Shown in pieces: positions 1 to 64,000 of a stretch of 64,000 nucleotides of DNA (position 1 is the stretch's first letter; each line of letters begins with the position of its first letter). The position numbers were made by a program, and so were the translations under genes. This DNA comes from Salinihabitans flavidus (GTDB taxonomy: Bacteria > Pseudomonadota > Alphaproteobacteria > Rhodobacterales > Rhodobacteraceae), in NCBI RefSeq assembly GCF_900110425.1, contig NZ_FODS01000009.1, positions 1-64,000 on the forward strand. Reading direction: 5' to 3'. The notes below the pieces were generated by a model. That model saw only the letters and a list, made by a program, of their open reading frames with translations, was not told where the DNA came from and ran no database searches.

Positions 1-151
1 TTACTGTCATTGGGTGGCTCCTTTCCCAGCAGTCAATGATAACTGCACTTTGGCACATTCGATGCCGGTGGAGCAGGAGCCACCCACCTCATCCGGACCG
101 GGCCGTTTGCGTTTAGATTACCTGAGCTTCTACCCTGACAAGACAAACATG

Positions 152-643
152 TTAAGAGAACTGGATTGCGTAGCTCCAGGTTTCATCCGATGAATACTCG
201 CCGGCAATAAAGTGGATCAGATGATGCCCTGCTTCGAGAAACGCCCTTGTTCGTTCGTGTGTGAAAGGTGCCGAAAGCTGAGCCTTGTTCCCATGTGCAA
301 CGTTGTTTCGTAACTGAGCGTAGCTTCGCCCCAATAATACCTGCCAAGAGGAAATTTCGATTTCATTACTATCCCACTTCAAACCACCACCCTCTTTGGC
401 TACCAGAAATTGAGGGGCCGTTTCCTTGAAGACCTGGAACCCCGCCTCTGCAAAATCAAACTCTTTGAAGGGATGCCTGCACTCCAATGATCGGCCGATC
501 CGATCCCAGTTGACGCCCGAAACTACCCGCGTCTTACCATCCACATGGGCAAAGTCGTGGGTCAGATTGACCAAAAAGAATTCCAGCTTGGCAGCCAAAA
601 GCATGAATCTTGAGATTTCTTCGTCCAAGTCCGCCTCCCGCAT
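152..643 (-). CDS. HEPN-like hypothetical protein
   Basis: I do not recognise a named family over the full length. The C-terminal half holds R-N-N-V-A-H followed by GNK, which fits the R-x4-6-H signature of HEPN nuclease or nuclease-like domains, often found in defence and toxin systems. The reading frame runs upstream to 763, but the extra 40 residues are low in family character and start over an unrelated G-rich run, so I place the start at the internal ATG at 643 (163 aa, beginning MREADLDEE). The protein is otherwise helical and soluble with no signal peptide. No nucleotidyltransferase or antitoxin partner lies next to it within the window, though the window edge is only 150 bp away. Function is inference from one motif. 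Confidence 0.5.
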   Translation of the reverse strand: MREADLDEEISRFMLLAAKLEFFLVNLTHDFAHVDGKTRVVSGVNWDRIGRSLECRHPFKEFDFAEAGFQVFKETAPQFLVAKEGGGLKWDSNEIEISSWQVLLGRSYAQLRNNVAHGNKAQLSAPFTHERTRAFLEAGHHLIHFIAGEYSSDETWSYAIQFS

Positions 644-923
644 GTTTGCGCCAAGCTGCAGCTCAAACTGGTAAGGGGCAACTTCGCCTGGAAAAAGGCA
701 GCGGCAGACACCCTTGCTGTGACATGGCCGATCCCGCAGTGTGTTGGGGGGGGGCAACACCAACCGGACTCCGGTCGTGGCTGGATGAAAGCTCAGTGGC
801 AGGTCAATTCCTCAATCGAAAAAACGATGAGAAGCTCGGATTATTCAGCGCGGCAGACCTTCGATAGGTTCTAGAACAACGACCCTGTCAGGCCGGGCTG
901 GGCTTGGTATTCTGGCACCCGCT

Positions 924-2246
924 TCATCGACCTTGCACCAACTGCGGCAGGAAAAGCACGAGAGATGGAACAAGGACGATCAATGCAAGCCGAAAAATGT
1001 CAGCGATCCAGAAGGGTGTAACGCCTCGGAAAATTGTTGCCGTAGAGACGTCACCGACCACGGAGCGCATGATAAACACGTTTAGACCCACAGGAGGTGT
1101 GATCAGACTAATCTCTGTCACGACGACGACGACGATTCCGAACCAGATCGGGTCGAAACCCAATTGACTGATGATTGGGAAAAAAACCGGGACTGTGAGA
1201 ACCATCATGGACAGGCTTTCGAAGACGCAGCCCAGCAGGATGTAGATCAAAAGAATGAGGCCCATGACTGTCATTGGCGGGATATCGTTGCTGGTGACCA
1301 AGGCGACCAGCGCTTCAGGCAATCCCACGATGCTGACGAAGTTCGAGAAGACCCAAGCTCCGATAAGGATAGCAAAGAGTCCGGCGGTGGTCACACACGT
1401 TTCAGACAATGCGCCCTTCAGAGCCGACCAAGGCATCTTACGCCGCCAAAGTGCGATGGCAAAGGTTCCCATCGCGCCCATTCCAGCGGCCTCCGTGGGA
1501 GAGAAGGTGAGGTTGATCGGCCAAAAATCGAGAATTCCATATAGCCCGCCGATCACGAACACGAAGAGCCCGACTACAGCTCCGATCCCGCTCAGAGATG
1601 TGAGCCGCTCGCGCCAGTTCTGACGTTCGCCGCGCGGGCCGGATTCGGGTTTGCGCCAGACCACGAAGGCCACCGCAGCCATATAGAACAGTATGCCGAT
1701 TATACCGGGGACCAGACCGGCGAGAAAGAGTGCGGCGATAGAGGACTGCGTGAGAAGCCCATACATTATGAGGATAACCGAGGGAGGGATCAGGATGCCG
1801 AGTGTTCCGCCGGCCGCGATTGAGGCGGTGGCCAGACTATCGGCGTAGCCGAAGCGACGCATCTCGGGCATGGCGATACGGCTCATGGTCGCGGCCGTTG
1901 CAAGAGACGAGCCTGAGATAGCCGCGAAGATTCCGCAGGCTGCAACAGTCGCCATGGCGAGTCCGCCGCGCCAATGACCAAGAAAGGCATTTGCCGATCG
2001 GTAGATCTCGCGACTCATGCCGGATTGGTTTACGAACAGCCCCATTAGGACGAAAAGCGGCACGACCGACAGCCCATAGTCGCGAGCGGCATCGGTGATG
2101 AGCCGGGCGGTCATTGAAATCGAAGCCGAGGTCGAGGTCTCATGCGCGTAGCCAACGAGGCCCACGAAGCCCATGGCAATCGCTATAGGCACGCGGAGAA
2201 ACACAAGTGTCAGAACCGCGGCAAAACCGATCAAGGCGAGCGTCAC
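924..2246 (-). CDS. dctM: TRAP transporter large permease (DctM/DctM-like)
   Basis: This is the 440-residue ion-coupled membrane subunit of a tripartite ATP-independent periplasmic transporter. It shows the usual long run of about 12 hydrophobic segments from the N-terminus (LALIGFAAVLTLVFLRVPIA) to the C-terminus, and the DctM hallmark G-SSLATAATMSRIAMPEMRR near residue 115-135. Length matches the family. It is the last gene of dctP-dctQ-dctM, 28 bp after the small permease. Genes for a 2Fe-2S ferredoxin and a P450 sit just upstream on the same strand, so the imported substrate is probably oxidised by that P450. The substrate itself, likely an organic acid, cannot be read from the sequence. 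Confidence 0.93.
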   Translation of the reverse strand: MTLALIGFAAVLTLVFLRVPIAIAMGFVGLVGYAHETSTSASISMTARLITDAARDYGLSVVPLFVLMGLFVNQSGMSREIYRSANAFLGHWRGGLAMATVAACGIFAAISGSSLATAATMSRIAMPEMRRFGYADSLATASIAAGGTLGILIPPSVILIMYGLLTQSSIAALFLAGLVPGIIGILFYMAAVAFVVWRKPESGPRGERQNWRERLTSLSGIGAVVGLFVFVIGGLYGILDFWPINLTFSPTEAAGMGAMGTFAIALWRRKMPWSALKGALSETCVTTAGLFAILIGAWVFSNFVSIVGLPEALVALVTSNDIPPMTVMGLILLIYILLGCVFESLSMMVLTVPVFFPIISQLGFDPIWFGIVVVVVTEISLITPPVGLNVFIMRSVVGDVSTATIFRGVTPFWIADIFRLALIVLVPSLVLFLPQLVQGR

Positions 2247-2274
2247 GCTGGTAATCCCTTTCGTTTGGGCTGCA

Positions 2275-2796
2275 TTAAGTGCCGGATCTGACCACGCCTT
2301 CAGTTCGGTCAGCCAAGTCGGTTTGGGGCATGAGCAGGATGAAGATCCCGCGCAGGATCATGGCGCAAGCCGCGAGTGTCATGCCGGCGGCAATCAGGTA
2401 GATTATCCAGCCGACGGGCAGTCGGAGGTAAAGTGTCACCTCGCCATATCCGATAGTGCGAGCACCGCTTTCCCAGCATTTCACAACTGGCCAAAAGAGC
2501 AGGATGCCGAAGATGAAGTTGGCCAGCCCTTCGCGAATGCGAGCGGCGACAAAACTGTCGAAGAGATCAACCGAAATATGGCGGCCCCAGAGCGATGTGG
2601 CAGGCATTGCCGCAAACACTGTCGTGGCAAGAAACACCTCGGTTAACTCTGCCGCCCCCGGAATGGGTGCGCTGGCAAATGAACGCAGAAGCACATCCGT
2701 GAAAGTTAACACCATCATAGCGAAGAGGGCGGAGATGGCGAGCCAGAGGGGAATACGCGCGGTCCAATGGACCGCGCCTACAAGGGTCTTGAACAT
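2275..2796 (-). CDS. dctQ: TRAP transporter small permease (DctQ)
   Basis: A 173-residue inner-membrane protein with four hydrophobic segments, typical of the DctQ subunit that pairs with DctM. The conserved N-terminal region with V-L-T-F-T-D-V-L-L-R-S and the later RHISVD sequence fits the family. Its ATG overlaps the stop of the binding-protein gene by one base (TGATG), which shows translational coupling. Together with the genes on both sides it makes a complete TRAP system. The antisense frames over this gene are shadows. Confidence 0.9.
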   Translation of the reverse strand: MFKTLVGAVHWTARIPLWLAISALFAMMVLTFTDVLLRSFASAPIPGAAELTEVFLATTVFAAMPATSLWGRHISVDLFDSFVAARIREGLANFIFGILLFWPVVKCWESGARTIGYGEVTLYLRLPVGWIIYLIAAGMTLAACAMILRGIFILLMPQTDLADRTEGVVRSGT

Positions 2797-3830
2797 CAGG
2801 AATCGATCTCTGCCATGACGGCGGCGATTTCCTTTTCGAAGGCGGCTTTGGCGGCTTCGGCGTCGATGCCGCGCCCATTGACCCGTTCAAGGACCGTAGC
2901 GGTCACGTTCTCGACGATCGGGGCAAAATGTGCGATGTCCTCGTCGCTGGCTGAGATGATCGCGCTGCCTGCGTCCCGCGCGGCCTGCATCGCCCTCTCG
3001 TCCCCGGCAGCCCAGATCCGCCCGAAGAGGCGCGACATCGGTTCGCCGAAGAACTCTTCATCCAACGCCTCTCGAAGCTCGGGGTCAATGCTGTTCCACG
3101 TCTCCTTTCTCATGAGCACAGCGAACGAGCCGCGATAGAGACCCCCGGGGATCTCAAATATCACCGGAGCAACCTCATCGAGGTTATAGCCCACGCGACT
3201 GTCTGTGTTCATGGTCACGGCATCGGCCGCGCCCGCGCTCAAGGTTTCGTAGACCTTGGTCGCCGGCACCTGGATGCCGACGCCGCCCAGCCCCTCAACG
3301 GCGAGGGAGCCAACACCGCCGGGCGCCCGGATCTTCATCCCGTCCACCGCGTCAAGGCCGTCGATTGGGTCGGTCAGGTGAAGCTGCGCTGCGCCATGCT
3401 GGAACATCGCGAGCGTTTTGAACTCGTCCTGTTCGCCAGCCGCTTCAAGGTGACTCTTCCACACACGCCAATAGGCGGCGGAGGCGGCTTCGGCATCACC
3501 CTCGACGCCGGGCAGTTCGACCAGCTGCGGCACCACGAAACGACCCGCGTTATAGCCGTGGAATATGAATGTGATGTCCGCGGCACCGTCCAGCACGAAG
3601 TCCGCCATGGCGGGAGGTGGCACGAGGTTTAGCTTCACCTCGGCGGTAAGCTCGCCATCGGATATCTCTTCGAATTTGTCGATGAACTGAGGCCACATTT
3701 CGGCGTTCACGACATGACTTGGCCCGGCCCACGACGCAATCGTGAGCACGCGTGGATCGTTTTGGGCCAAAGCTGCGCTTGCGATCTGCGCCGCGAGGCC
3801 AGCTGCGATCAGTGTCTTGATGGCTTTCAT
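2796..3830 (-). CDS. dctP: TRAP transporter periplasmic solute-binding protein (DctP family)
   Basis: A 344-residue extracytoplasmic binding protein. It has a cleavable signal peptide (MKAIKTLIAAGLAAQIASAALAQ, cut after about residue 22) and DctP-family sequence such as LDAVDGMKIRAPGG near 165-178, followed by the ligand-organising helix and the conserved VGYNLDEV stretch. It catches the substrate in the periplasm and hands it to DctQM. It is the first TRAP gene; about 60 bp separate it from the ferredoxin gene, so ferredoxin, P450 and transporter are likely one transcript. The ligand is not predictable here; unusual features such as HGYNAGRF may help subfamily assignment. Confidence 0.93.
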   Translation of the reverse strand: MKAIKTLIAAGLAAQIASAALAQNDPRVLTIASWAGPSHVVNAEMWPQFIDKFEEISDGELTAEVKLNLVPPPAMADFVLDGAADITFIFHGYNAGRFVVPQLVELPGVEGDAEAASAAYWRVWKSHLEAAGEQDEFKTLAMFQHGAAQLHLTDPIDGLDAVDGMKIRAPGGVGSLAVEGLGGVGIQVPATKVYETLSAGAADAVTMNTDSRVGYNLDEVAPVIFEIPGGLYRGSFAVLMRKETWNSIDPELREALDEEFFGEPMSRLFGRIWAAGDERAMQAARDAGSAIISASDEDIAHFAPIVENVTATVLERVNGRGIDAEAAKAAFEKEIAAVMAEIDS

Positions 3831-3890
3831 AATCTTCCTCCCTGAAGTATGACTCTACTTGATTGTGGCCGTCTTTGCGCGGGCACGTGA

Positions 3891-4214
3891 TTAAACTTGG
3901 GAATCGGGAATGGTGATTTCGGCGCCCTCCAACACCTCGCTGACCTCGACCTGACAGCTCAGGCGGCTGTGTTCGCTGCGCGGCGTAGCTGCAAAGTCGA
4001 GCATTTCATGCTCGTTGCCTTCGGATGCGCCGATCTTGGCTATCGTATCGGCGTCGAAGTAAGCATGGCAAGTGGCACAGGCCATTGACCCACCGCATTC
4101 TGCGATGATGCCGCCAATGCCGTTGTGTTGAGCGGTTTCCATCACCGACATCCCGGGCGTCGCATATACGGTGTTGCGTGTTCCGTCTGGTTGGATGAAG
4201 GTGAACTGAACCAT
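3891..4214 (-). CDS. 2Fe-2S ferredoxin (adrenodoxin/putidaredoxin type)
   Basis: A 107-residue electron carrier with the vertebrate/bacterial P450-type ferredoxin cysteine pattern: AECGGSMACATC (C-x5-C-x2-C) and a fourth Cys in RLSCQV. It most likely passes electrons to the adjacent P450. An open frame reaches 4244, overlapping the P450 stop, but the ATG at 4214 is preceded by GAGGAAA at good spacing and gives the standard N-terminus, so I use it. No ferredoxin reductase is encoded nearby; reducing power must come from a reductase elsewhere. Confidence 0.92.
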   Translation of the reverse strand: MVQFTFIQPDGTRNTVYATPGMSVMETAQHNGIGGIIAECGGSMACATCHAYFDADTIAKIGASEGNEHEMLDFAATPRSEHSRLSCQVEVSEVLEGAEITIPDSQV

Positions 4215-4234
4215 TATTTCCTCTGCTGTCTGGA

Positions 4235-5497
4235 TTAACCGCACGGTCGAACCAGAATCTGGTTTGGCCCCCGGAACGATAGTGTGCGCGTAAAGTTGAT
4301 CGACTGGTCATCGACGAGTGCCATCTCCGGAAACGCCGTCGTGAGCTCTTCAAGAATGATGCGAAGTTCGAGGCGGGCGAGAGGGGCGCCGGCACAATGA
4401 TGCAATCCGCGCCCGAAGGCCATGTGTTCCTGGGCGTTCTTGCGGCGGATGTCGAACATCTCTGGCTCGTCGAATTTCGCCGGATCCCGGTTGGCCGAGG
4501 CAAGCGAGAGTAGAACCTTGGCGCCTTTCGGCAGGTCGATCCCGCTCACTGTGACCGGCTCTTTCGTCTGCCTGCGCCACGCCACGACCGAAGTGACGTA
4601 GCGCAGACCCTCTTCGACGGCATTTTTGGCGCGGGACGGATCATCGACGATGGCCTGCCATTGGTTCGGACGCCTGAGAAGTTCCAGGAGCAGGTTTCCA
4701 GCGGCGTTTGTCGTGGTCTCATGCCCGGCGATGAGCAGTCCGAAGATGAGGCTTTTGATTTCATTTTCAGTGAGCACGGCGTCGTCGCCATCACGCAAGG
4801 CAAGCAGTTTGCTGGGATAATCGTCCTGTGGTGACACCTTGCGTGCCTCGACCAGGTCAACTGTATAGTCCCAGAAATCGGCGAGATCGCGGGCGGCCGT
4901 GTCGAGGTCATGTTCGTTTGGATCACCCCAGATCATGTGAAGTCGTAGGTCGCCCCATGCCTTGATTTTCTTCGGGTCAAAATCCGTCACGCCGAGAAGC
5001 AGGAAGACGACCTGCGCGGGCAGTTCATAGGTCAACGCCTCTACCAGATCGATCTCCTCTTGGCCCCTCATCCTTTCGATGTAGCCGCGAACAAGATCGC
5101 GAATTGCATCTTCATAGGACATGAACTGTCGGATGTTCAGAAACTGGGCGGCGGACTTCTTGATCCGTGTGTGACGGGGCGGGTCGCAGGCGACCTGAAC
5201 AGCTTCATTGCTGAAATTGCGACCTTCGAGGTAACGCCCAACAGAGTCCGGCCAAGGAAAAACGGGTTGGGTTGCGAGCTCGGCCGAGAACCGGTCTGCA
5301 TCCGGCATGATCTTCTCGATGTCAGCGCGCCGGGTGACGACCCAGTAGTCGATCTCAGGTGCGAAGAAGATCGGGACATCGCCTCGCACCGAAGCGAGGA
5401 ATTCATACATTCCTTGATGTTCGAATGGTCGGAACGTTTCGGACGCTTGCTCCATCGGACAGCCGGCTGCTGCCCGCGTTTGCGGATTTTCTGTCAT
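4235..5497 (-). CDS. Cytochrome P450 monooxygenase
   Basis: A 420-residue soluble class I bacterial P450. The oxygen-binding I-helix motif AGHETTTN, the K-helix E-x-x-R (EEGLRY), and the heme-thiolate loop FGRGLHHCAGAPLAR with its Cys ligand are all intact. It has no membrane anchor. The partner ferredoxin gene follows 20 bp downstream and a TRAP transporter after that, while a MarR regulator is divergent upstream. This layout suggests inducible oxidation of a small imported compound. The substrate is unknown; bacterial CYP subfamilies cannot be separated by eye. Confidence 0.95.
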   Translation of the reverse strand: MTENPQTRAAAGCPMEQASETFRPFEHQGMYEFLASVRGDVPIFFAPEIDYWVVTRRADIEKIMPDADRFSAELATQPVFPWPDSVGRYLEGRNFSNEAVQVACDPPRHTRIKKSAAQFLNIRQFMSYEDAIRDLVRGYIERMRGQEEIDLVEALTYELPAQVVFLLLGVTDFDPKKIKAWGDLRLHMIWGDPNEHDLDTAARDLADFWDYTVDLVEARKVSPQDDYPSKLLALRDGDDAVLTENEIKSLIFGLLIAGHETTTNAAGNLLLELLRRPNQWQAIVDDPSRAKNAVEEGLRYVTSVVAWRRQTKEPVTVSGIDLPKGAKVLLSLASANRDPAKFDEPEMFDIRRKNAQEHMAFGRGLHHCAGAPLARLELRIILEELTTAFPEMALVDDQSINFTRTLSFRGPNQILVRPCG

Positions 5498-5559
5498 GTG
5501 TCCTCCCTTGCCGATCTGCTCTGATTCAGCCGGTCTGCAGTAAGGAAGTTAAAGATTCG

Positions 5560-5596
5560 ATGTTGTCACGTCAATATATTGTTGCCGTGACAACAT
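5560..5596. promoter_or_regulatory. Perfect inverted repeat, probable MarR operator
   Basis: An 11-bp perfect inverted repeat, ATGTTGTCACG at 5560-5570 and CGTGACAACAT at 5586-5596, with a 15-bp AT-rich spacer. It lies between the divergent P450 operon (start 5497) and the marR gene (start 5638). Position and symmetry fit an operator for the MarR protein controlling both directions. The protein-DNA link is inference. Confidence 0.7.
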
Positions 5597-5637
5597 GGGG
5601 GCTGTTCGACACTCACACAATCCGCTACACCTTTGGC

Positions 5638-6162
5638 ATGACCGATGATTTTGACGCGTTCGACACTCTGTTCCTTGTGGAGGTCGAAGACGATGATGGC
5701 GCCGGCGCACAGACGCTTAGTTTTTCGCGCAGCCCGACTGTTCTTCTGACCTTCGCCGCCAACCGCTTCACACGCGCGGCGGCCAAGACCTATGCCCAAA
5801 AGTTCGGGATCGGGGCGGTAGATTGGCGGATGCTTGTCATGTTGACACGCAAACCGGGTGCGACGGTAACGGAATCAGCCAATACCATCGGGATCGACAA
5901 AGGCGCGATCAGCCGCTGTATCGCACGGCTCGAAAAGCGGGGACTGGCCACAAAAGGTGAGCTTCACGCGAACGGACGTAGCCGGGGCTGGTGGCTTACA
6001 GCAGAAGGCCGGAAGCTTCATGGCGAGGTGCTTCGCGAGGCGTTGGACCGGCAGCGCATCCTGCTCGATGGATATAGTGAGGAAGAAATCGCTCAATTCA
6101 CTGACTTGCTTCGCCGGTTTCTGGTCAACCTAGATGCTTTGACCGAAAAGACGAGCGGTTGA
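5638..6162 (+). CDS. MarR-family transcriptional regulator
   Basis: A 174-residue winged-helix regulator. The helix-turn-helix is seen in VTESANTIGIDKGAISRCIARLEKRGL and the wing in the GRSRGWWLTAEG region. The open frame extends far upstream (to 5359), but that would run through the P450 promoter and the palindrome, so I start at the ATG at 5638 (MTDDFDAFD). It probably senses the P450 substrate or a related compound and acts on the palindrome at 5560-5596. The acidic N-terminal 40 residues are longer than in many MarR proteins. Confidence 0.88.
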   Translation: MTDDFDAFDTLFLVEVEDDDGAGAQTLSFSRSPTVLLTFAANRFTRAAAKTYAQKFGIGAVDWRMLVMLTRKPGATVTESANTIGIDKGAISRCIARLEKRGLATKGELHANGRSRGWWLTAEGRKLHGEVLREALDRQRILLDGYSEEEIAQFTDLLRRFLVNLDALTEKTSG

Positions 6163-6283
6163 CGGTATCATCGCGGATTCCCGCTTTTGGCTGCCGACAA
6201 GGCGAGCCTAGCAATAGGATTGACCGAGCTTTGCCCCTACACATGTATATGCAACGACGCCGTCGAGATTGTGCACTACGTAG

Positions 6284-6457
6284 CGATGGGAGGTTCCAAT
6301 CACCAGATACGGCGGCGCCAGAATGCATCCCCCTCGCACCCGTGCAAATTTCCTAGGGCTTCGAGCTCTCCATGGTCATGCGCGATGGCTCCCGTCGGGA
6401 TGTCGAGCCATTCCTTGCCGGGGATCAAAACAAGCCATAGTTCGGATGCGATCGGAG
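6284..6457. repeat. Intergenic repeat family R1, copy a
   Basis: First of three related copies of about 140-175 bp (others at 21219-21389 and 25894-26031). Shared blocks include GGGAGGTTCCA, GGCGCCAGAAT, CCCCCTCGCACCCG, CTCCATGGTCA and a short hairpin G-A-Y-G-G-CTC-C-C-G-T-C. It fills most of the gene-free stretch 6163-6568 between marR and the dapA-like gene. On the minus strand each copy has a purine-rich tract and an ATG/TTG leading into CA/TTCTGGCGCC, but no long frame. Probably an IS end or a non-autonomous element; I could not name a family. Confidence 0.7.
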
Positions 6458-6568
6458 CGCACTTTCCTCCTCTCTCTTGAGATGTTCACGCGCCTTCTGA
6501 ACCGGGATTCGCGCACGAGATGCAGTCCATTCTTTTCCGTGGAGTGTCCGGACGCCCTTTTCGTTCAG

Positions 6569-7468
6569 TCAGCTGGCGACCTGGAGCAGCGGACGCAACG
6601 CCACCTCGACCCTTTCGCGGTATGCTGGCTCGAGCGGCAGGATCGGACGCGGCGGAGTGATGGGGCCGCAGCCGAGGGTCTCAGCAATGGCAAACATCAC
6701 CCGAAAGCTCCCGAACTCCCGGAACATCGCCCAGAGGGGAGCGAAGGCGTGGTCGATGCGCTTGGCTTCGGCGGCGTTCCCCGCTTGGGCCGCACGGGTG
6801 AGCGAGAGAGCGGGTTCCGGCAAGAGGCCGGCCACAACGCTATACCAGCAGGCCCCACCGGCGAGCAGTGCGTCCTTCGCACCCCAGTCGCCACTGTAGC
6901 CGATAGCGAAGCCCTCCGGCGTTATGGCCCGCAGGCGCTGCATCTCGCCCTCGTAATCGCCGTCCGCAGGCAGAGGCATCTTCACCGCGGCCACGTTCGG
7001 AAGCTCGGCTAGTCGCGCGATCAAGTCCGGGCTGAAGGTAAATTTCGTGGTGCCCGGGTTGTTGTAGATGCACAGGGGCAGCTCGCCCGCCGCGGCGACG
7101 GACTCGAAAAGGCGGAAGACCTCTTCGTGGGTCAGTGGCTGGTAGGACATGGGCGCAAGAAGCAGGCCGTCCGCGCCGGCTTTCCGGGCGTCGCGCGCGA
7201 GGTCCGCGGCAACCTCGGTCGTGAGAGCGCCGACACCGACGATGAGCGGCGTCCGCCCCGCCACGCACTCCACGGCAGCCCGCAGCGTGCGTTTGCGCTC
7301 TTCCGGCGTCAGGTAGGCGTATCCGCCGGTGCTGCCGAGTAGCCCGATGGAATCCGCGCCCGCAATCACGATCCGCTCCAAGAACCTTTGCAGAAGCTCG
7401 GACTTCAGCTGCCCATCTTCGTCGGCAGGCGTGAGCGGGAAAGCCGACAGGCCTGTGAATAAGGTCAT
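6569..7468 (-). CDS. DapA-family class I aldolase/lyase
   Basis: A 299-residue TIM-barrel protein of the dihydrodipicolinate synthase/N-acetylneuraminate lyase family. The catalytic Tyr sits in LCIYNNPGTTKF and the Schiff-base Lys in AAVKMPL; SIGLLGSTGGYAYL matches the G-S/T-G substrate loop. I start at the ATG at 7468, preceded by AAGGAG, and not at the longer frame to 7552. It follows two LysE-type exporter genes by 13 bp, which would fit lysine-branch chemistry, but the family covers many substrates and true DapA function is not shown. Confidence 0.85.
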   Translation of the reverse strand: MTLFTGLSAFPLTPADEDGQLKSELLQRFLERIVIAGADSIGLLGSTGGYAYLTPEERKRTLRAAVECVAGRTPLIVGVGALTTEVAADLARDARKAGADGLLLAPMSYQPLTHEEVFRLFESVAAAGELPLCIYNNPGTTKFTFSPDLIARLAELPNVAAVKMPLPADGDYEGEMQRLRAITPEGFAIGYSGDWGAKDALLAGGACWYSVVAGLLPEPALSLTRAAQAGNAAEAKRIDHAFAPLWAMFREFGSFRVMFAIAETLGCGPITPPRPILPLEPAYRERVEVALRPLLQVAS

Positions 7469-7481
7469 GCGAGCATCTCCT

Positions 7482-8117
7482 TCAAACGCGTGACAAGAGC
7501 AGGCGCAGGCCGGCGAAGCCGAAGATGGCAGCCAGAACGCCCTCAATTCCACGTCGGGCGCGGCGGTAGAGGCGGATCATCGGTGCCGTCGAGAACACGA
7601 GGGCGTAGCCGCCGAAGATCGTCACGCTCAGGATCGCGCATCCCGCCAGAATGGTGGCCACATCATGCCAGGATGCCTCGGCATCGAGGCCGAGCGTGAC
7701 AAGTGCGATCCAGGCCAACACCGCCTTCGGGTTGGCCAGATGCATGATCAATCCATGGCGGTAGAGCGCTACAGTGGACGGAGGAGGCTCGGCTCGTGTG
7801 AGGCCGGTTGAGGTTACAGGGTCGGAGGTCATCGCGCTTCGGGCAGCGCGCACCGCGAGGTAGAGCAGGTATATGCCACCAAAGATCTTCAGGATGATCA
7901 GGGCCTCGGCATAGCGCGCGAGTAACGCGGAAACACCGGTGGCCGCGGACAGCCCCCAGAACAGCGATCCGGAAATGACCCCCGCGGCCAGCGCCAGCCC
8001 GGCTTGCCGACCGTGGTTCATCGCCACGCCCATGATCCGAAGGGTGCTCGGACCGGGACTTCCGGCCGCGATCACGTAGGCAGTGAAGACGACGAGCAGG
8101 TGGTTGATGTTCTCCAT
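7482..8117 (-). CDS. LysE-family amino-acid exporter
   Basis: A 211-residue inner-membrane protein with about six hydrophobic segments and the RhtB/LysE-type N-terminal motif SPGPSTLRIMG. This family exports amino acids and related metabolites. The ATG at 8117 has a strong GAGGAGG site, so the longer frame to 8156 is discarded. It sits between a second LysE-type gene upstream and the DapA-family gene downstream, and the three are probably one operon. The exported compound is unknown. Confidence 0.88.
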   Translation of the reverse strand: MENINHLLVVFTAYVIAAGSPGPSTLRIMGVAMNHGRQAGLALAAGVISGSLFWGLSAATGVSALLARYAEALIILKIFGGIYLLYLAVRAARSAMTSDPVTSTGLTRAEPPPSTVALYRHGLIMHLANPKAVLAWIALVTLGLDAEASWHDVATILAGCAILSVTIFGGYALVFSTAPMIRLYRRARRGIEGVLAAIFGFAGLRLLLSRV

Positions 8118-8127
8118 CGCGTCCTCC

Positions 8128-8739
8128 TCAGGTTCCGACCAGCAGCTTGAAAGCAATGATCCACATCACCAGCGCAATGAGAGTCTCGAGGATGCGCCAG
8201 GCCGCCGGCCGCTCGAACACCGGGCGCAATTTGATGGCACCGTAGCCGAGGGCCAAGAAGAAGACAAAGGATCCGAGGATCGCACCGACCGCGAACGACC
8301 CCAGGCGGTCGGCAAACTGGGTGGAGATGGTTCCCAGTAGGACAACCGTGTCGAGATACACATGCGGGTTCAGCCAGGTGATGGCGAGGCAAGCCACCAG
8401 CGTGCGGAACAGATCGGTCACTGGCAGCGACGCATCCGCGGCCAGTGCCTCGTTCGACCGCAGCGCTGATAGGACGCTCTTCACGCCATACCAAATCAGG
8501 AAGGCCGCGCCGCCGTAGCGCATGATGGGCTCGAGCCAGGGCAACCACTCGGAGACGGTCCGGAAGCTGGTCACGCCCACGGTGATCAGGATCGCGTCCG
8601 AGATTGCGCAGGCGAGACAGACCGCCAGGACGTGCTCACCCCGCAGCCCCTGCCGCAGCACGAAGGCGTTCTGGGCGCCAATCGCCACGATGAGGCTGAG
8701 GCTCATCATCATGCCGGTGAAGAAGACTGAGAGATCCAT
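8128..8739 (-). CDS. argO: LysE/ArgO-family amino-acid exporter
   Basis: A 203-residue membrane protein with IVAIGAQNAFVLRQGLRGEH at its N-terminus, the classic LysE/ArgO signature (GAQNAF). Six hydrophobic segments are visible. ArgO exports arginine and lysine-like amino acids. It is divergent from an ArgP-like LysR regulator 95 bp away, the same partner that activates argO in enteric bacteria, which supports the name. I chose the ATG at 8739 with GGAG upstream; the frame continues to 8799. Confidence 0.88.
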   Translation of the reverse strand: MDLSVFFTGMMMSLSLIVAIGAQNAFVLRQGLRGEHVLAVCLACAISDAILITVGVTSFRTVSEWLPWLEPIMRYGGAAFLIWYGVKSVLSALRSNEALAADASLPVTDLFRTLVACLAITWLNPHVYLDTVVLLGTISTQFADRLGSFAVGAILGSFVFFLALGYGAIKLRPVFERPAAWRILETLIALVMWIIAFKLLVGT

Positions 8740-8833
8740 GTGCTGGGCTCCGATCTGAACGACTGCCCTTGGCATATGCGGTCGACTTAGCTTAGACAAA
8801 TTAAAGGCACTGATGCCAATGAAGGAAAACTGA

Positions 8834-9742
8834 ATGGTGGTGGACTACGCAGCTCTCCGGACCGTCGCCGCGGTCGTCAGGACCGGCAGCTTCGAACGCG
8901 CCGCCGCCTCTCTCAACGTAACCCCGTCGGCTGTCTCGCAGCGCATCAAGCATCTCGAGGAACGCCTCGGCGCAGTGCTCATCGAACGCGGCACGCCATG
9001 CACCGCCACGGACAAAGGCCTTGCGCTCTGCCGGCACATGGACCGCGTGGGGATGCTCGAGAAGGAGCTCATGGAACAGCTGCCCGAGCTCTCCGGGTCT
9101 GAAGGTGCCGGGCAGCGGGTGACCCTCAACGTGGCCACGAACGCCGACAGCCTCGGGACCTGGTTTCTCGAGGCCATCGCCTCCTTCACCAAGGCCACTG
9201 ACTATCTCGTCAATGTCGCCATCGACGACGAGGACCATACGGCCGACTGGCTCCGCCGCGGCCGAGTGCTTGCTGCCGTCACCTCGCTGGAACGCGCCGT
9301 CCAGGGATGCCGTGTCACGCCACTCGGCTCGCTCCGCTACCAAGCGACAGCGAGCCCGGACTTCGTTGCCCGTTACTTCCCCGACGGAGTCACGGAGGAG
9401 GCGTTTCAGCGCGCGCCCGCTCTCACCTTCAACCAGAAGGACCGACTCCAGGACGTCTGGGCGCGCGAGGTTTTCGGGCACGACATGTCATTCCCCACTC
9501 ATTGGCTCCCATCGACACGGAGCTTCCTCGAAGGCAGCGTCGCCGGTATGGGGTGGGCCCTCAATCCGGTCCAGCTCGCGAGGCACCATCTCGAACGCGG
9601 AGATCTCGTCGAGCTTGTCCCCGGAAAGGTGTTGGAGCGGCACCTCTTCTGGCAGATCAACCGGCTGGCCGCCGACCAGCTTCACGAACTGTCCCGGTCC
9701 ATTCTTTCAGTAGCGCGGCGCGAGCTCAGCTCGCAAGCATGA
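8834..9742 (+). CDS. argP: LysR-family regulator, ArgP/IciA type
   Basis: A 302-residue LysR regulator. The N-terminal winged helix reads SFERAAASLNVTPSAVSQRIKHLEERLG and the effector-binding domain starts near residue 95. The sequence following the helix (LGAVLIERGTPCTATDKG) and the length match ArgP, the lysine/arginine-responsive activator of the exporter argO. Its divergent position next to the argO-type gene at 8128-8739 strongly suggests it controls that operon. Confidence 0.9.
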   Translation: MVVDYAALRTVAAVVRTGSFERAAASLNVTPSAVSQRIKHLEERLGAVLIERGTPCTATDKGLALCRHMDRVGMLEKELMEQLPELSGSEGAGQRVTLNVATNADSLGTWFLEAIASFTKATDYLVNVAIDDEDHTADWLRRGRVLAAVTSLERAVQGCRVTPLGSLRYQATASPDFVARYFPDGVTEEAFQRAPALTFNQKDRLQDVWAREVFGHDMSFPTHWLPSTRSFLEGSVAGMGWALNPVQLARHHLERGDLVELVPGKVLERHLFWQINRLAADQLHELSRSILSVARRELSSQA

Positions 9743-10135
9743 CGCTCGTTGGAAACGGCAGCCTTTATCCGAACAGCCGTCATCCGACCAGTGAAAATGC
9801 TGCGCGACGCGCGAACATCCGGTTCGGTGAACCGCAAGGAGGCGCGGACTGCTACCACGAAGGTCCGAACTGGGCCGACCACGTCATGCGAGGCAAGGGG
9901 AGCGCTAGGCGCGGCGTGCCGCGCCGCCGCAGGTCGGCTTGGAGCCATTTCTGCCTTCGCTGGTTCACTCAGATGCTTCAGGCGCAGCCGACAGGTCACA
10001 GGCCTTCCGGTGTCGATTGGTCTCTTCGCCACAGGTTTTGCTGCAGATGCGGGGCTAATATCTCGCGACGCAAACCGTGATTTGCCGCGCCCTGTCAGCA
10101 TGGCCTATCCTCGCCGCAACGGAAAGGAGTAGCCC
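9743..10135. other. Gene-free stretch between argP and the DUF6152 gene
   Basis: About 390 bp in which I see no supported gene; several short overlapping frames on both strands look like chance. A GC-rich hairpin lies at 9908-9925 (GGCGCGGC-GT-GCCGCGCC) and could end argP transcription, although no T-run follows. A purine-rich ribosome site GGAAAGGAG stands at the right end for the next gene. Confidence 0.5.
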
Positions 10136-10501
10136 ATGCTGACACGGCGCACACTAACCTTCGCGATCCTCGTCGGGGGATTTGCCACTCCCGTGCTGGC
10201 TCATCATGGCTGGCGCTGGACCAGCGGCGACAACATCCGTCTTACCGGCATTATCCAATCGGCCAGGCTCGGCAATCCGCACGGCGTGTTGCAGGTCGAT
10301 GCCGACGGCGAGGTCTGGCAGGTCGAGGTCGGCCAGCCATGGCGCAATGAACGCGCCGGCCTGACAGATGACGATTTCGCCGAGGGCCGGGAAATCGTCA
10401 TCGAAGGCGAACCCTCGACGGATGTGGAAGAGCGGCTGCTCAAGGCCGAGCGCATCTGGTTCGATGACAATTTACACGACCTCTATCCCGGCCGCAGCTA
10501 G
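10136..10501 (+). CDS. DUF6152-type periplasmic protein
   Basis: A 121-residue secreted protein with a clear signal peptide (MLTRRTLTFAILVGGFATPVLA) followed at once by HHGWRW. The mature part resembles DUF6152 proteins: a small OB-like beta-rich domain in which LTGIIQSARLGNPHGVLQV and a late W-F-D-D occur. The His-His-Gly start could bind metal, but no function is established. It precedes a small membrane protein by a few bases, a pairing suggestive of one transcript. Confidence 0.8.
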   Translation: MLTRRTLTFAILVGGFATPVLAHHGWRWTSGDNIRLTGIIQSARLGNPHGVLQVDADGEVWQVEVGQPWRNERAGLTDDDFAEGREIVIEGEPSTDVEERLLKAERIWFDDNLHDLYPGRS

Positions 10502-10504
10502 CGC

Positions 10505-10963
10505 GTGGACCCGCTGATCGAGACGCTTGCTGCCAGCGATCCGGCGCAGATGATGCGGAACGGCCGCTGGATCTATGCCGCCGTCAGCGGCGGGCATGTC
10601 CTGGGAATCGCGCTGCTGATCGGCGCGATAGCCAGCCTTGATCTGCGGCTGATCGGGCTGTGGCCAACCGTCCCCGTGCCTGATCTGGCGCGGGTGCTGG
10701 TGCCGGTTGCCATGACCGGATTGACACTTGCCATGATGACTGGGCTGCTGCTGTTTCTGGCCGGACCGGCCGATTACCTGCAGATGCGGCTGTTCTTGCT
10801 GAAACTGACGCTGATCGCCTGCGGCGTCGGCCACGCAGTGTGGTTTCATTCCACTAATAGCTTCGCGCGCCCGGGCGTCGCGCTGTGGCGCGTCGGGCTG
10901 CCCTCGCTCCTGATCTGGCTTGCCGTGTTGATCTGTGGGCGAATGCTGGCCTTCGTGGACTAG
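10505..10963 (+). CDS. Four-helix integral membrane protein
   Basis: A 152-residue protein beginning at GTG, 3 bp after the DUF6152 stop. It carries four hydrophobic segments and a histidine in the first (AVSGGHVLGIALLIGAIAS), with another in GVGHAVWFH, giving a pattern like small heme- or quinone-site membrane proteins. I do not recognise a named family with certainty. The tight linkage suggests it works with the periplasmic DUF6152 protein, perhaps in copper or redox handling, but this is speculation. Confidence 0.75.
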   Translation: MDPLIETLAASDPAQMMRNGRWIYAAVSGGHVLGIALLIGAIASLDLRLIGLWPTVPVPDLARVLVPVAMTGLTLAMMTGLLLFLAGPADYLQMRLFLLKLTLIACGVGHAVWFHSTNSFARPGVALWRVGLPSLLIWLAVLICGRMLAFVD

Positions 10964-11139
10964 GCCGCCCCCACCAGCCGAAGGGCAGTGGTATGAGATC
11001 TTGCCGAACGGATCAGTTCTTATCTCGCTGTCTGCGTTTTCATGACTGTGAATGCTACGCAATGCATGAACGGCAGGAATGCGAAAGCTGCGCTGCGGCC
11101 TGCAATGGCCCCATGGATGTCTCCCGTGGGCTGGGGGCA

Positions 11140-11274
11140 CCGTTAAGCCTTTTGCATATCCCACTTTCTGCGCCTCACGGATGCTCACGCGTGGTGCGCC
11201 AAACTTCAGCAACCAACCCGAAGCTGACGGTCATGCTCGGTGCGGCATCAAGTTGTCCGGTTCTAGGTTAGGGC
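11140..11274. repeat. Long intergenic repeat R2, copy a
   Basis: About 118 bp (11157-11274) are almost identical, in the same orientation, to 21052-21171, and a shorter block CCGTTAAGCCT precedes both, separated in copy b by an extra 16 bp or so. Shared text includes CTTTCTGCGCCTCACGGATG and CCGAAGCTGACGGTCATGCT. It lies in the gene-free stretch 10964-11409 in which I see no other feature. The two copies bracket the 10-kb segment with the sensor kinase, BLUF and decarboxylase genes. Probably an IS relic or recombination scar; family unknown. Confidence 0.8.
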
Positions 11275-11409
11275 GGTGAGAGTCCGAAAGCAGCCGACAT
11301 GGCACTTCTACAGGGAGGGCGGAGAGCGGAATGATGCAGGTGTAGCGCTTCTCTCAAGACGTTCAGCCGTAGCCGGCATTCCATAGAAGCTACCGAAGGT
11401 GTTCCACGC

Positions 11410-14400
11410 TCACTCCCGATCCAACACCTTGCGCAGCTTCAGGGCAAGCTGCTCACGCCGGTATGGCTTGCTCAGGAGTTCGACGCCCGGATCAAGCTTG
11501 CCATTGTGAACAATAGAGTTTTCCGTGTAACCCGACGTGTAGAGGACCTTAATATCGGGGCGCAGCTGGCGCGCGGCATCGGCCACAGCGCGCCCGCCCA
11601 TCCCGCCGCGAATGACAACGTCTGTAAAGAGAAGGTCTATCTCGGAAACCTGTTGCAGAATTTCGAGTGCTTCGGCCCCCGCTGACGCCTGGAATATCCG
11701 ATATCCAAGTCCCCTGAGCTGCGCGACGACATGTTCGCGCACGAGCCCGTCATCTTCCACGACCAGGATCGTCTCCTCTCCTCCGGCGAACTTTCGGTCT
11801 GCACTGTTGAACTGAATCCCGTCTTCCTTGGCCCACGAACGTGGAAAGTAGAGCTTGAAGGAGGTGCCTTCGCCAATTTCAGAATAGACCCGGATATGGC
11901 CACCTGACTGCTTCACGAAACCGTAGACCATGCTGAGCCCGAGCCCCGTGCCCTGGCCGAGCTCCTTGGTGGTGAAGAAAGGTTCGAAAACTCGGCCGAC
12001 GAACTCAGGTGGAATACCAGGGCCGGTATCGGTGACCACGATCAGCACATATTGCCCAGCCTCGACGTCCAGTTCGCTAGTCACATACTCGTCATCCAGC
12101 GTGGCATTGGCCATCTCGATGGTCAGTGCACCACCTTCTGGCATCGCATCGCGGGCATTCAGGGCCAGGTTCAGAAGCGCGGATTCAAGCTGGCCGGGAT
12201 CAATTTGGGTTTTCCACAAGCCGCCGGAGCGCACGATCTCGATTTCGATATTCTCGGGCAATGTGCGCCGCAACAGGCTGTCCATTCTCTGGATCAACTG
12301 GCTGACATCCAGCACCCGCGGCTCCAATGTCTGCTTGCGAGAGAAAGCAAGAAGGCGGCTGGTCAGCTCGCCCCCCCTTAGAGCGGCATTTGCGGTCATC
12401 TCTGCCATGGCGTAAAGGCGCGGCTGTCTTTCCAGATTTTCAGACAAGGCTTCGGCATTGCCCAGGACAATAGTCAGCAGGTTGTTGAAGTCATGCGCGA
12501 CACCGCCGGTCAGCTGGCCCACAGCCTCCATCTTTTGGGCCTGACGCAGCCGGTCCTCCAACTGCAGGCGCTCGGAGATATCGGTCATGCTGCCAAGCAC
12601 ATGGGTCACGCGACCGTTTTCATCGCGAACAACGAAGCCGCGGTCCTCGACCGTCGCCCAACTGGCATCGGCGCGCTGAAACCTGAATATCTCTTGCAAG
12701 ACATCTTTCTGTTCGGTTCGCAGGGCCTCGAAGGCTTCCGTGGCGCGCGCCCGATCATCGGGGTGAATCAGCTCACGCCACGCGGTCGGCGTGCCGTCGT
12801 CCCGGTATGGCGCATGCCCGTAGATCTCCTGCATGCTTTCGCTCCACCAGAGGCTGTCGCGGTCGATGTCCCATTCCCAAACAGCACTGCCTGTGGCCTT
12901 GGCGACGAGGCGAAAGCGCGCTTCATTGGTGCGCAACGCCTGTTCGGCATACTTGCGTTCGGTAATGTCGCGCTCGATAGCGACCCAATGCGTGAACCAT
13001 CCTGTTTCATTGGCCACTGGCACGATCTCCAGCTCCAGCCAGAATTCCTCGCCCGCCTTGGTGTAGTTGATCAGTTCAGAGCGCACGGGCTCCCATTTCT
13101 CCATGGCGCGGCGGATACGGTCGAGCTCATCACGCTGCGTCTTTGGGCCCTGCAAGATACGAGGCGTCTTGCCTATCACTTCCTCGCGGGAGTAACCCAT
13201 GCGTCGTTCGAAAGCATCGTTCACATACACGATCTTCGGCCCATCAGGGGCGTCAAAAGGTTCTGCCTCGGTGATGAGCAAGATGTCGTTCAGGTGTGAC
13301 GTGGCAACATCCAGCAGGCGCAATTGTTCGTCGCGGGCGCGCTGTTCGGTGACATCCCGGAAGTAGACCGCCAGCCCTCGGGGCGTTGGATCCGCGTCGA
13401 TCTCGAACCATGTCCGAAGCGCCGGATAGTATTCCAGAAACCGAATTCTCCGTCCGCCTGCGATCGCGAGCTCGTAATGCTGTTTAATGTTTCCGACAGC
13501 GTCAGGAAACTCTTCCCACACAAGCTTGCCAAGAATCTCCTCCCGTTTGCGTTGAATAAGACGCTCGGCCTGACCGTTCACGAAAACGAAGCGCCAATCG
13601 CTATCGAGCAGATAGAACGCATCGCTGATGCCTTCGAGCGTTTCTACGAGACTGTCGCTCAGTTCGTTGGCCTTTTGCTGCGCGGCAACATGTTCGGAGA
13701 TGTCCTGAAAAGACCCTTGAATGGCCACGATATGGTCGGCTTCATCGCGTTCCGGCTCGCCGGTCGCACGAACCCAGAGCCTGCGCCCTTTTGCACTTAT
13801 TATTTCAAGCACCTCGGAGTAAGGTTTGCCCTCGTTGAGACAGGCTTGGAACAAGGTCGTAATTCGGTCCCTGTGTTCCGGGGCATAGTATCCGATGCCT
13901 TGTTCTGCGGTTGGTGAAAACCCTTCCGGTTCATCGTGGATTCGGGCGGTCTGGCGTGACCATTCCAGCCGATCGGAAGCTATGTCGTATCGCCACGCGC
14001 CAAACTTCGCCGATGTTCCCGCGATCTCGAGCAATCGTTTTGTCCGCTCCAGGTCACGGGAAGTTGCTTCCTCGCGCACGAGCGCGGCCTGCGCGGCCCC
14101 TTCGGCGACGACGAGGCGCGAGACGTCTCGTGCTGCAATGAGTTCAGCACGACGACCATCATGGGTGATTGTGTGCCCGGTGATGTCCACGTGGATTACC
14201 TGGCCGGACTTCAGGCAATGTCGCCACACCCCTGACTCACCGCGACCTTCGTTTACCGCGGCAACGTCCTTTTCCAACGCGGCACGATCCTCCGCAGGGC
14301 GGATATCTGCGATCGTCATCGCCAGAAATTCCTCGCGGCTGTATCCGTATTTCAAGATTGCTGAATTGTTGACCGCAAGGAAGCGCAATGTCTGCAGATC

Positions 14401-14457
14401 ATATACCCACATTGGGTCTGGGTTGGACATGAAGAGGCTATCGGCGGCTAAGTTCAA
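11410..14457 (-). CDS. Hybrid sensor histidine kinase with five PAS domains, one LOV-like without cysteine
   Basis: A 1015-residue cytoplasmic kinase without membrane segments. PAS domains lie near residues 5-113, 140-258, 268-372, 378-502 and 512-632. HisKA follows with phospho-acceptor His655 ([11 protein letters not shown]), then the ATPase domain (N-box [16 protein letters not shown]-boxes DTGPGIPPE and [11 protein letters not shown]) and a C-terminal receiver with Asp946 (LLFTDVV). The fourth PAS resembles LOV ([17 protein letters not shown]), but the motif normally GxNCRFLQ reads GKTPRILQ at 429-436, so the adduct-forming Cys is Pro432. It could still bind flavin or act by redox. No separate response regulator is adjacent; a BLUF gene lies 630 bp upstream. 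Confidence 0.92.
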
Positions 14458-14529
14458 TTTCCAGTTCCTCAGGTAGAGCTGAAGAGGTGCAAGGCGTATT
14501 CTAAGTGTATGTTCGCCTCGGTTATGCCG

Positions 14530-14790
14530 CCACCACGATGGACCTCGGCTGACTGGAAATAGACATGATCTTGGTTCTTTCCGTCAAGCGGCGAATGCGG
14601 GCAAGGTCTGCTGTAGAAGACGCGGTAGCGGCCGATCCCGGCACGGGCATTCGAGGCACTGGAGTAACCCCGCCGGTAGTCCACTTCGTATTGATGATCT
14701 GCCAGAGGCGCTTGACAAATGCGTTGTTGCGCCAAGCTCCTATCCACCAGGTGGTCGATGGCATTGCCATATGATGGCATCATCTTGATG
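14530..14790 (-). pseudogene. IS3-family transposase OrfB, C-terminal relic
   Basis: Two overlapping minus-strand frames together give the end of an IS3-type integrase: RNNAFVKRLWQIINTKW in one frame, then ARAGIGRYRVFYSRPCPHS and PLDGKNQDHVYF in another. These match the family's N-x-F-V-E-R-L-W-R and Y-N-x-x-R-P-H-S-S-L-D-x-x-T-P-x-x-x-Y blocks. At least one frameshift is needed to join them and the N-terminal two thirds, including the first DDE residues, are missing. No terminal repeats were found. It marks an old insertion next to the sensor kinase; the 14800-15088 stretch beyond it holds nothing I can support. Confidence 0.7.
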
Positions 14791-15088
14791 CCGAGCGACG
14801 GTTGAGGGCCCTTCAGAAACTTTGGCCTGCCAGAAGCGCTTCCGCAAGTATGGACTGCGGCTCTTGGGAAGCCGAACTGCAGCGACAGCGCGGGATTGAT
14901 CGGCAGCTAATGGGACGTGCCGGCTGCCCGCCGACCAGGTGTTCGCAACCTGACAAAAAATTCCCAACTATGCTTGCGCTGATCGTGGCCTGCACGGCGG
15001 CCGGTTCGCCCCGGCGGCTGCGGGGAGGATTTTATGGAGCCATTGTGCGAGATGGTTCACCCTCCTTGATCGACGGCCAAAGTCATAA

Positions 15089-15616
15089 TCAAAAAAGTCT
15101 ATGCAGACGCCGGTCAAGGCCGGCCAATGGGTTGCTTTCCACCATCCGCGGTGAAACGTGATCTTCATCAAGCGGTTTTGACTTCGGGACTGGCCGGTGG
15201 GTCAGGTAATCACTGAGCGCATCCATGAAGCAGGTTACATCTTCTTCGGACCAACCGAAGGGGTCGAACCGTGACAACGACAGGTGTGGGACCAATTTGA
15301 GACCACGCAATGTCTGATCCTGCGTGACCGCGGCGGTCATGGACCAGTCAGGGAACCAACGATCATCCAGTTCCTGCACTGTCAGAAGCTTGATCCTGCT
15401 ATGGCGCGGATCGTGGCAAATCCGTCCAAAAACATCCCGAATTTCGCTTGCACCGCCTTCAAGCCACTGAAGATACGTGCTGTTGTCGTAGACGAGGGCG
15501 CCAGTAAGAGCATCGCGTTCGTTGTTGTGGCGAGCGATCTGAAGAATTTCATCGGTCTGGTCGAACGAGAAATTCGCCGGCTTGGAACAATAGGCCAACC
15601 CCACAAATCTTGTCAT
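15089..15616 (-). CDS. BLUF-domain blue-light photoreceptor
   Basis: A 175-residue flavin-binding light sensor. The BLUF core covers residues 1-95: Tyr9 (GLAYCS), Asn31/Asn32 (ARHNNERDALTGAL), Gln50 (YLQWLEG), and Trp91/Met93 (PDWSM) stand at the spacing of AppA Tyr21, Asn45, Gln63, Trp104 and Met106, so photochemistry should be intact. A tail of about 80 residues follows, too short for an enzymatic output, so it probably signals by protein contact like other short BLUF proteins. I start at the ATG at 15616; the frame runs to 15655. The nearest partner candidates are the PAS kinase downstream and the winged-helix/TPR regulator upstream. Confidence 0.92.
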   Translation of the reverse strand: MTRFVGLAYCSKPANFSFDQTDEILQIARHNNERDALTGALVYDNSTYLQWLEGGASEIRDVFGRICHDPRHSRIKLLTVQELDDRWFPDWSMTAAVTQDQTLRGLKLVPHLSLSRFDPFGWSEEDVTCFMDALSDYLTHRPVPKSKPLDEDHVSPRMVESNPLAGLDRRLHRLF

Positions 15617-16137
15617 GCCAATCTGCCTTCCTGCCATTTTATCGCAAGGCGTCATGCGCCCCGCATTTTGGTTTTGGAGTGTGGGAAATAACTCTTTGAT
15701 CGAGACGGCGAAATGAGAACCACGCTTGAATTCAGACGATGTCCCACCCTCAACACGCTGTCAAACGAACACAATCAAGGGTAGTAGTTGGTCAAGTTGC
15801 GCACCTAAAGGTCGATTTGCTATCTGAGGATCGTGACTCCTGGGCGCCCTAAGCGCCTCTGACGACGACCCCGCTGTGCGGTCCGCACACCGGATCAACC
15901 CAGCAGATGATCCAGCACAATGCTTGGCCAATCAGGCTGGCTGAGGCGCTCGCTGAGCACCTAGCGCCTTGGAAAGCGCAAGACCGGAACGTGCGGCCGC
16001 GACCCTTTCAGCGGCCCTGTAGAAATTGACCTCGTCATCTCCGGCTATGGGAGCTACATGATCCCGGCGTCGTGTGGGGCGCGACCAATGTTGCCTGCTC
16101 AGGGCGCTGCCGAGCTTGAACCGACCGCTTTCATCCA
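15617..16137. other. Gene-free stretch between BLUF and the winged-helix/TPR regulator
   Basis: About 520 bp with only short frames that look like chance. I see no RNA gene or repeat shared with other gene-free regions. The BLUF promoter should lie in its left part. Confidence 0.4.
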
Positions 16138-17676
16138 TCAGAATCCTTGCCGGGCCAACTCGGCGGCGATGCGACTGCGGGACGCCGCGTGGCGAGTCGG
16201 GAAGGCGGTAAAGTAGTCTGCCGCAGTGGCATCGGGTTTACGCCTGCGAATGTCCTGCCGCAGCTGCCCGGCTCGCTCATGACGCCCCACCAACCCATTT
16301 GCTGCAAGCGCGATCATCCCGATCAGGTAATGTGCGCCGGGTTGGGCCACGGCGCGGTCGCCCCAGATTGCGGCGGCCTCGTAGTCTTCCTGCTGCATGA
16401 GCGATTGTGCTCGCACCCCGTGGACCCCGTAGAGAAGGGGGTCGAGCGGGCTGAGGTGCAGTGAGGTGTCCAGCGCCGTGATTGTCGTAGCGCGGTCGCC
16501 GAGCAGCATTGCGGTGAAGGCCGAGGCGTAGAACCCCTGTGCGTAGTTCGGATTCAGCGTCGTTGCGCGCGCAAGCCAATCCGCCGCGACCTCCGGCTGG
16601 TCGGTCAGCCAGAAAGAACGGCCCATCGTAAAATTCGCGAATGGGTCGAGCGCATCCAGTTCCAGCGCCCGCTCTGCGTGGTGCCGGGCGGAACGCGCCG
16701 CAGCCGCAATATCAGATTCGAGACGCAGGAATGCAGTAAGGAAGCTGGTGAAGGACAACCCCGCACGCGCACGTGCGAAGTCCGGTTCGGCAGCGATTGC
16801 ACGCTCGAAGCAGGCCCGCGCCTGTTCGGTATCAGATGCGGTGAAGCGATAGAGGTGCCGAAGGCCGACATGATAATTGGCCCAGGCATCGAGATCTTCG
16901 AGATTTCTCAACCGGGCGACGCGCGCCTCGTTGAGCGGAATATGCGTTTCGAAGGCGGCAATCAGATGAGCAACGATCCGCGACCTGAGTTCGTCTATCC
17001 CGTCGAGCGGCGATTCGAGACGGTCGGCCCAGAGCACTTGGCGGGTGCCGGTATCCTCTAATTCCAGGGTCACCGCAATTCCAGTGCCGCGACGCTCGAT
17101 GATCCCGGAGAGGACATAGCGCGCCGATAGGGCCGACGCGACCAAGTCGACGTCGGTCGTGTCCATCCCGAAGCGGAACGAGGAGCCGCGCGCGATCACC
17201 GCCAGCCAGCGCAGCCGCGATAGTGCCTCGATGATCTCGTGCGGGATCGCCTCGGCCAGCACGGCAAGTCCGGCTTCAGGCACCAGCAGCCTGAAGGGGA
17301 GGATCGCGATCGACGGCCTTCCCGACAGGTGCTCGGGAGGTGCGCCGGAGGTTACCTGCACCTGCGTCGTCGATGTGACCGCTGCGACAAAGCGAAAACC
17401 CCGGCCATGGACTGTCTGGATCACCTTCTGCCGGGTGCCGTCATCGTCCACCGCCTGGCGCGCCGATCGGACGCGACTGGAGATGCTGGCATCCGAGACG
17501 GCCTTTCCCGACCAAACCGTCTCAACGATCTCGTCCTTGGAGACCATGCGATTGTGGTTTCTGACGAGCTGGATCAAGAGGGCAAGCACCTGGGGCTCGA
17601 GCGACACGGCAACGCCACGACGAACAAGCTGGAAACGTTCCGGATCGAGATTAAACTCACCGAATGTCCAAGTCAT
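16138..17676 (-). CDS. CadC-like winged-helix regulator with TPR sensor domain
   Basis: A 512-residue soluble protein. Residues 1-100 form an OmpR/CadC-type winged helix (LEPQVLALLIQLVRNHNRMV, ISSRVRSARQAVDD, VIQTVHGRGFRFVA). Residues 125-245 match the domain between DNA-binding and TPR parts in this family (SIAILPFRLLVPEAG), and 270-500 hold TPR-like helical repeats (FERAIAAEPDFARARAGLSF, ATTLNPNYAQGFYASAFTAM). No membrane segment is present, unlike true CadC. It is divergent from the cupin/CysK-like/decarboxylase operon with 138 bp between, so it is the likely regulator of that operon. Confidence 0.87.
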   Translation of the reverse strand: MTWTFGEFNLDPERFQLVRRGVAVSLEPQVLALLIQLVRNHNRMVSKDEIVETVWSGKAVSDASISSRVRSARQAVDDDGTRQKVIQTVHGRGFRFVAAVTSTTQVQVTSGAPPEHLSGRPSIAILPFRLLVPEAGLAVLAEAIPHEIIEALSRLRWLAVIARGSSFRFGMDTTDVDLVASALSARYVLSGIIERRGTGIAVTLELEDTGTRQVLWADRLESPLDGIDELRSRIVAHLIAAFETHIPLNEARVARLRNLEDLDAWANYHVGLRHLYRFTASDTEQARACFERAIAAEPDFARARAGLSFTSFLTAFLRLESDIAAAARSARHHAERALELDALDPFANFTMGRSFWLTDQPEVAADWLARATTLNPNYAQGFYASAFTAMLLGDRATTITALDTSLHLSPLDPLLYGVHGVRAQSLMQQEDYEAAAIWGDRAVAQPGAHYLIGMIALAANGLVGRHERAGQLRQDIRRRKPDATAADYFTAFPTRHAASRSRIAAELARQGF

Positions 17677-17814
17677 ATAAGAGACTACCAGAAATCAGCG
17701 GATTCCTACAGGAAATCTTCAGGCTTCCATCAAGCGCGGGGAACAGCATCCAATAATCTGAACCCCGGCCGGCGGGTTTTCTCCGGTAGCAATGTGCAAG
17801 GGGAGAGGAAGGTC

Positions 17815-18183
17815 ATGCCGGAAGCAGAAATCGAGATACGTAGATTCGAGACGCCCGACCAACGGCTCGATATGAAGGAGCGAGGCGGCATCTCCATCCT
17901 CCAGATGGCGGATGGCAGCACCGGAATGCACGCCATCTTCGAACCGGGATGGACTTGGGAGAAAGACGAAAAACCTCTGCTCGGCTCGCCCGACGCCTGC
18001 CCGATGCGCCACACTGGCTACTGCATGTCGGGAAAGCTGGTTGTGCGGATGCTGGATGCCGGCCTGGAAACACAAATCGGAAAGGGCGACTTCTTCGAGA
18101 TTCCGCCCGGACACGATGCCTATGTGGACGGACAGGAACGAGTTGAACTGATCCTCTTCGCCCCACCCGAACACCAGCACTGA
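17815..18183 (+). CDS. Small cupin protein
   Basis: A 122-residue single-domain beta-barrel. Cupin motif 2 is clear (KGDFFEIPPGHDAYV), while motif 1 is reduced to RHTGYCMSGKLVVRM, so only His is left of the usual H-x-H...E metal set. It may bind metal weakly or act as a binding or regulatory partner. The ATG at 17815 has GGGAGAGGAAGG before it. It opens the operon with the CysK-like gene 58 bp later. It does not look like cysteine dioxygenase, which is longer and has different motifs. Confidence 0.8.
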   Translation: MPEAEIEIRRFETPDQRLDMKERGGISILQMADGSTGMHAIFEPGWTWEKDEKPLLGSPDACPMRHTGYCMSGKLVVRMLDAGLETQIGKGDFFEIPPGHDAYVDGQERVELILFAPPEHQH

Positions 18184-18241
18184 TCCTGCACGGCGGCGAG
18201 GACCAGCCGCCGACAACCCCGAGCAGAACCGGAGAAAAGCT

Positions 18242-19321
18242 ATGGATGCCATGACGCCACATACCACCAAGGGACGCGGCCGTCTTTATGCCAGCGTGCT
18301 CGACACGATCGGCGACACACCCGCGATCAGGATCAACCAGCTCGCCCCGGAAGGTATCGAGCTTTACGTGAAGGCCGAGTTCTTTAACCCCGCCGGCTCT
18401 GTCAAGGACCGGCTTGCGCTGAGCATCATCGACGAGGCCGAGCGCGAAGGTAGCCTGCGTCCCGGCCAGACAGTGGTCGAGGCGACCTCGGGCAACACCG
18501 GGATTGGGCTCGCCATGGTCTGCGCCGCGAAAGGTTATCCGCTGGTGGTGACGATGGCCGACAGCTTTTCGGTCGAGCGGCGCAAGCTGATGCGGATGAT
18601 GGGAGCGAAGGTCGTGCTGACGCCTCGGGCGGAAAAGGGCCTTGGTATGTATCGCAAGGCAGTGGAGCTGGCGGACGCGAACGGCTGGTTCCTCGCCCGC
18701 CAGTTCGAAACGGACGCCAATGCACGCATCCACGAAAATTCGACGTCGCAGGAGATCCTTGCGGATTTCGATGGTCGTCGCCTCGACTACTGGGTCACCG
18801 GCTACGGCACCGGCGGGACGGTGACGGGCGTGGCCCGAGTCCTGCGTCGCGAGCGCCCCGAGACGAAGGTTGTCCTGTCAGAGCCCGCCAACGCACAGCT
18901 TCTCGGTAGTGCCCATGTGCAGGCGCGGAACCGCGATCATTCGCCAGCAGAAACCCACCCGGCGTTCGAACCGCATCCGATCCAGGGTTGGACGCCGGAC
19001 TTCATCCCGTATGTGCTGCAAGAAGCAGTGGACGAACGGCTCTATGACGAGTTGATCCCGGTTGCAGGGCCGGATGGCATCGTCTGGGCACAGAAGCTGG
19101 CGTGTTCAGAAGGTATCTTGACCGGTATTTCCGGCGGGGCGACCTTTGCCGTGGCCATGAAGATCGCAGAACGGGCCGAACCCGGCACCGTCATCCTGTG
19201 CATGCTGCCGGACACCGGCGAACGCTACATGACCACTCCGCTCTTCGAGGCAATCCCCGAGGAGATGACAGAGGAGGAGGCCGGGCTGTCCCGTTCGACT
19301 CCCGGCTATCAGTTGGACTGA
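18242..19321 (+). CDS. PLP-dependent cysteine synthase/CBS-like enzyme
   Basis: A 359-residue fold-type II PLP enzyme. The Schiff-base Lys lies in NPAGSVKDRLAL, the substrate loop is EATSGNTGIGLAM, and the phosphate-binding glycines are GYGTGGTVTGVARVL. These are shared by O-acetylserine sulfhydrylases, CBS and diaminopropionate synthases. The protein is about 40 residues longer than typical CysK, mostly in an insert after SEPANAQLLGS. It is followed 3 bp later by a PLP decarboxylase, suggesting a beta-substituted alanine is made and then decarboxylated. The nucleophile cannot be deduced; sulfide, sulfite or an amine are all possible. Confidence 0.85.
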   Translation: MDAMTPHTTKGRGRLYASVLDTIGDTPAIRINQLAPEGIELYVKAEFFNPAGSVKDRLALSIIDEAEREGSLRPGQTVVEATSGNTGIGLAMVCAAKGYPLVVTMADSFSVERRKLMRMMGAKVVLTPRAEKGLGMYRKAVELADANGWFLARQFETDANARIHENSTSQEILADFDGRRLDYWVTGYGTGGTVTGVARVLRRERPETKVVLSEPANAQLLGSAHVQARNRDHSPAETHPAFEPHPIQGWTPDFIPYVLQEAVDERLYDELIPVAGPDGIVWAQKLACSEGILTGISGGATFAVAMKIAERAEPGTVILCMLPDTGERYMTTPLFEAIPEEMTEEEAGLSRSTPGYQLD

Positions 19322-19324
19322 GCC

Positions 19325-20788
19325 ATGTCCGACGCGCCAGAAACCCTCGATCCCGCAGATTGGGATGCCCATCGCGCCGTCGCGCACCGGATGGTGGACG
19401 ATGCTGTGGACTACATCCGTGACGTCCGTTCCCGGCCCGTCTGGCAGGACATGCCGCCGGAGGTGCGGGCGCGTTTGCGCGAGGGCGTGCCCGAGAACGG
19501 CCAGCCGATCCACGAGGTCTACCGCCAGATCGCCGCCGACGTCCTGCCCTACCCGATGGGCAACATCCATCCGCGGTTCTGGATGTGGTATATGGGCGCG
19601 AGCAACTTCACCGGGGCTCTCGGTGATTTCCTCGCGGCCATCCTTGGCTCAAACCTCGGCGGTGGCGACCATGCCGCGGCCGAGATCGACAACCAGGTCG
19701 TTGGCTGGATGAAGGAGATGGTCGGCTACCCTGCGACGGCCAGCGGAACGCTGGTTTCCGGCGGGTCGATGGCCAACCTGATCGGGCTGACCGTCGCCCG
19801 AAACACGATGTCCGGCATCGACCTGCGGGAAATGGGTATCCCGGCACTGACTGCACCAATGCGGCTCTATGGCTCGGACCAGATCCATTCGTGTCACCGG
19901 ATCGCGGTCGAAGCGATGGGCCTGGGCAATCGGGCGCTGCGGCGGGTGCCTTCCGATGCGGCCTGCCGGATGGACCTTTCGGCGCTGCGCACGGCCATAG
20001 CCGAGGATCGCGAGACTGGCCTACACCCCGCCTGCGTGATCGCCACCGCCGGAACTGTCAACACCGGCGCCATCGACGACCTCGAGGCGATCGCCGACCT
20101 CTGCGCTTCGGAAGGTCTGTGGATGCACGTGGACGGCTGCATCGGTGCGCTTCTCGCCATCGCGCCGAAGGGCAGCGCGCTGGTGCGTGGGATCGCCCGC
20201 GCGGACTCCATCGCCCTCGATCCGCACAAGTGGCTCCACGCGCCCTTCGAGGTCGGTTGCGCCCTGGTGCGCGACGCTGCGGCACATCTTGAAACGTTTT
20301 CGGTCACGCCGGAATATCTCGAGGCGGCGCCTCGGGGCATCGCATCTGGTGCCTGGCTGCACGATTTCGGGCTGCAAACGTCACGAGGGTTTCGCGCTCT
20401 CAAGGTCTGGATGGCGCTGAAGGAACACGGTCTGCCGAAGTTCGGCCGACTGGTCGATCAGGACCTCGCCCATGCCCGTTATCTCTCCGACCGGATCGAA
20501 GCCACACCGGAGCTGACACTGTGCTTTCCCACCGTGATCAACATCGTCTGCTTTCGCTACGATCCGGGCGGTCTCTCGGAAACGGCGCTCAAGCGACTGA
20601 ACACTGAGATCATGGTGCAGATGCAGGAGGCGGGCATCGCCGCCGTGTCGGACACCACCGTGCAGGGCCGCCACTGCCTGCGCGCGGCGATCAACAACCA
20701 CCGAACCATACCTTCCGACCTGGACTTGCTGGCGCAAGAAGCCGTCCGGCTGGGCCATGCTTTCGTTCCAGAAGCTGCCGCCGACTGA
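19325..20788 (+). CDS. Group II PLP-dependent amino-acid decarboxylase
   Basis: A 487-residue fold-type I decarboxylase. The PLP lysine is in ALDPHKWLHAPFEVG, the aspartate-containing cofactor site in MHVDGCIG, and the helix with GDFLAAILGSNLGGGDHAA near residue 100 matches aromatic amino acid, diaminobutyrate and cysteine-sulfinate decarboxylases. Length is normal. It starts 3 bp after the CysK-like gene, the third gene of the operon. The pairing suggests conversion of serine or O-acetylserine to a beta-substituted alanine, then to an amine (for example a taurine-type or ethylenediamine-type product). The substrate is inference. Confidence 0.87.
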   Translation: MSDAPETLDPADWDAHRAVAHRMVDDAVDYIRDVRSRPVWQDMPPEVRARLREGVPENGQPIHEVYRQIAADVLPYPMGNIHPRFWMWYMGASNFTGALGDFLAAILGSNLGGGDHAAAEIDNQVVGWMKEMVGYPATASGTLVSGGSMANLIGLTVARNTMSGIDLREMGIPALTAPMRLYGSDQIHSCHRIAVEAMGLGNRALRRVPSDAACRMDLSALRTAIAEDRETGLHPACVIATAGTVNTGAIDDLEAIADLCASEGLWMHVDGCIGALLAIAPKGSALVRGIARADSIALDPHKWLHAPFEVGCALVRDAAAHLETFSVTPEYLEAAPRGIASGAWLHDFGLQTSRGFRALKVWMALKEHGLPKFGRLVDQDLAHARYLSDRIEATPELTLCFPTVINIVCFRYDPGGLSETALKRLNTEIMVQMQEAGIAAVSDTTVQGRHCLRAAINNHRTIPSDLDLLAQEAVRLGHAFVPEAAAD

Positions 20789-21018
20789 CGGCGCAACAGT
20801 GATCAGTGGATCGAAGGGCGGAGTAGCGCATTGCGCGATCACATTAGTGGAGCAGTCTGCGCGCGGTGCGGCCACTTCCACCCGATGGATCTTTCCAGAA
20901 AATGCGCTGGCTGCCAGACTTCGCACCGAGCGAGATCTTGCGGACGCAGCGAAGGCCGGTTTGGTGAAGATTCACCCAGTGCCTGAATAAGCGGTGAAGG
21001 TTCGCTTTGAACCGGGGT

Positions 21019-21171
21019 GCCGTTAAGCCTTCGATCGTAGCCCTCACTTGAATATCCCACTTTCTGCGCCTCACGGATGCTCACGCGTGGTGCGCCAAAC
21101 TTCAGCAACCAACCCGAAGCTGACGGTCATGCTCGGTGCGGCATTAAGATGTCCGGTTCTAGGTTGGGGCG
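21019..21171. repeat. Long intergenic repeat R2, copy b
   Basis: Near-identical partner of 11140-11274, same orientation, about 9.9 kb away; differences are a few substitutions and one extra stretch of about 16 bp (21033-21048). It lies in the long gene-free region 20789-21940, which otherwise holds repeat R1b and short frames I do not trust. A minus-strand frame starting TTG runs through it (AQKVGYSSEGYDRRLNG) but matches nothing I know. Confidence 0.8.
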
Positions 21172-21218
21172 TTGATCCTCCCAACACCGCGCGATCGCAC
21201 GCGCAGCGGATATCTCCA

Positions 21219-21389
21219 CGGGAGGTTCCATTCCCCCGGACGCCGCGGCGCCAGAATACAACCCCCTCGCACCCGTGTTTATTCTCTAGGACTTCGATCT
21301 CCCCATGGTCATGTGCGACGGCTCCCGTCGAGATGTCGAGCCATTCCTCGGCGGGGATCCGAACAAGCGTTATCTAGGATGCGATCGGA
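21219..21389. repeat. Intergenic repeat family R1, copy b
   Basis: Second R1 copy, only 48 bp after R2b. It matches copy a to the far end, including the terminal GGATGCGATCGGA, and has a perfect GACGG-CTC-CCGTC hairpin in place of copy a's GATGG-CTC-CCGTC, so the pairing is kept (G-T). It lies upstream of the heme oxygenase gene; the rest of 21390-21940 is AT-richer and probably contains the heme oxygenase-phytochrome promoter. Confidence 0.7.
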
Positions 21390-21940
21390 ACACCCCAAAT
21401 TTTCCTGTCTGAGCAGGTCCTGTGGTCACTGCATATTTTTGTGGCCCGATAGTGGATGCGCCGCGCGTATTGCGCGATACTCTCTCAGCCGCCTATCTGG
21501 TGGGGAGGTTCTGGCGGATCAACATAGAGCTGGTCAACCGGCCTGCCCATGCGGTCAGGTGTTTCCCGAGCGAAATTCTGACTATCTGCTTTTTTGACAA
21601 TATGTTCGGACTTTGGGCTGACATGGAACCGCATGGTAAATGACAGTGTTATTAAAAGAAGTCACCAGCCGATACTTCCTACTCCGCTGACATGGCACAC
21701 GCAGGAAGCTCGCAGATCCAGCCATACAACGCCTGTTGAAAATCTTCACGACAGGTAAACCATACCGCCAAACAGCGAGCCATCGCTCAGAAAGTAATAC
21801 AAGATTGAACACGCCGGATCAGATTGCGGACATTCAGCGTGTGACTGTTTGCCGAAACTTGCGAGCATGATTGCCAAGCCTCTGTAATCGAAAAGAGCCT
21901 TCGGTCGTCGGCCGCGACTCACGCGAAAGGCCTGTTCTTG

Positions 21941-22657
21941 ATGGAATCAGTAGAAACCGCTTCATCGTTGCTGTCTCTCCCACTCTCGGGCGATCTGCGG
22001 GCGCGGACGGCATCGCTTCACGATCAGGCAGAAGCTCTGCTCGGGTTGCCGGAGAGCATTGCCGATAGAGACGAGTATGCCGATTGGCTCGCGCATTTTC
22101 TGGCGTTCTACCATCCTCTTGAACGCGCTTTCGGGGCTTTCTCGAAATGGGATATACTCAAACCATTCTCGGCGAAATCCACTCATTCCCAACGGCTGAT
22201 CCGCGACCTCGGTGCACTGGGTTTCGACGTGCGCGCATTGAGTCATGCCCCCAATGCGAGAATTCCGGCGCTGCCGACCTTCGCCTACGCCCTGGGTGCG
22301 CGATATGTTCTGGAGGGATCAGCGCTCGGGGGAAAGGTGATCTTGCGAAATCTGCAGCAACGGATCGGAGCGGAGATCGCCGGAGCGACTGACTTTTTCG
22401 GGGGCGCCGAGCCTGCTCCGTCGTCGGATTGGCGGGTGTTCAAGAAGGCCCTCGATCGCTTTGGCGATCAGCGCCCGGAGAGCTGCGACGATGTCCTGAT
22501 GGGAGCAGAGGAAACGTTTCGCGCCTTGCTGGGCTGGTTTGAACCGTTCGTTGTGAAAAAGAAGAATATGGTGCAGTCCCCATACTGCGGAAACAGCTTG
22601 AAATTGGCGACGGCTGATCCGCCGAAGTTTCTTGAACCTGTTGGAGCCCGGAAGTGA
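21941..22657 (+). CDS. bphO: Bacterial heme oxygenase (phytochrome-associated BphO)
   Basis: A 238-residue helical enzyme that opens heme to biliverdin, CO and iron. The proximal histidine region LRARTASLHDQAEALLG and the later YVLEGSALGGKVIL (the G-x-x-x-G distal helix) are the family signatures. The start is the ATG at 21941; a TTG directly precedes it. It overlaps the phytochrome gene by four bases (GTGA), so both are translated together and the product biliverdin becomes the chromophore of the neighbouring photoreceptor. Confidence 0.93.
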   Translation: MESVETASSLLSLPLSGDLRARTASLHDQAEALLGLPESIADRDEYADWLAHFLAFYHPLERAFGAFSKWDILKPFSAKSTHSQRLIRDLGALGFDVRALSHAPNARIPALPTFAYALGARYVLEGSALGGKVILRNLQQRIGAEIAGATDFFGGAEPAPSSDWRVFKKALDRFGDQRPESCDDVLMGAEETFRALLGWFEPFVVKKKNMVQSPYCGNSLKLATADPPKFLEPVGARK

Positions 22658-25479
22658 CTGCTGCAGTGCCCGCGAACAGCCCTGTGGATCTGGCACGTTG
22701 CGAATGGGAACCGATTGCTACCCCCGGCGCAATCCAGCCACATGGGGCATTGCTTACGGTGGTTTATGATAACGGGCTGATTGCGCATGCAAGTGCCAAT
22801 CTGGAGGAGGTTCTTGGTTCCACACCAGCGTCCGTCCTTGGCCAACCGATTGAAAAGGTGATTGGTAGCGTCAGCGAGATCGTTCAGCGCGAGATACTGC
22901 TGCCTGGCTCTCAACCTCTGCAATCATCTGTCCAACTCCGCGATCCCAAGGGAATTCCGCTGCAGCTTCACGCCTTCCGATCAGGCCGTTATGTCTGCAT
23001 TGACATCGAAGCCGTCCACCCGACTGAAGAGAGAAGGCACGTCGGTCTCGCCCAGTCAATCATTGAGAGCTTTTCTGCCGCGCTGACTCAGAACGATCTT
23101 TGCAAACTGGCCGTGCGCGGTTTGAAGGAGGTGACAGGCTACGACCGCGTGATGGCCTATCGCTTCGGCGAGGGCGGACATGGCGAGGTCATCGCCGAAT
23201 TGTGCAATCCGGGGATCGAGTCCTATCTGGGGCTTCGCTATCCCGCCTCGGATATTCCACAAATCGCGCGCGCGCTTTACCTGCGCCAGCGCGTGGGCTC
23301 AATTGGGAATTCGTCTTACGAACCCGTTCCGCTTTTCGGGCATCCCGAACTTGATGACGGGGTGCCGCTGGATTTGACCCACAGTAATCTGCGCAGTGTA
23401 TCGCCGATCCATCGTGAATACATGCGCAACATGCAGACCGCCGCAAGTCTCACCATTGGCCTCGCGGATGGTGAACGCCTTTGGGGAATGCTGGTTTGCC
23501 ATCATTCGACACCGAAGGTGCCCGAACCCGAACAAAGATCCAACGCGGGCACGATCGGCCAAGTCGTCTCTCTGATGCTGAGCAGCCTGGGGGAGGCAGA
23601 AACCGCCCGGCAAAAACTCAAGCGGCAAGCGACGCTATCCGTTCTCGTGGAAAGGCTTGCAACGCAGGATACGTTGACCGAGGCGTTCGCAGGCGCAAGT
23701 GCCGAGTTGCTTGAACTTGTCGATGCGACCGGTGCTCTGGTGCGGCTGTCAGGAAACGTCTTGCGCCTTGGCATTCTTCCCCCACCCCGCGTCATCGAAA
23801 GGGCGCTCGCGATGGCCATGCCAAGTTCAGACGCTGACCCTCTTGGCGTGGATGATCTTGGGCTGCGTCATCCGGACCTCGCGTCTTGCGTGGCCGACGG
23901 AAGCGGTGTGCTGGTGCTTCCGCTCGCTTCGGGGGGCGACGACCTGATTGCCTGGTTCAGACCCGAACAGCACCGCACGATCACGTGGGGCGGAAGTCCG
24001 ATCGACCACGCGACATGGGATCCAGCCGAGGGTCGGATGCACCCTCGCGCCTCTTTCGCCACCTGGAAGGAAACCGTTTCCGGTCGATCCAGTTCCTGGA
24101 CCAGTGCCGATGTCAGCCTGGCACTGGCACTTCGGCAAGAAGTCGCAGCTGAAATGGCAATGCGCACGAGCGCTGAATTGGCGAAACTGAGATACTATGA
24201 CCCCCTGACCGGGCTTGCCAACCGCAGTTTGCTGCAAGAGGAGCTGACCGCCTTGCAGACGACATCCGGGCCGGGTGCGTCGCTCCTGTTTCTCGACCTG
24301 GACGGTTTCAAAGCCGTTAACGACTCCATGGGGCACGACATTGGCGACGGTTTGTTGATCGCAGTTGCACAACGACTTGTGAACGCCGTGCGCCCGGACG
24401 ATCTGGTTGTCAGGCTTGGCGGAGACGAGTTCGTCGTTCTCTGCCAAGGTGTGGATCTGGTTGCGACAAAAGGGCTTGGCGAAAGGCTGCGGCAGGTGAT
24501 CGACGAGCCGTTCGAAATCGCAGGCCATTGGTGCCATGTGTCGGCCAGCATCGGCATCGCCGACACCTTCATGCTGGGCGACCTCGACTTGGTGCAGGCG
24601 GCCGACATCGCCATGTATGCCGCCAAGCAGGATGGCGGTAACCGAAGCCAGTTGTTCGCGCCGGGACTTCATGAAATAGCCGCGCAGCAGGTCACGTTCA
24701 ACCACGATCTCCGCGAGGCGCTGGCAGATGATCAGTTTGTGCTGGTATACCAGCCGGTGTTCACCCTGAAGCCGGACGGAGACGTTTTGAACGGGTTCGA
24801 GGCGCTGTTACGGTGGGAACACCCCAAAAATGGCACGCTGTCGCCAGACCGCTTTATTCCGATTGCCGAGAAACTGGGCCATATCCATCCAATCGGCGAC
24901 TGGGTTCTGGCGACGGCAATCCGGCAAGCGCTGTCCTTTCGCACGATTTGCCCCGATCTTGACCTCACGATCTATGTCAACGTATCGCCTTTGCAGCTTG
25001 CCCATCCCGAGTTGGTCGCGGGAATGCGTGAGATCTTGCAAAGCGTGCCGACGTTTCCGCCACAGGCGCTTTGTGTCGAGGTCACTGAAAGTTTTGCAAG
25101 CGACACAATCGTTGTGGACGCTCTCGCTGAAATCCGCGCATTGGGTGTGCGGGTCGCAATCGACGATTTCGGCACGGGCTTTTCTTCGCTCTCCAACCTT
25201 CGCCGCCTGCCGGCCGACAAGGTCAAATTCGACGGCACTTTCCTGAGCGAATTGACCACCAACGGCAAGTCAGAAGGATTCTTCAGCATTTTGAACCAGT
25301 TGATTCACTCAACGAACATGACCGTTGTTCAGGAAGGTATCGAGACGCAAGAACAGCTAGATTTCGTGCGCGCCGCCGGTGCCGATATGGCCCAGGGTTT
25401 CTTCTTGTCTCTTCCCTTAACCGTTGAGGATGCGACACAACTCACCCACGAGCATGGTCGGCGATTACTTCTCAAATAA
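22654..25479 (+). CDS. bphP: Bacteriophytochrome with GGDEF and EAL output domains
   Basis: A 941-residue red/far-red photoreceptor starting at GTG. PAS (1-125) carries the biliverdin-linking Cys16 (DLARCEWEP). GAF (about 140-310) has Tyr169, Asp200 in YPASDIP, His253 and His283. PHY (about 320-510) has the tongue motif PRASF at 463-467. GGDEF follows with the catalytic motif at 589-593 and the inhibitory I-site RPDD at 580-583, both intact. EAL has E716-A717-L718, DDFGTGFSS and VVQEGIE, so it may be bifunctional in c-di-GMP synthesis and breakdown. It is coupled to bphO. Light probably tunes c-di-GMP and thus surface life or motility. Confidence 0.95.
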   Translation: MTAAVPANSPVDLARCEWEPIATPGAIQPHGALLTVVYDNGLIAHASANLEEVLGSTPASVLGQPIEKVIGSVSEIVQREILLPGSQPLQSSVQLRDPKGIPLQLHAFRSGRYVCIDIEAVHPTEERRHVGLAQSIIESFSAALTQNDLCKLAVRGLKEVTGYDRVMAYRFGEGGHGEVIAELCNPGIESYLGLRYPASDIPQIARALYLRQRVGSIGNSSYEPVPLFGHPELDDGVPLDLTHSNLRSVSPIHREYMRNMQTAASLTIGLADGERLWGMLVCHHSTPKVPEPEQRSNAGTIGQVVSLMLSSLGEAETARQKLKRQATLSVLVERLATQDTLTEAFAGASAELLELVDATGALVRLSGNVLRLGILPPPRVIERALAMAMPSSDADPLGVDDLGLRHPDLASCVADGSGVLVLPLASGGDDLIAWFRPEQHRTITWGGSPIDHATWDPAEGRMHPRASFATWKETVSGRSSSWTSADVSLALALRQEVAAEMAMRTSAELAKLRYYDPLTGLANRSLLQEELTALQTTSGPGASLLFLDLDGFKAVNDSMGHDIGDGLLIAVAQRLVNAVRPDDLVVRLGGDEFVVLCQGVDLVATKGLGERLRQVIDEPFEIAGHWCHVSASIGIADTFMLGDLDLVQAADIAMYAAKQDGGNRSQLFAPGLHEIAAQQVTFNHDLREALADDQFVLVYQPVFTLKPDGDVLNGFEALLRWEHPKNGTLSPDRFIPIAEKLGHIHPIGDWVLATAIRQALSFRTICPDLDLTIYVNVSPLQLAHPELVAGMREILQSVPTFPPQALCVEVTESFASDTIVVDALAEIRALGVRVAIDDFGTGFSSLSNLRRLPADKVKFDGTFLSELTTNGKSEGFFSILNQLIHSTNMTVVQEGIETQEQLDFVRAAGADMAQGFFLSLPLTVEDATQLTHEHGRRLLLK

Positions 25480-25893
25480 CGACATCTTTCCCGATGATCG
25501 GCGAGCCCGGGCTTCATAATGGCTGTTGAGGCCGCCCTTTCAAAAATGTGGCGGGGATGAAAATCCAAGCGGCGACGGGGCGGAATGGTAGCGGCTGGCG
25601 GAACGGCGCGAGACCTGTGGCGCCAGATCCCGGAAAACCGACCGCGAGGAGACGATTGCGCTGATCCGCACGGCGCGGCTCTGCCCGAATCTCTGCAATG
25701 GCTTTTTGGAGCCGCCCCGTGCGAAGATCTGCTGAATACATTGCGCAAATACATCTGCGAGCACCACCAGGCTGGCTGGGACGCTCACTGGCAGCGTCCA
25801 GCGCTTGCTTTGACGTCTGTGATAGCTCGGAAGATGAAACGCCTGCCCTGAGCGCTTATAGCTATTTCGTCGATACTTTCCGTGCCAGCAAAA

Positions 25894-26031
25894 CGATGGG
25901 AGGTTCCATTCACCCGAACGCGGCGGCGCCAGAATACATCCCCCTCGCACCCGAGAAAATTCCCTAGGACTTCGATCTCTCCATGGTCAGACGCGACGGC
26001 TCCCGTCGGGATGTCGGGCCATTCCTACGGG
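25894..26031. repeat. Intergenic repeat family R1, copy c
   Basis: Third R1 copy, with the same GGGAGGTTCCATT, GGCGCCAGAATACAT and GACGGCTCCCGTCGGGATGTC blocks, ending about 30 bp earlier than the others. It lies in the gene-free region 25480-26275 downstream of bphP. The left part of that region (25500-25850) has short frames on both strands; none has codon use or homology I can support. Confidence 0.7.
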
Positions 26032-26275
26032 GCAAATGCATGACGGGTGTCTTCGGATTGTTTCAAAATTTCCGGATGGTGACTGCGTGACACCGAATTG
26101 TGCTGGACAAAAAGGTTAGCATTTCCCGCATGTCTGATCATCGCGAGTTCAGATAGATTGGCGCCAGTCAATAAGCAACGAACCTTGACTTATCATGAGC
26201 TGCCGCCTGAATTCGGTCGAGATTTTTCGATAAACGGGCAAGCCGGCGATGTCACGGCGCACATGGGCCACACCA

Positions 26276-26923
26276 TCAACCCGAGCATGTTTCATCCCCG
26301 GCTTCTTGTTGGGGCATCATGCGCGTGGGATCGACACCCATCGCCAAAGCAACAGCCTTCAGATAGGTGCGTTCGACCTCTACGGGCAATTTCTTGATGC
26401 TGTGTCCCTCAACCGCGTAGTGTTCCAGAAGATACTCGCGCGCTCCGATGAACATTAGGGCGAGCGTCTGAAACTCCTCAGGCGCATAGGCTTCGATCTG
26501 ACCGGTGGCATGGCCCTTTTCGAGGGATCTCTTGTAGCCCTCGGCCATTCGTTTCAGATAGTTACGATGCGCTTGAGGTGCAAAGAATGCCGCCTCGTTC
26601 AGAATGCGATGAAGCTCTGGGTGGTCTATCAGATATTCGAAATTGGCCTCTAGCCCAAGGCGTTCGCGTTCTTCGACCGTTTCGGACCGGCCGGCCCGCT
26701 GTGCGATATGACGTAGCATTTCCTCGCCAACGTGGGGCAGCAATCGATCGAACAAATCCTGTTGGTCCCGGAAATACTGATAGATCAGACCATGCGAAAC
26801 GCCGGCCTCTTCGGCAATTCGCGCAATCGACGCCTTGGCATATCCATGCCGGCCGACGATGATCGCAGCGGCGCGGAAAATGGCTTCACGAGTTGCGGTG
26901 GCCTTCTCTTCCCTCTTGCCCAC
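26276..26923 (-). CDS. TetR-family transcriptional regulator
   Basis: A 215-residue repressor. The N-terminal helix-turn-helix reads TREAIFRAAAIIVGRHGYAKAS-IARIAEEAGVSHGLIYQYF and the rest is the helical ligand domain with LDHPELHR-like sequence. It starts at GTG. It is the last gene of the Liv/acyl-CoA operon, 21 bp after the acyl-CoA ligase stop, and many such repressors sense an acyl-CoA intermediate. The likely operator is the AT-rich palindrome at 36460-36480 in front of the operon's first gene. Confidence 0.9.
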   Translation of the reverse strand: MGKREEKATATREAIFRAAAIIVGRHGYAKASIARIAEEAGVSHGLIYQYFRDQQDLFDRLLPHVGEEMLRHIAQRAGRSETVEERERLGLEANFEYLIDHPELHRILNEAAFFAPQAHRNYLKRMAEGYKRSLEKGHATGQIEAYAPEEFQTLALMFIGAREYLLEHYAVEGHSIKKLPVEVERTYLKAVALAMGVDPTRMMPQQEAGDETCSG

Positions 26924-26944
26924 GATACTCTCCGTTCTGCATGG

Positions 26945-28600
26945 CTAGTTTGACGGAACGACGCCATAGCCCTCAGGAAACCGTTCCGCAAGATCACGTC
27001 GCAGCAAATGTTTCTGCACTTTACCCGACGCCGTTTTCGGAAGAGTGTCGCGATACTCTACATATTCTGGCCATTTCTGCCGTGCCAGCCCCTGTTTTTC
27101 CAGCCACGCGGCAAGCACCTTCCGGTCGGGACGGTCGCGCCCTGCGGGAATTAGGCAGACCGCCACACCTTCGCCCAGCCGGACATGGCGCATGGCGACC
27201 ACGGCGGCCTCTTCTATCGCAGGATGGTTATGCAATGTGTCTTCGATCTCTTTGGCGGAGAGGTTTTCGCCACCTCTGATAATAAGGTCCTTTTTTCGTC
27301 CAGTAATAGTCAGAACTCCGTTCGAATCGACCCACCCAAGATCGCCGGTGCGGAAATACCCATCGGCATCAAAACTGTCGGGATTTTCAGTCGGATCGGT
27401 ATAGCCGCGGAACAGGCTCGGACCCTTCGCGCAAATCTCACCCTCTTGCCCCGGTCGAACGACTGCGTCATCTTCGCCGCGCACCACGACCTCCCAGCCG
27501 TTGATATATCCATCAGTTGTCGCGGCCAGAACACTATCCTCAAGACAACCCTGAGTAATCATTGGAGCCTCTGAACTACCGAAGACACGGAAGGCACGAC
27601 AATTCGTAAACGTCGACATAGCTCGCTCGATTACCGAGGGCGGCACTGATGCGCCGCCACAGCCGAAAATTCGCAAGCTTTCCAAGCCCGTTCCCTTTTG
27701 TGCAGCCGCAGCGATCAACTCGCTCAGGAAAGGTGTGGCGCCGATCATGAAATCGACGCCGTGGCTGTCGATGAGGTCGCAGGCGCGCTCGCTGTCCCAA
27801 TGCTCCATGAAGATTGTTGTGCTGCCCAACGCAAACGGCGCCTCAATCCCATATGAGTAGCCAGTAACGTGGGTGACAGGGCTGGGCATCAGAAGTCGGG
27901 CCCTAGAGCCAAGATTCCATGCCTCGAAACTCGAGTTCACAGGTCGGATCGACTGATTATGGCTGTAGATCACACCTTTGGGGGTCCCGGTCGTCCCTGA
28001 GGTATAAATGATAAGTTTGGCAGAATCCGGATCGGCTCCGTCAAGGGGAGTGTCCAGAGTGTGCCCACGTCTGATGAGCCTTTCCAGTCCGTCGTCGTCG
28101 TCGCCAAGGATTGCGACATGATCCAGATCGGGGAGATCGTCGCGCAAAGACGTGATCATTGAAGGATAATCCACGCCACGAAATCTCTTAGGAATGAACA
28201 ATACCCGAGCACGGCAATCACGTAGGATGTGGCGCAGTTCGGCCTCGCGGTAGATGGGAATCACCGGATTGATCACGAAACCGGCCAACGCGCAGGCGGC
28301 ATTGATTAGCACCGTCTCAGGCCAATTGGGCAATTGAAAGCTGATGGTCTCACCGGGTCTTATCCCCATGTCCAACAAGCCACGCGCCAAGGCGCTGGCT
28401 TTTTCAAGAACCTCGCCATACCGCAGAACCATGCGCTCGCCGATCACGGCCTCATCGTCAGGACGGTCCTGCGCTTGTCGGCGCAGATGATCGGCCAGCG
28501 TCAACCCGCTCCACTCGCCAGCGTCTCGTCGCGCCGACCGTTCGCCCTGCTCGAATCGCAGATCCCAGTTTCCGATGCGTTCCAACACTGCGCCCATTCC
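26945..28600 (-). CDS. AMP-forming acyl-CoA ligase (cyclohexanecarboxylate-CoA ligase-like)
   Basis: An ANL-superfamily ligase of about 551 residues that activates a carboxylic acid to its CoA thioester. The P-loop IIYTSGTTGTPKGVIYSHNQ, the hinge region FRTGDLGWVD-SNGVLTITGRKKDLI and the catalytic C-terminal Lys in LPKTASGKVQKHLL are intact. The frame opens at 28624, but GGAGGGGG lies just before the ATG at 28600 (MGAVLERIGNW), so I prefer that. It serves a substrate brought in by the Liv system upstream; acyl-CoA dehydrogenases and a hydratase continue the pathway. Confidence 0.9.
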   Translation of the reverse strand, partial: GMGAVLERIGNWDLRFEQGERSARRDAGEWSGLTLADHLRRQAQDRPDDEAVIGERMVLRYGEVLEKASALARGLLDMGIRPGETISFQLPNWPETVLINAACALAGFVINPVIPIYREAELRHILRDCRARVLFIPKRFRGVDYPSMITSLRDDLPDLDHVAILGDDDDGLERLIRRGHTLDTPLDGADPDSAKLIIYTSGTTGTPKGVIYSHNQSIRPVNSSFEAWNLGSRARLLMPSPVTHVTGYSYGIEAPFALGSTTIFMEHWDSERACDLIDSHGVDFMIGATPFLSELIAAAAQKGTGLESLRIFGCGGASVPPSVIERAMSTFTNCRAFRVFGSSEAPMITQGCLEDSVLAATTDGYINGWEVVVRGEDDAVVRPGQEGEICAKGPSLFRGYTDPTENPDSFDADGYFRTGDLGWVDSNGVLTITGRKKDLIIRGGENLSAKEIEDTLHNHPAIEEAAVVAMRHVRLGEGVAVCLIPAGRDRPDRKVLAAWLEKQGLARQKWPEYVEYRDTLPKTASGKVQKHLLRRDLAERFPEGYGVVPSN

Positions 28601-28645
28601 CCCTCCAATGTTTAGGCGCGACATGTAAATGCGCCTAAAATCTTC

Positions 28646-29359
28646 CTAAACTGCCAGATATCGGTCCTTCAGCGTCGGGTCTGCGTCAAAGTCCTGCCAG
28701 TTCCCGGAAAACACGATCACGCCACTGTCGATGAGAAACACCCGTTCGGTGCAAGCACGCACGAAAGCCAGATTCTGCTCGGCAATCAACAGCGAAAGCC
28801 CCATTTTCCGCAGTCGTGCAATATCGCGGGCCATCTCGTCCACCACGACGGGCGCCAAGCCTTCGACCGGCTCATCCAGACATAGCAGCCGCGCGCACCC
28901 GAACACGCCGCGCGCCACGGCGACAAGCTGCTGCTGCCCGCCGCTAAGCTGCCCACCACCGCGATCTTTCAGCGGCTCAAGCAATGGAAAGCTCTGCCAG
29001 ATGTCCTCCATACTCACAGAGGCTCCGCGTCCCCGCGCCGCGATCCTCCCAAGGGCGATATTCTCTGTCACGGTGATGTCGGGATAGATGCGCCTGTCCT
29101 CGGGAACCAGCATCAACCCAGCGCGCGCGCGGTTTTCGGTGCTCATGCCGGTGAGGGACTGGCCGCCGAATTCGATCAGCCCGCTGCTGCGTGGTCCGGC
29201 GTCCAAAAGCGCCTTCAACAGGGTAGATTTACCGGCCCCGTTGCGCCCCAGAAGCGCGATACTTTCGCCTTCGTCCACATTCAAGGCAACGGAATGCAGA
29301 ATATGGCTGCCCCCATACCAGGCATCCAGCCCTGAGACATTCAGCAAAGGTTCAGTCAT
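28646..29359 (-). CDS. livF: Branched-chain-type ABC transporter ATPase (LivF)
   Basis: A 237-residue ABC ATPase: Walker A GRNGAGKSTLL, signature LSGGQQQLVAVAR, Walker B RLLCLDEPVEGLAP. Length and sequence fit LivF, one of the paired ATPases of the HAAT family. The ATG at 29359 overlaps the livG stop by eight bases; the longer frame to 29416 is rejected. In this operon the transporter probably carries an aromatic, alicyclic or short acid instead of leucine, as the gene neighbours are acyl-CoA enzymes. Confidence 0.93.
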   Translation of the reverse strand: MTEPLLNVSGLDAWYGGSHILHSVALNVDEGESIALLGRNGAGKSTLLKALLDAGPRSSGLIEFGGQSLTGMSTENRARAGLMLVPEDRRIYPDITVTENIALGRIAARGRGASVSMEDIWQSFPLLEPLKDRGGGQLSGGQQQLVAVARGVFGCARLLCLDEPVEGLAPVVVDEMARDIARLRKMGLSLLIAEQNLAFVRACTERVFLIDSGVIVFSGNWQDFDADPTLKDRYLAV

Positions 29360-30116
29360 GTCCAAGATATACCTCGCGCACATTCGGATCAGCGCGCACA
29401 TCCGCTGGCGCGCCATCGGCTATGATCCGGCCCTGATGTAACACGGTGAGCCGTGTCGCGAGGCCAAAGACCACCTCCATGTCATGTTCGGTCAGAAGCA
29501 GCGTCAGCCCATGCGTATCGCGCAGCCGGGCAATCATCGCCACCGCGTCGGCGCGGTCGGCAGGCGACATGCCTGCCGTCGGCTCATCAAGCATCACCAA
29601 TGTCGGGCGAAGAGCCAATGACATTGCCAACTCCAGACGCTTCTTGTCGCCATGCGCGAGGATGCGCGCGGGCCGGTCGGCGGCCGCTGCCAGATCAAGT
29701 TCGCTCATCAGTTCATCCACCTCGGCACGCAACTCCGCAGCCGGTGCAAGGCTAAATAGGCGCCGGGCCGTTCCACGGGCGAGGCGGTCGCGCATTTCGA
29801 CGGCGACGGTCATGTTTTCGCGCGCGGTCATTTCGGGAAAGATCCGCGCAACCTGAAACGTGCGTCCGATCCCCATCTGGACGCGCCGCCACCCCCGCAA
29901 GCCGGTAATCTCGCGTCCTTCGAGGGAGATGACGCCCTTGTCGCTTGGCACCTCTCCGCTGAGGCATTTGAAGAGTGTCGTCTTGCCCGCGCCATTCGGG
30001 CCGATCACCACGCGCGATTCCCCCGGGGCAATGCTTAGTTCTACGTCGTGGAGAACTTGAACAAGGCCATAGGACTTGCAAAGCGCCTTCGCCTCAAGAA
30101 TTGGAGCATCTGTCAT
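29352..30116 (-). CDS. livG: Branched-chain-type ABC transporter ATPase (LivG)
   Basis: A 254-residue ATPase with Walker A GPNGAGKTTLFKCLSG, the LivG-specific long Q-loop region (GIGRTFQVARIFPEMTARENM), signature ILAHGDKKRLELAMSLA and Walker B LVMLDEPTAGMSP. The ABC signature reads AHGDKKRLE in place of LSGGQ, as is normal for LivG. It overlaps livM by four bases. Confidence 0.93.
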   Translation of the reverse strand: MTDAPILEAKALCKSYGLVQVLHDVELSIAPGESRVVIGPNGAGKTTLFKCLSGEVPSDKGVISLEGREITGLRGWRRVQMGIGRTFQVARIFPEMTARENMTVAVEMRDRLARGTARRLFSLAPAAELRAEVDELMSELDLAAAADRPARILAHGDKKRLELAMSLALRPTLVMLDEPTAGMSPADRADAVAMIARLRDTHGLTLLLTEHDMEVVFGLATRLTVLHQGRIIADGAPADVRADPNVREVYLGHD

Positions 30117-31084
30117 CCCTTGGCCTCCTCCCTCGTCCGACCGACGCGCAAGAGCAGGCCAAGGATTCCCCCCGGAACCGCCAGCACTACCACCAACAGC
30201 AGAATGCCCGAGGTCATATCCGCCAGACCCAGCATGTTTCGCGTTCCGTAATCAAGCATGCCGAACAGGATTGCCCCCAGTGCCGGACCCCAAAACCGGC
30301 TGGTGCCGCCCAGAAGGGCATAGAGTATCGGCATGGTGGACATCGACCAATGCGCGATTTCTGGGGAGACGATCTGTGACCACGGTGCCATGACCGCACC
30401 GGCCAGAGCTGCGAAAACCCCCGATACGCAAAACGCCAACAGTTGCCATCTGCGCACATTCGCACCCAGAAAGGATGTTCGCAGGCGGTCTTGCTTGATC
30501 GCCTGCAACAGACGTCCCGTAGGCGAATGGGTGAAACACCAGAGCGCCAGCGCGGCCAAGGTCATCGAAAGGACGATGAAAACATAATACATGTCTCCAT
30601 CAAGAGATAGGCGCAGCGATCCGACGCCGATTTCCGGGCGGCGGATACCCACCAACCCATCCGCCCGACCCAAAGCGTCAGTTTTGGTGATAACGATATG
30701 CACGAGGGCGGAAAAGGCCAGCGTCAGAATGGCGAAATAGGTCCCCGAGGCACGGCGCAGTGCGACAAAACCGAATACCCAAGCCAGCACGCCGCCCGAG
30801 AGGGCCGCCAGAACCAGTGTCAACAGGAACGGCACCTCGGGCGCTGAAAGTGAAAACTTGGCCATCGTGTAGGCACCGGCGGCCAAGAACATCGAATGGC
30901 CGAAACTCAGCAGCCCTGCACCCGCGAAAAGCAGGTTCCAGGACAGCGCGAAAACGATGTTTATCGCCACAAGGCCAGCCAGGAAAACCACGCCCGAGTT
31001 GGCCACAAGAGGCACGCATAAGAACGCCGCGCCCCCCAGGCCGGCCAGGGCCATCGTCTTTGCAAGATCGCGGTTCATACCCAC
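30113..31084 (-). CDS. livM: Branched-chain-type ABC transporter permease (LivM)
   Basis: A 323-residue membrane protein with eight to nine hydrophobic segments and the LivM motifs LLSFGHSMFLAAGAY and GGTSRFWGPALGAILFGML. It pairs with LivH to form the membrane channel. It overlaps livG by four bases and livH by ten, indicating a tightly coupled operon. Confidence 0.93.
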   Translation of the reverse strand: MGMNRDLAKTMALAGLGGAAFLCVPLVANSGVVFLAGLVAINIVFALSWNLLFAGAGLLSFGHSMFLAAGAYTMAKFSLSAPEVPFLLTLVLAALSGGVLAWVFGFVALRRASGTYFAILTLAFSALVHIVITKTDALGRADGLVGIRRPEIGVGSLRLSLDGDMYYVFIVLSMTLAALALWCFTHSPTGRLLQAIKQDRLRTSFLGANVRRWQLLAFCVSGVFAALAGAVMAPWSQIVSPEIAHWSMSTMPILYALLGGTSRFWGPALGAILFGMLDYGTRNMLGLADMTSGILLLVVVLAVPGGILGLLLRVGRTREEAKG

Positions 31085-31968
31085 TCCGTCCTTCCTTTTG
31101 TCAAAAGCCCCTGCGGACGGATCAGCAACAATCCGGCCAGCGCCACAAGATAGAAGATGCCGGGATAATTCGGGAACAGCATTCCACCGATGCTTTCGAT
31201 TTGACCAAGTAGTAGCGCCGCGAGAAACGCGCCGCGAATGCTGCCCATGCCGCCAACGATCACGACGCCGAATGCCTGAAGCAGAAACACGCCGCCCAAT
31301 TCAGGCGATAGTCCCTGATTGGCAACAAGAAGCCCGCCTGCAAGGCCGGCTAGGGCGAAGGAAATGACAACGGTGATCAGGTAAATCCGTGTCACGTCCA
31401 ACCCCAGAAGCCGCGCCATCCAGGCATCATGCGCGACGATGCGCACAAGCTTTCCGGTTTCCGTGCGAGCCATGAAAACTTCGAGCGCAACATAGACCAC
31501 AACGCCGCAGACGATGATGAAGATAGTAAAGGTCGGCGCGATCAAATCGCCGATGAACAATGCCGAATTCAGCGCCTCTGGCGGCATGATCGCACGAAAA
31601 TCGAGACCCCAGATAAGTTCGATTGCCCCTATACACACCATGAGCAACGCATATGTGGCGATCAGAGCATAGGCGTCCTCAACGTCACGCAGACGCCTGA
31701 AGATCGTCACATCGACCAGAACACCGAGCGCACCGACCACGGCTCCTGAAACCAGCGCCACGGCGATATAGGTCCATATCGACACTCCACCGCCCAACGC
31801 CTCGATCATGGCCCAGGCCAGGTAGGCGCCCACCATGAAAAATCCGCCATGGGCAAAATTTAGAATGTGTAGAATGCCGAAAATCAGCGTCAGTCCGGCC
31901 GCGACCAGAAAAGTTGCCATTGCCCAGGAGAGACCGCCGAACACGACCAGCCCGATATCCATCATCAT
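31075..31968 (-). CDS. livH: Branched-chain-type ABC transporter permease (LivH)
   Basis: A 297-residue permease with about eight membrane segments, the LivH motif ILNFAHGGFFMVGAYLAW near residue 35-52 and the EAA-like GGMGSIRGAFLAALLLGQIES near 240-260. Three Met codons open the frame; the first is used here but the start could be a few bases later. It lies 62 bp after the binding-protein gene. Confidence 0.93.
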   Translation of the reverse strand: MMMDIGLVVFGGLSWAMATFLVAAGLTLIFGILHILNFAHGGFFMVGAYLAWAMIEALGGGVSIWTYIAVALVSGAVVGALGVLVDVTIFRRLRDVEDAYALIATYALLMVCIGAIELIWGLDFRAIMPPEALNSALFIGDLIAPTFTIFIIVCGVVVYVALEVFMARTETGKLVRIVAHDAWMARLLGLDVTRIYLITVVISFALAGLAGGLLVANQGLSPELGGVFLLQAFGVVIVGGMGSIRGAFLAALLLGQIESIGGMLFPNYPGIFYLVALAGLLLIRPQGLLTKGRTEWV

Positions 31969-32030
31969 TGTGATTGTGCCCCTTCAGAAGGAACCGGGCG
32001 AGCGCGCCCCGCCCGGTTTGATCGTCGGTG

Positions 32031-33287
32031 TCAAAGGGTGGTCAATTCCAGCTTTTCACCCGGGTTTGCGGCCTCGATGACGTCCGCCCCGTCGATGGAA
32101 ATCGAATCGGTCACCTCGAACCCGGCTTCGGCGCTATTACTGGGCTCAATAAAGGCCATTTCCGCGTTTTTGATCGCTTGGTTATCCTCCGCGCGGATAG
32201 TGCGCGGCCCGGTGGCGCTATCAAAGGTCAGCCCCTTAAGCCCGTCGATCACCGCCTGAGTTTCTGTGCTGCCCGTTTTCTCGATAGAAGCCTTGTAGGC
32301 CAGCACCGCGGCTTGCGCCTCGGCGGCCCATCCAAGGGGATACTGGCTTCCGGTCCTGTTGACATATTCATCATAGAGGCGGTCCGAGATAGGATTGCCC
32401 GTGTTGGCCTTGTAATACCAATGGAACCCGGTCCAGCCGCGCGGAACCTGATTTCCCATCGCCGAGGCGACCAAAAACTCATTTGAGGAATCCACCAGAA
32501 CGTCGAGATTGTCGAACAATCCAAATGGCTTTGCCTGCTGATAGAGTGTTACCGCATCGCCCCCGTAAACCGACGTAAAGATGCCTTGCGGCTTCAGTCT
32601 TGTTGCCTGGGCGATAAAGGTCTTGTAGTCGCCCGCGCCATACGGAACCAGGATCGGATCAGGAATCTCGGGGCGATTGCCTGTGGTCTGCTCCCAACGC
32701 TTCGCCATCGCGTCGATGAACACGGCCCAAGTGGTCCGCCCGTATTCATGATCGGGAATGATCCCGACCCACTTGTTGACGTCGGGTTGGGTGTCGGCCA
32801 CATGCTGCACCATCCCGTGCGCGCGTGTGTAGGGGTTATCGCCAACGCGGAAGACATGGGGGCTGTAATTTTCGTGATTGATCTTCTCGGAACCGGCGCC
32901 CGACGTGATCATGATACCACCTTCGCCTTCCATCATCGTTCCCATGGCCAAGGCCACCGTGCTCGAAATCGCTCCCAGTTGCAGGTTCACTCCTGCTCCG
33001 GTCAATTCACGGGCGGCCACGGTGGCATCGTTCGGGTTGGCTTTTGAATCGCGAATCTCCAGAGCGACTTGTCGCCCATCAATGCCGCCCGCCTCATTGA
33101 TCCCCTCCACGGCGATCTCTGCGCCGACGCGCACGGCGTCGCCGATCAACTGCTGGGGACCGCTAAGCGGTGTCACCAGCCCGATAGGAATGGCCGTTTG
33201 CCCGCGCACGATACCCGGCGCGAATAACGGAATCGAAGCAGCGGCGCCCGCGCTAGCCAAGAGATGGCGTCTAGTCAGTCTGGTCAT
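32031..33287 (-). CDS. livK: Liv-type ABC transporter substrate-binding protein
   Basis: A 418-residue periplasmic binding protein with a twin-arginine-like leader (MTRLTRRHLLASAGAAASIPLF, RRHLLA) followed by the type I fold start TAIPIGLVTPLSGPQQLIGD. The family's IGAISSTVALAMGT and the GGIMITSGAGSEK segments are visible. The Tat-like leader is seen in many of these proteins. The ligand is not leucine-like with certainty; neighbouring genes suggest an organic acid that is then CoA-activated. Confidence 0.93.
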   Translation of the reverse strand: MTRLTRRHLLASAGAAASIPLFAPGIVRGQTAIPIGLVTPLSGPQQLIGDAVRVGAEIAVEGINEAGGIDGRQVALEIRDSKANPNDATVAARELTGAGVNLQLGAISSTVALAMGTMMEGEGGIMITSGAGSEKINHENYSPHVFRVGDNPYTRAHGMVQHVADTQPDVNKWVGIIPDHEYGRTTWAVFIDAMAKRWEQTTGNRPEIPDPILVPYGAGDYKTFIAQATRLKPQGIFTSVYGGDAVTLYQQAKPFGLFDNLDVLVDSSNEFLVASAMGNQVPRGWTGFHWYYKANTGNPISDRLYDEYVNRTGSQYPLGWAAEAQAAVLAYKASIEKTGSTETQAVIDGLKGLTFDSATGPRTIRAEDNQAIKNAEMAFIEPSNSAEAGFEVTDSISIDGADVIEAANPGEKLELTTL

Positions 33288-33322
33288 GGTTCTCTCCTCC
33301 TAGAAATAACCGTTGATGGCGA

Positions 33323-34120
33323 TTATTCGCCGGTAAATTCGGGTTTGCGCTTCTCACGAAATGCCGCCACCGCCTCTGCATGATCGCGGGACAGGTTCGA
33401 CATCATTTCATACGCGATCCCAGCATCCATGCTGGCGTGAACAAGGGCCTTGAGCGGCAGATTTGCGGTAATCTTGGTCCAGCGGATCGCCTTGATTGCT
33501 CCGCCGGCAAGGCGACGGGCAAGGCCGTAGGCCGCTTCGTCCAAGTTCTCGACTGGCACCGCGCGACTTATCAGGCCCATCTGCGCCGCATCAGTCGCAG
33601 GGATTGGGTCCCCTGTCATCAGGTATTCCCGCGCACGACCAAATCCGATCATCTGTGGCCAAAGGAATGCCCCGCCATCGCCCGCGACCAGCCCGATCGA
33701 AACATGCGGATCACCTATCTTGGCCTTCTCAGAAGCGATGACCACGTCGCAAGACAAGGCGACAGACGCGCCTAGTCCAAGGGCATGTCCGTTCATTCGG
33801 CAGATCAGAGGCTTTTCGAGATCGAGCTGCGAGAACAAAATGCGCTTGGCCTCTGTCGCAGTGATCTCGAAATTCGACGGCGTGTCGATCGCATCCTGCA
33901 TCCAGTCGACATCACCGCCAGCGCAAAACGCACGTCCCGCACCTGTAAGCACCACGATATCGGACTCCGGGTCGTCGTTTGCATCGGAAAAAACGCGCGA
34001 CAGCTCTGAATGCAGCTTTGCATTCACCGAATTGAGCGACTCGGGGAGGTTCAGGGTGATTGTCAGGATTCGTCCCTCGCGGGAAAACGTTATCGTCTCG
34101 TAGTCATCGAACAACGCCAT
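33323..34120 (-). CDS. Enoyl-CoA hydratase/isomerase family protein
   Basis: A 265-residue crotonase-fold enzyme. The oxyanion-hole sequences GAGRAFCAGGDVDWM and LALSCDVVIASEKAKIGDP are present, and the second catalytic position region is SIGLVAGDGGAFLWP, where the usual Glu is replaced by Asp/Gly, so hydratase versus isomerase or lyase activity is open. It lies between the acyl-CoA dehydrogenases and the Liv binding protein, doing a beta-oxidation-type step. Confidence 0.9.
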   Translation of the reverse strand: MALFDDYETITFSREGRILTITLNLPESLNSVNAKLHSELSRVFSDANDDPESDIVVLTGAGRAFCAGGDVDWMQDAIDTPSNFEITATEAKRILFSQLDLEKPLICRMNGHALGLGASVALSCDVVIASEKAKIGDPHVSIGLVAGDGGAFLWPQMIGFGRAREYLMTGDPIPATDAAQMGLISRAVPVENLDEAAYGLARRLAGGAIKAIRWTKITANLPLKALVHASMDAGIAYEMMSNLSRDHAEAVAAFREKRKPEFTGE

Positions 34121-34122
34121 TG

Positions 34123-35226
34123 TCAGGCCTCCTTGCCAGTGGATATTTCACCGCGCGCATCGGCAATCCGCTCCAGATGCCAGGCCTCGTCCCCAAGACC
34201 CAGTGAAAGCGCCTTGAGGCGGCGGAATGCCGAGCCAATGGGCAATTCCTCGGTCATGCCGATGCCCCCGTGTAGCTGGATCGCCTCGCGACCGATTTGC
34301 AGACACCGCGCGCAAACACCCTGTTTGGCCGCCGATAACGGGCTGACGCGTGCCTCGCCGGCAGGCAGGGAGAGGGCATGATTGGCCATCATAGCAAGCG
34401 ACCGCGCCTCCTCTAGCGCAATATTCAGATCCACCATGCGATGCTGAAGCGCCTGAAACGATCCGATCGGTTGCCCGAATTGCTCACGCGTCTTGAGATA
34501 CTCAAGCGTGCGCTCGTGCAGCAAGTCCGCCAGCCCGACCGCTTCGGCGCAAAGGGCGGCCGTCGCATGATCGAGCGCCTCGCTCAGCACGTCCTCGGCG
34601 GTATTGCCCTGACATAGAATGTCATCGTGCCCGATGGCGACATCGGTGAGCAGCAAATCCGCAGCATCTCCGCCGTCCAGCAGCCGCCGTTCGCGCAGCG
34701 AAATCCCTTCGCGATCAGCGGGAACGCGTAGCAATACAAGCGACCCCGCACCGTCAGAGGCCGAAATCAGGAAGTGGTCGGCCAGAGTCGCCCACGATAC
34801 CAGAGATTTTGTGCCGCTGAGGCGATGTCCACCGCCGCAATCCATCAAACGCAAATCCGGAGTGAAGGGCGCATGACGCTGGTTCGGCTCTTCGAGGGCG
34901 GGCAACTCGATGCTTTGACCTTCCAGCACATTCGCAAGGGATGTCTTCGCACCGGCGCCCGACAGCAGCCGTGCACCTAAGACCATCCCTTCGATGAGAG
35001 GCGCGCGCAGCAGCGCGCGTCCCGCCATCTCCATTATCACTGCCACTTCGACCGGCCCGCCGTCGATACCGCCTTCGGCTTCCGAAAACCCCGCGCCAAG
35101 CCAGCCCATGTCCGCGATCTCGCGCCATAGAGCACGATCCGCTTGCGGACGGCTCGGCAGCGATGCAAGCCAGCGTTCCGCAGTGTCGCGCAGCATGTTC
35201 TGTTCATCGCTCAGACTAAATTCCAC
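34123..35226 (-). CDS. Acyl-CoA dehydrogenase, short partner subunit
   Basis: A 367-residue flavoprotein of the acyl-CoA dehydrogenase superfamily. The C-terminal helical domain is clear (LEYLKTREQFGQPIGSFQAL, QLHGGIGMTEELPIG), while the middle beta domain is more divergent. It starts at GTG with GGGGAGAG ahead. It stands between the other dehydrogenase gene and the hydratase gene. Such side-by-side unequal dehydrogenases often form heteromers acting on CoA thioesters of cyclic or bulky acids; here that is inference. Confidence 0.9.
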   Translation of the reverse strand: MEFSLSDEQNMLRDTAERWLASLPSRPQADRALWREIADMGWLGAGFSEAEGGIDGGPVEVAVIMEMAGRALLRAPLIEGMVLGARLLSGAGAKTSLANVLEGQSIELPALEEPNQRHAPFTPDLRLMDCGGGHRLSGTKSLVSWATLADHFLISASDGAGSLVLLRVPADREGISLRERRLLDGGDAADLLLTDVAIGHDDILCQGNTAEDVLSEALDHATAALCAEAVGLADLLHERTLEYLKTREQFGQPIGSFQALQHRMVDLNIALEEARSLAMMANHALSLPAGEARVSPLSAAKQGVCARCLQIGREAIQLHGGIGMTEELPIGSAFRRLKALSLGLGDEAWHLERIADARGEISTGKEA

Positions 35227-35243
35227 AGCGCTCTCCCCTCTCT

Positions 35244-36434
35244 CTAAACACGCGTCGTTGGCAGGCCGAGGGCGTGCTTGGCGATGATATTGCGCTGAAT
35301 TTCGTTGCTACCGCCCCAGATCGTCGGGGCGCGCTGAAACAGGAAGTCATGAACGATGCCCATGCTACGCAGTTCCTCGTCGATGCCGGTCCCATCCGAG
35401 AGCATCTGGGGATCATAGGCCAGCGCATCGGGGCCTAGAACATCGACGGAAAACTCGGAAATTTCCTGAAGCAGCGAGCTGCCGCGAATCTTCAGCAGCG
35501 AGGATTCTGTCCCAGGTGCAGCACCGGCCGTAACGTCTGCCAAAAGCCGCAGCGACATCCACTCCAACGCGTGAATATCGACCTCGAACCGCGCGATCTT
35601 ATCACGGATGCGCCAGTCCTTCCCAAGCCCACGGGCTTGCGCGGCGCTTTCCGCTCGCGCGAGCAACCGACGCGCCTTTCCGGTTTCGGCAGACAGAACC
35701 CGCTCATGGCCCAGCAGGAACTTGGCATAGGTCCAGCCCTTGTTCTCCTCGCCTACTAAATTGGTGGCTGGCACGCGCACATCGTCGAAGAACACCTGGT
35801 TGAGATGCCGGAATCCGTCGATTGACTGGATCGGCTGAACATTGATTCCCGGTGTATTCATGTCGATTAGGAGGAACGAAATTCCCTGTTGCAGTCGGGC
35901 GTCGGAGTTGGTGCGCACGAGGCAGAACATCATGTCGGCCCACTGCGCCATGCTGGTCCATATCTTCGAACCGTTGACGACATAGGCGTCGCCATCCCGG
36001 CGGGCCTTTGTCGACAGGCGTGCAAGATCCGACCCCGCGCCCGGTTCGGAATATCCCTGACACCAGAATACGCTGTTGTCGACAATCCCCGGAAGGTGGC
36101 GCCGTTTTTGCTCTTCGTTCCCAAAGGTGAAGATCACCGGACCCGCATAGTTGACCCCGAAGGGCAACAGCCAAGGCGCGCCAGCGCGGGCAGTCTCTTC
36201 CTGAAAGATGTAGCTTTCAGATGCTCCCCATTCTTGCCCGCCATAGTCCTTGGGCCAGAACCCGGCCAGCCAGCCGCGACTCGCCAGAATGTCTTGCCAG
36301 CGCATGTAGTCATCACGCTGTAGCGGCTGGCCGTGAAGCACCTTGTCGCTGATGTCGCGGGGAAGCTGTGTCGAACAAAATTCGCGCACTTCGTCGCGAA
36401 AGTCGACCTCCGCGTTACTCCATAGGGCTGTCAC
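35244..36434 (-). CDS. Acyl-CoA dehydrogenase, long partner subunit
   Basis: A 396-residue flavoprotein. FAD-contact stretches CQGYSEPGAGSDLARLSTKA and YVVNGSKIWTSMAQWADMM and the C-terminal APTIWGGSNEIQRNIIAKHA identify the family; the last is typical of FadE-like proteins of steroid and cyclic-acid catabolism. The frame starts at TTG 36455, but GGGGAGGA stands 7 bp before a GTG at 36434, which I take as start. It is the first gene of the operon of dehydrogenases, hydratase, Liv transporter, ligase and TetR. Confidence 0.92.
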   Translation of the reverse strand: MTALWSNAEVDFRDEVREFCSTQLPRDISDKVLHGQPLQRDDYMRWQDILASRGWLAGFWPKDYGGQEWGASESYIFQEETARAGAPWLLPFGVNYAGPVIFTFGNEEQKRRHLPGIVDNSVFWCQGYSEPGAGSDLARLSTKARRDGDAYVVNGSKIWTSMAQWADMMFCLVRTNSDARLQQGISFLLIDMNTPGINVQPIQSIDGFRHLNQVFFDDVRVPATNLVGEENKGWTYAKFLLGHERVLSAETGKARRLLARAESAAQARGLGKDWRIRDKIARFEVDIHALEWMSLRLLADVTAGAAPGTESSLLKIRGSSLLQEISEFSVDVLGPDALAYDPQMLSDGTGIDEELRSMGIVHDFLFQRAPTIWGGSNEIQRNIIAKHALGLPTTRV

Positions 36435-36459
36435 AGAACTCCTCCCCAAGCTCAAATAT

Positions 36460-36480
36460 TGATTATTGATTCATTATTCA
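36460..36480. promoter_or_regulatory. AT-rich imperfect palindrome before the acyl-CoA operon
   Basis: TGATTATTGA-T-TCATTATTCA: two 10-bp arms matching at 8 of 10 positions, centred about 36 bp upstream of the GTG start of the first operon gene. Size and place fit a TetR-family operator, and the only regulator in the operon is the TetR at 26276-26923. Binding is inferred. Confidence 0.5.
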
Positions 36481-36609
36481 TTTTTTGATTCGAGTAAAGC
36501 TCTTTTGACGAAAGTCGACACCATCGTTGCGGACAGCGCGTCACACATGAGCGCGCCGGCAGGGTCGTGGTGCCCCGGGCCGAAGAACTGGATGGTCACG
36601 CTGACACCT

Positions 36610-36858
36610 GCTGCTAACGCCCTTGAGGCCAACCACCCGCTCGCCGCCACGCTGATGCGCCGCGCGATGATCGAATACACTTTGGGTGGCGCGAAATCCA
36701 AACGCTACCGCCACGCCGCCCGCCACCTTGCGGAATGCCGGTTCTGCGATCCGGCGATCGAGGACTACGGCAATGTCCTACCCCACGGGCAGTTTGTCGA
36801 GGGCTTGCGCGAGAAACACGGCCGCAAATACGGGTTCTGGCATCTAATCGACGAGTAG
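36610..36858 (+). pseudogene. DUF6880-type protein, C-terminal fragment
   Basis: The frame 36466-36858 has in its last 80 codons EANHPLAATLMRRAMIEYTL, AKSKRYRHAARHLAEC and EKHGRKYGFWHLI, which I recognise as the C-terminus of DUF6880 proteins (normally several hundred residues). The first 50 codons of the frame overlap the promoter of the acyl-CoA operon and do not look like the family, so the gene has lost its 5' part. A remnant, not a working gene. The following stretch 36859-37319 shows no supported feature. Confidence 0.65.
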
Positions 36859-37319
36859 AGATTGGGCGCGAAAATGATTGGCTAAGCCGGTCACAGGCGA
36901 TGTCCACGCCGAGAGCGGCGAAGGTCGGAAAACAGCCCCGAACCCGCTGGTCAATCCGCCTCCGCCCTCACCGGTTTCATACTTAGCGAAGAGAGAAAGC
37001 TGACCGATGCAACTGCGGCGTCGTGCAAGCAGCTCCCTTCAAAGCAGACACTCATCCCCGATTTCGTGGCGCGCGTGAGGACGACTGCCGCCTCGACGAT
37101 GCCGATCTTCGAGGAGGCCTGGGCGTTGTGATCAGGCTTTTCGGCAAGTTGGCGGTCGTTCTCGCGGTTTGCGAGCAGCGTGAACAGGACGCTTCGGCTG
37201 AAGTGCAGCCGAAGCTCCTTTGCATCTCAAGGATGAGGGGACTTGGCACATTGCAGCCTTGGGCTGGGACAAGGAACACGATGGCCGGCCTATTCACAAG
37301 GCGATGTTTGACTGAGCTT

Positions 37320-37900
37320 CTATGTGGGCCTGTCTGGCGCGAATTTACGACGGTAGGTGCCGGGGGTGACGCGGGCGAGCCGTTTGAATAGGCGCCTAAA
37401 GGCCGCCCCGTCCTCGTATCCGACTTCCCAACTGATCTGTTCGACCGACAGGTCGCTCTGTTCGAGCTTCCGCTTGGCGTGGTCAACTCGGAGGTGCTGG
37501 ACATAGGCGAGCGTGCATGCGTTGCATCCACTCGACCAGTTCCGGATGTCGATCCCGCACCCAACCTTCTTCAACCGCCATGGTTGGCACGATGACGACA
37601 TCGGTAGGCAGCTGTGCAGGCACATCTTGCGCATGCGGGGCCAAAGAGACTTTGGCATAGGAAACCGAGGAGGCATCGAGACCATAGTGCAAATCCGCGA
37701 CCTGACGCACGACATCACCGACGGCATCCGCTGTGATGACAGCGCGCAACCGCCGGATGGTTCTACGGATCGGAGGGCTGCCGAACACCCATGGGACGAA
37801 CTGATAGCTTCCGCGCGCCTGCGAGCACTCCTCTGGACGAGGCGGAACGCCACCTTCCTGAACAGCCACAGATCGTCATCCATAGCTGCGAGACGCGCCA
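37320..37900 (-). pseudogene. GlxA-type AraC regulator, decayed
   Basis: The C-terminal part in one frame is a good AraC helix-turn-helix: RVDHAKRKLEQSDLSVEQIS, then WEVGYEDGAAFRRLFKRL and VTPGTYRRKF. Upstream, in a different frame, PTDVVIVPTMAVEEGWVRDR and HPELVEWMQRMHA match the DJ-1/PfpI domain of GlxA-type regulators. The two are joined by a deletion plus frameshift that removes the second half of the DJ-1 domain and the first DNA-binding helix. A working protein would need about 320 residues; here at most 195 are contiguous. Confidence 0.7.
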
Positions 37901-38111
37901 CAACCATGCCGGCCGGGACCGTCAGACGCCTTTCTGGGAGATTTCTCGGAGAGATCGAGGCGGCACAGAACTGCGAGAGCGCCGGAAAGTCCTTGTTTTT
38001 ATGGCGCTAACTGGTGGGAATGGTTGACAATTCACCACAAAAAACCGTTTTTCGGGCGATTTCTGTCAACTTCAGGTAAACCTTTGTCAACCATTTGCCG
38101 GATAAAGAGGC

Positions 38112-38141
38112 CCTTCTTGGGGACTTCTGCCCCCAAGAAGG
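38112..38141. repeat. Strong hairpin
   Basis: CCTTCTTGGGG (38112-38122), 8-base loop, CCCCAAGAAGG (38131-38141): an 11-bp perfect stem. No T-run follows. Around it, the pieces GGTAAACCTTTGTCAACC (38075-38092) and GGTAAACCTCTGTCAACC (38161-38178) repeat directly. It lies in the gene-free stretch 37908-38370, so it may be a relic element end or a terminator for a lost gene. Confidence 0.6.
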
Positions 38142-38204
38142 TTTCCAACCTTTTCGCTCGGGTAAACCTCTGTCAACCCTCGGCAACCCTCTCGCCACCA
38201 CTAG

Positions 38205-38240
38205 GGATTCGACGAGGAATGGCCTGATCGTCGTCCCCCC
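38205..38240. repeat. Imperfect inverted repeat flanking the ISL3 relic (left arm)
   Basis: ACGAGGAATGGCCTGATCGTCGTCCC here pairs, inverted, with 38995-39022 (GGGACGACGATCGCACCATT and on), about 23 of 26 positions equal. The ISL3 transposase relic lies between the arms. Next to both arms is also a similar direct sequence (TCAACCCTCGGCAACC left, TCAACTTTAGGCAACC right). ISL3 ends are usually 15-39 bp inverted repeats, so these could be its termini, although the distance to the left end of the gene is fairly long. Confidence 0.45.
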
Positions 38241-38370
38241 CCCCGAAAGCCAAATCTCCGATCCTCTCATGCTGGTCGGGTAGTAGCCTGGGCTCTTCAA
38301 ATTTCCCGGTGGCTTCGGACGGCACGCGGTTTTGAGTAGCCTTCGGCCGTTCTGAGCGATGGAGGGCGGA

Positions 38371-38815
38371 ATGGAGCTGGAGACGAGCCTTTTCACGATG
38401 GCTTCTGGCCTTCAGGAGCCAGGGGCCCTGGAGCATTGCCGATGTGCGCTTTGATGCCTCGGCCAAGGAGGTCCACTTCGAGGTCCGTTTCAAGGCGGGA
38501 AGCCGGTTTGCCTGTCCGTCCTGCGGCGTGACCGACCAGCCGGTTCACGACACGCGATAGCGCAGCTGGGAACATCTGCGTTTCTTCGTGCACAATGCCT
38601 TCATCTATGCCTGCGTTCCCCGCGTCGCCTGCAGCCAGTGCGGCAAGACCGGGCAGGCCCCGGTTCCCTGGGCGCGCAGCGGCAGCGGCTTCAGCCAGCT
38701 GTTCGACGCCTTCGTGATCGCCCTGGCCCGCGAGGTGCTGGTGAAGATCATCGCCGATCTTCTCGAGGTCGGGACCGACCGGATAACGGGACGACTTTTC
38801 GCAGGGTAGGCTCGA
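38371..38815 (+). pseudogene. ISL3-family transposase, N-terminal relic
   Basis: Plus-strand frames give SIADVRFDASAKEVHFEVRF, then FACPSCGV with HDTR-stop-RSWEHLRFFVH, VPRVACSQCGKTGQAPVPWA and GSGFSQLFDAFVIALAREV: the zinc-binding N-terminus of ISL3 transposases with its two Cys pairs. There is a frameshift near 38428, an in-frame TAG near 38558, and the catalytic two thirds is missing after about 38810. Not functional. Confidence 0.75.
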
Positions 38816-39045
38816 TGCTGTTCTTATCGCATAAAGGATCCCACCCGCCGTGCGGGAACGAGCGGCGCGCGAAGGGATAGATTTTACCAAATTGGGTGGC
38901 CGATGCGTCTGTCCGCGTCTAACCACGACAAAATGCTGTAAAACCCCGGCTGCCTTTATCACATCAACTTTAGGCAACCCCCTCGGGATCCGGCGAGGGA
39001 CGACGATCGCACCATTCCTCGCCGGTAGCCTACGCCTTGACCCTG

Positions 39046-39189
39046 CTAAGTCCGTCTGGGTGCACAAACACGCCGCAGAAGCTGCACACGGCGCAGGGTC
39101 GGCATCGGATCGCGATCATTGCTGATGTCGCGCAAGAAGCGCAGCCAGGCGCGCTCATTGGGCGTCAGTTCGTTTTTCTGATCTATCAT
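39046..39189 (-). CDS. 47-residue protein sharing a module with the XRE regulator
   Basis: A short gene starting at ATG 39189, six bases after the stop of the XRE gene, ending at TAG 39046-39048. Its N-terminus, LTPNERAWLRFLRDIS-(N/D)-DP, closely parallels the C-terminal segment of the XRE protein, VTTNERGWLQEIREVS-(N/T)-DP. I read it as a real gene because of the tight spacing and the shared module. The module is a predicted helix with charged surface; role unknown, perhaps protein contact or regulation of the XRE protein. Confidence 0.6.
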   Translation of the reverse strand: MIDQKNELTPNERAWLRFLRDISNDRDPMPTLRRVQLLRRVCAPRRT

Positions 39190-39195
39190 GATGCG

Positions 39196-39597
39196 CTACC
39201 TCCCGAAGATGGCCCTGATCGCCGCCTGGGACCTGCTGGTCAGCCGCGGATCGGTGTTGTCGGATACCTCGCGGATCTCCTGCAGCCAGCCACGCTCGTT
39301 CGTAGTGACAGGCTCGCCAAACACGTTGATCACGGCTTCCGCTCCCGTGCGGCCAATGGCCTGTTCCAATGCGAGGCGCATCAGGTAGGCCGGATCACAC
39401 TCCAGAGCGCGCGCCAAGGCGGGGATGCGATCAAGCGCCGCCTTGGTGCTGCCCTGCTTAATCATCGTGATCATGTTCTGGTTCACATATCCGGCCTGGG
39501 CGGCGATCTCTGCCTGGCTTTTCTTGGATTTCAACTCAAGCACCCGGCGTTCGAGATATTTTGCCAATCCGGTGTCGGCATGCGGTTTCTTGGTCAT
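39196..39597 (-). CDS. XRE-family helix-turn-helix regulator
   Basis: A 133-residue protein. The DNA-binding domain is residues 10-75 (KKSQAEIAAQAGYVNQNMIT, then a short scissor helix and ALECDPAYLMRLALEQ). A C-terminal extension (residues 90-133) holds TTNERGWLQEIREVSDNTDP. It is divergent from the nucleotidyltransferase gene; the 160-bp space between them has a 12-bp perfect palindrome likely bound by this protein. It forms an operon with the 47-residue gene. Organisation resembles antitoxin or immunity regulators. Confidence 0.85.
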   Translation of the reverse strand: MTKKPHADTGLAKYLERRVLELKSKKSQAEIAAQAGYVNQNMITMIKQGSTKAALDRIPALARALECDPAYLMRLALEQAIGRTGAEAVINVFGEPVTTNERGWLQEIREVSDNTDPRLTSRSQAAIRAIFGR

Positions 39598-39688
39598 CGC
39601 TTTTCCTCTCAGATGTGACGCTGCACGTCATGTGCTGCTCATATTTCTATAGCGATGCAGTGATTGGGGATGTTTGGCGGGGAGATGT

Positions 39689-39737
39689 GATGTTCAACAT
39701 CTTTACTTTTTGTTGAGCATCAGCCATGCTCAACAAA
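39689..39737. promoter_or_regulatory. Operator region between XRE and nucleotidyltransferase genes
   Basis: TTTGTTGAGCAT (39709-39720) and ATGCTCAACAAA (39726-39737) form a perfect 12-bp inverted repeat with a 5-bp spacer. A smaller palindrome GATGT-TCA-ACATC sits at 39689-39701 and a half-site GTTGAGC at 39748-39754, just before the nucleotidyltransferase ATG. Several sites in a row suggest cooperative binding by the XRE regulator and control of both genes. Confidence 0.7.
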
Positions 39738-39757
39738 TCCAGAATTCGTTGAGCAGA

Positions 39758-40786
39758 ATGGTATCTGAGATGTTCGAGCGTCATTCCTCCACCGCGCATG
39801 CCGCCTATCATGACCTGCTGAGATCGCTTCAAGACGATGCTGCCTCGGATATCCGTGGCACACCGACACGCGTGGAACGCAACGGCAAGACCTACTGGTA
39901 TGACACCTATCGCATAGGATCGGACGTCAAGAAGCGCTACATCGGAGAAGACAGCACCGAGCTTCGCGGTCGACTGGAAAGACACAAGACTCTGAAAGCC
40001 CAACAGGAAGAGCGTCGCCGGAGCCGCACACGGCTCGTAAGATTGCTTCGTGCCGAAGGCTTCCTCGGCCTCGACGCGGCAACGGGCAGCCTCTTATCTG
40101 CGATGGCCGCGTCTGGGGTATTTCGTCTCGGGGGCACGATCGTCGGCACGCACGCCTTCCGTCTTTATGAGGGCGAGTTGGGCATTCGCTTCAACATGGA
40201 CATGACTGCCCATACAGATGATATCGACATCGCCAGCTTTTCCCGACTGTCCCTGGCGCTGGAGGATGCCGCCTCTCCGCCTCTAGAGGATGTGTTCAGG
40301 GACTTCGATTTCACGGCACAGCCGAGCCTGAAGGCCGGTCACTCCTGGCGCTGGAAACAGACGCGCGGTGATACATTGATCGAGTTTCTTACGCCGTCCT
40401 TCGGTGACGAAGAGAGCCTTCGCGAACTGCCTGCTCTTGGTGTAGATGCGCAAGGACTGCACCATCTGAACTACCTGATTGCAGAGCCGATCAAGGCTGC
40501 TGTCACCTATCGGAGCGGCGTGTTGGTGCAAATTCCGCAGCCTGAGCGTTACGCCATCCACAAGCTGATCGTTGCAGATCGCCGCCGTCCTGGTGATGAC
40601 GCTCTCAAATCCGAAAAGGACCGGCGCCAGGCGGCCTTCCTGATCGATGTGCTTGCTCATGACCGACCGGATGAGCTGCGCGATGCCTATGAGGATGCGC
40701 TTTCGAGAGGACCGAAGTGGCGATCGAGGATCGAGGCATCACTGCAACGCATGCCCCGAAGGTTGGAACTAATGCAACGACTATAG
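39758..40786 (+). CDS. GSU2403-type nucleotidyltransferase-fold protein
   Basis: A 342-residue protein. A short N-terminal part (residues 25-65, ERNGKTYWYDTYRIGSDVKK) is followed by a nucleotidyltransferase-like core: GGTIVGTHAFRLYEGEL and, about 28 residues on, TDDIDIASFSRL, i.e. a G-[T/S] helix and a D-x-D pair, with a third acidic candidate in DTLIEFLTP. The ending with PERYAIHKLIVADRR is also typical. I recognise it as the GSU2403/NTP_transf_8 family; substrate unknown. Frame opens at 39674, but the ATG at 39758 lies after the operator. A toxin-like or tRNA-modifying role is a guess from the layout with XRE. Confidence 0.82.
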   Translation: MVSEMFERHSSTAHAAYHDLLRSLQDDAASDIRGTPTRVERNGKTYWYDTYRIGSDVKKRYIGEDSTELRGRLERHKTLKAQQEERRRSRTRLVRLLRAEGFLGLDAATGSLLSAMAASGVFRLGGTIVGTHAFRLYEGELGIRFNMDMTAHTDDIDIASFSRLSLALEDAASPPLEDVFRDFDFTAQPSLKAGHSWRWKQTRGDTLIEFLTPSFGDEESLRELPALGVDAQGLHHLNYLIAEPIKAAVTYRSGVLVQIPQPERYAIHKLIVADRRRPGDDALKSEKDRRQAAFLIDVLAHDRPDELRDAYEDALSRGPKWRSRIEASLQRMPRRLELMQRL

Positions 40787-40791
40787 GCGCG

Positions 40792-40850
40792 TCGGACCAG
40801 TCGGACCAGTCCGACCAGTCGGACCAGTCGGACCAGTCGGACCAGTCGGA
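40792..40850. repeat. 9-bp tandem repeat (TCGGACCAG)n
   Basis: Six full units TCGGACCAG (third unit TCCGACCAG) and a partial seventh, beginning six bases after the nucleotidyltransferase stop. A minisatellite by slippage; it would translate as repeating W-S-D on the minus strand but is in no credible gene. Confidence 0.9.
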
Positions 40851-41066
40851 ATTCGTGTGAACCACCCTGTCAAGGTCGATCCACCCGGTCCGAGTCGCAT
40901 CGAGGACACAACTGGCAGATGCGCGCCAGGTTCGTTTGTGCGTTTTGTGCTTCCAGTAGCTGTTAGTGCCACTCACGAGGGTCTAAGCTCGAACCACATA
41001 GACGTTCGGGCGATCAGAAATGTTATTCTCAAACATATTCCCTGTGATGCGGTGTCCCGCAGATCT

Positions 41067-42632
41067 CTATTTCAGAGGATAAGCAGGCAACCGCCCAATC
41101 GCGTCGGCCTTGGCTTTCAAAGACACGTCGCCGTAACCATCAGATGCGGATTTCGCCGCGTGGCCCTGTATCGCGTCATAGACGCGCGGTGAAATCCCAA
41201 GCTCGATGGTCTGACTCTTGAACCGGTGACGCCAACCATAGTTAGGTCGAACGCCATCCGGGATTAGCTCGCGTTCCTGTAGCCAAGTGCCAATCTGGTT
41301 CGATATACGCTTTGCCTTATCTGCATATTTCGCCGGGATGGTGCCGCCATGAAAAAGGGGGCCGGGCTTTGCCGCTTTCACGAATTCGGGAAATCCGAGA
41401 CTGACGATTTGCTCATGCAGCGGCACGTCGCGATAATCACCTGCCTTAATGGTCCCGGCGTCCGGGGTAATGCGGATGATCCACTGACCATCTACCTCTC
41501 GCACATCCTCTTTCCGCAATTGTGTGATTTCAGAAGGGCGCGCGCCGCAAAATGCGCAGATAATCGGCACCCATCGCTTTGCCGCGATAAGATGCGATTT
41601 CTCACGGATGTATCCGTTGACGTCCGCGTTTGGTTCGTAGGTCGTGGCGACTTTGAGAATCTTGATCGCCTCGGCTTCTGTGAAGCCTTGCTCGCGGCTG
41701 TGTTGGCGGCGCGGCTTGGGTTGCCGGACCTTCTCCGCAACGTTCTCGGGCAGCTTGTCATTCTCGACCGCCCAATTCAGCAAAGATCGCACTGTGGATA
41801 GGTGAACATCGCTTATCGTTTTCGGAGATAGAGAACCTCTGAGTTGGTCGCGCCACGCCATGATATCCTTTTTGGTCAGCCGTGCGGCGTCGTCATGTTT
41901 CACAAATTTGCGCAGACCTTCCACCGCTACCCCCTGTCGCTTACCACCGTCGCGCATCGAACCTGACTGCATTCGCATCTCAACATACTCGGTCCACAGG
42001 CGCTTGATACTGACCGGCGCGGGGGTGTCTTCTGGGGGTTGCGCGTTCTTGATGATCGGGGCGCTAGGTGTGCCGGTGAAATCCCCTTCGTCGCGCTCTG
42101 CGACTCGTTCCAGCGCCTCTAGCTCTGCGCTGCAAAGGGCACGGGCGATCCCCCGCCATTCATCGCTACCCGGTGCTGCATTGAGATTGCCAGAGGCGCG
42201 GAAACGCTCGATTTGCGCCCCTGCCAGATGGGCCAGCTCCGCATCATCGGCTTGACCGGCTATCGCCGCGCGCAGCCGCTGCACCAGAAGATCATCAATG
42301 CCGATGGACGGCCAGCGCGCATCGTTGCGCAGCTCATCATCGAACGCCAGCCGCTGCATGTAATGGCTCACGGCGATCTGGTCAGGTGCGAGGGGATAGC
42401 GGGCCGGGCCAGATTGAACGCCCCCTGCCCCGGCCTTTTGCTCGGCAACGGCGATCTGGTGTTGAAGCTGAGCAACCGCACCGGGTAGCAACTTGAGCGC
42501 CTGCCGGTAGTCGCCACCCAGCGGGCTGCGCAGCTCGGTCTTGCCGACGATTCTGCGCAGGTCTTTCGGCACCACCAGCCGGGCGTGGTAGCGCCCGTTG
42601 CGATTCACCATGTTCCTGATCTTGCCTGCCAT
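41067..42632 (-). CDS. Tyrosine recombinase (phage/island integrase)
   Basis: A 521-residue site-specific recombinase. Catalytic Arg is in CGARPSEITQLRKEDV, the second cluster in YGWRHRFKSQTIELGI (H-R-F-K), and GHAAKSASDGYGDV carries the final His and Tyr. The N-terminal half (MAGKIRNMVNRNGRYHARLV, VPKDLRRIVGKTEL) is the arm-binding and core-binding part seen in DUF6538-like integrases. The frame reads through the tRNA gene to 42869, so I start at the ATG at 42632. It stands 92 bp from the 3' end of tRNA-Val, the usual site of integration. Confidence 0.92.
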   Translation of the reverse strand: MAGKIRNMVNRNGRYHARLVVPKDLRRIVGKTELRSPLGGDYRQALKLLPGAVAQLQHQIAVAEQKAGAGGVQSGPARYPLAPDQIAVSHYMQRLAFDDELRNDARWPSIGIDDLLVQRLRAAIAGQADDAELAHLAGAQIERFRASGNLNAAPGSDEWRGIARALCSAELEALERVAERDEGDFTGTPSAPIIKNAQPPEDTPAPVSIKRLWTEYVEMRMQSGSMRDGGKRQGVAVEGLRKFVKHDDAARLTKKDIMAWRDQLRGSLSPKTISDVHLSTVRSLLNWAVENDKLPENVAEKVRQPKPRRQHSREQGFTEAEAIKILKVATTYEPNADVNGYIREKSHLIAAKRWVPIICAFCGARPSEITQLRKEDVREVDGQWIIRITPDAGTIKAGDYRDVPLHEQIVSLGFPEFVKAAKPGPLFHGGTIPAKYADKAKRISNQIGTWLQERELIPDGVRPNYGWRHRFKSQTIELGISPRVYDAIQGHAAKSASDGYGDVSLKAKADAIGRLPAYPLK

Positions 42633-42723
42633 GCCGATGATCCCTTTGTAACCAAAACTGTAACCACAGAACGGCCAAAAGCCTTTGTGTGCAAGGGTTT
42701 TATGTGATTTCAATGGGATAGGA

Positions 42724-42799
<76 letters not shown>

Positions 42800-42880
42800 G
42801 GCGCCAAGTCTGGTAAGCCCTTTGCATGGGCTTGGCAAGAGGGGCGCGCACCCGCCGCCCCTCCTCCATGCTTCATGGTT

Positions 42881-44089
42881 TCAGAAAAACGCCTGCAACC
42901 CGGTCTGCGCCCGGCCCAGGATCAGCGAATGCACGTCATGGGTGCCCTCGTAGGTGTTCACGGTCTCCAGATTCACCAGATGCCGGATGACGTGGTATTC
43001 AAGGCTGATGCCGTTGCCGCCGTGCATGTCTCGTGCCATCCGCGAAATATCAAGCGCCTTGCCGCAGTTGTTTCGTTTGATAATCGAAATCATCTCGGGC
43101 GCGGCGTTGGCCTCATCCATCAGCCGCCCAACCCGCAACGCTGCCTGAAGACCAAGCGCGATCTCGGTCTGCATGTTCGCCAGCTTGAGCTGGAAAAGTT
43201 GTGTCTGCGCCAAGGGCTTGTTGAATTGCTTGCGATCCAGCCCATACTGCCGCGCCGCATGCCAGCAGAACTCCGCCGCGCCCATCGCGCCCCATGCGAT
43301 GCCATAGCGCGCGCGGTTCAGGCAGCCGAATGGCCCCTTGAGTCCCTCGACATTCGGAAGAAGCGCCTCTTCGTCCACTTCGACATTGTCCATGACAATC
43401 TCGCCGGTGATGGATGCGCGCAGGCTCATCTTGCCCTCGATCTTCGGCGCGCTCAGCCCTTTCATGCCCTTTTCCAGAATGAAACCGCGGATCTTGCCGC
43501 CATGCGCATCGGACTTGGCCCAGACAACGAAGACATCCGCGATGGGTGCGTTGCTGATCCACGTCTTGGACCCGTTGAGAACATAGCCGCCGTCGGTCTT
43601 CTTTGCCGTCGTCTTCATCCCAGCCGGATCAGACCCGGCGTCCGGTTCCGTCAGTCCGAAACAACCGATCCATTCACCACTGGCCAGTTTCGGCAGGTAT
43701 CTGTCGCGCTGCGCATCGGTGCCATAGGCATGGATCGGATACATCACGAGGCTCGATTGCACCGACATCATGGAGCGATAGCCCGAGTCGACCCGTTCCA
43801 CCTCGCGCGCAACCAGACCGTAGGACACATAGCCCGCGCCAAGCCCGCCATGCGATTCGGGAATTGTCGTGCCCAGAAGGCCCATCTCTCCCATCTCGCG
43901 AAAGATCTCGGGATCTGTTTCCTCGTTCTCGAAGGCCGCCGACACGCGCGGCATCAGCTTGTCCTGCGCATAGGCGCGCGCGGAATCGCGGATCATCCGC
44001 TCATCCTCCGTCAACTGGGAGTCGAGCCGGAACGGATCTTCCCAGTCGAAACTTTCCAGGTTGGGCTTGTCCTTGGCTTTCAGCGTCAT
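42881..44089 (-). CDS. gcdH: Glutaryl-CoA dehydrogenase
   Basis: A 402-residue flavoenzyme that oxidises and decarboxylates glutaryl-CoA to crotonyl-CoA in lysine/tryptophan breakdown. The FAD/substrate segments [20 protein letters not shown] and [40 protein letters not shown] and the C-terminal ending [20 protein letters not shown] fit GcdH; the base Glu would be in that YEGT stretch. It is divergent from a LysR regulator 142 bp away, the usual gcdR arrangement. First core gene right of the tRNA junction. Confidence 0.93.
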
Positions 44090-44231
44090 GGTTAGATCCT
44101 TTTATGCTGCCGTTGCGCCGCGATCATGTCAATTCGTGCTGACCGCGGTTCACTTGCTCCCCTTATCTCCTAGCTTTCGTCGGGAATCCAACGATAATGC
44201 GGCAAGACAACATGACGTAATGGAATGAACT

Positions 44232-45125
44232 ATGTCTCTACCCCGCCGTTTCCTGCCCCCGCTATCGTGGTTGATGGCCTTCGAATCCGTTGCCCGTCTC
44301 GGCTCGGTCACAGGGGCGGCGACAGAGCTTGACCTGACGCAAAGCGCGGTCTCGCGGCAGATCGCCAAGCTGGAGGATCAGGTCGGAACAGCCCTGTTCA
44401 CGCGCGACCGCAAGCGCCTTTTGCCAACAACGGCGGGACGGGCCTACGCCGAGCAGGTGCGTGCCGCCCTCTCGCGGATTGCCAACGCCACGGTGCAGCT
44501 TCACTCCAACCCGGACGGGGGCGCGCTGAATCTTGCCATCCTTCCCGCGATCGGCACCCACTGGCTCGCACCGCGACTGCCGGACTTCCTCGCCCGCCAT
44601 CCCGGCGTCACGGTCAATCTCTCCACGCGCATGGCCCCATTCGACTTTTCCGGCGAACGATTTCACGCCGCGATCTCCTTTGGCACCGGCATCGATGCGG
44701 GACGCTGGCTCGGCACCCGGACCCTGCCCTTGATGGAGGAGGAGGTGCAGCCAGTCCTGTCTCCGACCCTCGCGCACGAGGGCCTTCGCCCTAACGATTT
44801 GGCCGAAATGCCGTTGCTGCATCTTGAAACCCGACCAAAGGGCTGGGCGCGCTGGTTCGCTCAACATGACGTCGATGCGCCCGATCCACGCTCGGGCATG
44901 CATTTCGATCAGTTCGAGGCAATGCTCAAGGCGGCGGAGGCCGGGCTTGGCGTGGCGCTAATGCCCCGTTTCCTCGCCGAAGGGGCCCTGGCGCGGGGCA
45001 CGGTCGTCACCCTGCCGGGGAGCACCATGACCAGCCTTGGCACCTATGCTCTCGTTTGGCCCGAAACGCAGGACGACTACCCCCCGCTCCGCGCGTTTCG
45101 AGACTGGCTCAAATCACAGATATGA
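44232..45125 (+). CDS. LysR-family regulator (GcvA/GcdR type)
   Basis: A 297-residue LysR regulator. The helix-turn-helix is SVTGAATELDLTQSAVSRQIAKLEDQVG; effector domain from about residue 90. Sequence start SLPRRFLPPLSWLMAFESVA is typical of GcvA-like members paired with gcdH. It probably activates gcdH in response to glutarate or glutaryl-CoA. Confidence 0.9.
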   Translation: MSLPRRFLPPLSWLMAFESVARLGSVTGAATELDLTQSAVSRQIAKLEDQVGTALFTRDRKRLLPTTAGRAYAEQVRAALSRIANATVQLHSNPDGGALNLAILPAIGTHWLAPRLPDFLARHPGVTVNLSTRMAPFDFSGERFHAAISFGTGIDAGRWLGTRTLPLMEEEVQPVLSPTLAHEGLRPNDLAEMPLLHLETRPKGWARWFAQHDVDAPDPRSGMHFDQFEAMLKAAEAGLGVALMPRFLAEGALARGTVVTLPGSTMTSLGTYALVWPETQDDYPPLRAFRDWLKSQI

Positions 45126-45225
45126 TGCGGCAGCTAAATCCTGTGTAGAGAACCGTCGTGCCCGGTCGGTTCTGGTCCGACGCCCGATCTCGCAAGACAT
45201 CTTCTCGACTTTCAGAGGGATCTGT

Positions 45226-45310
45226 TGGTGCGGGTGGAGGGACTTGAACCCCCACGCCTTGCGGCGCCAGAACCTAAATCTGGTGCGTCTACCAATTCCG
45301 CCACACCCGC
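45226..45310 (-). tRNA. tRNA-Leu (UAG)
   Basis: An 85-base tRNA with a long variable arm, acceptor GCGGGTG/CACCCGC, anticodon loop TTTAGGT (anticodon TAG), T-loop GGTTCAAGTCC and encoded CCA at 45226-45228. Read on the minus strand between the LysR and NAD(P)HX repair genes. Confidence 0.95.
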
Positions 45311-45367
45311 ATGTCCGGCGGTTCTTAGCAAAGCTCCGGCAGGGAGGCGAGGGGAAAATCGCCGGGT

Positions 45368-46897
45368 TCAGATCCCGGAATCGCGCAGCACCGACGGCAG
45401 TGTTTCAGGAAGATCCTCGGCGATCAGGCCAGGGCCGAAACGGCGCGCGCACTCCACATGTAACCACGCCGCCGTCTCCGCTGCCTGCAACGGATCGAAC
45501 CCGCGCGCCAGCAGACCGACAATGAACCCGGCCAGCACGTCACCCGCCCCCGCCGTGGCAAGCCAGGGCACGGCGCGGTCGTAGTGGGCCGCATGGACAT
45601 GGCAAGTCCCGTCCGGAGCCGCAATTACCGTGTCTGCGCCCTTGAACAGCACAACACAGCCCGCCCGCAACGCGGCGGCACGCGCCGCCTCCACCTTGGA
45701 GATGGCGGGCCCTGTCTCGGCCGATGGTGCGAGTGCCTCGGCTAAATCCGGAAAAAGTCGCCGGAATTCGCCTCCATGCGGGGTCAGAACGCAGCCGTCA
45801 TGCAACCGCTTGAACAGCGCCTCCGGCTCTTCTGCAAACGCCGTTAGCGCATCGGCGTCCAGCACAACGCCCCGTCTCGGGTGGCTGGCCAACCCACCGC
45901 TTTCCAGAACCGTCTCGACCATTGCCCGCGCCCGCTCCACGCCCAGCCCCGGCCCAAGGCAAACAGCATTCAATCGCGCGTCCCGCAGCACCTCTGCCGT
46001 CTCCTCAGGTGTGCCAGCCCGCCGCAGCATCACGGCGGTCACCTGTGCGGCAACCTCCTGCTGAGCCGACCCCGGCACTCCGATCGTCACCAACCCCGCC
46101 CCGATGCGCAAGGCGCCGCGTGCCGCCAGCCGTGCCGCGCCCGTTCGCCCCGCCCCGCCCGAGAGGATCAAGGCGTGACCATGCGTGAATTTATGCGCAG
46201 CCGCCCTCTTGCCGGTTGGTGCGGGGCATGCCAGCCGCACCATATCGCCCGAATCCTTCATCCATGGCCCAAGGCCGATATCTGCGATGGCAACCGTGCC
46301 ACACCATGCCGGCCCGTCGGTAAGGTAATGCCCGAGCTTCGGGCGATGAAAGGTCACGGTGAGATCGGCAACAAAGGGCGTGGCCATTGTCGCCCCTGTA
46401 TCCGTGTGAATCCCCGTGGGCAGATCGACCGCCACGCACCGCGTTGACGGGGCGGCGGTTTTCTCCTGTGGCCGTGCAGCCTTGAACGGGCGGGTCATGC
46501 CGGTGCCGAAAAGGGCGTCCACGATCACATCGCAATCTCGCTCTTCTTCGGTCAGCGCGCCATAATCTTCAACCTCACCCATCGTCCGCCAACGCCGATA
46601 GTTTGTCTTCGCGTCGGGCGGCAGCTTGGCCGGATCGCCGAAAAGGGCAACCTCCACCTCCCAGCACCACTCCGTCAGAAGCCGTGCGATCACGAAACCG
46701 TCGCCGCCGTTGTTGCCCGGCCCGCACAGCACGAGCGCCCGGTGCGGGGCGCGCGCGAGATCCGGCCATTGCCTGAAGATCGCCTCCACCACGCCGCGCC
46801 CGGCGCGCTCCATCAGGTCAAGCCCTGTCACCGTTCCCGACTCGATGGCTGCTCTCTCAATGGCGCGCATCTGAGCAGCCGTGAGCAATTCGGTCAT
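45368..46897 (-). CDS. nnr: Bifunctional NAD(P)HX epimerase/dehydratase
   Basis: A 509-residue repair enzyme with an N-terminal YjeF epimerase (residues 1-210; MRAIERAAIESGTVTGLDLM, LCGPGNNGGDGFVIARLL) and a C-terminal ADP-dependent dehydratase of ribokinase fold (GHALILSGGAGRTGAARLAA, VLTPHGGEFRRLFPD, ATAGAGDVLAGFIVGLLARG). It restores hydrated NADH and NADPH. The start is the ATG at 46897; the longer frame to 46960 would run through the NtrC-like site. Confidence 0.94.
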   Translation of the reverse strand: MTELLTAAQMRAIERAAIESGTVTGLDLMERAGRGVVEAIFRQWPDLARAPHRALVLCGPGNNGGDGFVIARLLTEWCWEVEVALFGDPAKLPPDAKTNYRRWRTMGEVEDYGALTEEERDCDVIVDALFGTGMTRPFKAARPQEKTAAPSTRCVAVDLPTGIHTDTGATMATPFVADLTVTFHRPKLGHYLTDGPAWCGTVAIADIGLGPWMKDSGDMVRLACPAPTGKRAAAHKFTHGHALILSGGAGRTGAARLAARGALRIGAGLVTIGVPGSAQQEVAAQVTAVMLRRAGTPEETAEVLRDARLNAVCLGPGLGVERARAMVETVLESGGLASHPRRGVVLDADALTAFAEEPEALFKRLHDGCVLTPHGGEFRRLFPDLAEALAPSAETGPAISKVEAARAAALRAGCVVLFKGADTVIAAPDGTCHVHAAHYDRAVPWLATAGAGDVLAGFIVGLLARGFDPLQAAETAAWLHVECARRFGPGLIAEDLPETLPSVLRDSGI

Positions 46898-46942
46898 TTT
46901 CCTGCCTTCCGCGTTACAATTCAGCACAATTTGCAGGCATCT

Positions 46943-46959
46943 TGCACGATTATTGTGCA
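46943..46959. promoter_or_regulatory. NtrC-like binding site
   Basis: TGCAC-GATTATT-GTGCA: a perfect inverted repeat with 7-base spacer that equals the classic NtrC site (TGCAC-N7-GTGCA). It is about 110 bp upstream of glnB and 46 bp from the divergent nnr gene. A second weak half-site GCACAATTTGCAG lies left of it. Regulation of glnBA by NtrC is known in related bacteria. Confidence 0.7.
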
Positions 46960-47002
46960 TTCACCTGATTTCCCGTCACGCGCGCCCCTGTCGCAAGCTT
47001 AA

Positions 47003-47407
<405 letters not shown>

Positions 47408-47440
47408 TCACGACAGTTTCCAACGAAAAGGATACAGAGA

Positions 47441-48847
47441 ATGAACGTTGACTCCGTTCTCAAGATGATCAGCGAAGAAGATATCGACTACGTCGACATC
47501 CGCTTCACCGACCCGCGCGGCAAGTTGCAGCACGTCACCGTCATGGCCGATCAGGTCGATGAGGATTTCCTTGATGAAGGCTTCATGTTCGACGGCTCGT
47601 CGATCCAGGGCTGGAAATCCATCGAGGCCTCCGACATGAAGCTGATGCCCGCCCTCGACAGCGCCTATATCGATCCGTTCTATGCCGAGAAAACGCTTTG
47701 CCTGCATTGCTCCGTGGTTGAACCCGACACCGGCGAACCCTATGAGCGCGACCCGCGCGGCACCGCCGAGAAGGCCGAGGCCTATCTGAAATCCTCCGGC
47801 ATCGGCGATCAGGCGTTTTTCGGACCCGAGGCGGAGTTCTTCCTCTTCGACGATGTGCGGTTTTCCAACACGATCAACAAGGTCTCCTACGAGGTCGACG
47901 CGCTGGACGCCTCCTGGAACACGGACACCGAATACGAAATGGGCAACATGGGTCATCGCCCGGGCGTCAAGGGCGGCTATTTCCCGGTGAACCCGATCGA
48001 CGACGGGCAGGACATCCGGTCCGAGATGCTCTCGACGATGAAGCGGCTCGGCATGAAGGTGGACAAGCACCACCATGAGGTCGCCTCCTGCCAGCATGAG
48101 CTTGGCCTGATCTTCGACAGCCTGACCAAACAGGCCGACGAGCTTCAGAAATACAAGTACGTCATCCACAACGTGGCGCAGTCCTATGGCAAATCGGCGA
48201 CCTTCATGCCCAAGCCGATCTACGGCGACAACGGCACCGGCATGCATGTCAACATGTCGATCTGGAAAGATGGCAAGCCGCTCTTTGCCGGCGACAAATA
48301 CGCCGACCTGAGCCAGGAAGCGCTGAATTTCATCGGCGGCATCCTCAAGCACGCCAAGACGCTCAACGCGTTCACCAACCCCTCCACCAACTCCTACAAG
48401 CGGCTGATCCCCGGCTTCGAGGCGCCTGTCTTGCGCGCCTATTCGGCCCGCAACCGTTCGGGCTGCGTGCGGATCCCGTGGACCGAAAGCCCCAAGGCCA
48501 AGCGCGTGGAGGCCCGCTTCCCCGATCCGTCGGCGAACCCCTACCTGTGCTTCGCCGCGCTGCTGATGGCCGGACTTGACGGCATCCGCAACAAGATCGA
48601 CCCGGGCGAGGCGATGGACAAGAACCTCTACGACCTGCCCGCCGAAGAGCTCGAAGGCATCCCGACGGTCTGCGGCTCGCTGCGCGAGGCGCTCGACGCG
48701 CTGGCCGCCGATCACGAGTTCCTGTTGCAGGGCGACGTGTTCACCAAGGACCAGATCGACGGCTACATCGGCCTGAAGATGGAAGAGGTCGAGCTCTACG
48801 AACACACGCCGCACCCGGTCGAATTCGGCATGTACTACAGCTGCTGA
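47441..48847 (+). CDS. glnA: Glutamine synthetase type I
   Basis: A 468-residue GSI-beta enzyme making glutamine from glutamate, ATP and ammonium. Seen: [20 protein letters not shown] (N-terminal latch), the metal-site region [24 protein letters not shown], and the adenylylation site [12 protein letters not shown] near residue 397, showing control by GlnE. A long antisense frame over the whole gene is a codon-bias shadow. A strong hairpin follows at 48881. Confidence 0.98.
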
Positions 48848-48880
48848 CCTGGCAGCGCCCACTTGACCGTTGCGCATACC

Positions 48881-48906
48881 GATGCCGGGCCGAAAGGTCC
48901 GGCATC
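48881..48906 (+). terminator. Hairpin after glnA
   Basis: GATGCCGGGCC-GAAA-GGTCCGGCATC: an 11-bp stem with one G-T pair and a GNRA-type loop, 34 bp after the glnA stop. The expected T-run is weak, so it may be a stabilising 3' end or a Rho-assisted terminator. Confidence 0.75.
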
Positions 48907-49024
48907 TCGCATTTGCGGTGACCCATTTCCAATTGCGCCAACCACGCAACCCACACCGATGTCGATTTCGACTTTCGAAATACGCGGTTGCGGCCTGACT
49001 TTGCCCCCCTTGCGGCCGGCGGGC

Positions 49025-49777
49025 TCAGCCTGCCGCGCCGCCGCCCGTCTTGCGCGGCCCTCTGGAGAATATCATCTTCTGGTTGGCCAGCTTTTCGGAT
49101 GGCCCCGTCCAGGCATAGAGAAGAAGCGACGGCTCGCGGTCGGACACGGTGATCCGATGCCGGTGCCCCGGTGGGTTGAAGATCAAAGATCCGGGCGCAT
49201 AAACGCCCTGGTTGTTTTCCGACACCGCGCCCGACAGCGTGATATAGCTTTCGGTGATTCCGTCATGCGCATGCGCCGGATAGGTGCAGCCGGGCGCGAA
49301 CAGCACCAGCCCGAGGATCACGGTTTCGCTGATAACCGGCCCGCCCGGCGCGACGATCTCCGCAAAGGCGAAACTGCGCTCGAGCCCGCGCGGGATCTTG
49401 TCATAACCGTATTGCCAGCTCAGCGTGCCGCAGACCGCCTCCAGCGCGCGCACCATCCGGACGTTGGGACTCGACAACCCTTCGTCCAGCGCGCGGCGCA
49501 GATGCGCCGTCACCGGCTTTGCCGCCGCCTCGATCGGGCGCAAATCAGCGTTTGCCTTCAACAGCTTGTTGATATCCTCGCGCACACGGCGTTGATGGGC
49601 GCGGATCGGCAGGCTGCCGCCCGAGGGCAGAAAACGATAGAGCTCATACATCTCGCGGAGCAGATATCCCCAATCGGGCAATTCGTTCAGTCGCGTCAAA
49701 GCCTTGCCTTTCCACCTGGGCCCGGATGATGGAACCATCGCATCGCGCGGGATCCGCGGGACGCCGAAATGCGACAT
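49025..49777 (-). CDS. dddL: Cupin-type DMSP lyase (DddL family)
   Basis: A 250-residue protein whose C-terminal half is a metal-binding cupin: [20 protein letters not shown] gives the His-x-His-x4-Glu-x-Tyr ligands and [13 protein letters not shown] the last His. The N-terminal helical part ([20 protein letters not shown]) and WQYGYDKIP match DddL/DddQ-type dimethylsulfoniopropionate lyases, which release dimethyl sulfide and acrylate. The frame opens at 49921; the ATG at 49777 with AGAGGAG is the start. It is not linked to other DMSP or acrylate genes; glnA is convergent. Family assignment is good, enzyme activity is inference. Confidence 0.8.
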
Positions 49778-49844
49778 TCCGCAACTCCTCTTCGCCGCAT
49801 CCCGCCCCTCTCGCCTTTTCGGTTCGGCCGGTTTAATGCGAAGT

Positions 49845-50444
49845 ATGGCCCGGCTGATCGTATTCAACAAACCCTTTGGTGTGCTGTCGCAATTCACCGA
49901 TACCGGCAGCGCGGCACGCAAGCGCGAGGTGCTCTCCGACTACATCGCGCTGCCCGGCGTCTATCCCGCCGGGCGTCTGGACCGCGACAGCGAGGGGCTG
50001 TTGCTGCTCACCGATGACGGGGCGCTTCAGGCCCGCATTTCCAACCCCCGTCACAAGATGCCGAAGACCTATCTTGCGCAGATCGAGGGGGTGCCCGATG
50101 ACGCCGCCTTGGCCGCGCTCCGCGATGGTGTGACGCTGAAGGATGGCCCGACCCGCCGCGCAAGGGCGCGCCTCGTCCCATCGCCCGACTGGCTCTGGCC
50201 GCGCGATCCGCCGGTGCGCTTTCGTAAATCCGTGCCCGACTGCTGGCTTGAGTTGACCATCACCGAAGGACGCAACCGCCAGGTCCGGCGCATGACCGCC
50301 GCCGTGGGCCATCCCACGCTGCGCCTTGTCCGGCTGTCGGTCGGCCCATGGGCCCTCGGCCCGCTGGCGCCCGGTGCGTGGCGCGAGGAAAATGTCGAAC
50401 CACCAACACCTTATCGGCCCAGAGCCTCGCGCCGCAAAAGATAG
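49845..50444 (+). CDS. rluE: Pseudouridine synthase, RluE/RsuA type
   Basis: A 199-residue rRNA pseudouridine synthase without the S4 domain, as in RluE (modifies 23S rRNA U2457 in E. coli). The catalytic Asp is in [19 protein letters not shown]; the ending motif [20 protein letters not shown] is present. The frame runs upstream to 49704, but the ATG at 49845 ([10 protein letters not shown]) gives the normal start; 49836 is an alternative. Its 3' end overlaps the DUF3445 gene by 34 bp, tail to tail. Confidence 0.9.
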
Positions 50445-51154
50445 GTGTGGATCGAAAAGACCACCGCGCGGCTCTGCGGCAGGCGAAGGATGCACTGCCG
50501 CTCCGAGCGCATGTAGGGGCCGTCATGCTCTGACACATCGCGACGCGGATCATCCTCTGTCCGGGGCTGATGCAGCGCCGGATCCTGATACCAGAGCGCG
50601 TTGAACCGCCACAGCGGACGGCCCGGCTTCACCCCGTCGAAGAGCCGCTGGACCCGCTTCGCCAGGCCATCGTCATAACTCTCCACGGTCCTGTGAATGC
50701 CGATCAGGGGCCGTTGAAACTTCTCGGCCAGCGACCAGCTTGCCGGAAAGCACAGCACCGCGGCCGTCAGCACATGCTCGGTTCCGCGCTTGTGAAGAAT
50801 GCAGAAATCCTCCTGCACGATCCGCCCCAGCGTGGCCAGCGGATCGTCGCGATCGAGCGTCACCTCCGCCCCGTCGGGGCAATGCATCACCGTGCCGTCG
50901 CGCCGGAATCCCGCCCGGCCCTCAAGCTGTTCCAGCACCAGATCGAGCACCTCTCGCGCCGCCGCAAGCGCGCCCTCCTCGCAGGCCAGAACCGTGCCGC
51001 GCGCCTCCCTCAGAAGGCGCCGCCGCGCGCCCATCTGCCCGGCATAGGCCTCGTCGATATCCAGCCAGTCCGCCATCGCCAGGGGCGCGATCCCCGGAAG
51101 CGGGCGGGGGCTGAGAACATCATGGGGAATGCGGGTTTGCAGGATCTCGGTCAT
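50411..51154 (-). CDS. Heme-dependent oxidative N-demethylase-like protein (DUF3445)
   Basis: A 247-residue protein with the DUF3445 pattern: a central [40 protein letters not shown], and [16 protein letters not shown]. This family is the heme subunit of dimethylamine-type oxidative demethylases (HODM), although in many genomes it is found alone, as here. No HODM reductase or other subunits lie nearby, so it may act alone or serve another role. Confidence 0.85.
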
Positions 51155-51600
51155 CCCCCTTGATTAGCCGACCTGCGCGGCAAAGACATTCAAAAAATGA
51201 CGCCCCGCCGCCCCAAACATCGAATCAGGGTTAACGCCCTGAAATCTCGGAAAAACCCGTTTCGGTATCACGTCGGTAAAACGTCGGTATCGCGTCGGTG
51301 GCGAAAACCGCCCCGCGCCGTCTCGGGCCACTGTGAACGCGGCGCGCGTTGCATTTTCGAGTATTTTGGGAACAGAGAAAGGGCAGGTTTCCCGCAGCAT
51401 CTTTTCGGGTCAAATACCTCGGGGTCCGGGGCAGAGCCCCGGGGCCTGCGCGGCCCGAGCGCAAACCATCCTGTGCGCCGCGAGGCGCGCCTTTCGCAGG
51501 AGGGCATGCAACGTCACCATCGCGTGACGGGGCGCGATGCGGGTTGCGCATGGGGCCGGGCGCGCCATGCTGGGCGCAAAGGCTATCGACGGAGACCCGC

Positions 51601-52818
51601 ATGACAACCGAACGCTTCACCTTCCCCGGCCATGACGGCAGCGAGCTGGCCGCGCGGCTCGACATGCCCGAGGGGCCGCATCTGGCCACCGCCCTCTTTG
51701 CCCATTGCTTCACCTGTTCCAAGGACATTCACGCCGCGCGCCGCATCTCCGGGCGGCTCGCGGCGATGGGTCTTGCGGTGCTGCGCTTCGATTTCACCGG
51801 GCTGGGCCACTCGGAGGGCGAGTTCGCCAATACCACCTTCACCACCAACGTCGACGATCTGGTTGCGGCGGCCGGGGCGCTGAAGGATCGCGGCATGGCG
51901 CCGGACCTGCTCATCGGGCACAGTCTCGGCGGCGCGGCGGTGCTGCGGGCCGCCGGGCAGATTCCCTCCGCGCGGGCGGTGGTGACGCTCTCCGCTCCGT
52001 TCGATCCGGACCATGTCACCCGCAATTTCGGCGGCGCGCTCGACCGGATCGAGCAGGAGGGGTCGGCCGAGGTCGATCTGGGCGGACGGCCGGTGCGCAT
52101 CGGGCAGGCGTTCGTCCGGGACGTGGCCGCCGCGAAACTCGCCCCCGCGATCGCCGGGCTGAACCGTGCGCTTCTGGTCATGCACGCCCCTCGCGACGAG
52201 ATTGTCGGGATCGACAACGCGCGCGAAATCTTCGTGGCCGCGAAACACCCCAAGAGCTTTGTCACCCTCGACGACGCCGATCACCTGATCTCGGACGCCA
52301 GTGACGCCGAATATGCCGCCGAGGTCATTTCCGCATGGGCGCGGCGCTATCTCGACCTCACGCCCCCCGCCCCGCCGCGCGGCGCCCCCGAAGGGATCGT
52401 CCGGGTGAGTGAGGCGGACGCGGACGGATTTCTTCAGGACATCCAGTCCGGCCCGGAACACCATGTGTTGGCCGATGAGCCGGAGGCCCATGGCGGGACC
52501 AACCGGGGCATGTCGCCCTACGGGTTCCTGTCGGCGGGCCTGGGGGCCTGCACCTCCATGACGATCCGCATGTATGCGCGGCGCAAGGGCTGGCCGCTGG
52601 CCCATGTGCGCGTCGATGTCAGCCACGACAAGGTCCATGCGCAGGACGCGGGCGGCAAAAGCGGTTCCAAGGTCGACGCCTTTCACCGGGTGATCCGGCT
52701 GGAGGGCGATCTCGACGCCGACCAGCGCGAGCGCCTTCTGGAGATTGCCGACAAATGCCCGGTGCATCAGACATTGGAGCGCGAGAACGTCATCAAAACC
52801 GAGCTTGCGGAGGATTGA
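51601..52818 (+). CDS. Alpha/beta hydrolase-OsmC fusion
   Basis: A 405-residue fusion. Residues 1-255 are an alpha/beta hydrolase with nucleophile Ser in LIGHSLGGAAVL, oxyanion start FAHCFTCSKDIHAARRIS and a late His in LDDADHLI. Residues 265-405 are an OsmC-like domain (GPEHHVLADEPEAHGGTNRG, GACTSMTIRMYARRKGWPL, CPVHQTLERENVI) with two redox Cys residues. OsmC proteins remove organic peroxides. Such fusions are common in alphaproteobacteria. The frame opens at 51349; the ATG at 51601 starts the hydrolase. Confidence 0.9.
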   Translation: MTTERFTFPGHDGSELAARLDMPEGPHLATALFAHCFTCSKDIHAARRISGRLAAMGLAVLRFDFTGLGHSEGEFANTTFTTNVDDLVAAAGALKDRGMAPDLLIGHSLGGAAVLRAAGQIPSARAVVTLSAPFDPDHVTRNFGGALDRIEQEGSAEVDLGGRPVRIGQAFVRDVAAAKLAPAIAGLNRALLVMHAPRDEIVGIDNAREIFVAAKHPKSFVTLDDADHLISDASDAEYAAEVISAWARRYLDLTPPAPPRGAPEGIVRVSEADADGFLQDIQSGPEHHVLADEPEAHGGTNRGMSPYGFLSAGLGACTSMTIRMYARRKGWPLAHVRVDVSHDKVHAQDAGGKSGSKVDAFHRVIRLEGDLDADQRERLLEIADKCPVHQTLERENVIKTELAED

Positions 52819-52879
52819 CCCTTTCGCGGAGGTGCCGCGCGGGGCAGAACGGGACGGGGCGCAACAGCAAGGGGCCGCC

Positions 52880-53479
52880 ATGCAGGATGATCTCGCCATC
52901 GTGATCCTCGCCGCCGGCGCGTCGTCGCGGATGCGCGGCGCGGACAAGCTCTTGCAGGTGGTGGCGGGGCGCCCGCTTCTGGCCGTCATGGCAGAGCGGG
53001 CCCGCGCGGTGTCCCATCGTGTTCTTGTCGCCCTGCCCGGTCCGGATCATCCACGCGCGGCGGCGCTGGCGGGGCTGGGCGTCACCCCGGTCTTCGTGCC
53101 CGATGCGGCGGAGGGCATGGGCCATTCGATCCGCGCCGGCATCGCCGCCCTGCCCGGCGGCTGCGCGGCGGCGATGATCCTGCCCGCCGACATGCCCGAA
53201 CTGACGGGCGACGATCTTGCCACGCTGGCGGCGGCATGGTCGGGAGAGCCGGACCGGCCGTGGCGCGCCACGGGGGCCGATGGCACGCCCGGCCATCCGG
53301 TGATCTTTCCCCGCACCCTGTTTCCCGCGCTGCGCGGGCTCTCCGGCGATCGCGGCGCGCGCGATGTGCTGCGCGCCCATGGCGGAACGCTCAAGACGTT
53401 CGCCCTGCCGGGCCGGCACGCGCTGACCGATCTGGACACGCCCGAGGAGTGGGCCGCGTGGCGGCGCGGGCCGGTCTGA
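52880..53479 (+). CDS. MobA/MocA-type molybdenum cofactor nucleotidyltransferase
   Basis: A 199-residue GT-A-fold transferase with the nucleotide-binding LAAGASSRMRGADKLLQVVA at residues 9-29 and the metal-binding D in AMILPADMPEL. The family (MocA/GlmU-like) attaches CMP or GMP to molybdopterin. The neighbours give no hint to the target enzyme. The frame begins at 52745; the ATG at 52880 begins the domain. Confidence 0.88.
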   Translation: MQDDLAIVILAAGASSRMRGADKLLQVVAGRPLLAVMAERARAVSHRVLVALPGPDHPRAAALAGLGVTPVFVPDAAEGMGHSIRAGIAALPGGCAAAMILPADMPELTGDDLATLAAAWSGEPDRPWRATGADGTPGHPVIFPRTLFPALRGLSGDRGARDVLRAHGGTLKTFALPGRHALTDLDTPEEWAAWRRGPV

Positions 53480-53551
53480 AATGTCCGCACCGGGGCCGCG
53501 CTGACCCCCTCATCGAGGTCGCCGTCACTCGATTCTTGCGCCGGCGCCGGA

Positions 53552-54187
53552 TCAGGCAGCGACAGGGCGGGCGATTTCGTGATAGAGCGCGCCCGTCTCG
53601 CGCACGAGTTTCAGCCCCGCATCCAGCGGCAGCATGTTGTAGTTCCCGGGCACACCGACCCGCGGCACGAGCCCCACATCCACGCCCCAGTAGCTCTGAC
53701 AGAAGAGCAGCGCGCCATGATCGGCGAAGATCATCTGGTCCTCGGCGAAGACCGGCTTGACCACCTCGACAACGCCATAGGGTTCCAGCCGCTCCACCCC
53801 GGGCAGGGCCGCCAGTGCCGCGCCGGGCACCACCGCGAAAGGATCGCCCCACCTGTCGCGCGCGCGGTCGGTCTCGATCAGCACGCCCTGATGCGGCAAA
53901 ACAAGGATTTCATTGCGGTTTCCGATATTCCCCGCGGGCACCAGAAGCGGCCAACAGGCCTCGGGACAGGGGCCGATGGTGCACCACAGCTCTTCGTGGA
54001 CAACGGCGAGCACCTCTTGCAGCCCGCCATCGAAGGTCAGAACCCGGTCGCCCAGGCGCAGGGTCTCGGCGGCGATCCAGCCGCCTTCCGTGGCCACTTG
54101 CGTGCCCTCGATCAGACCGCATCCCAGCCCCGGCGGAACCGGGGCGATACGTTGCCGAAGCTGCGGCTCTTCTTTGTGTCCAAACAT
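53552..54187 (-). CDS. Hint-domain protein
   Basis: A 211-residue protein with the Hint (hedgehog/intein) fold. It begins CGLIEGTQVATEGGWIAAETL-RLGDRVLTFDGGLQEVLAVVH, where the block-A Cys, TPDG-like and V-x-x-G turn fit, and ends with H-Q-G-V-L-I and D-H-G-A-L-L-F. Many Rhodobacteraceae have such stand-alone or toxin-fused Hint domains. The start is the ATG at 54187; an upstream TTG at 54199 is in frame. Confidence 0.88.
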   Translation of the reverse strand: MFGHKEEPQLRQRIAPVPPGLGCGLIEGTQVATEGGWIAAETLRLGDRVLTFDGGLQEVLAVVHEELWCTIGPCPEACWPLLVPAGNIGNRNEILVLPHQGVLIETDRARDRWGDPFAVVPGAALAALPGVERLEPYGVVEVVKPVFAEDQMIFADHGALLFCQSYWGVDVGLVPRVGVPGNYNMLPLDAGLKLVRETGALYHEIARPVAA

Positions 54188-54318
54188 CTCTCTACCCAAG
54201 GCATTGTTGCGTTTGCGGGTTACACAACCATTAGGGGTTCTGTCTTGGGAAGACTTGCGCCGGAACCAAGGAAATTTTGCGGCAGGATTAACTTTTTCGA
54301 AACAATTTGGCTCTGAGA

Positions 54319-54984
54319 TCAGGATTCGCGCCTATTCGGATCGAAGCTGTATCCGAAGCGCACGATATCCGTGGCGCAGATATCCGCGAGTCGTTCGGCG
54401 GCCCCATCGGTATAATAGCGCCGGTAATCGGCGGCGCGCGCGGATCTGTTGACCACCGGCAGCGGCAGCGCAAATCCCAGATGCGCCCAGAGCGGGGCCG
54501 CGTCCTGTTCGATGTGTTCCAGCCGGATGAAAGCGTCGCAGCGTTCCTGTCCGCCGGCATCGCGCATGTAGCGGCCATAGGGCATGGCGCGAAAGGACGC
54601 GGCGGTTGACGGGTGTGAAATGAAATCCGTGAAATCAACGGCTTGCGACAGGTGCACTGCCGGGTGATCGAAGCTCTGCTCGCGCAGCCAGTGATAATAG
54701 CTCACCATCCGGTCCCACGGGTTTCGCACCAGCGTGAAGGTGAAATACTCCACCACCTGCGCGCGGCTGACCAGCCCGTCGATGTCGGCCAGCGTCGAAT
54801 GCTTCCAAAGCCGGCCGGCCGCCGCGACCCCCTTCAGCCGCCGCCTGCGGTTGCGCGCCTTGGGGGTGTCGCCGAGCATCACGTCATCGCGCATCGCCCG
54901 TCCCTCCAGCGCCAGCGCCAGCGCCGTGCCCCCCGTCTTGGGGATATGGACAAAGATATACCGGCGGCCATGCGAGATGATCAT
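54319..54984 (-). CDS. Sulfotransferase family protein
   Basis: A 221-residue PAPS-dependent sulfotransferase of the carbohydrate type. The 5'-PSB loop VHIPKTGGTALALAL is at residues 12-26 and the 3'-phosphate loop LVRNPWDRMVSYYHWL near 87-102. Acceptor unknown. The start is the ATG at 54984; the frame runs further into 55059 over the next promoter. Confidence 0.87.
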   Translation of the reverse strand: MIISHGRRYIFVHIPKTGGTALALALEGRAMRDDVMLGDTPKARNRRRRLKGVAAAGRLWKHSTLADIDGLVSRAQVVEYFTFTLVRNPWDRMVSYYHWLREQSFDHPAVHLSQAVDFTDFISHPSTAASFRAMPYGRYMRDAGGQERCDAFIRLEHIEQDAAPLWAHLGFALPLPVVNRSARAADYRRYYTDGAAERLADICATDIVRFGYSFDPNRRES

Positions 54985-55115
54985 GCGGCGCAGGCTACCC
55001 CGCCCGCCGGGGGGGGGAAAACCCTGCCCGGCGGGCCGTGGAAAAATTGTGTTTAGCATCCTGCCCCGGCTGCCTTACAAACAATCGGGCAAGACGTAAC
55101 GGAAGGGAGGATGCG

Positions 55116-56741
55116 ATGGGCTGGATGCAGGATGAGACCGGACTGGACAGATGCGCGGCCAATTACGTGCCGCTGACACCGCTTTCGGGGCTGGCGCGCG
55201 CGGCGCAGGTGTTTCCCGATCATCCGGCGGTGATCCACGGGGCGCACCGCAAGAGCTATACCGAGTATACCGACCGCTGCACCCGGCTGGCCTCTGCGCT
55301 GGCGGCGGCGGGGGTGGCGCCGGGGGATGTGGTGTCCACGATCCTGCCCAACATCCCCGCGCAGGCCGAGGCGCATTTCGGCGTGCCCGCCTGCGGCGCG
55401 GTGCTCAACGCGATCAACACCCGGCTCGATCCCGGCACCGTGACCTATATCCTCGATCACGGGCAGGCCCGCGTGCTTCTGGTCGACAGCCAGTTCCTCG
55501 ATCTGGCCGAGACGGCGCTGGCGGCGATGGCGGGGCCCGCGCCGGTGCTGATCGAGGTGCCGGACCCGCAGGCGGGGATCGTCGCCTCCGGCAGGCACAT
55601 GACATACGAGGATTTTCTCGCCGCCGCAGACCCGGATTTCGATTGGATCATGCCCGAGGACGAGTGGGAGAGTATCGCGCTCAACTACACCTCGGGCACG
55701 ACGGGGCGGCCCAAAGGCGTGGTGTATCACCACCGCGGCGCCTATCTCAACGCGATGGGACAGGTGATTTCGTGGCGGATGGTGCTGCATCCGGTCTACC
55801 TCACCATCGTGCCGCTGTTTCACTGCAACGGCTGGTGCCACACATGGATGATGCCGATGCTTGGCGGCACGCTTGTCTGTTGCCGCGACATCACCGCGCC
55901 CGCGATCTTCGATGCCATCGCCGATGAGGGGGTCACGCATTTCGGCGGGGCGCCCATCGTGCTCAACGCGCTGGTGAACGCGCCGGAAACAGAGCGCCGC
56001 GCCTTCGATCATGTGGTGGAGGTGTTCACCGCAGGCGCGCCCCCCGCCCGCGCCACGCTCGCGAAGATCGAGCCGATGGGCTTCAACGTCACGCAGGTTT
56101 ACGGGCTGACAGAGGTCTACGGGCCGGCCACCGAATGCACATGGCGCGCCGAGTGGGATCATCTGAAAGGGCCGGAGCGGGCCGCGATCAAGGCGCGGCA
56201 GGGGGTGGCCATGCCCTTCATGGAGCATATCACCGTGATGGATGAGCACATGGGGCAAATCCCGATGGACGGCGAGACGCAGGGCGAGATCATGATGCGC
56301 GGCAACGGGGTGATGAAGGGCTATCTCAAGAACCCGGACGCCACCGCAGAGGCATTCCGGGGCGGCTATTTCCACACCGGCGACATCGCGGTGCAGTTCC
56401 CCGATACCTATGTGCGCATCGCGGATCGGGCCAAGGACATCATCATTTCGGGCGGCGAGAATATCTCCTCGGTGGAGGTGGAGGGCGTGCTCATGGATCA
56501 CCCGGCGGTCAATCTTGCCGCCGTGGTCGCCAAACCGGATGAGAAATGGGGCGAGGTGCCCTGCGCCTTCGTCGAATTGAAATCCGGTGCCGCGGTCGAC
56601 GAGGCCGAGATCATCGGCTTTTCACGCGAGACGCTGGCGGGATTCAAGGCCCCCAAACATGTGGTGTTCGGGGAATTGCCCAAGACATCGACCGGCAAGA
56701 TCCAGAAGTTCGAATTGCGCGACAAGGCCAGAACGCTCTAG
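55116..56741 (+). CDS. AMP-forming acyl-CoA synthetase
   Basis: A 541-residue ANL ligase activating medium/long-chain or 3-methylthiopropionate-like acids. P-loop LNYTSGTTGRPKGVVYHHRG, GYFHTGDIAVQFP, and the C-terminal Lys in LPKTSTGKIQKFELRD are intact. The ending GGENISSVEVEGVLMDHPAV and MMPMLGGTLVCCRDITAP recall DmdB-type methylmercaptopropionate-CoA ligases of DMSP demethylation, but many members share these, so this is only a possibility. The stop shares CTAG with the fliG stop. Confidence 0.9.
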   Translation: MGWMQDETGLDRCAANYVPLTPLSGLARAAQVFPDHPAVIHGAHRKSYTEYTDRCTRLASALAAAGVAPGDVVSTILPNIPAQAEAHFGVPACGAVLNAINTRLDPGTVTYILDHGQARVLLVDSQFLDLAETALAAMAGPAPVLIEVPDPQAGIVASGRHMTYEDFLAAADPDFDWIMPEDEWESIALNYTSGTTGRPKGVVYHHRGAYLNAMGQVISWRMVLHPVYLTIVPLFHCNGWCHTWMMPMLGGTLVCCRDITAPAIFDAIADEGVTHFGGAPIVLNALVNAPETERRAFDHVVEVFTAGAPPARATLAKIEPMGFNVTQVYGLTEVYGPATECTWRAEWDHLKGPERAAIKARQGVAMPFMEHITVMDEHMGQIPMDGETQGEIMMRGNGVMKGYLKNPDATAEAFRGGYFHTGDIAVQFPDTYVRIADRAKDIIISGGENISSVEVEGVLMDHPAVNLAAVVAKPDEKWGEVPCAFVELKSGAAVDEAEIIGFSRETLAGFKAPKHVVFGELPKTSTGKIQKFELRDKARTL

Positions 56742-57793
56742 GTCGGCTCCTCCTCCTCCTCGCGGCGGAGCAACTTGATCTCTCCCGCCGCCTCAAGGGC
56801 GCGCACGGCGGCGATGATGGCGCTCATCGCCGCCTCGCCGTCTTTCGTGGCGATCTGGCCCGCGTCCTGCATGTCCTCGCGCAACTGGTCGGCCATGCGG
56901 GTAGACATGTTGGAGAGGATGAAATTCGTGGCGTCCCCGGCGTCGCCCTCCCGCGCGGCGGCCAGCGCATTGATCAGCGTGGCCTGATCCACCTCGCGCA
57001 CGATCCGGGGCACGTCACGCGGGTCGATCCGCTCGGGAATATGCTCATAGGTGAAGATGGCCCGGCGCACGCGGCTTGCAAACTCCGCGTCGGTTTCATC
57101 CAGCCCGGTGAGCACATCGTCGCGCGTCATCGACTGCGAATAGTTCAGGATTTCCCCCACCCGTTCCACCGGCTCTGCGTCGAAGGCGCGGGGCGCGCGG
57201 TCGTCAAGCTGCATCGCCAGCGACAGGCCGATCCGGTCCACCGCCTCGGGCGTGACCGACCCGGTGAGCGAGATCGCATAAGTGATGCGGCGGGCCTGCT
57301 CTCCCGGCAGCGCGCCCAGAAGCTCCGCCGCGCGGGTCACGTCGAGCATCGACAGGATGACGGCGGCCACTTCGGTGCTTTCACCCTCGATCATCGGCAG
57401 AATCTGCTTGACCGGAAGCGCCCGGATCCGCTGCCACGGATCGCCGGCCTGCCGCACCCCCGCCTCCTTGCGCAGGCGGGCGGCGGTCATCGGGCTGATC
57501 CGCCCCTCCAGTGCGTTGAGCGCCCCGGCGATGCCGCGCGGAAAGGACAGGCCGATACCCTCCAGCTCCGCGGCGAATTCCATGACAACGGCCGTGAGCG
57601 TGTCGCGGTCGACATAGCGCATCGCGCCCATCTGCTGCGTCAGCACCCCCTGCAATTCGTCGGGCAGTTCGGTCAGGGCCACATCGGCCCCTTCATTGAG
57701 AAGAAAGCGCACGATGATGGCCGCCTTCTGTCTGCGGCTCAGACGGGCGGGCGCGGGCGGCGGCAATTGCGCCAGCGGTGACATATCGCTCAT
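56738..57793 (-). CDS. fliG: Flagellar motor switch protein FliG
   Basis: A 351-residue rotor protein with N-terminal FliF-binding (KAAIIVRFLLNEGADVALTE), middle and C-terminal torque domains; the charged ridge and the EHIPERIDPRDVPRIVREVD hinge are present. It has an acidic last stretch, E-E-E-E-E-P-T. It stands alone with no flagellar neighbours, so it may be a lone copy or the genome's only fliG outside the cluster. It converges on the acyl-CoA synthetase with a shared four-base end. Confidence 0.88.
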   Translation of the reverse strand: MSDMSPLAQLPPPAPARLSRRQKAAIIVRFLLNEGADVALTELPDELQGVLTQQMGAMRYVDRDTLTAVVMEFAAELEGIGLSFPRGIAGALNALEGRISPMTAARLRKEAGVRQAGDPWQRIRALPVKQILPMIEGESTEVAAVILSMLDVTRAAELLGALPGEQARRITYAISLTGSVTPEAVDRIGLSLAMQLDDRAPRAFDAEPVERVGEILNYSQSMTRDDVLTGLDETDAEFASRVRRAIFTYEHIPERIDPRDVPRIVREVDQATLINALAAAREGDAGDATNFILSNMSTRMADQLREDMQDAGQIATKDGEAAMSAIIAAVRALEAAGEIKLLRREEEEEPT

Positions 57794-58061
57794 CCCAAGG
57801 GCTCCGGTCAGGTTTGAACCAGATAATCACCCAAGGGTGAAGAAAACCTCAAAACCAATGGTCAAACACAGGCCCGGTGCCGCGTGGGTCCGGTGTTGCC
57901 TTTGAGGGAACGTAGAGGCTGACCCCAATGCGCGGAATCTAGGCGCGGCACGCGCCGCCCGGCGGCCGGGCGCTGCGCGGCTCTACGCATGGCAGGCCGG
58001 ATCACCATCGGCCCGCGCCCTTAAAGCGCGCGACCCGCCCCCCTTCGACCGGGTGTCGGAA

Positions 58062-58223
58062 TCAGCTTGTGGCCTGCTTCACGCACACGCCGGTCTCTTC
58101 ATCCAGCACCATGCCCTCGGCGCAGCTCATCGCCTGATTCTGGTGCCAGCTGCACCCGGCGGCGGCAAGGGTCGGGGCGGCCAGCAGGGCCAGACTCGCC
58201 ATGATAACGCGCAGTTTCATCAT
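58062..58223 (-). CDS. Small secreted cysteine-containing protein
   Basis: A 53-residue protein with a signal peptide (MKLRVIMASLALLAAPTLAAA) and a mature part with three cysteines (GCSWHQNQAMSCAEGMVLDE then TGVCVK), like short periplasmic chitin-binding-type peptides seen in Rhodobacteraceae next to purB. Two ATGs at 58223 and 58220 follow GGGAGAG. Function unknown. Confidence 0.75.
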   Translation of the reverse strand: MMKLRVIMASLALLAAPTLAAAGCSWHQNQAMSCAEGMVLDEETGVCVKQATS

Positions 58224-58296
58224 ACTCTCCCAGACTGTTACGCAAGGAAAGGATAGCACAAACGCGCCGCGCGCCAAAATCACAAAGCCTCGCGGC

Positions 58297-59601
<1,305 letters not shown>

Positions 59602-59784
59602 CTCTTGGCCTCTGCATGTCGCGATTGCGGTTGCGCGCGGGTGTAGACCGGCGCGGCGCGCAGGGCAAGGCGACATGGCGGCGCAATTCGCGCGGCGCAT
59701 GGCCGGTTTGCCCCGCTGGCCCTTTCCCCGCCCCGGATCTATGTTAGGGTCGGATCCATAAGACCGCCGCAAGGGAATACCAGC

Positions 59785-60735
59785 GTGAGAGACCTCAACA
59801 TCCCCCAACAGCGCCACCCCGAAAAGGCGCACCGCCCCGACAATGCGCAGCCGAAGAAACCGGACTGGATTCGCGTCAAGGCACCCTCGGGCAAGGGATA
59901 TAACGCCACCCGCAAGATCATGCGCGACAACAATCTCGTGACGGTCTGCGAGGAGGCGGGATGCCCCAACGCCGGCGAATGCTGGAGCCAGGGCCACGCC
60001 ACCATGATGATCATGGGCGATATCTGCACGCGCGGCTGCACCTTCTGCAACATCGCCACCGGACGGCCCGAAACGCTCGACGTGTTCGAGCCGGGGCGCG
60101 TGGCCGACGCGGTGCAGAAACTGGGGCTGAACCACGTGGTGATCACCTCCGTCGACCGGGACGATCTGGACGATGGCGGCGCGGAGCATTTCGCGCAGAC
60201 GATCCGCGCCATCCGCCATCGCAGCCCCGGAACGACCATCGAGATCCTGACGCCCGATTTCCTCAAATGCGCCCCCGAGGTGCTGGAGGTGGTGGTCGCC
60301 GCCAAACCGGATGTGTTCAACCACAACCTCGAAACGGTCCCGCATCTCTACCCGTCCGTCCGCCCCGGCGCGCGCTATTTCCATTCGCTACGCCTGCTGC
60401 AACGGGTCAAGGAGATCGACCCGACGGTGTTCACCAAGTCGGGGATCATGGTCGGGCTTGGCGAGGACCGGCAATCGGTGCTTCAGGTAATGGACGACAT
60501 GCGCGCGGCCAATGTCGATTTCCTGACCATCGGGCAATATCTGCAACCCACGCCCAAGCATCACGCTGTGGATCGCTTCGTGCATCCCGATGAATTCGCG
60601 TCCTACGAAAAATCGGCCTATGGCAAGGGCTTCCTGATGGTCTCTGCCACGCCGCTGACGCGGTCGAGCTATCACGCGGGGGATGATTTCGCCAAGCTGC
60701 GGGAAAACCGGCTCAAACGGCTCGGCATCGCCTGA
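59785..60735 (+). CDS. lipA: Lipoyl synthase
   Basis: A 316-residue radical-SAM enzyme inserting two sulfurs into octanoyl groups. Auxiliary cluster Cys residues are in [17 protein letters not shown], the radical-SAM triad in [13 protein letters not shown], and the late R-S-S-Y-H motif in [11 protein letters not shown]. It starts at GTG 59785. Normal length; no lipB beside it. Confidence 0.97.
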
Positions 60736-60810
60736 GCGGCACGCCGGGGCGGTTTACTCCGCCCGCCGGGGCGGCTAACAGGGTCGGGCCCCTGCCCCGG
60801 TGAACGCCTC

Positions 60811-61677
60811 ATGTCCCGTTTCCAAGCTCTCTCTCCGGCCTCGCGCGCGATCGTGCTGATGATCGCGGCGATCTTCTGTTTCACGGCGATGGACGCGACC
60901 GCCAAGGCGCTGACCCCGCGCGTGGGTCTGGTGCCGACACTCTGGGCACGCTACGCGGGCCAGACGCTTGTGGTGCTGGTGATGGTGGCGCACCGGATGC
61001 CCGGCATCCTCAAGACCCGCTATCCGAAGTTGCAGGCAATGCGCTCTGCCTTTCTTCTGGTGGCGACGGGCTGTTTCTTTGTCGGGATCGCCAATATCGG
61101 GCTGGCGCAGGCGACGGCGATCATGGATGTGAACCCGGTTCTGATCACCCTCGGCGCGGCGCTGTTCCTCAAAGAGCGGCTGGGCCCCCGACGGCTCTTC
61201 GGAATCGTGGCGGCGCTGATCGGGGCGATGATCGTGATCCGCCCCGGCGGCGATGTCTTCTCACCCTATGCCATTTTTCCGCTTGTCGCGGCGGCCTGCT
61301 ACTCCGGCTATGCGCTGGCCACGCGCTTCGTGGGCCGGGACGAGGATGTGTGGACCTCGCTTCTTTATACCGGGCTGTTCGGGTCCGTGGTGCTGAGCAT
61401 TCTGCTGCCTGGCGCATGGGTGCGCCCGGATGCGCAATCGCTGGCGCTCATGGGCACCTTGATTCTCTTCGGCACTCTGTCGCAGCTATTGCTCATCAAG
61501 GCGCTGTCACAGGGGGAGGCGGGGCTGATCGCGCCCTTCGCCTATGCTGGGCTGATCTTCGCGTCGATCTGGGGCATGATCTTCTTCGATGAATTTCCCG
61601 ACCTCTGGACCATCATCGGCGCGCTTGTGATCGCGGGGGCCGGGATTTATGTCTGGCACCGCGAAACGCGGGCATGA
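60811..61677 (+). CDS. EamA/DMT-family transporter
   Basis: A 288-residue membrane protein with ten hydrophobic segments in two EamA repeats (halves split near residue 145). Cargo unknown. It is followed 10 bp later by an acyltransferase gene, possibly one transcript. Confidence 0.88.
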   Translation: MSRFQALSPASRAIVLMIAAIFCFTAMDATAKALTPRVGLVPTLWARYAGQTLVVLVMVAHRMPGILKTRYPKLQAMRSAFLLVATGCFFVGIANIGLAQATAIMDVNPVLITLGAALFLKERLGPRRLFGIVAALIGAMIVIRPGGDVFSPYAIFPLVAAACYSGYALATRFVGRDEDVWTSLLYTGLFGSVVLSILLPGAWVRPDAQSLALMGTLILFGTLSQLLLIKALSQGEAGLIAPFAYAGLIFASIWGMIFFDEFPDLWTIIGALVIAGAGIYVWHRETRA

Positions 61678-61687
61678 GGGCGCGGAT

Positions 61688-62611
61688 ATGACGGCACCGG
61701 AACCGGGGCGCGGGGGCCTTCGGGACATCGTGATGAACGCCGCCCTCGGCGGGGCGATCCGGATCGCCCTTATGATCCCCTACCGCGCGCGGGTGCGCGC
61801 CTTCGGGTGGCTGACCAGCCGCGTCATCGCGCCGCTGGCCGGGCATCCGCAACGCATCCGCGCCAATCTCGCCCATGCCTGGCCCGACCTGCCCGAGTCG
61901 GAGGTGCGCCGCCTGTGTCGGGACGTGCCCGACAATATCGGACGCACCATGATCGAGATCTATTCCGGCGAGGCGTTCTCCCGCCATATTGCCGCAACGG
62001 TCACCCCGCGCGGGCCGGGTATGGCCGCGCTCGACGCGGCACAGCAGGCCGGGCGCCCGGTCATCCTCGTGTCGGGGCATTTCGGCAATTACGACGCCGT
62101 CCGCGTGATCGTCGCCCGGCGCGGGTATCGCATCGGCGGGCTTTACCGTCCGCTCAACAATCCGCTTTTCAACGCTCACTACCTGCGCGCGATGGAGCGG
62201 ATCGCCACGCCGGTGTTCCCGCGCGGGCGGCGCGGGCTGGCGCAGATGGTAAAATTCCTGCGCGCGGGCAATACCATCGCGCTTCTGGTCGATCAGTACT
62301 ACAACGGCACGGTGCTGGAATTTTTCGGCAAGCCCGCCCCGTCGGCCATTTCCGCCGCCGAGATGGCGCTCAAATACGACGCGCTTCTGGTGCCGACCTA
62401 TGCCATCCGGCAGCCTGACGGGCTGAGCTTCGACGTGGTGGTGGAAGAGCCGGTGCCCCCGTCCGATCCGGTCACGATGATGCAGGCGGTCGCCGACAGC
62501 CTTGAGGCTCGGGTGCGCGCCCACCCCGGACAATGGCTCTGGGTGCATCGGCGGTGGAAGCCGGAACTGGCGGGCCGCGACGTGCGCGCCGAAACGGACG
62601 CGCCCTGCTGA
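61688..62611 (+). CDS. LpxL/HtrB-type lysophospholipid or lipid A acyltransferase
   Basis: A 307-residue membrane-associated acyltransferase with one N-terminal hydrophobic stretch and the catalytic HX4D motif GHFGNYDAV. VDQYYNG and MALKYDALLVPTYA fit the late acyltransferase family. It may add secondary acyl chains to lipid A. The frame opens at 61649; ATG 61688 is used. Confidence 0.87.
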   Translation: MTAPEPGRGGLRDIVMNAALGGAIRIALMIPYRARVRAFGWLTSRVIAPLAGHPQRIRANLAHAWPDLPESEVRRLCRDVPDNIGRTMIEIYSGEAFSRHIAATVTPRGPGMAALDAAQQAGRPVILVSGHFGNYDAVRVIVARRGYRIGGLYRPLNNPLFNAHYLRAMERIATPVFPRGRRGLAQMVKFLRAGNTIALLVDQYYNGTVLEFFGKPAPSAISAAEMALKYDALLVPTYAIRQPDGLSFDVVVEEPVPPSDPVTMMQAVADSLEARVRAHPGQWLWVHRRWKPELAGRDVRAETDAPC

Positions 62612-62627
62612 CCCTTTCCGGTGGTGC

Positions 62628-63344
62628 TCAGTCCAACCGGACCGCCGCCTCGATCGGTCCGTGGGTGGCATGCTGCACGAGAAGAACCAGCGGCCCCTCA
62701 CCCGTCACAGGCGCGGAAAAGCCCCCGCTCTTGCGGGCGTTCCACTTGCCCAGCACCTGCCACTCGGTGACGACATTGGCATAATCCAGCGTGCGGCCCG
62801 CGTTCTCGCCGCTCTTGATCTCCACCGTGCGGTGCGGCTCATAGCGCACCAGATGCACCAGCATCGACTTGTCCATCGGCGGATCGCATTTCAGCGTTAT
62901 GTTGAGTTGCCCGCCCTCGCGCGTCGCGGTGATCCGCACCGGACCATCGACCGCGGCATGGGCGCGGATCATCTTGTTCACATCCTCGGGTTTCGTGCCG
63001 ACGACCCGCTCGCGCCCGTTCACGATCATCTGCGGTGTATAGACAGAGCGTTGCCCCGCCGCGCGGGCATAATCCTTCTGCCGCGCACTGAAGTCCGGGC
63101 TGGCGAACTGGTCCTTCCAGCCGATGTAGTCCCAGTAGTCCACATGCAGCCCCAGCGCGATCACATCGTCGCGCGTGGCCAGCTCCTGCGCAAAGAACGC
63201 ATCCGCCGGCGGGCAGGAGGAACAGCCCTGCGACGTGAACAGTTCCACCACCACCGGACGCTCGTCCGCCAGCGCGACCCCACCCCCCGCGAGACAGGCG
63301 GCAAGGGCAAGCAGTCGGAACGGGCGGAGCGGAGGGGCGGGCAT
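62628..63344 (-). CDS. DUF1223 periplasmic thioredoxin-like protein
   Basis: A 238-residue secreted protein with a signal peptide (to about residue 27, GGGVALA) and the DUF1223 motif VELFTSQGCSSCPPADAFF with a C-S-S-C active site, followed by LHVDYWDYIGWKD. It is probably a periplasmic redox protein. The start is the ATG at 63344; a TTG precedes it. Confidence 0.87.
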   Translation of the reverse strand: MPAPPLRPFRLLALAACLAGGGVALADERPVVVELFTSQGCSSCPPADAFFAQELATRDDVIALGLHVDYWDYIGWKDQFASPDFSARQKDYARAAGQRSVYTPQMIVNGRERVVGTKPEDVNKMIRAHAAVDGPVRITATREGGQLNITLKCDPPMDKSMLVHLVRYEPHRTVEIKSGENAGRTLDYANVVTEWQVLGKWNARKSGGFSAPVTGEGPLVLLVQHATHGPIEAAVRLD

Positions 63345-63553
63345 CAAGGGTCACCTTTGCGGACGTTGTCTGATCCCTGTTTCTAGGCAGACGGCGCGGA
63401 AATGGCCAATCAATCATTTGCGAGAGGGAGTGATCGCTCAAAACTGTGTGCAATGGTATACATAAATTACCATCCCCCCTTGATCGCACCCGTGGTATGG
63501 GTCAAAAGCACCCCCAGCAACACCCCTTACAGCTTCACCGAAGGGAGGCCAGA

Positions 63554-64000
63554 ATGCCCATCACTGTCGGACATGATACCGCCAAGACCCGCAAGACGCT
63601 CAGCGTCGGCGGCAAATCCATCGCCTATTACTCCATCCCCGCCGCCGAGGCCGCAGGGCTGGGCGATTTCTCCAGGCTTCCCGTCGCACTCAAGGTCGTG
63701 CTGGAGAACATGTTGCGTTTCGAGGATGGCAAGACCGTGGACCTCGACGACATCCGGGCGTTCGCGGACTGGGCCAAGAACGGCGGCAAGGGAAACCGGG
63801 AGCTGGCCTATCGCCCCGCCCGCGTGCTGATGCAGGATTTCACCGGCGTGCCGGCGGTGGTCGATCTGGCCGCGATGCGCGACGGGATCAAGGCGCTTGG
63901 CGGCGACGCGCAGAAGATCAACCCGCTCAACCCGGTCGATCTTGTGATCGACCATTCAGTGATGATCGACGAATTCGGCAACCCGCGCGCCTTCCAGATG
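63554..64000 (+). CDS. acnA: Aconitate hydratase, 5' part (cut by window end)
   Basis: An open frame from ATG 63554 to the window end, 149 codons. The start PITVGHDTAKTRKTLSVGGK and RPARVLMQDFTGVPAVVDLA with NPLNPVDLVIDHSVMIDE are typical of AcnA. The Fe-S Cys residues would lie beyond the window. It catalyses citrate-isocitrate conversion in the TCA cycle. GGGAGG lies eight bases before the start. Confidence 0.95.
   Translation, partial: MPITVGHDTAKTRKTLSVGGKSIAYYSIPAAEAAGLGDFSRLPVALKVVLENMLRFEDGKTVDLDDIRAFADWAKNGGKGNRELAYRPARVLMQDFTGVPAVVDLAAMRDGIKALGGDAQKINPLNPVDLVIDHSVMIDEFGNPRAFQM

Follow-up and report, generated by a model that had tools for sequence, protein, structure and literature searches.

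Is a LOV-like PAS domain with proline in place of the photoactive cysteine a light sensor that has lost its chemistry, or a sensor of another kind? This question is raised by a hybrid histidine kinase in the window, the whole stretch of 64,000 nucleotides of Salinihabitans flavidus DNA that was analysed. Its open reading frame (11410-14457; 1015 aa, TTG start) lies, with all its features given below, on the minus strand and encodes, according to Pfam, several PAS domains, HisKA (12331-12519; aa 647-709), HATPase_c (11839-12201; aa 753-873) and a receiver domain (11434-11769; aa 897-1008). The domain in question, a Cys-free LOV-like domain at 12943-13305 (aa 385-505), is called PAS4 as the fourth of five PAS-like segments counted by eye (Pfam and TIGR00229 recognise four), and is followed by a PAS_3 domain (12589-12849; aa 537-623, Pfam). 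A sequence-only reading had placed a LOV-like PAS domain at 12955-13305, by translation aa 385-501 of the kinase, with the motif GKTPRILQ and with Thr431 and Pro432 in it. This was correct: GKTPRILQ (13150-13173; aa 429-436) occupies the place of GXNCRFLQ and reads G429-K-T431-P432-R-I-L-Q, with the Pro432 codon (13162-13164) at the column of the LOV adduct cysteine. With no cysteine in this column, an adduct photocycle is excluded for PAS4.

By alignment, PAS4 has roughly half of the polar flavin contacts and lacks the rest. Arg433, Gln436, Arg449 and Asn464 are retained, and their roles in the pocket are ones that we take over from the YtvA and phototropin structures. Asn464 lies with Tyr465 in a 12-residue segment at 13039-13074 (aa 462-473), and the Arg449 codon (13111-13113) falls, by the column counts, on the FMN-type Arg column that holds Trp in FAD-type PAS domains. 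Arg449 was placed on the Arg/Trp column of PMC10468136 by our own alignment. The departures from YtvA are Thr for N61, Leu for N104 and Glu for Q123: by translation and family alignment, Leu474 (Leu474-Glu475, 13033-13038) sits at the second conserved LOV Asn column, and Glu495, within WVAIERDIT (12961-12987; aa 491-499), at the LOV Gln column. The sequence-only reading had been silent on these two residues in the same pocket. As a LOV photoreceptor, PAS4 thus falls short both in the adduct Cys of GXNCRFLQ, where it has Pro432, and in the combination of N94, N104 and Q123, where Asn464 is present and Leu474 and Glu495 deviate.

The LOV-like character claimed for the domain was borne out by phmmer, a comparison of two profiles, Foldseek and superposition of a predicted model. 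LOV domains were top-ranked for PAS4 in a phmmer search of the PDB (E 5e-21; best 60 listed of 152 sequences matched), and the NCBIfam YtvA-family and blue-light-kinase profiles scored it at 95.6 and 93.1 bits, the curated cut-offs of 250 and 450 lying far above. A family profile built from 65 sequences matched the four LOV chains with printed alignments at 111.5-112.3 bits, from one domain each; its top-ranked PDB chain was MmoS 3ewk, whose 128.7 bits come from two domains (69.8 and 57.1). The two-profile test set equal-sized profiles of 23 LOV and 23 Trp-bearing NPR domains against each other. PAS4 scored 112.2 bits with the LOV profile and 82.1 with the NPR-type profile, about 30 bits apart, and the LOV profile scored higher in 94 of 95 domains of its family (defined below; median +30.4 bits, lowest -0.9). 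The medians were +74.5 for LOV rows and -75.5 for NPR rows, values that include the rows used in building the profiles and so are not independent, and 4 of the 28 NPR-motif rows scored higher with the LOV profile.

A structure prediction had been proposed as a check, and the resulting AlphaFold model of PAS4 (mean pLDDT 90.3) has the LOV/PAS fold. It fits flavin-binding LOV structures at 1.0-1.1 Å, as seen with most CagFbFP entries (105-107 residues, Z 18.7-19.0), and the CagFbFP variants Q148D and Q148E at 1.7-1.8 Å over 108 residues. Q148E (6ywi; 1.7 Å over 108 residues, Z 18.7) carries Glu at the Gln column, and its presence among the fold matches indicates that Glu at this place is structurally tolerated. 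The best 50 of 549 Foldseek matches to the model (E <= 0.001) were LOV entries. The PAS domain of the EAG1 channel nearly equals LOV as a match (6pby, Z 18.4; 4hoi, Z 18.0); it is described in excerpts of PMC10468136 as a LOV relative in which polar flavin-binding residues have become hydrophobic. Because this domain is also among the structure matches, the fold alone is no proof of a cofactor.

PAS4 belongs to a family that we call xPR. Relatives were sampled from genome contigs as the best 80 of 171 confirmed stretches, ranked by likeness to PAS4 (the structure alignment took in 64 of these 80 loci and the window), and further relatives came from the source genome, from other genomes and from 80 short stretches of additional genomes; since sampling went by likeness to PAS4, the conservation counts apply to near relatives. 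A profile search of 235 loci yielded 292 distinct PAS domains of at least 85 aa, comprising 95 xPR domains, 50 with Cys and 147 others. An xPR domain was defined by [TSAP]-P at the Asn-Cys columns, Q/H at Q66 and G at G67, which PAS4 has, and the working signature is G-x-[TS]-P-R-x-L-Q-G...N-Y. Pro at the Cys column in 95/95 is true by definition of the group. The columns of N94 and Y95 played no part in the definition and are Asn and Tyr, respectively, in 95/95. Furthermore, Arg occupies the R63 column in 88/95, and the Q66 column holds Gln in 92 and His in 3. The N104 column is mostly hydrophobic (Leu 49, Val 22, Ile 13, Asn 3; n=95), and the Q123 column has Glu in 57, Gln in 37 and His in 1 of the 95. 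Among the 50 Cys domains, the N61 column is Asn in 41, Asp in 8 and Ser in 1, the N104 column Asn in 45 and the Q123 column Gln in 41. When the 122 columns of the non-redundant family (62 domains) were ranked by conservation, with the first six ranks tied at zero variation, Pro432 was 3, Asn464 5, Gln436 12, Arg433 21, Thr431 35, Glu495 46, Arg449 83 and Leu474 102.

The family is widespread, with members in Pseudomonadota, Verrucomicrobiota, Cyanobacteriota, Bacteroidota, Acidobacteriota and others, although many are MAGs and some names are doubtful. Identity to PAS4 is 54-88% across phyla among the best 80 of 171 by likeness, the nearest relatives being from Lutimaribacter (88%) and Salinarimonas (85%), and the Lutimaribacter locus encodes an orthologue of the 1015-aa kinase with 86% identity over 1012 aa. 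Among 61 related genomes, 12 gave matches at E <= 1e-20, some of them non-xPR. In the source genome, the search returned two xPR copies, on the contig of the window (C37) and on contig C63, with two weak matches on contig C71. The C63 domain (9319-9696) is 48% identical to PAS4, reads TPRMLQGP and lies in a 1127-aa open frame. The YtvA profile found the same two copies in this genome; no Cys-bearing LOV domain was found there, and the strict NCRFLQG pattern was absent. Across 398 genomes of the phylum, strict DNA patterns for TPRxLQGP and NCRFLQG, which miss Ser and other variants, were present in 8/398 and 41/398, respectively, and together in 0, with a single match for the backward-read control; as ~0.8 genomes with both would be expected by chance, this zero overlap is uninformative on exclusion. 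A separate Cys-free LOV-like group of PAS domains (L171, L182, L183, L192 and others) reads KPGxxLQG with NY and forms its own group in the tree described below (99/95).

We then compared PAS4 with the known types of flavin-binding PAS domain. It shares with LOV domains (YtvA, CagFbFP, Brucella LOV-HK) the predicted fold, at 1.0-1.9 Å in the best rows, the LQGP loop and the NY motif, and with YtvA the equivalents of Arg63, Gln66, Arg79 and Asn94. It differs from these LOV domains in lacking Cys, with Thr-Pro for Asn-Cys, and in the two residues at N104 and Q123. According to excerpts of PMC10468136, FAD-PAS domains are marked by Trp/His/Asn and FMN-PAS domains by Arg/Cys/Asn at matching places within one clade, and 57% of the LOV cluster has Cys. 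By our own alignment PAS4 has two of the three FMN marks, Arg449 and Asn464. It has Arg449 where the FAD type has Trp in helix F, and Asn464 matches the conserved flavin Asn of that type, homology again being set by our alignment. At the Arg/Trp helix-F column, Arg or Lys is found in 72/95 xPR and 43/47 LOV domains, and Trp in 23/28 NPR-type domains. The FAD-PAS domains of NifL, MmoS, Aer and RmcA resemble xPR in their conserved flavin Asn and in belonging to signalling proteins, and their NPR-type relatives have Pro, but they carry Trp where xPR has the FMN-type Arg, together with LQGP and NY. In LOV-side PAS cluster 11, as excerpted from Xing et al. 2023, Cys is missing in ~43%; PAS4 likewise has Arg and Asn without Cys, and the xPR family may belong among the members of the published LOV cluster that have no Cys.

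Cys-less LOV-like domains are already known, and the xPR family, judged from its sequences, has its own signature and falls outside the published Cys-less criterion. For LOV* domains, Yee et al. 2015 (PMC4682037) ask that no fewer than 9 of the 10 remaining conserved residues be kept, and name nine (G59, N61, R63, F64, L65, Q66, N94, N104, Q123). PAS4 has 5 of these nine; the 95 xPR domains have 3-6, and none exceeds 6, the 47 LOV domains 6-9 and the 28 NPR domains 4-7, so on this list, taken by itself, xPR scores no higher than ordinary PAS domains. Haloarchaeal BAT-LOV* (PMC4682037) and the Lake Diamante archaeal LOVs (PMC12202551) have, in the excerpts, Pro at the Cys column as PAS4 does. 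The last-strand Gln is absent both from PAS4 and from the LOV receptors of Dietler et al. 2022 (PMC9098866), but the latter set, as excerpted, consists of putative LOV photoreceptors in which a charged residue at that place is largely absent, whereas xPR has Glu in 57/95. EAG/KCNH potassium channel PAS domains share with PAS4 a LOV-related fold without a Cys photocycle; unlike them, xPR keeps Arg433, Gln436 and Asn464 and sits in a bacterial kinase. A search of literature text with a 26-letter protein string and with PRMLQG gave no match, and no description of the xPR family was found in the titles, abstracts and main-text passages surveyed on Cys-less, LOV-like, flavin-PAS and phytochrome-PAS9 domains.

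The domain had been described as one with the photoactive cysteine replaced by proline, and this probably has the direction of change wrong. Pro is family-wide in xPR, where it is part of the definition, and it also occupies the Cys column in 58 of the 147 other PAS domains, some of them xPR-like or of KPG type; NPR (23) is the commonest three-letter motif among these 147, and farther PAS domains have mixed residues at this column. The Thr that precedes Pro in the family precedes Cys in 0 of the 50 Cys-bearing domains, so that there are no Thr-Cys intermediates among them. A comparison of close homologues for a reversible Cys-to-Pro change, also proposed at the outset, showed none, Lutimaribacter and Salinarimonas both having Pro. 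We built a tree of 130 rows and 118 columns (36 of 95 xPR, 39 of 47 LOV, 9 KPG, 28 NPR and 18 others) from which the two trait columns were left out; it is unrooted, its bootstraps were unsettled (0.907) and its rows and columns are too few, and a few of the 28 rows that count as NPR by motif, the basis of the grouping, look xPR- or LOV-like in it. The 39 LOV rows formed one group, which took in three rows lacking Cys but none of the xPR rows, with support of 96/91 for 41 of the 42 rows and 90/31 for the whole group. Forcing PAS4 inside this group, a set fixed after the tree was seen and including the three Cys-less rows, was 44 log units worse and marginally rejected (p = 0.037). In the best tree the xPR rows fell into more than one clade (7 changes), but neither a single xPR clade (p = 0.181) nor a joint clade of xPR and LOV (p = 0.128) was rejected.

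On whether the relatives belong with ordinary PAS domains or with LOV, a point on which the sequence-only reading had hung its claim, the evidence is divided: the family, PAS4 included, lies outside the group of Cys-bearing LOVs in the best tree, but its profile is nearer LOV in 94/95 and the listed folds are LOV. The simplest reading, for which the tree is too weak a proof and behind which stands no rooted reconstruction, takes Pro as the earlier state and Cys as gained once on the way to LOV, because Pro is present in the NPR, KPG and xPR groups. The three Cys-less domains nested in the LOV group (L124, L170 and L119) are probable secondary losses of Cys. Two of them read HPR with both LOV Asn intact, unlike PAS4, and are candidates for a true Cys-to-Pro change.

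Since Pro is the mark of the widespread family that includes PAS4, a chemical or redox sensor is more probable here than a light sensor that has broken down. As a tentative first choice, we read PAS4 as an xPR member on the LOV side of the flavin-binding PAS domains, most likely a redox sensor with a flavin nucleotide. Judged on its residues, flavin binding is plausible, and redox sensing and the signal path we infer. Arg433 and Arg449 (to the phosphate), Gln436 and Asn464 would hold the flavin nucleotide; its reduction would protonate N5, upon which the last-strand residue (Glu or Gln495) would rearrange, and the change would pass through the C-terminal helix to the next PAS domain and on to the kinase and receiver. 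This reading is favoured because the best PDB neighbours in sequence and structure are LOV domains, including CagFbFP Q148E, because Asn464 and Tyr465 are invariant and Arg433 and Gln436 nearly so, because the FMN-type Arg column is mostly Arg or Lys in xPR and Trp in NPR, and because BAT-LOV*, which has Pro, binds flavin and alters its conformation when this is reduced (PMC4682037). In AxDGC2 and RmcA, an Asn whose homology to Asn464 is our assumption is needed for FAD binding (PMC12540587, a review), and in YF1 with its Cys present, most Gln replacements, Glu included, leave light signalling largely unimpaired (PMC9098866, excerpt).

Nearly as likely is that PAS4 holds no flavin but another small ligand or none, and is a relay or dimerisation module between upstream sensors and the kinase, as EAG PAS or MmoS PAS-B may be by analogy. 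For this and against the flavin redox reading, N61, N104 and Q123 differ in PAS4, and EAG1 PAS matches the model almost equally; likewise, in excerpted reports, MmoS PAS-B, which has Pro in the Cys column, holds no FAD (PMC8534201), and PA0285 PAS2, whose Trp and Asn made FAD binding plausible, showed none (PMC10874727). Against the flavin reading, too, the N104 column is one of the most variable in the family, Arg449 is conserved to a moderate degree only, and the nine-residue list sets xPR no higher than NPR-type domains. For a relay, in six cyanobacterial proteins the domain follows a phytochrome module, whose signal it could just pass on. Against a relay, the invariant Asn464-Tyr465 and the conserved Arg433 and Gln436 point to a conserved polar ligand, and the identity across phyla among the best 80 of 171 seems high for a passive linker. 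In LOV domains, the residues matching Arg433, Gln436 and Asn464 face the flavin. Signalling by photoreduction, for which Cys-less Vivid and YF1 are precedents in excerpts of PMC4682037 and to which nearby photoreceptor genes and phytochrome fusions in relatives lend some colour, appears improbable for PAS4: it could work only with a bound flavin, photoreduction of the natural, Pro-bearing BAT-LOV* is slow, and a Gln to Leu change in Cys-less Vivid stopped light-induced dimerisation (both PMC4682037, excerpts). That PAS4 is a former LOV photoreceptor whose Cys was lost in its own lineage, the original picture, is very improbable and already disfavoured. Its LOV-like profile and fold would fit, and probable secondary losses do exist among the three Cys-less rows of the LOV group, but the spread of Pro over several phyla (within a group defined by it), the lack of Thr-Cys intermediates and the marginally rejected placement inside LOV argue against it.

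LOV photoreceptors have been proposed to derive from Cys-free redox flavoproteins (PMC4682037 and PMC9098866, in excerpts), one of the two adding that the ancestor was also without Gln. A widespread, conserved family with a LOV-like fold, a Pro that is common in other PAS domains and a partial flavin pocket makes this proposal testable. That xPR is a living representative of such a Cys-free, often Gln-free redox flavoprotein ancestral to LOV, conserved as a sister redox sensor that sometimes stands behind phytochromes, is a rather unlikely reading; if it were true, some kinases would read red light and redox state together. If xPR members bind no flavin, they would caution against calling every LOV-like PAS domain a flavin sensor.

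The sequence-only reading had also set the kinase beside true photoreceptors, and these are indeed present in the window. A gene for a BLUF-domain protein (15089-15655, minus strand; Pfam E 5.5e-25) lies on the kinase's strand, 0.6 kb upstream of it, and a heme oxygenase gene directly followed by a bacteriophytochrome gene (PAS_2-GAF-PHY-GGDEF-EAL) occupies 21938-25479 on the plus strand. BLUF as a conserved partner of the kinase was rejected: no blastp match to it was found in the ORFs of at least 80 aa in the 235 loci, whose flanks are up to 6 kb and many shorter, in a search run without a positive control, and because of this the adjacency looks local. In 6 of 79 xPR loci, all cyanobacterial (L040, 4081-7557; L038, L048, L049, L050 and L058), a phytochrome sensor (27-30% identity over ~500 aa) precedes the xPR domain, which lies between the PHY region and the kinase; the one that was scanned with Pfam, L040, reads PAS_2-GAF-PHY-PAS_3-xPR-PAS_4-HisKA-HATPase. 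A phytochrome-like ORF lies nearby in four more of the 79 (three Porticoccus, one Haliea). With perhaps three independent cases and an unmeasured background rate, this association is a lead and not evidence. Just downstream of the Lutimaribacter kinase orthologue a KaiC-like ATPase is encoded next to a PAS hybrid kinase (L005:8068-12177, minus strand), and in the window, divergent genes for a LysE-type translocator and a LysR-type regulator are found at 8128-9742.
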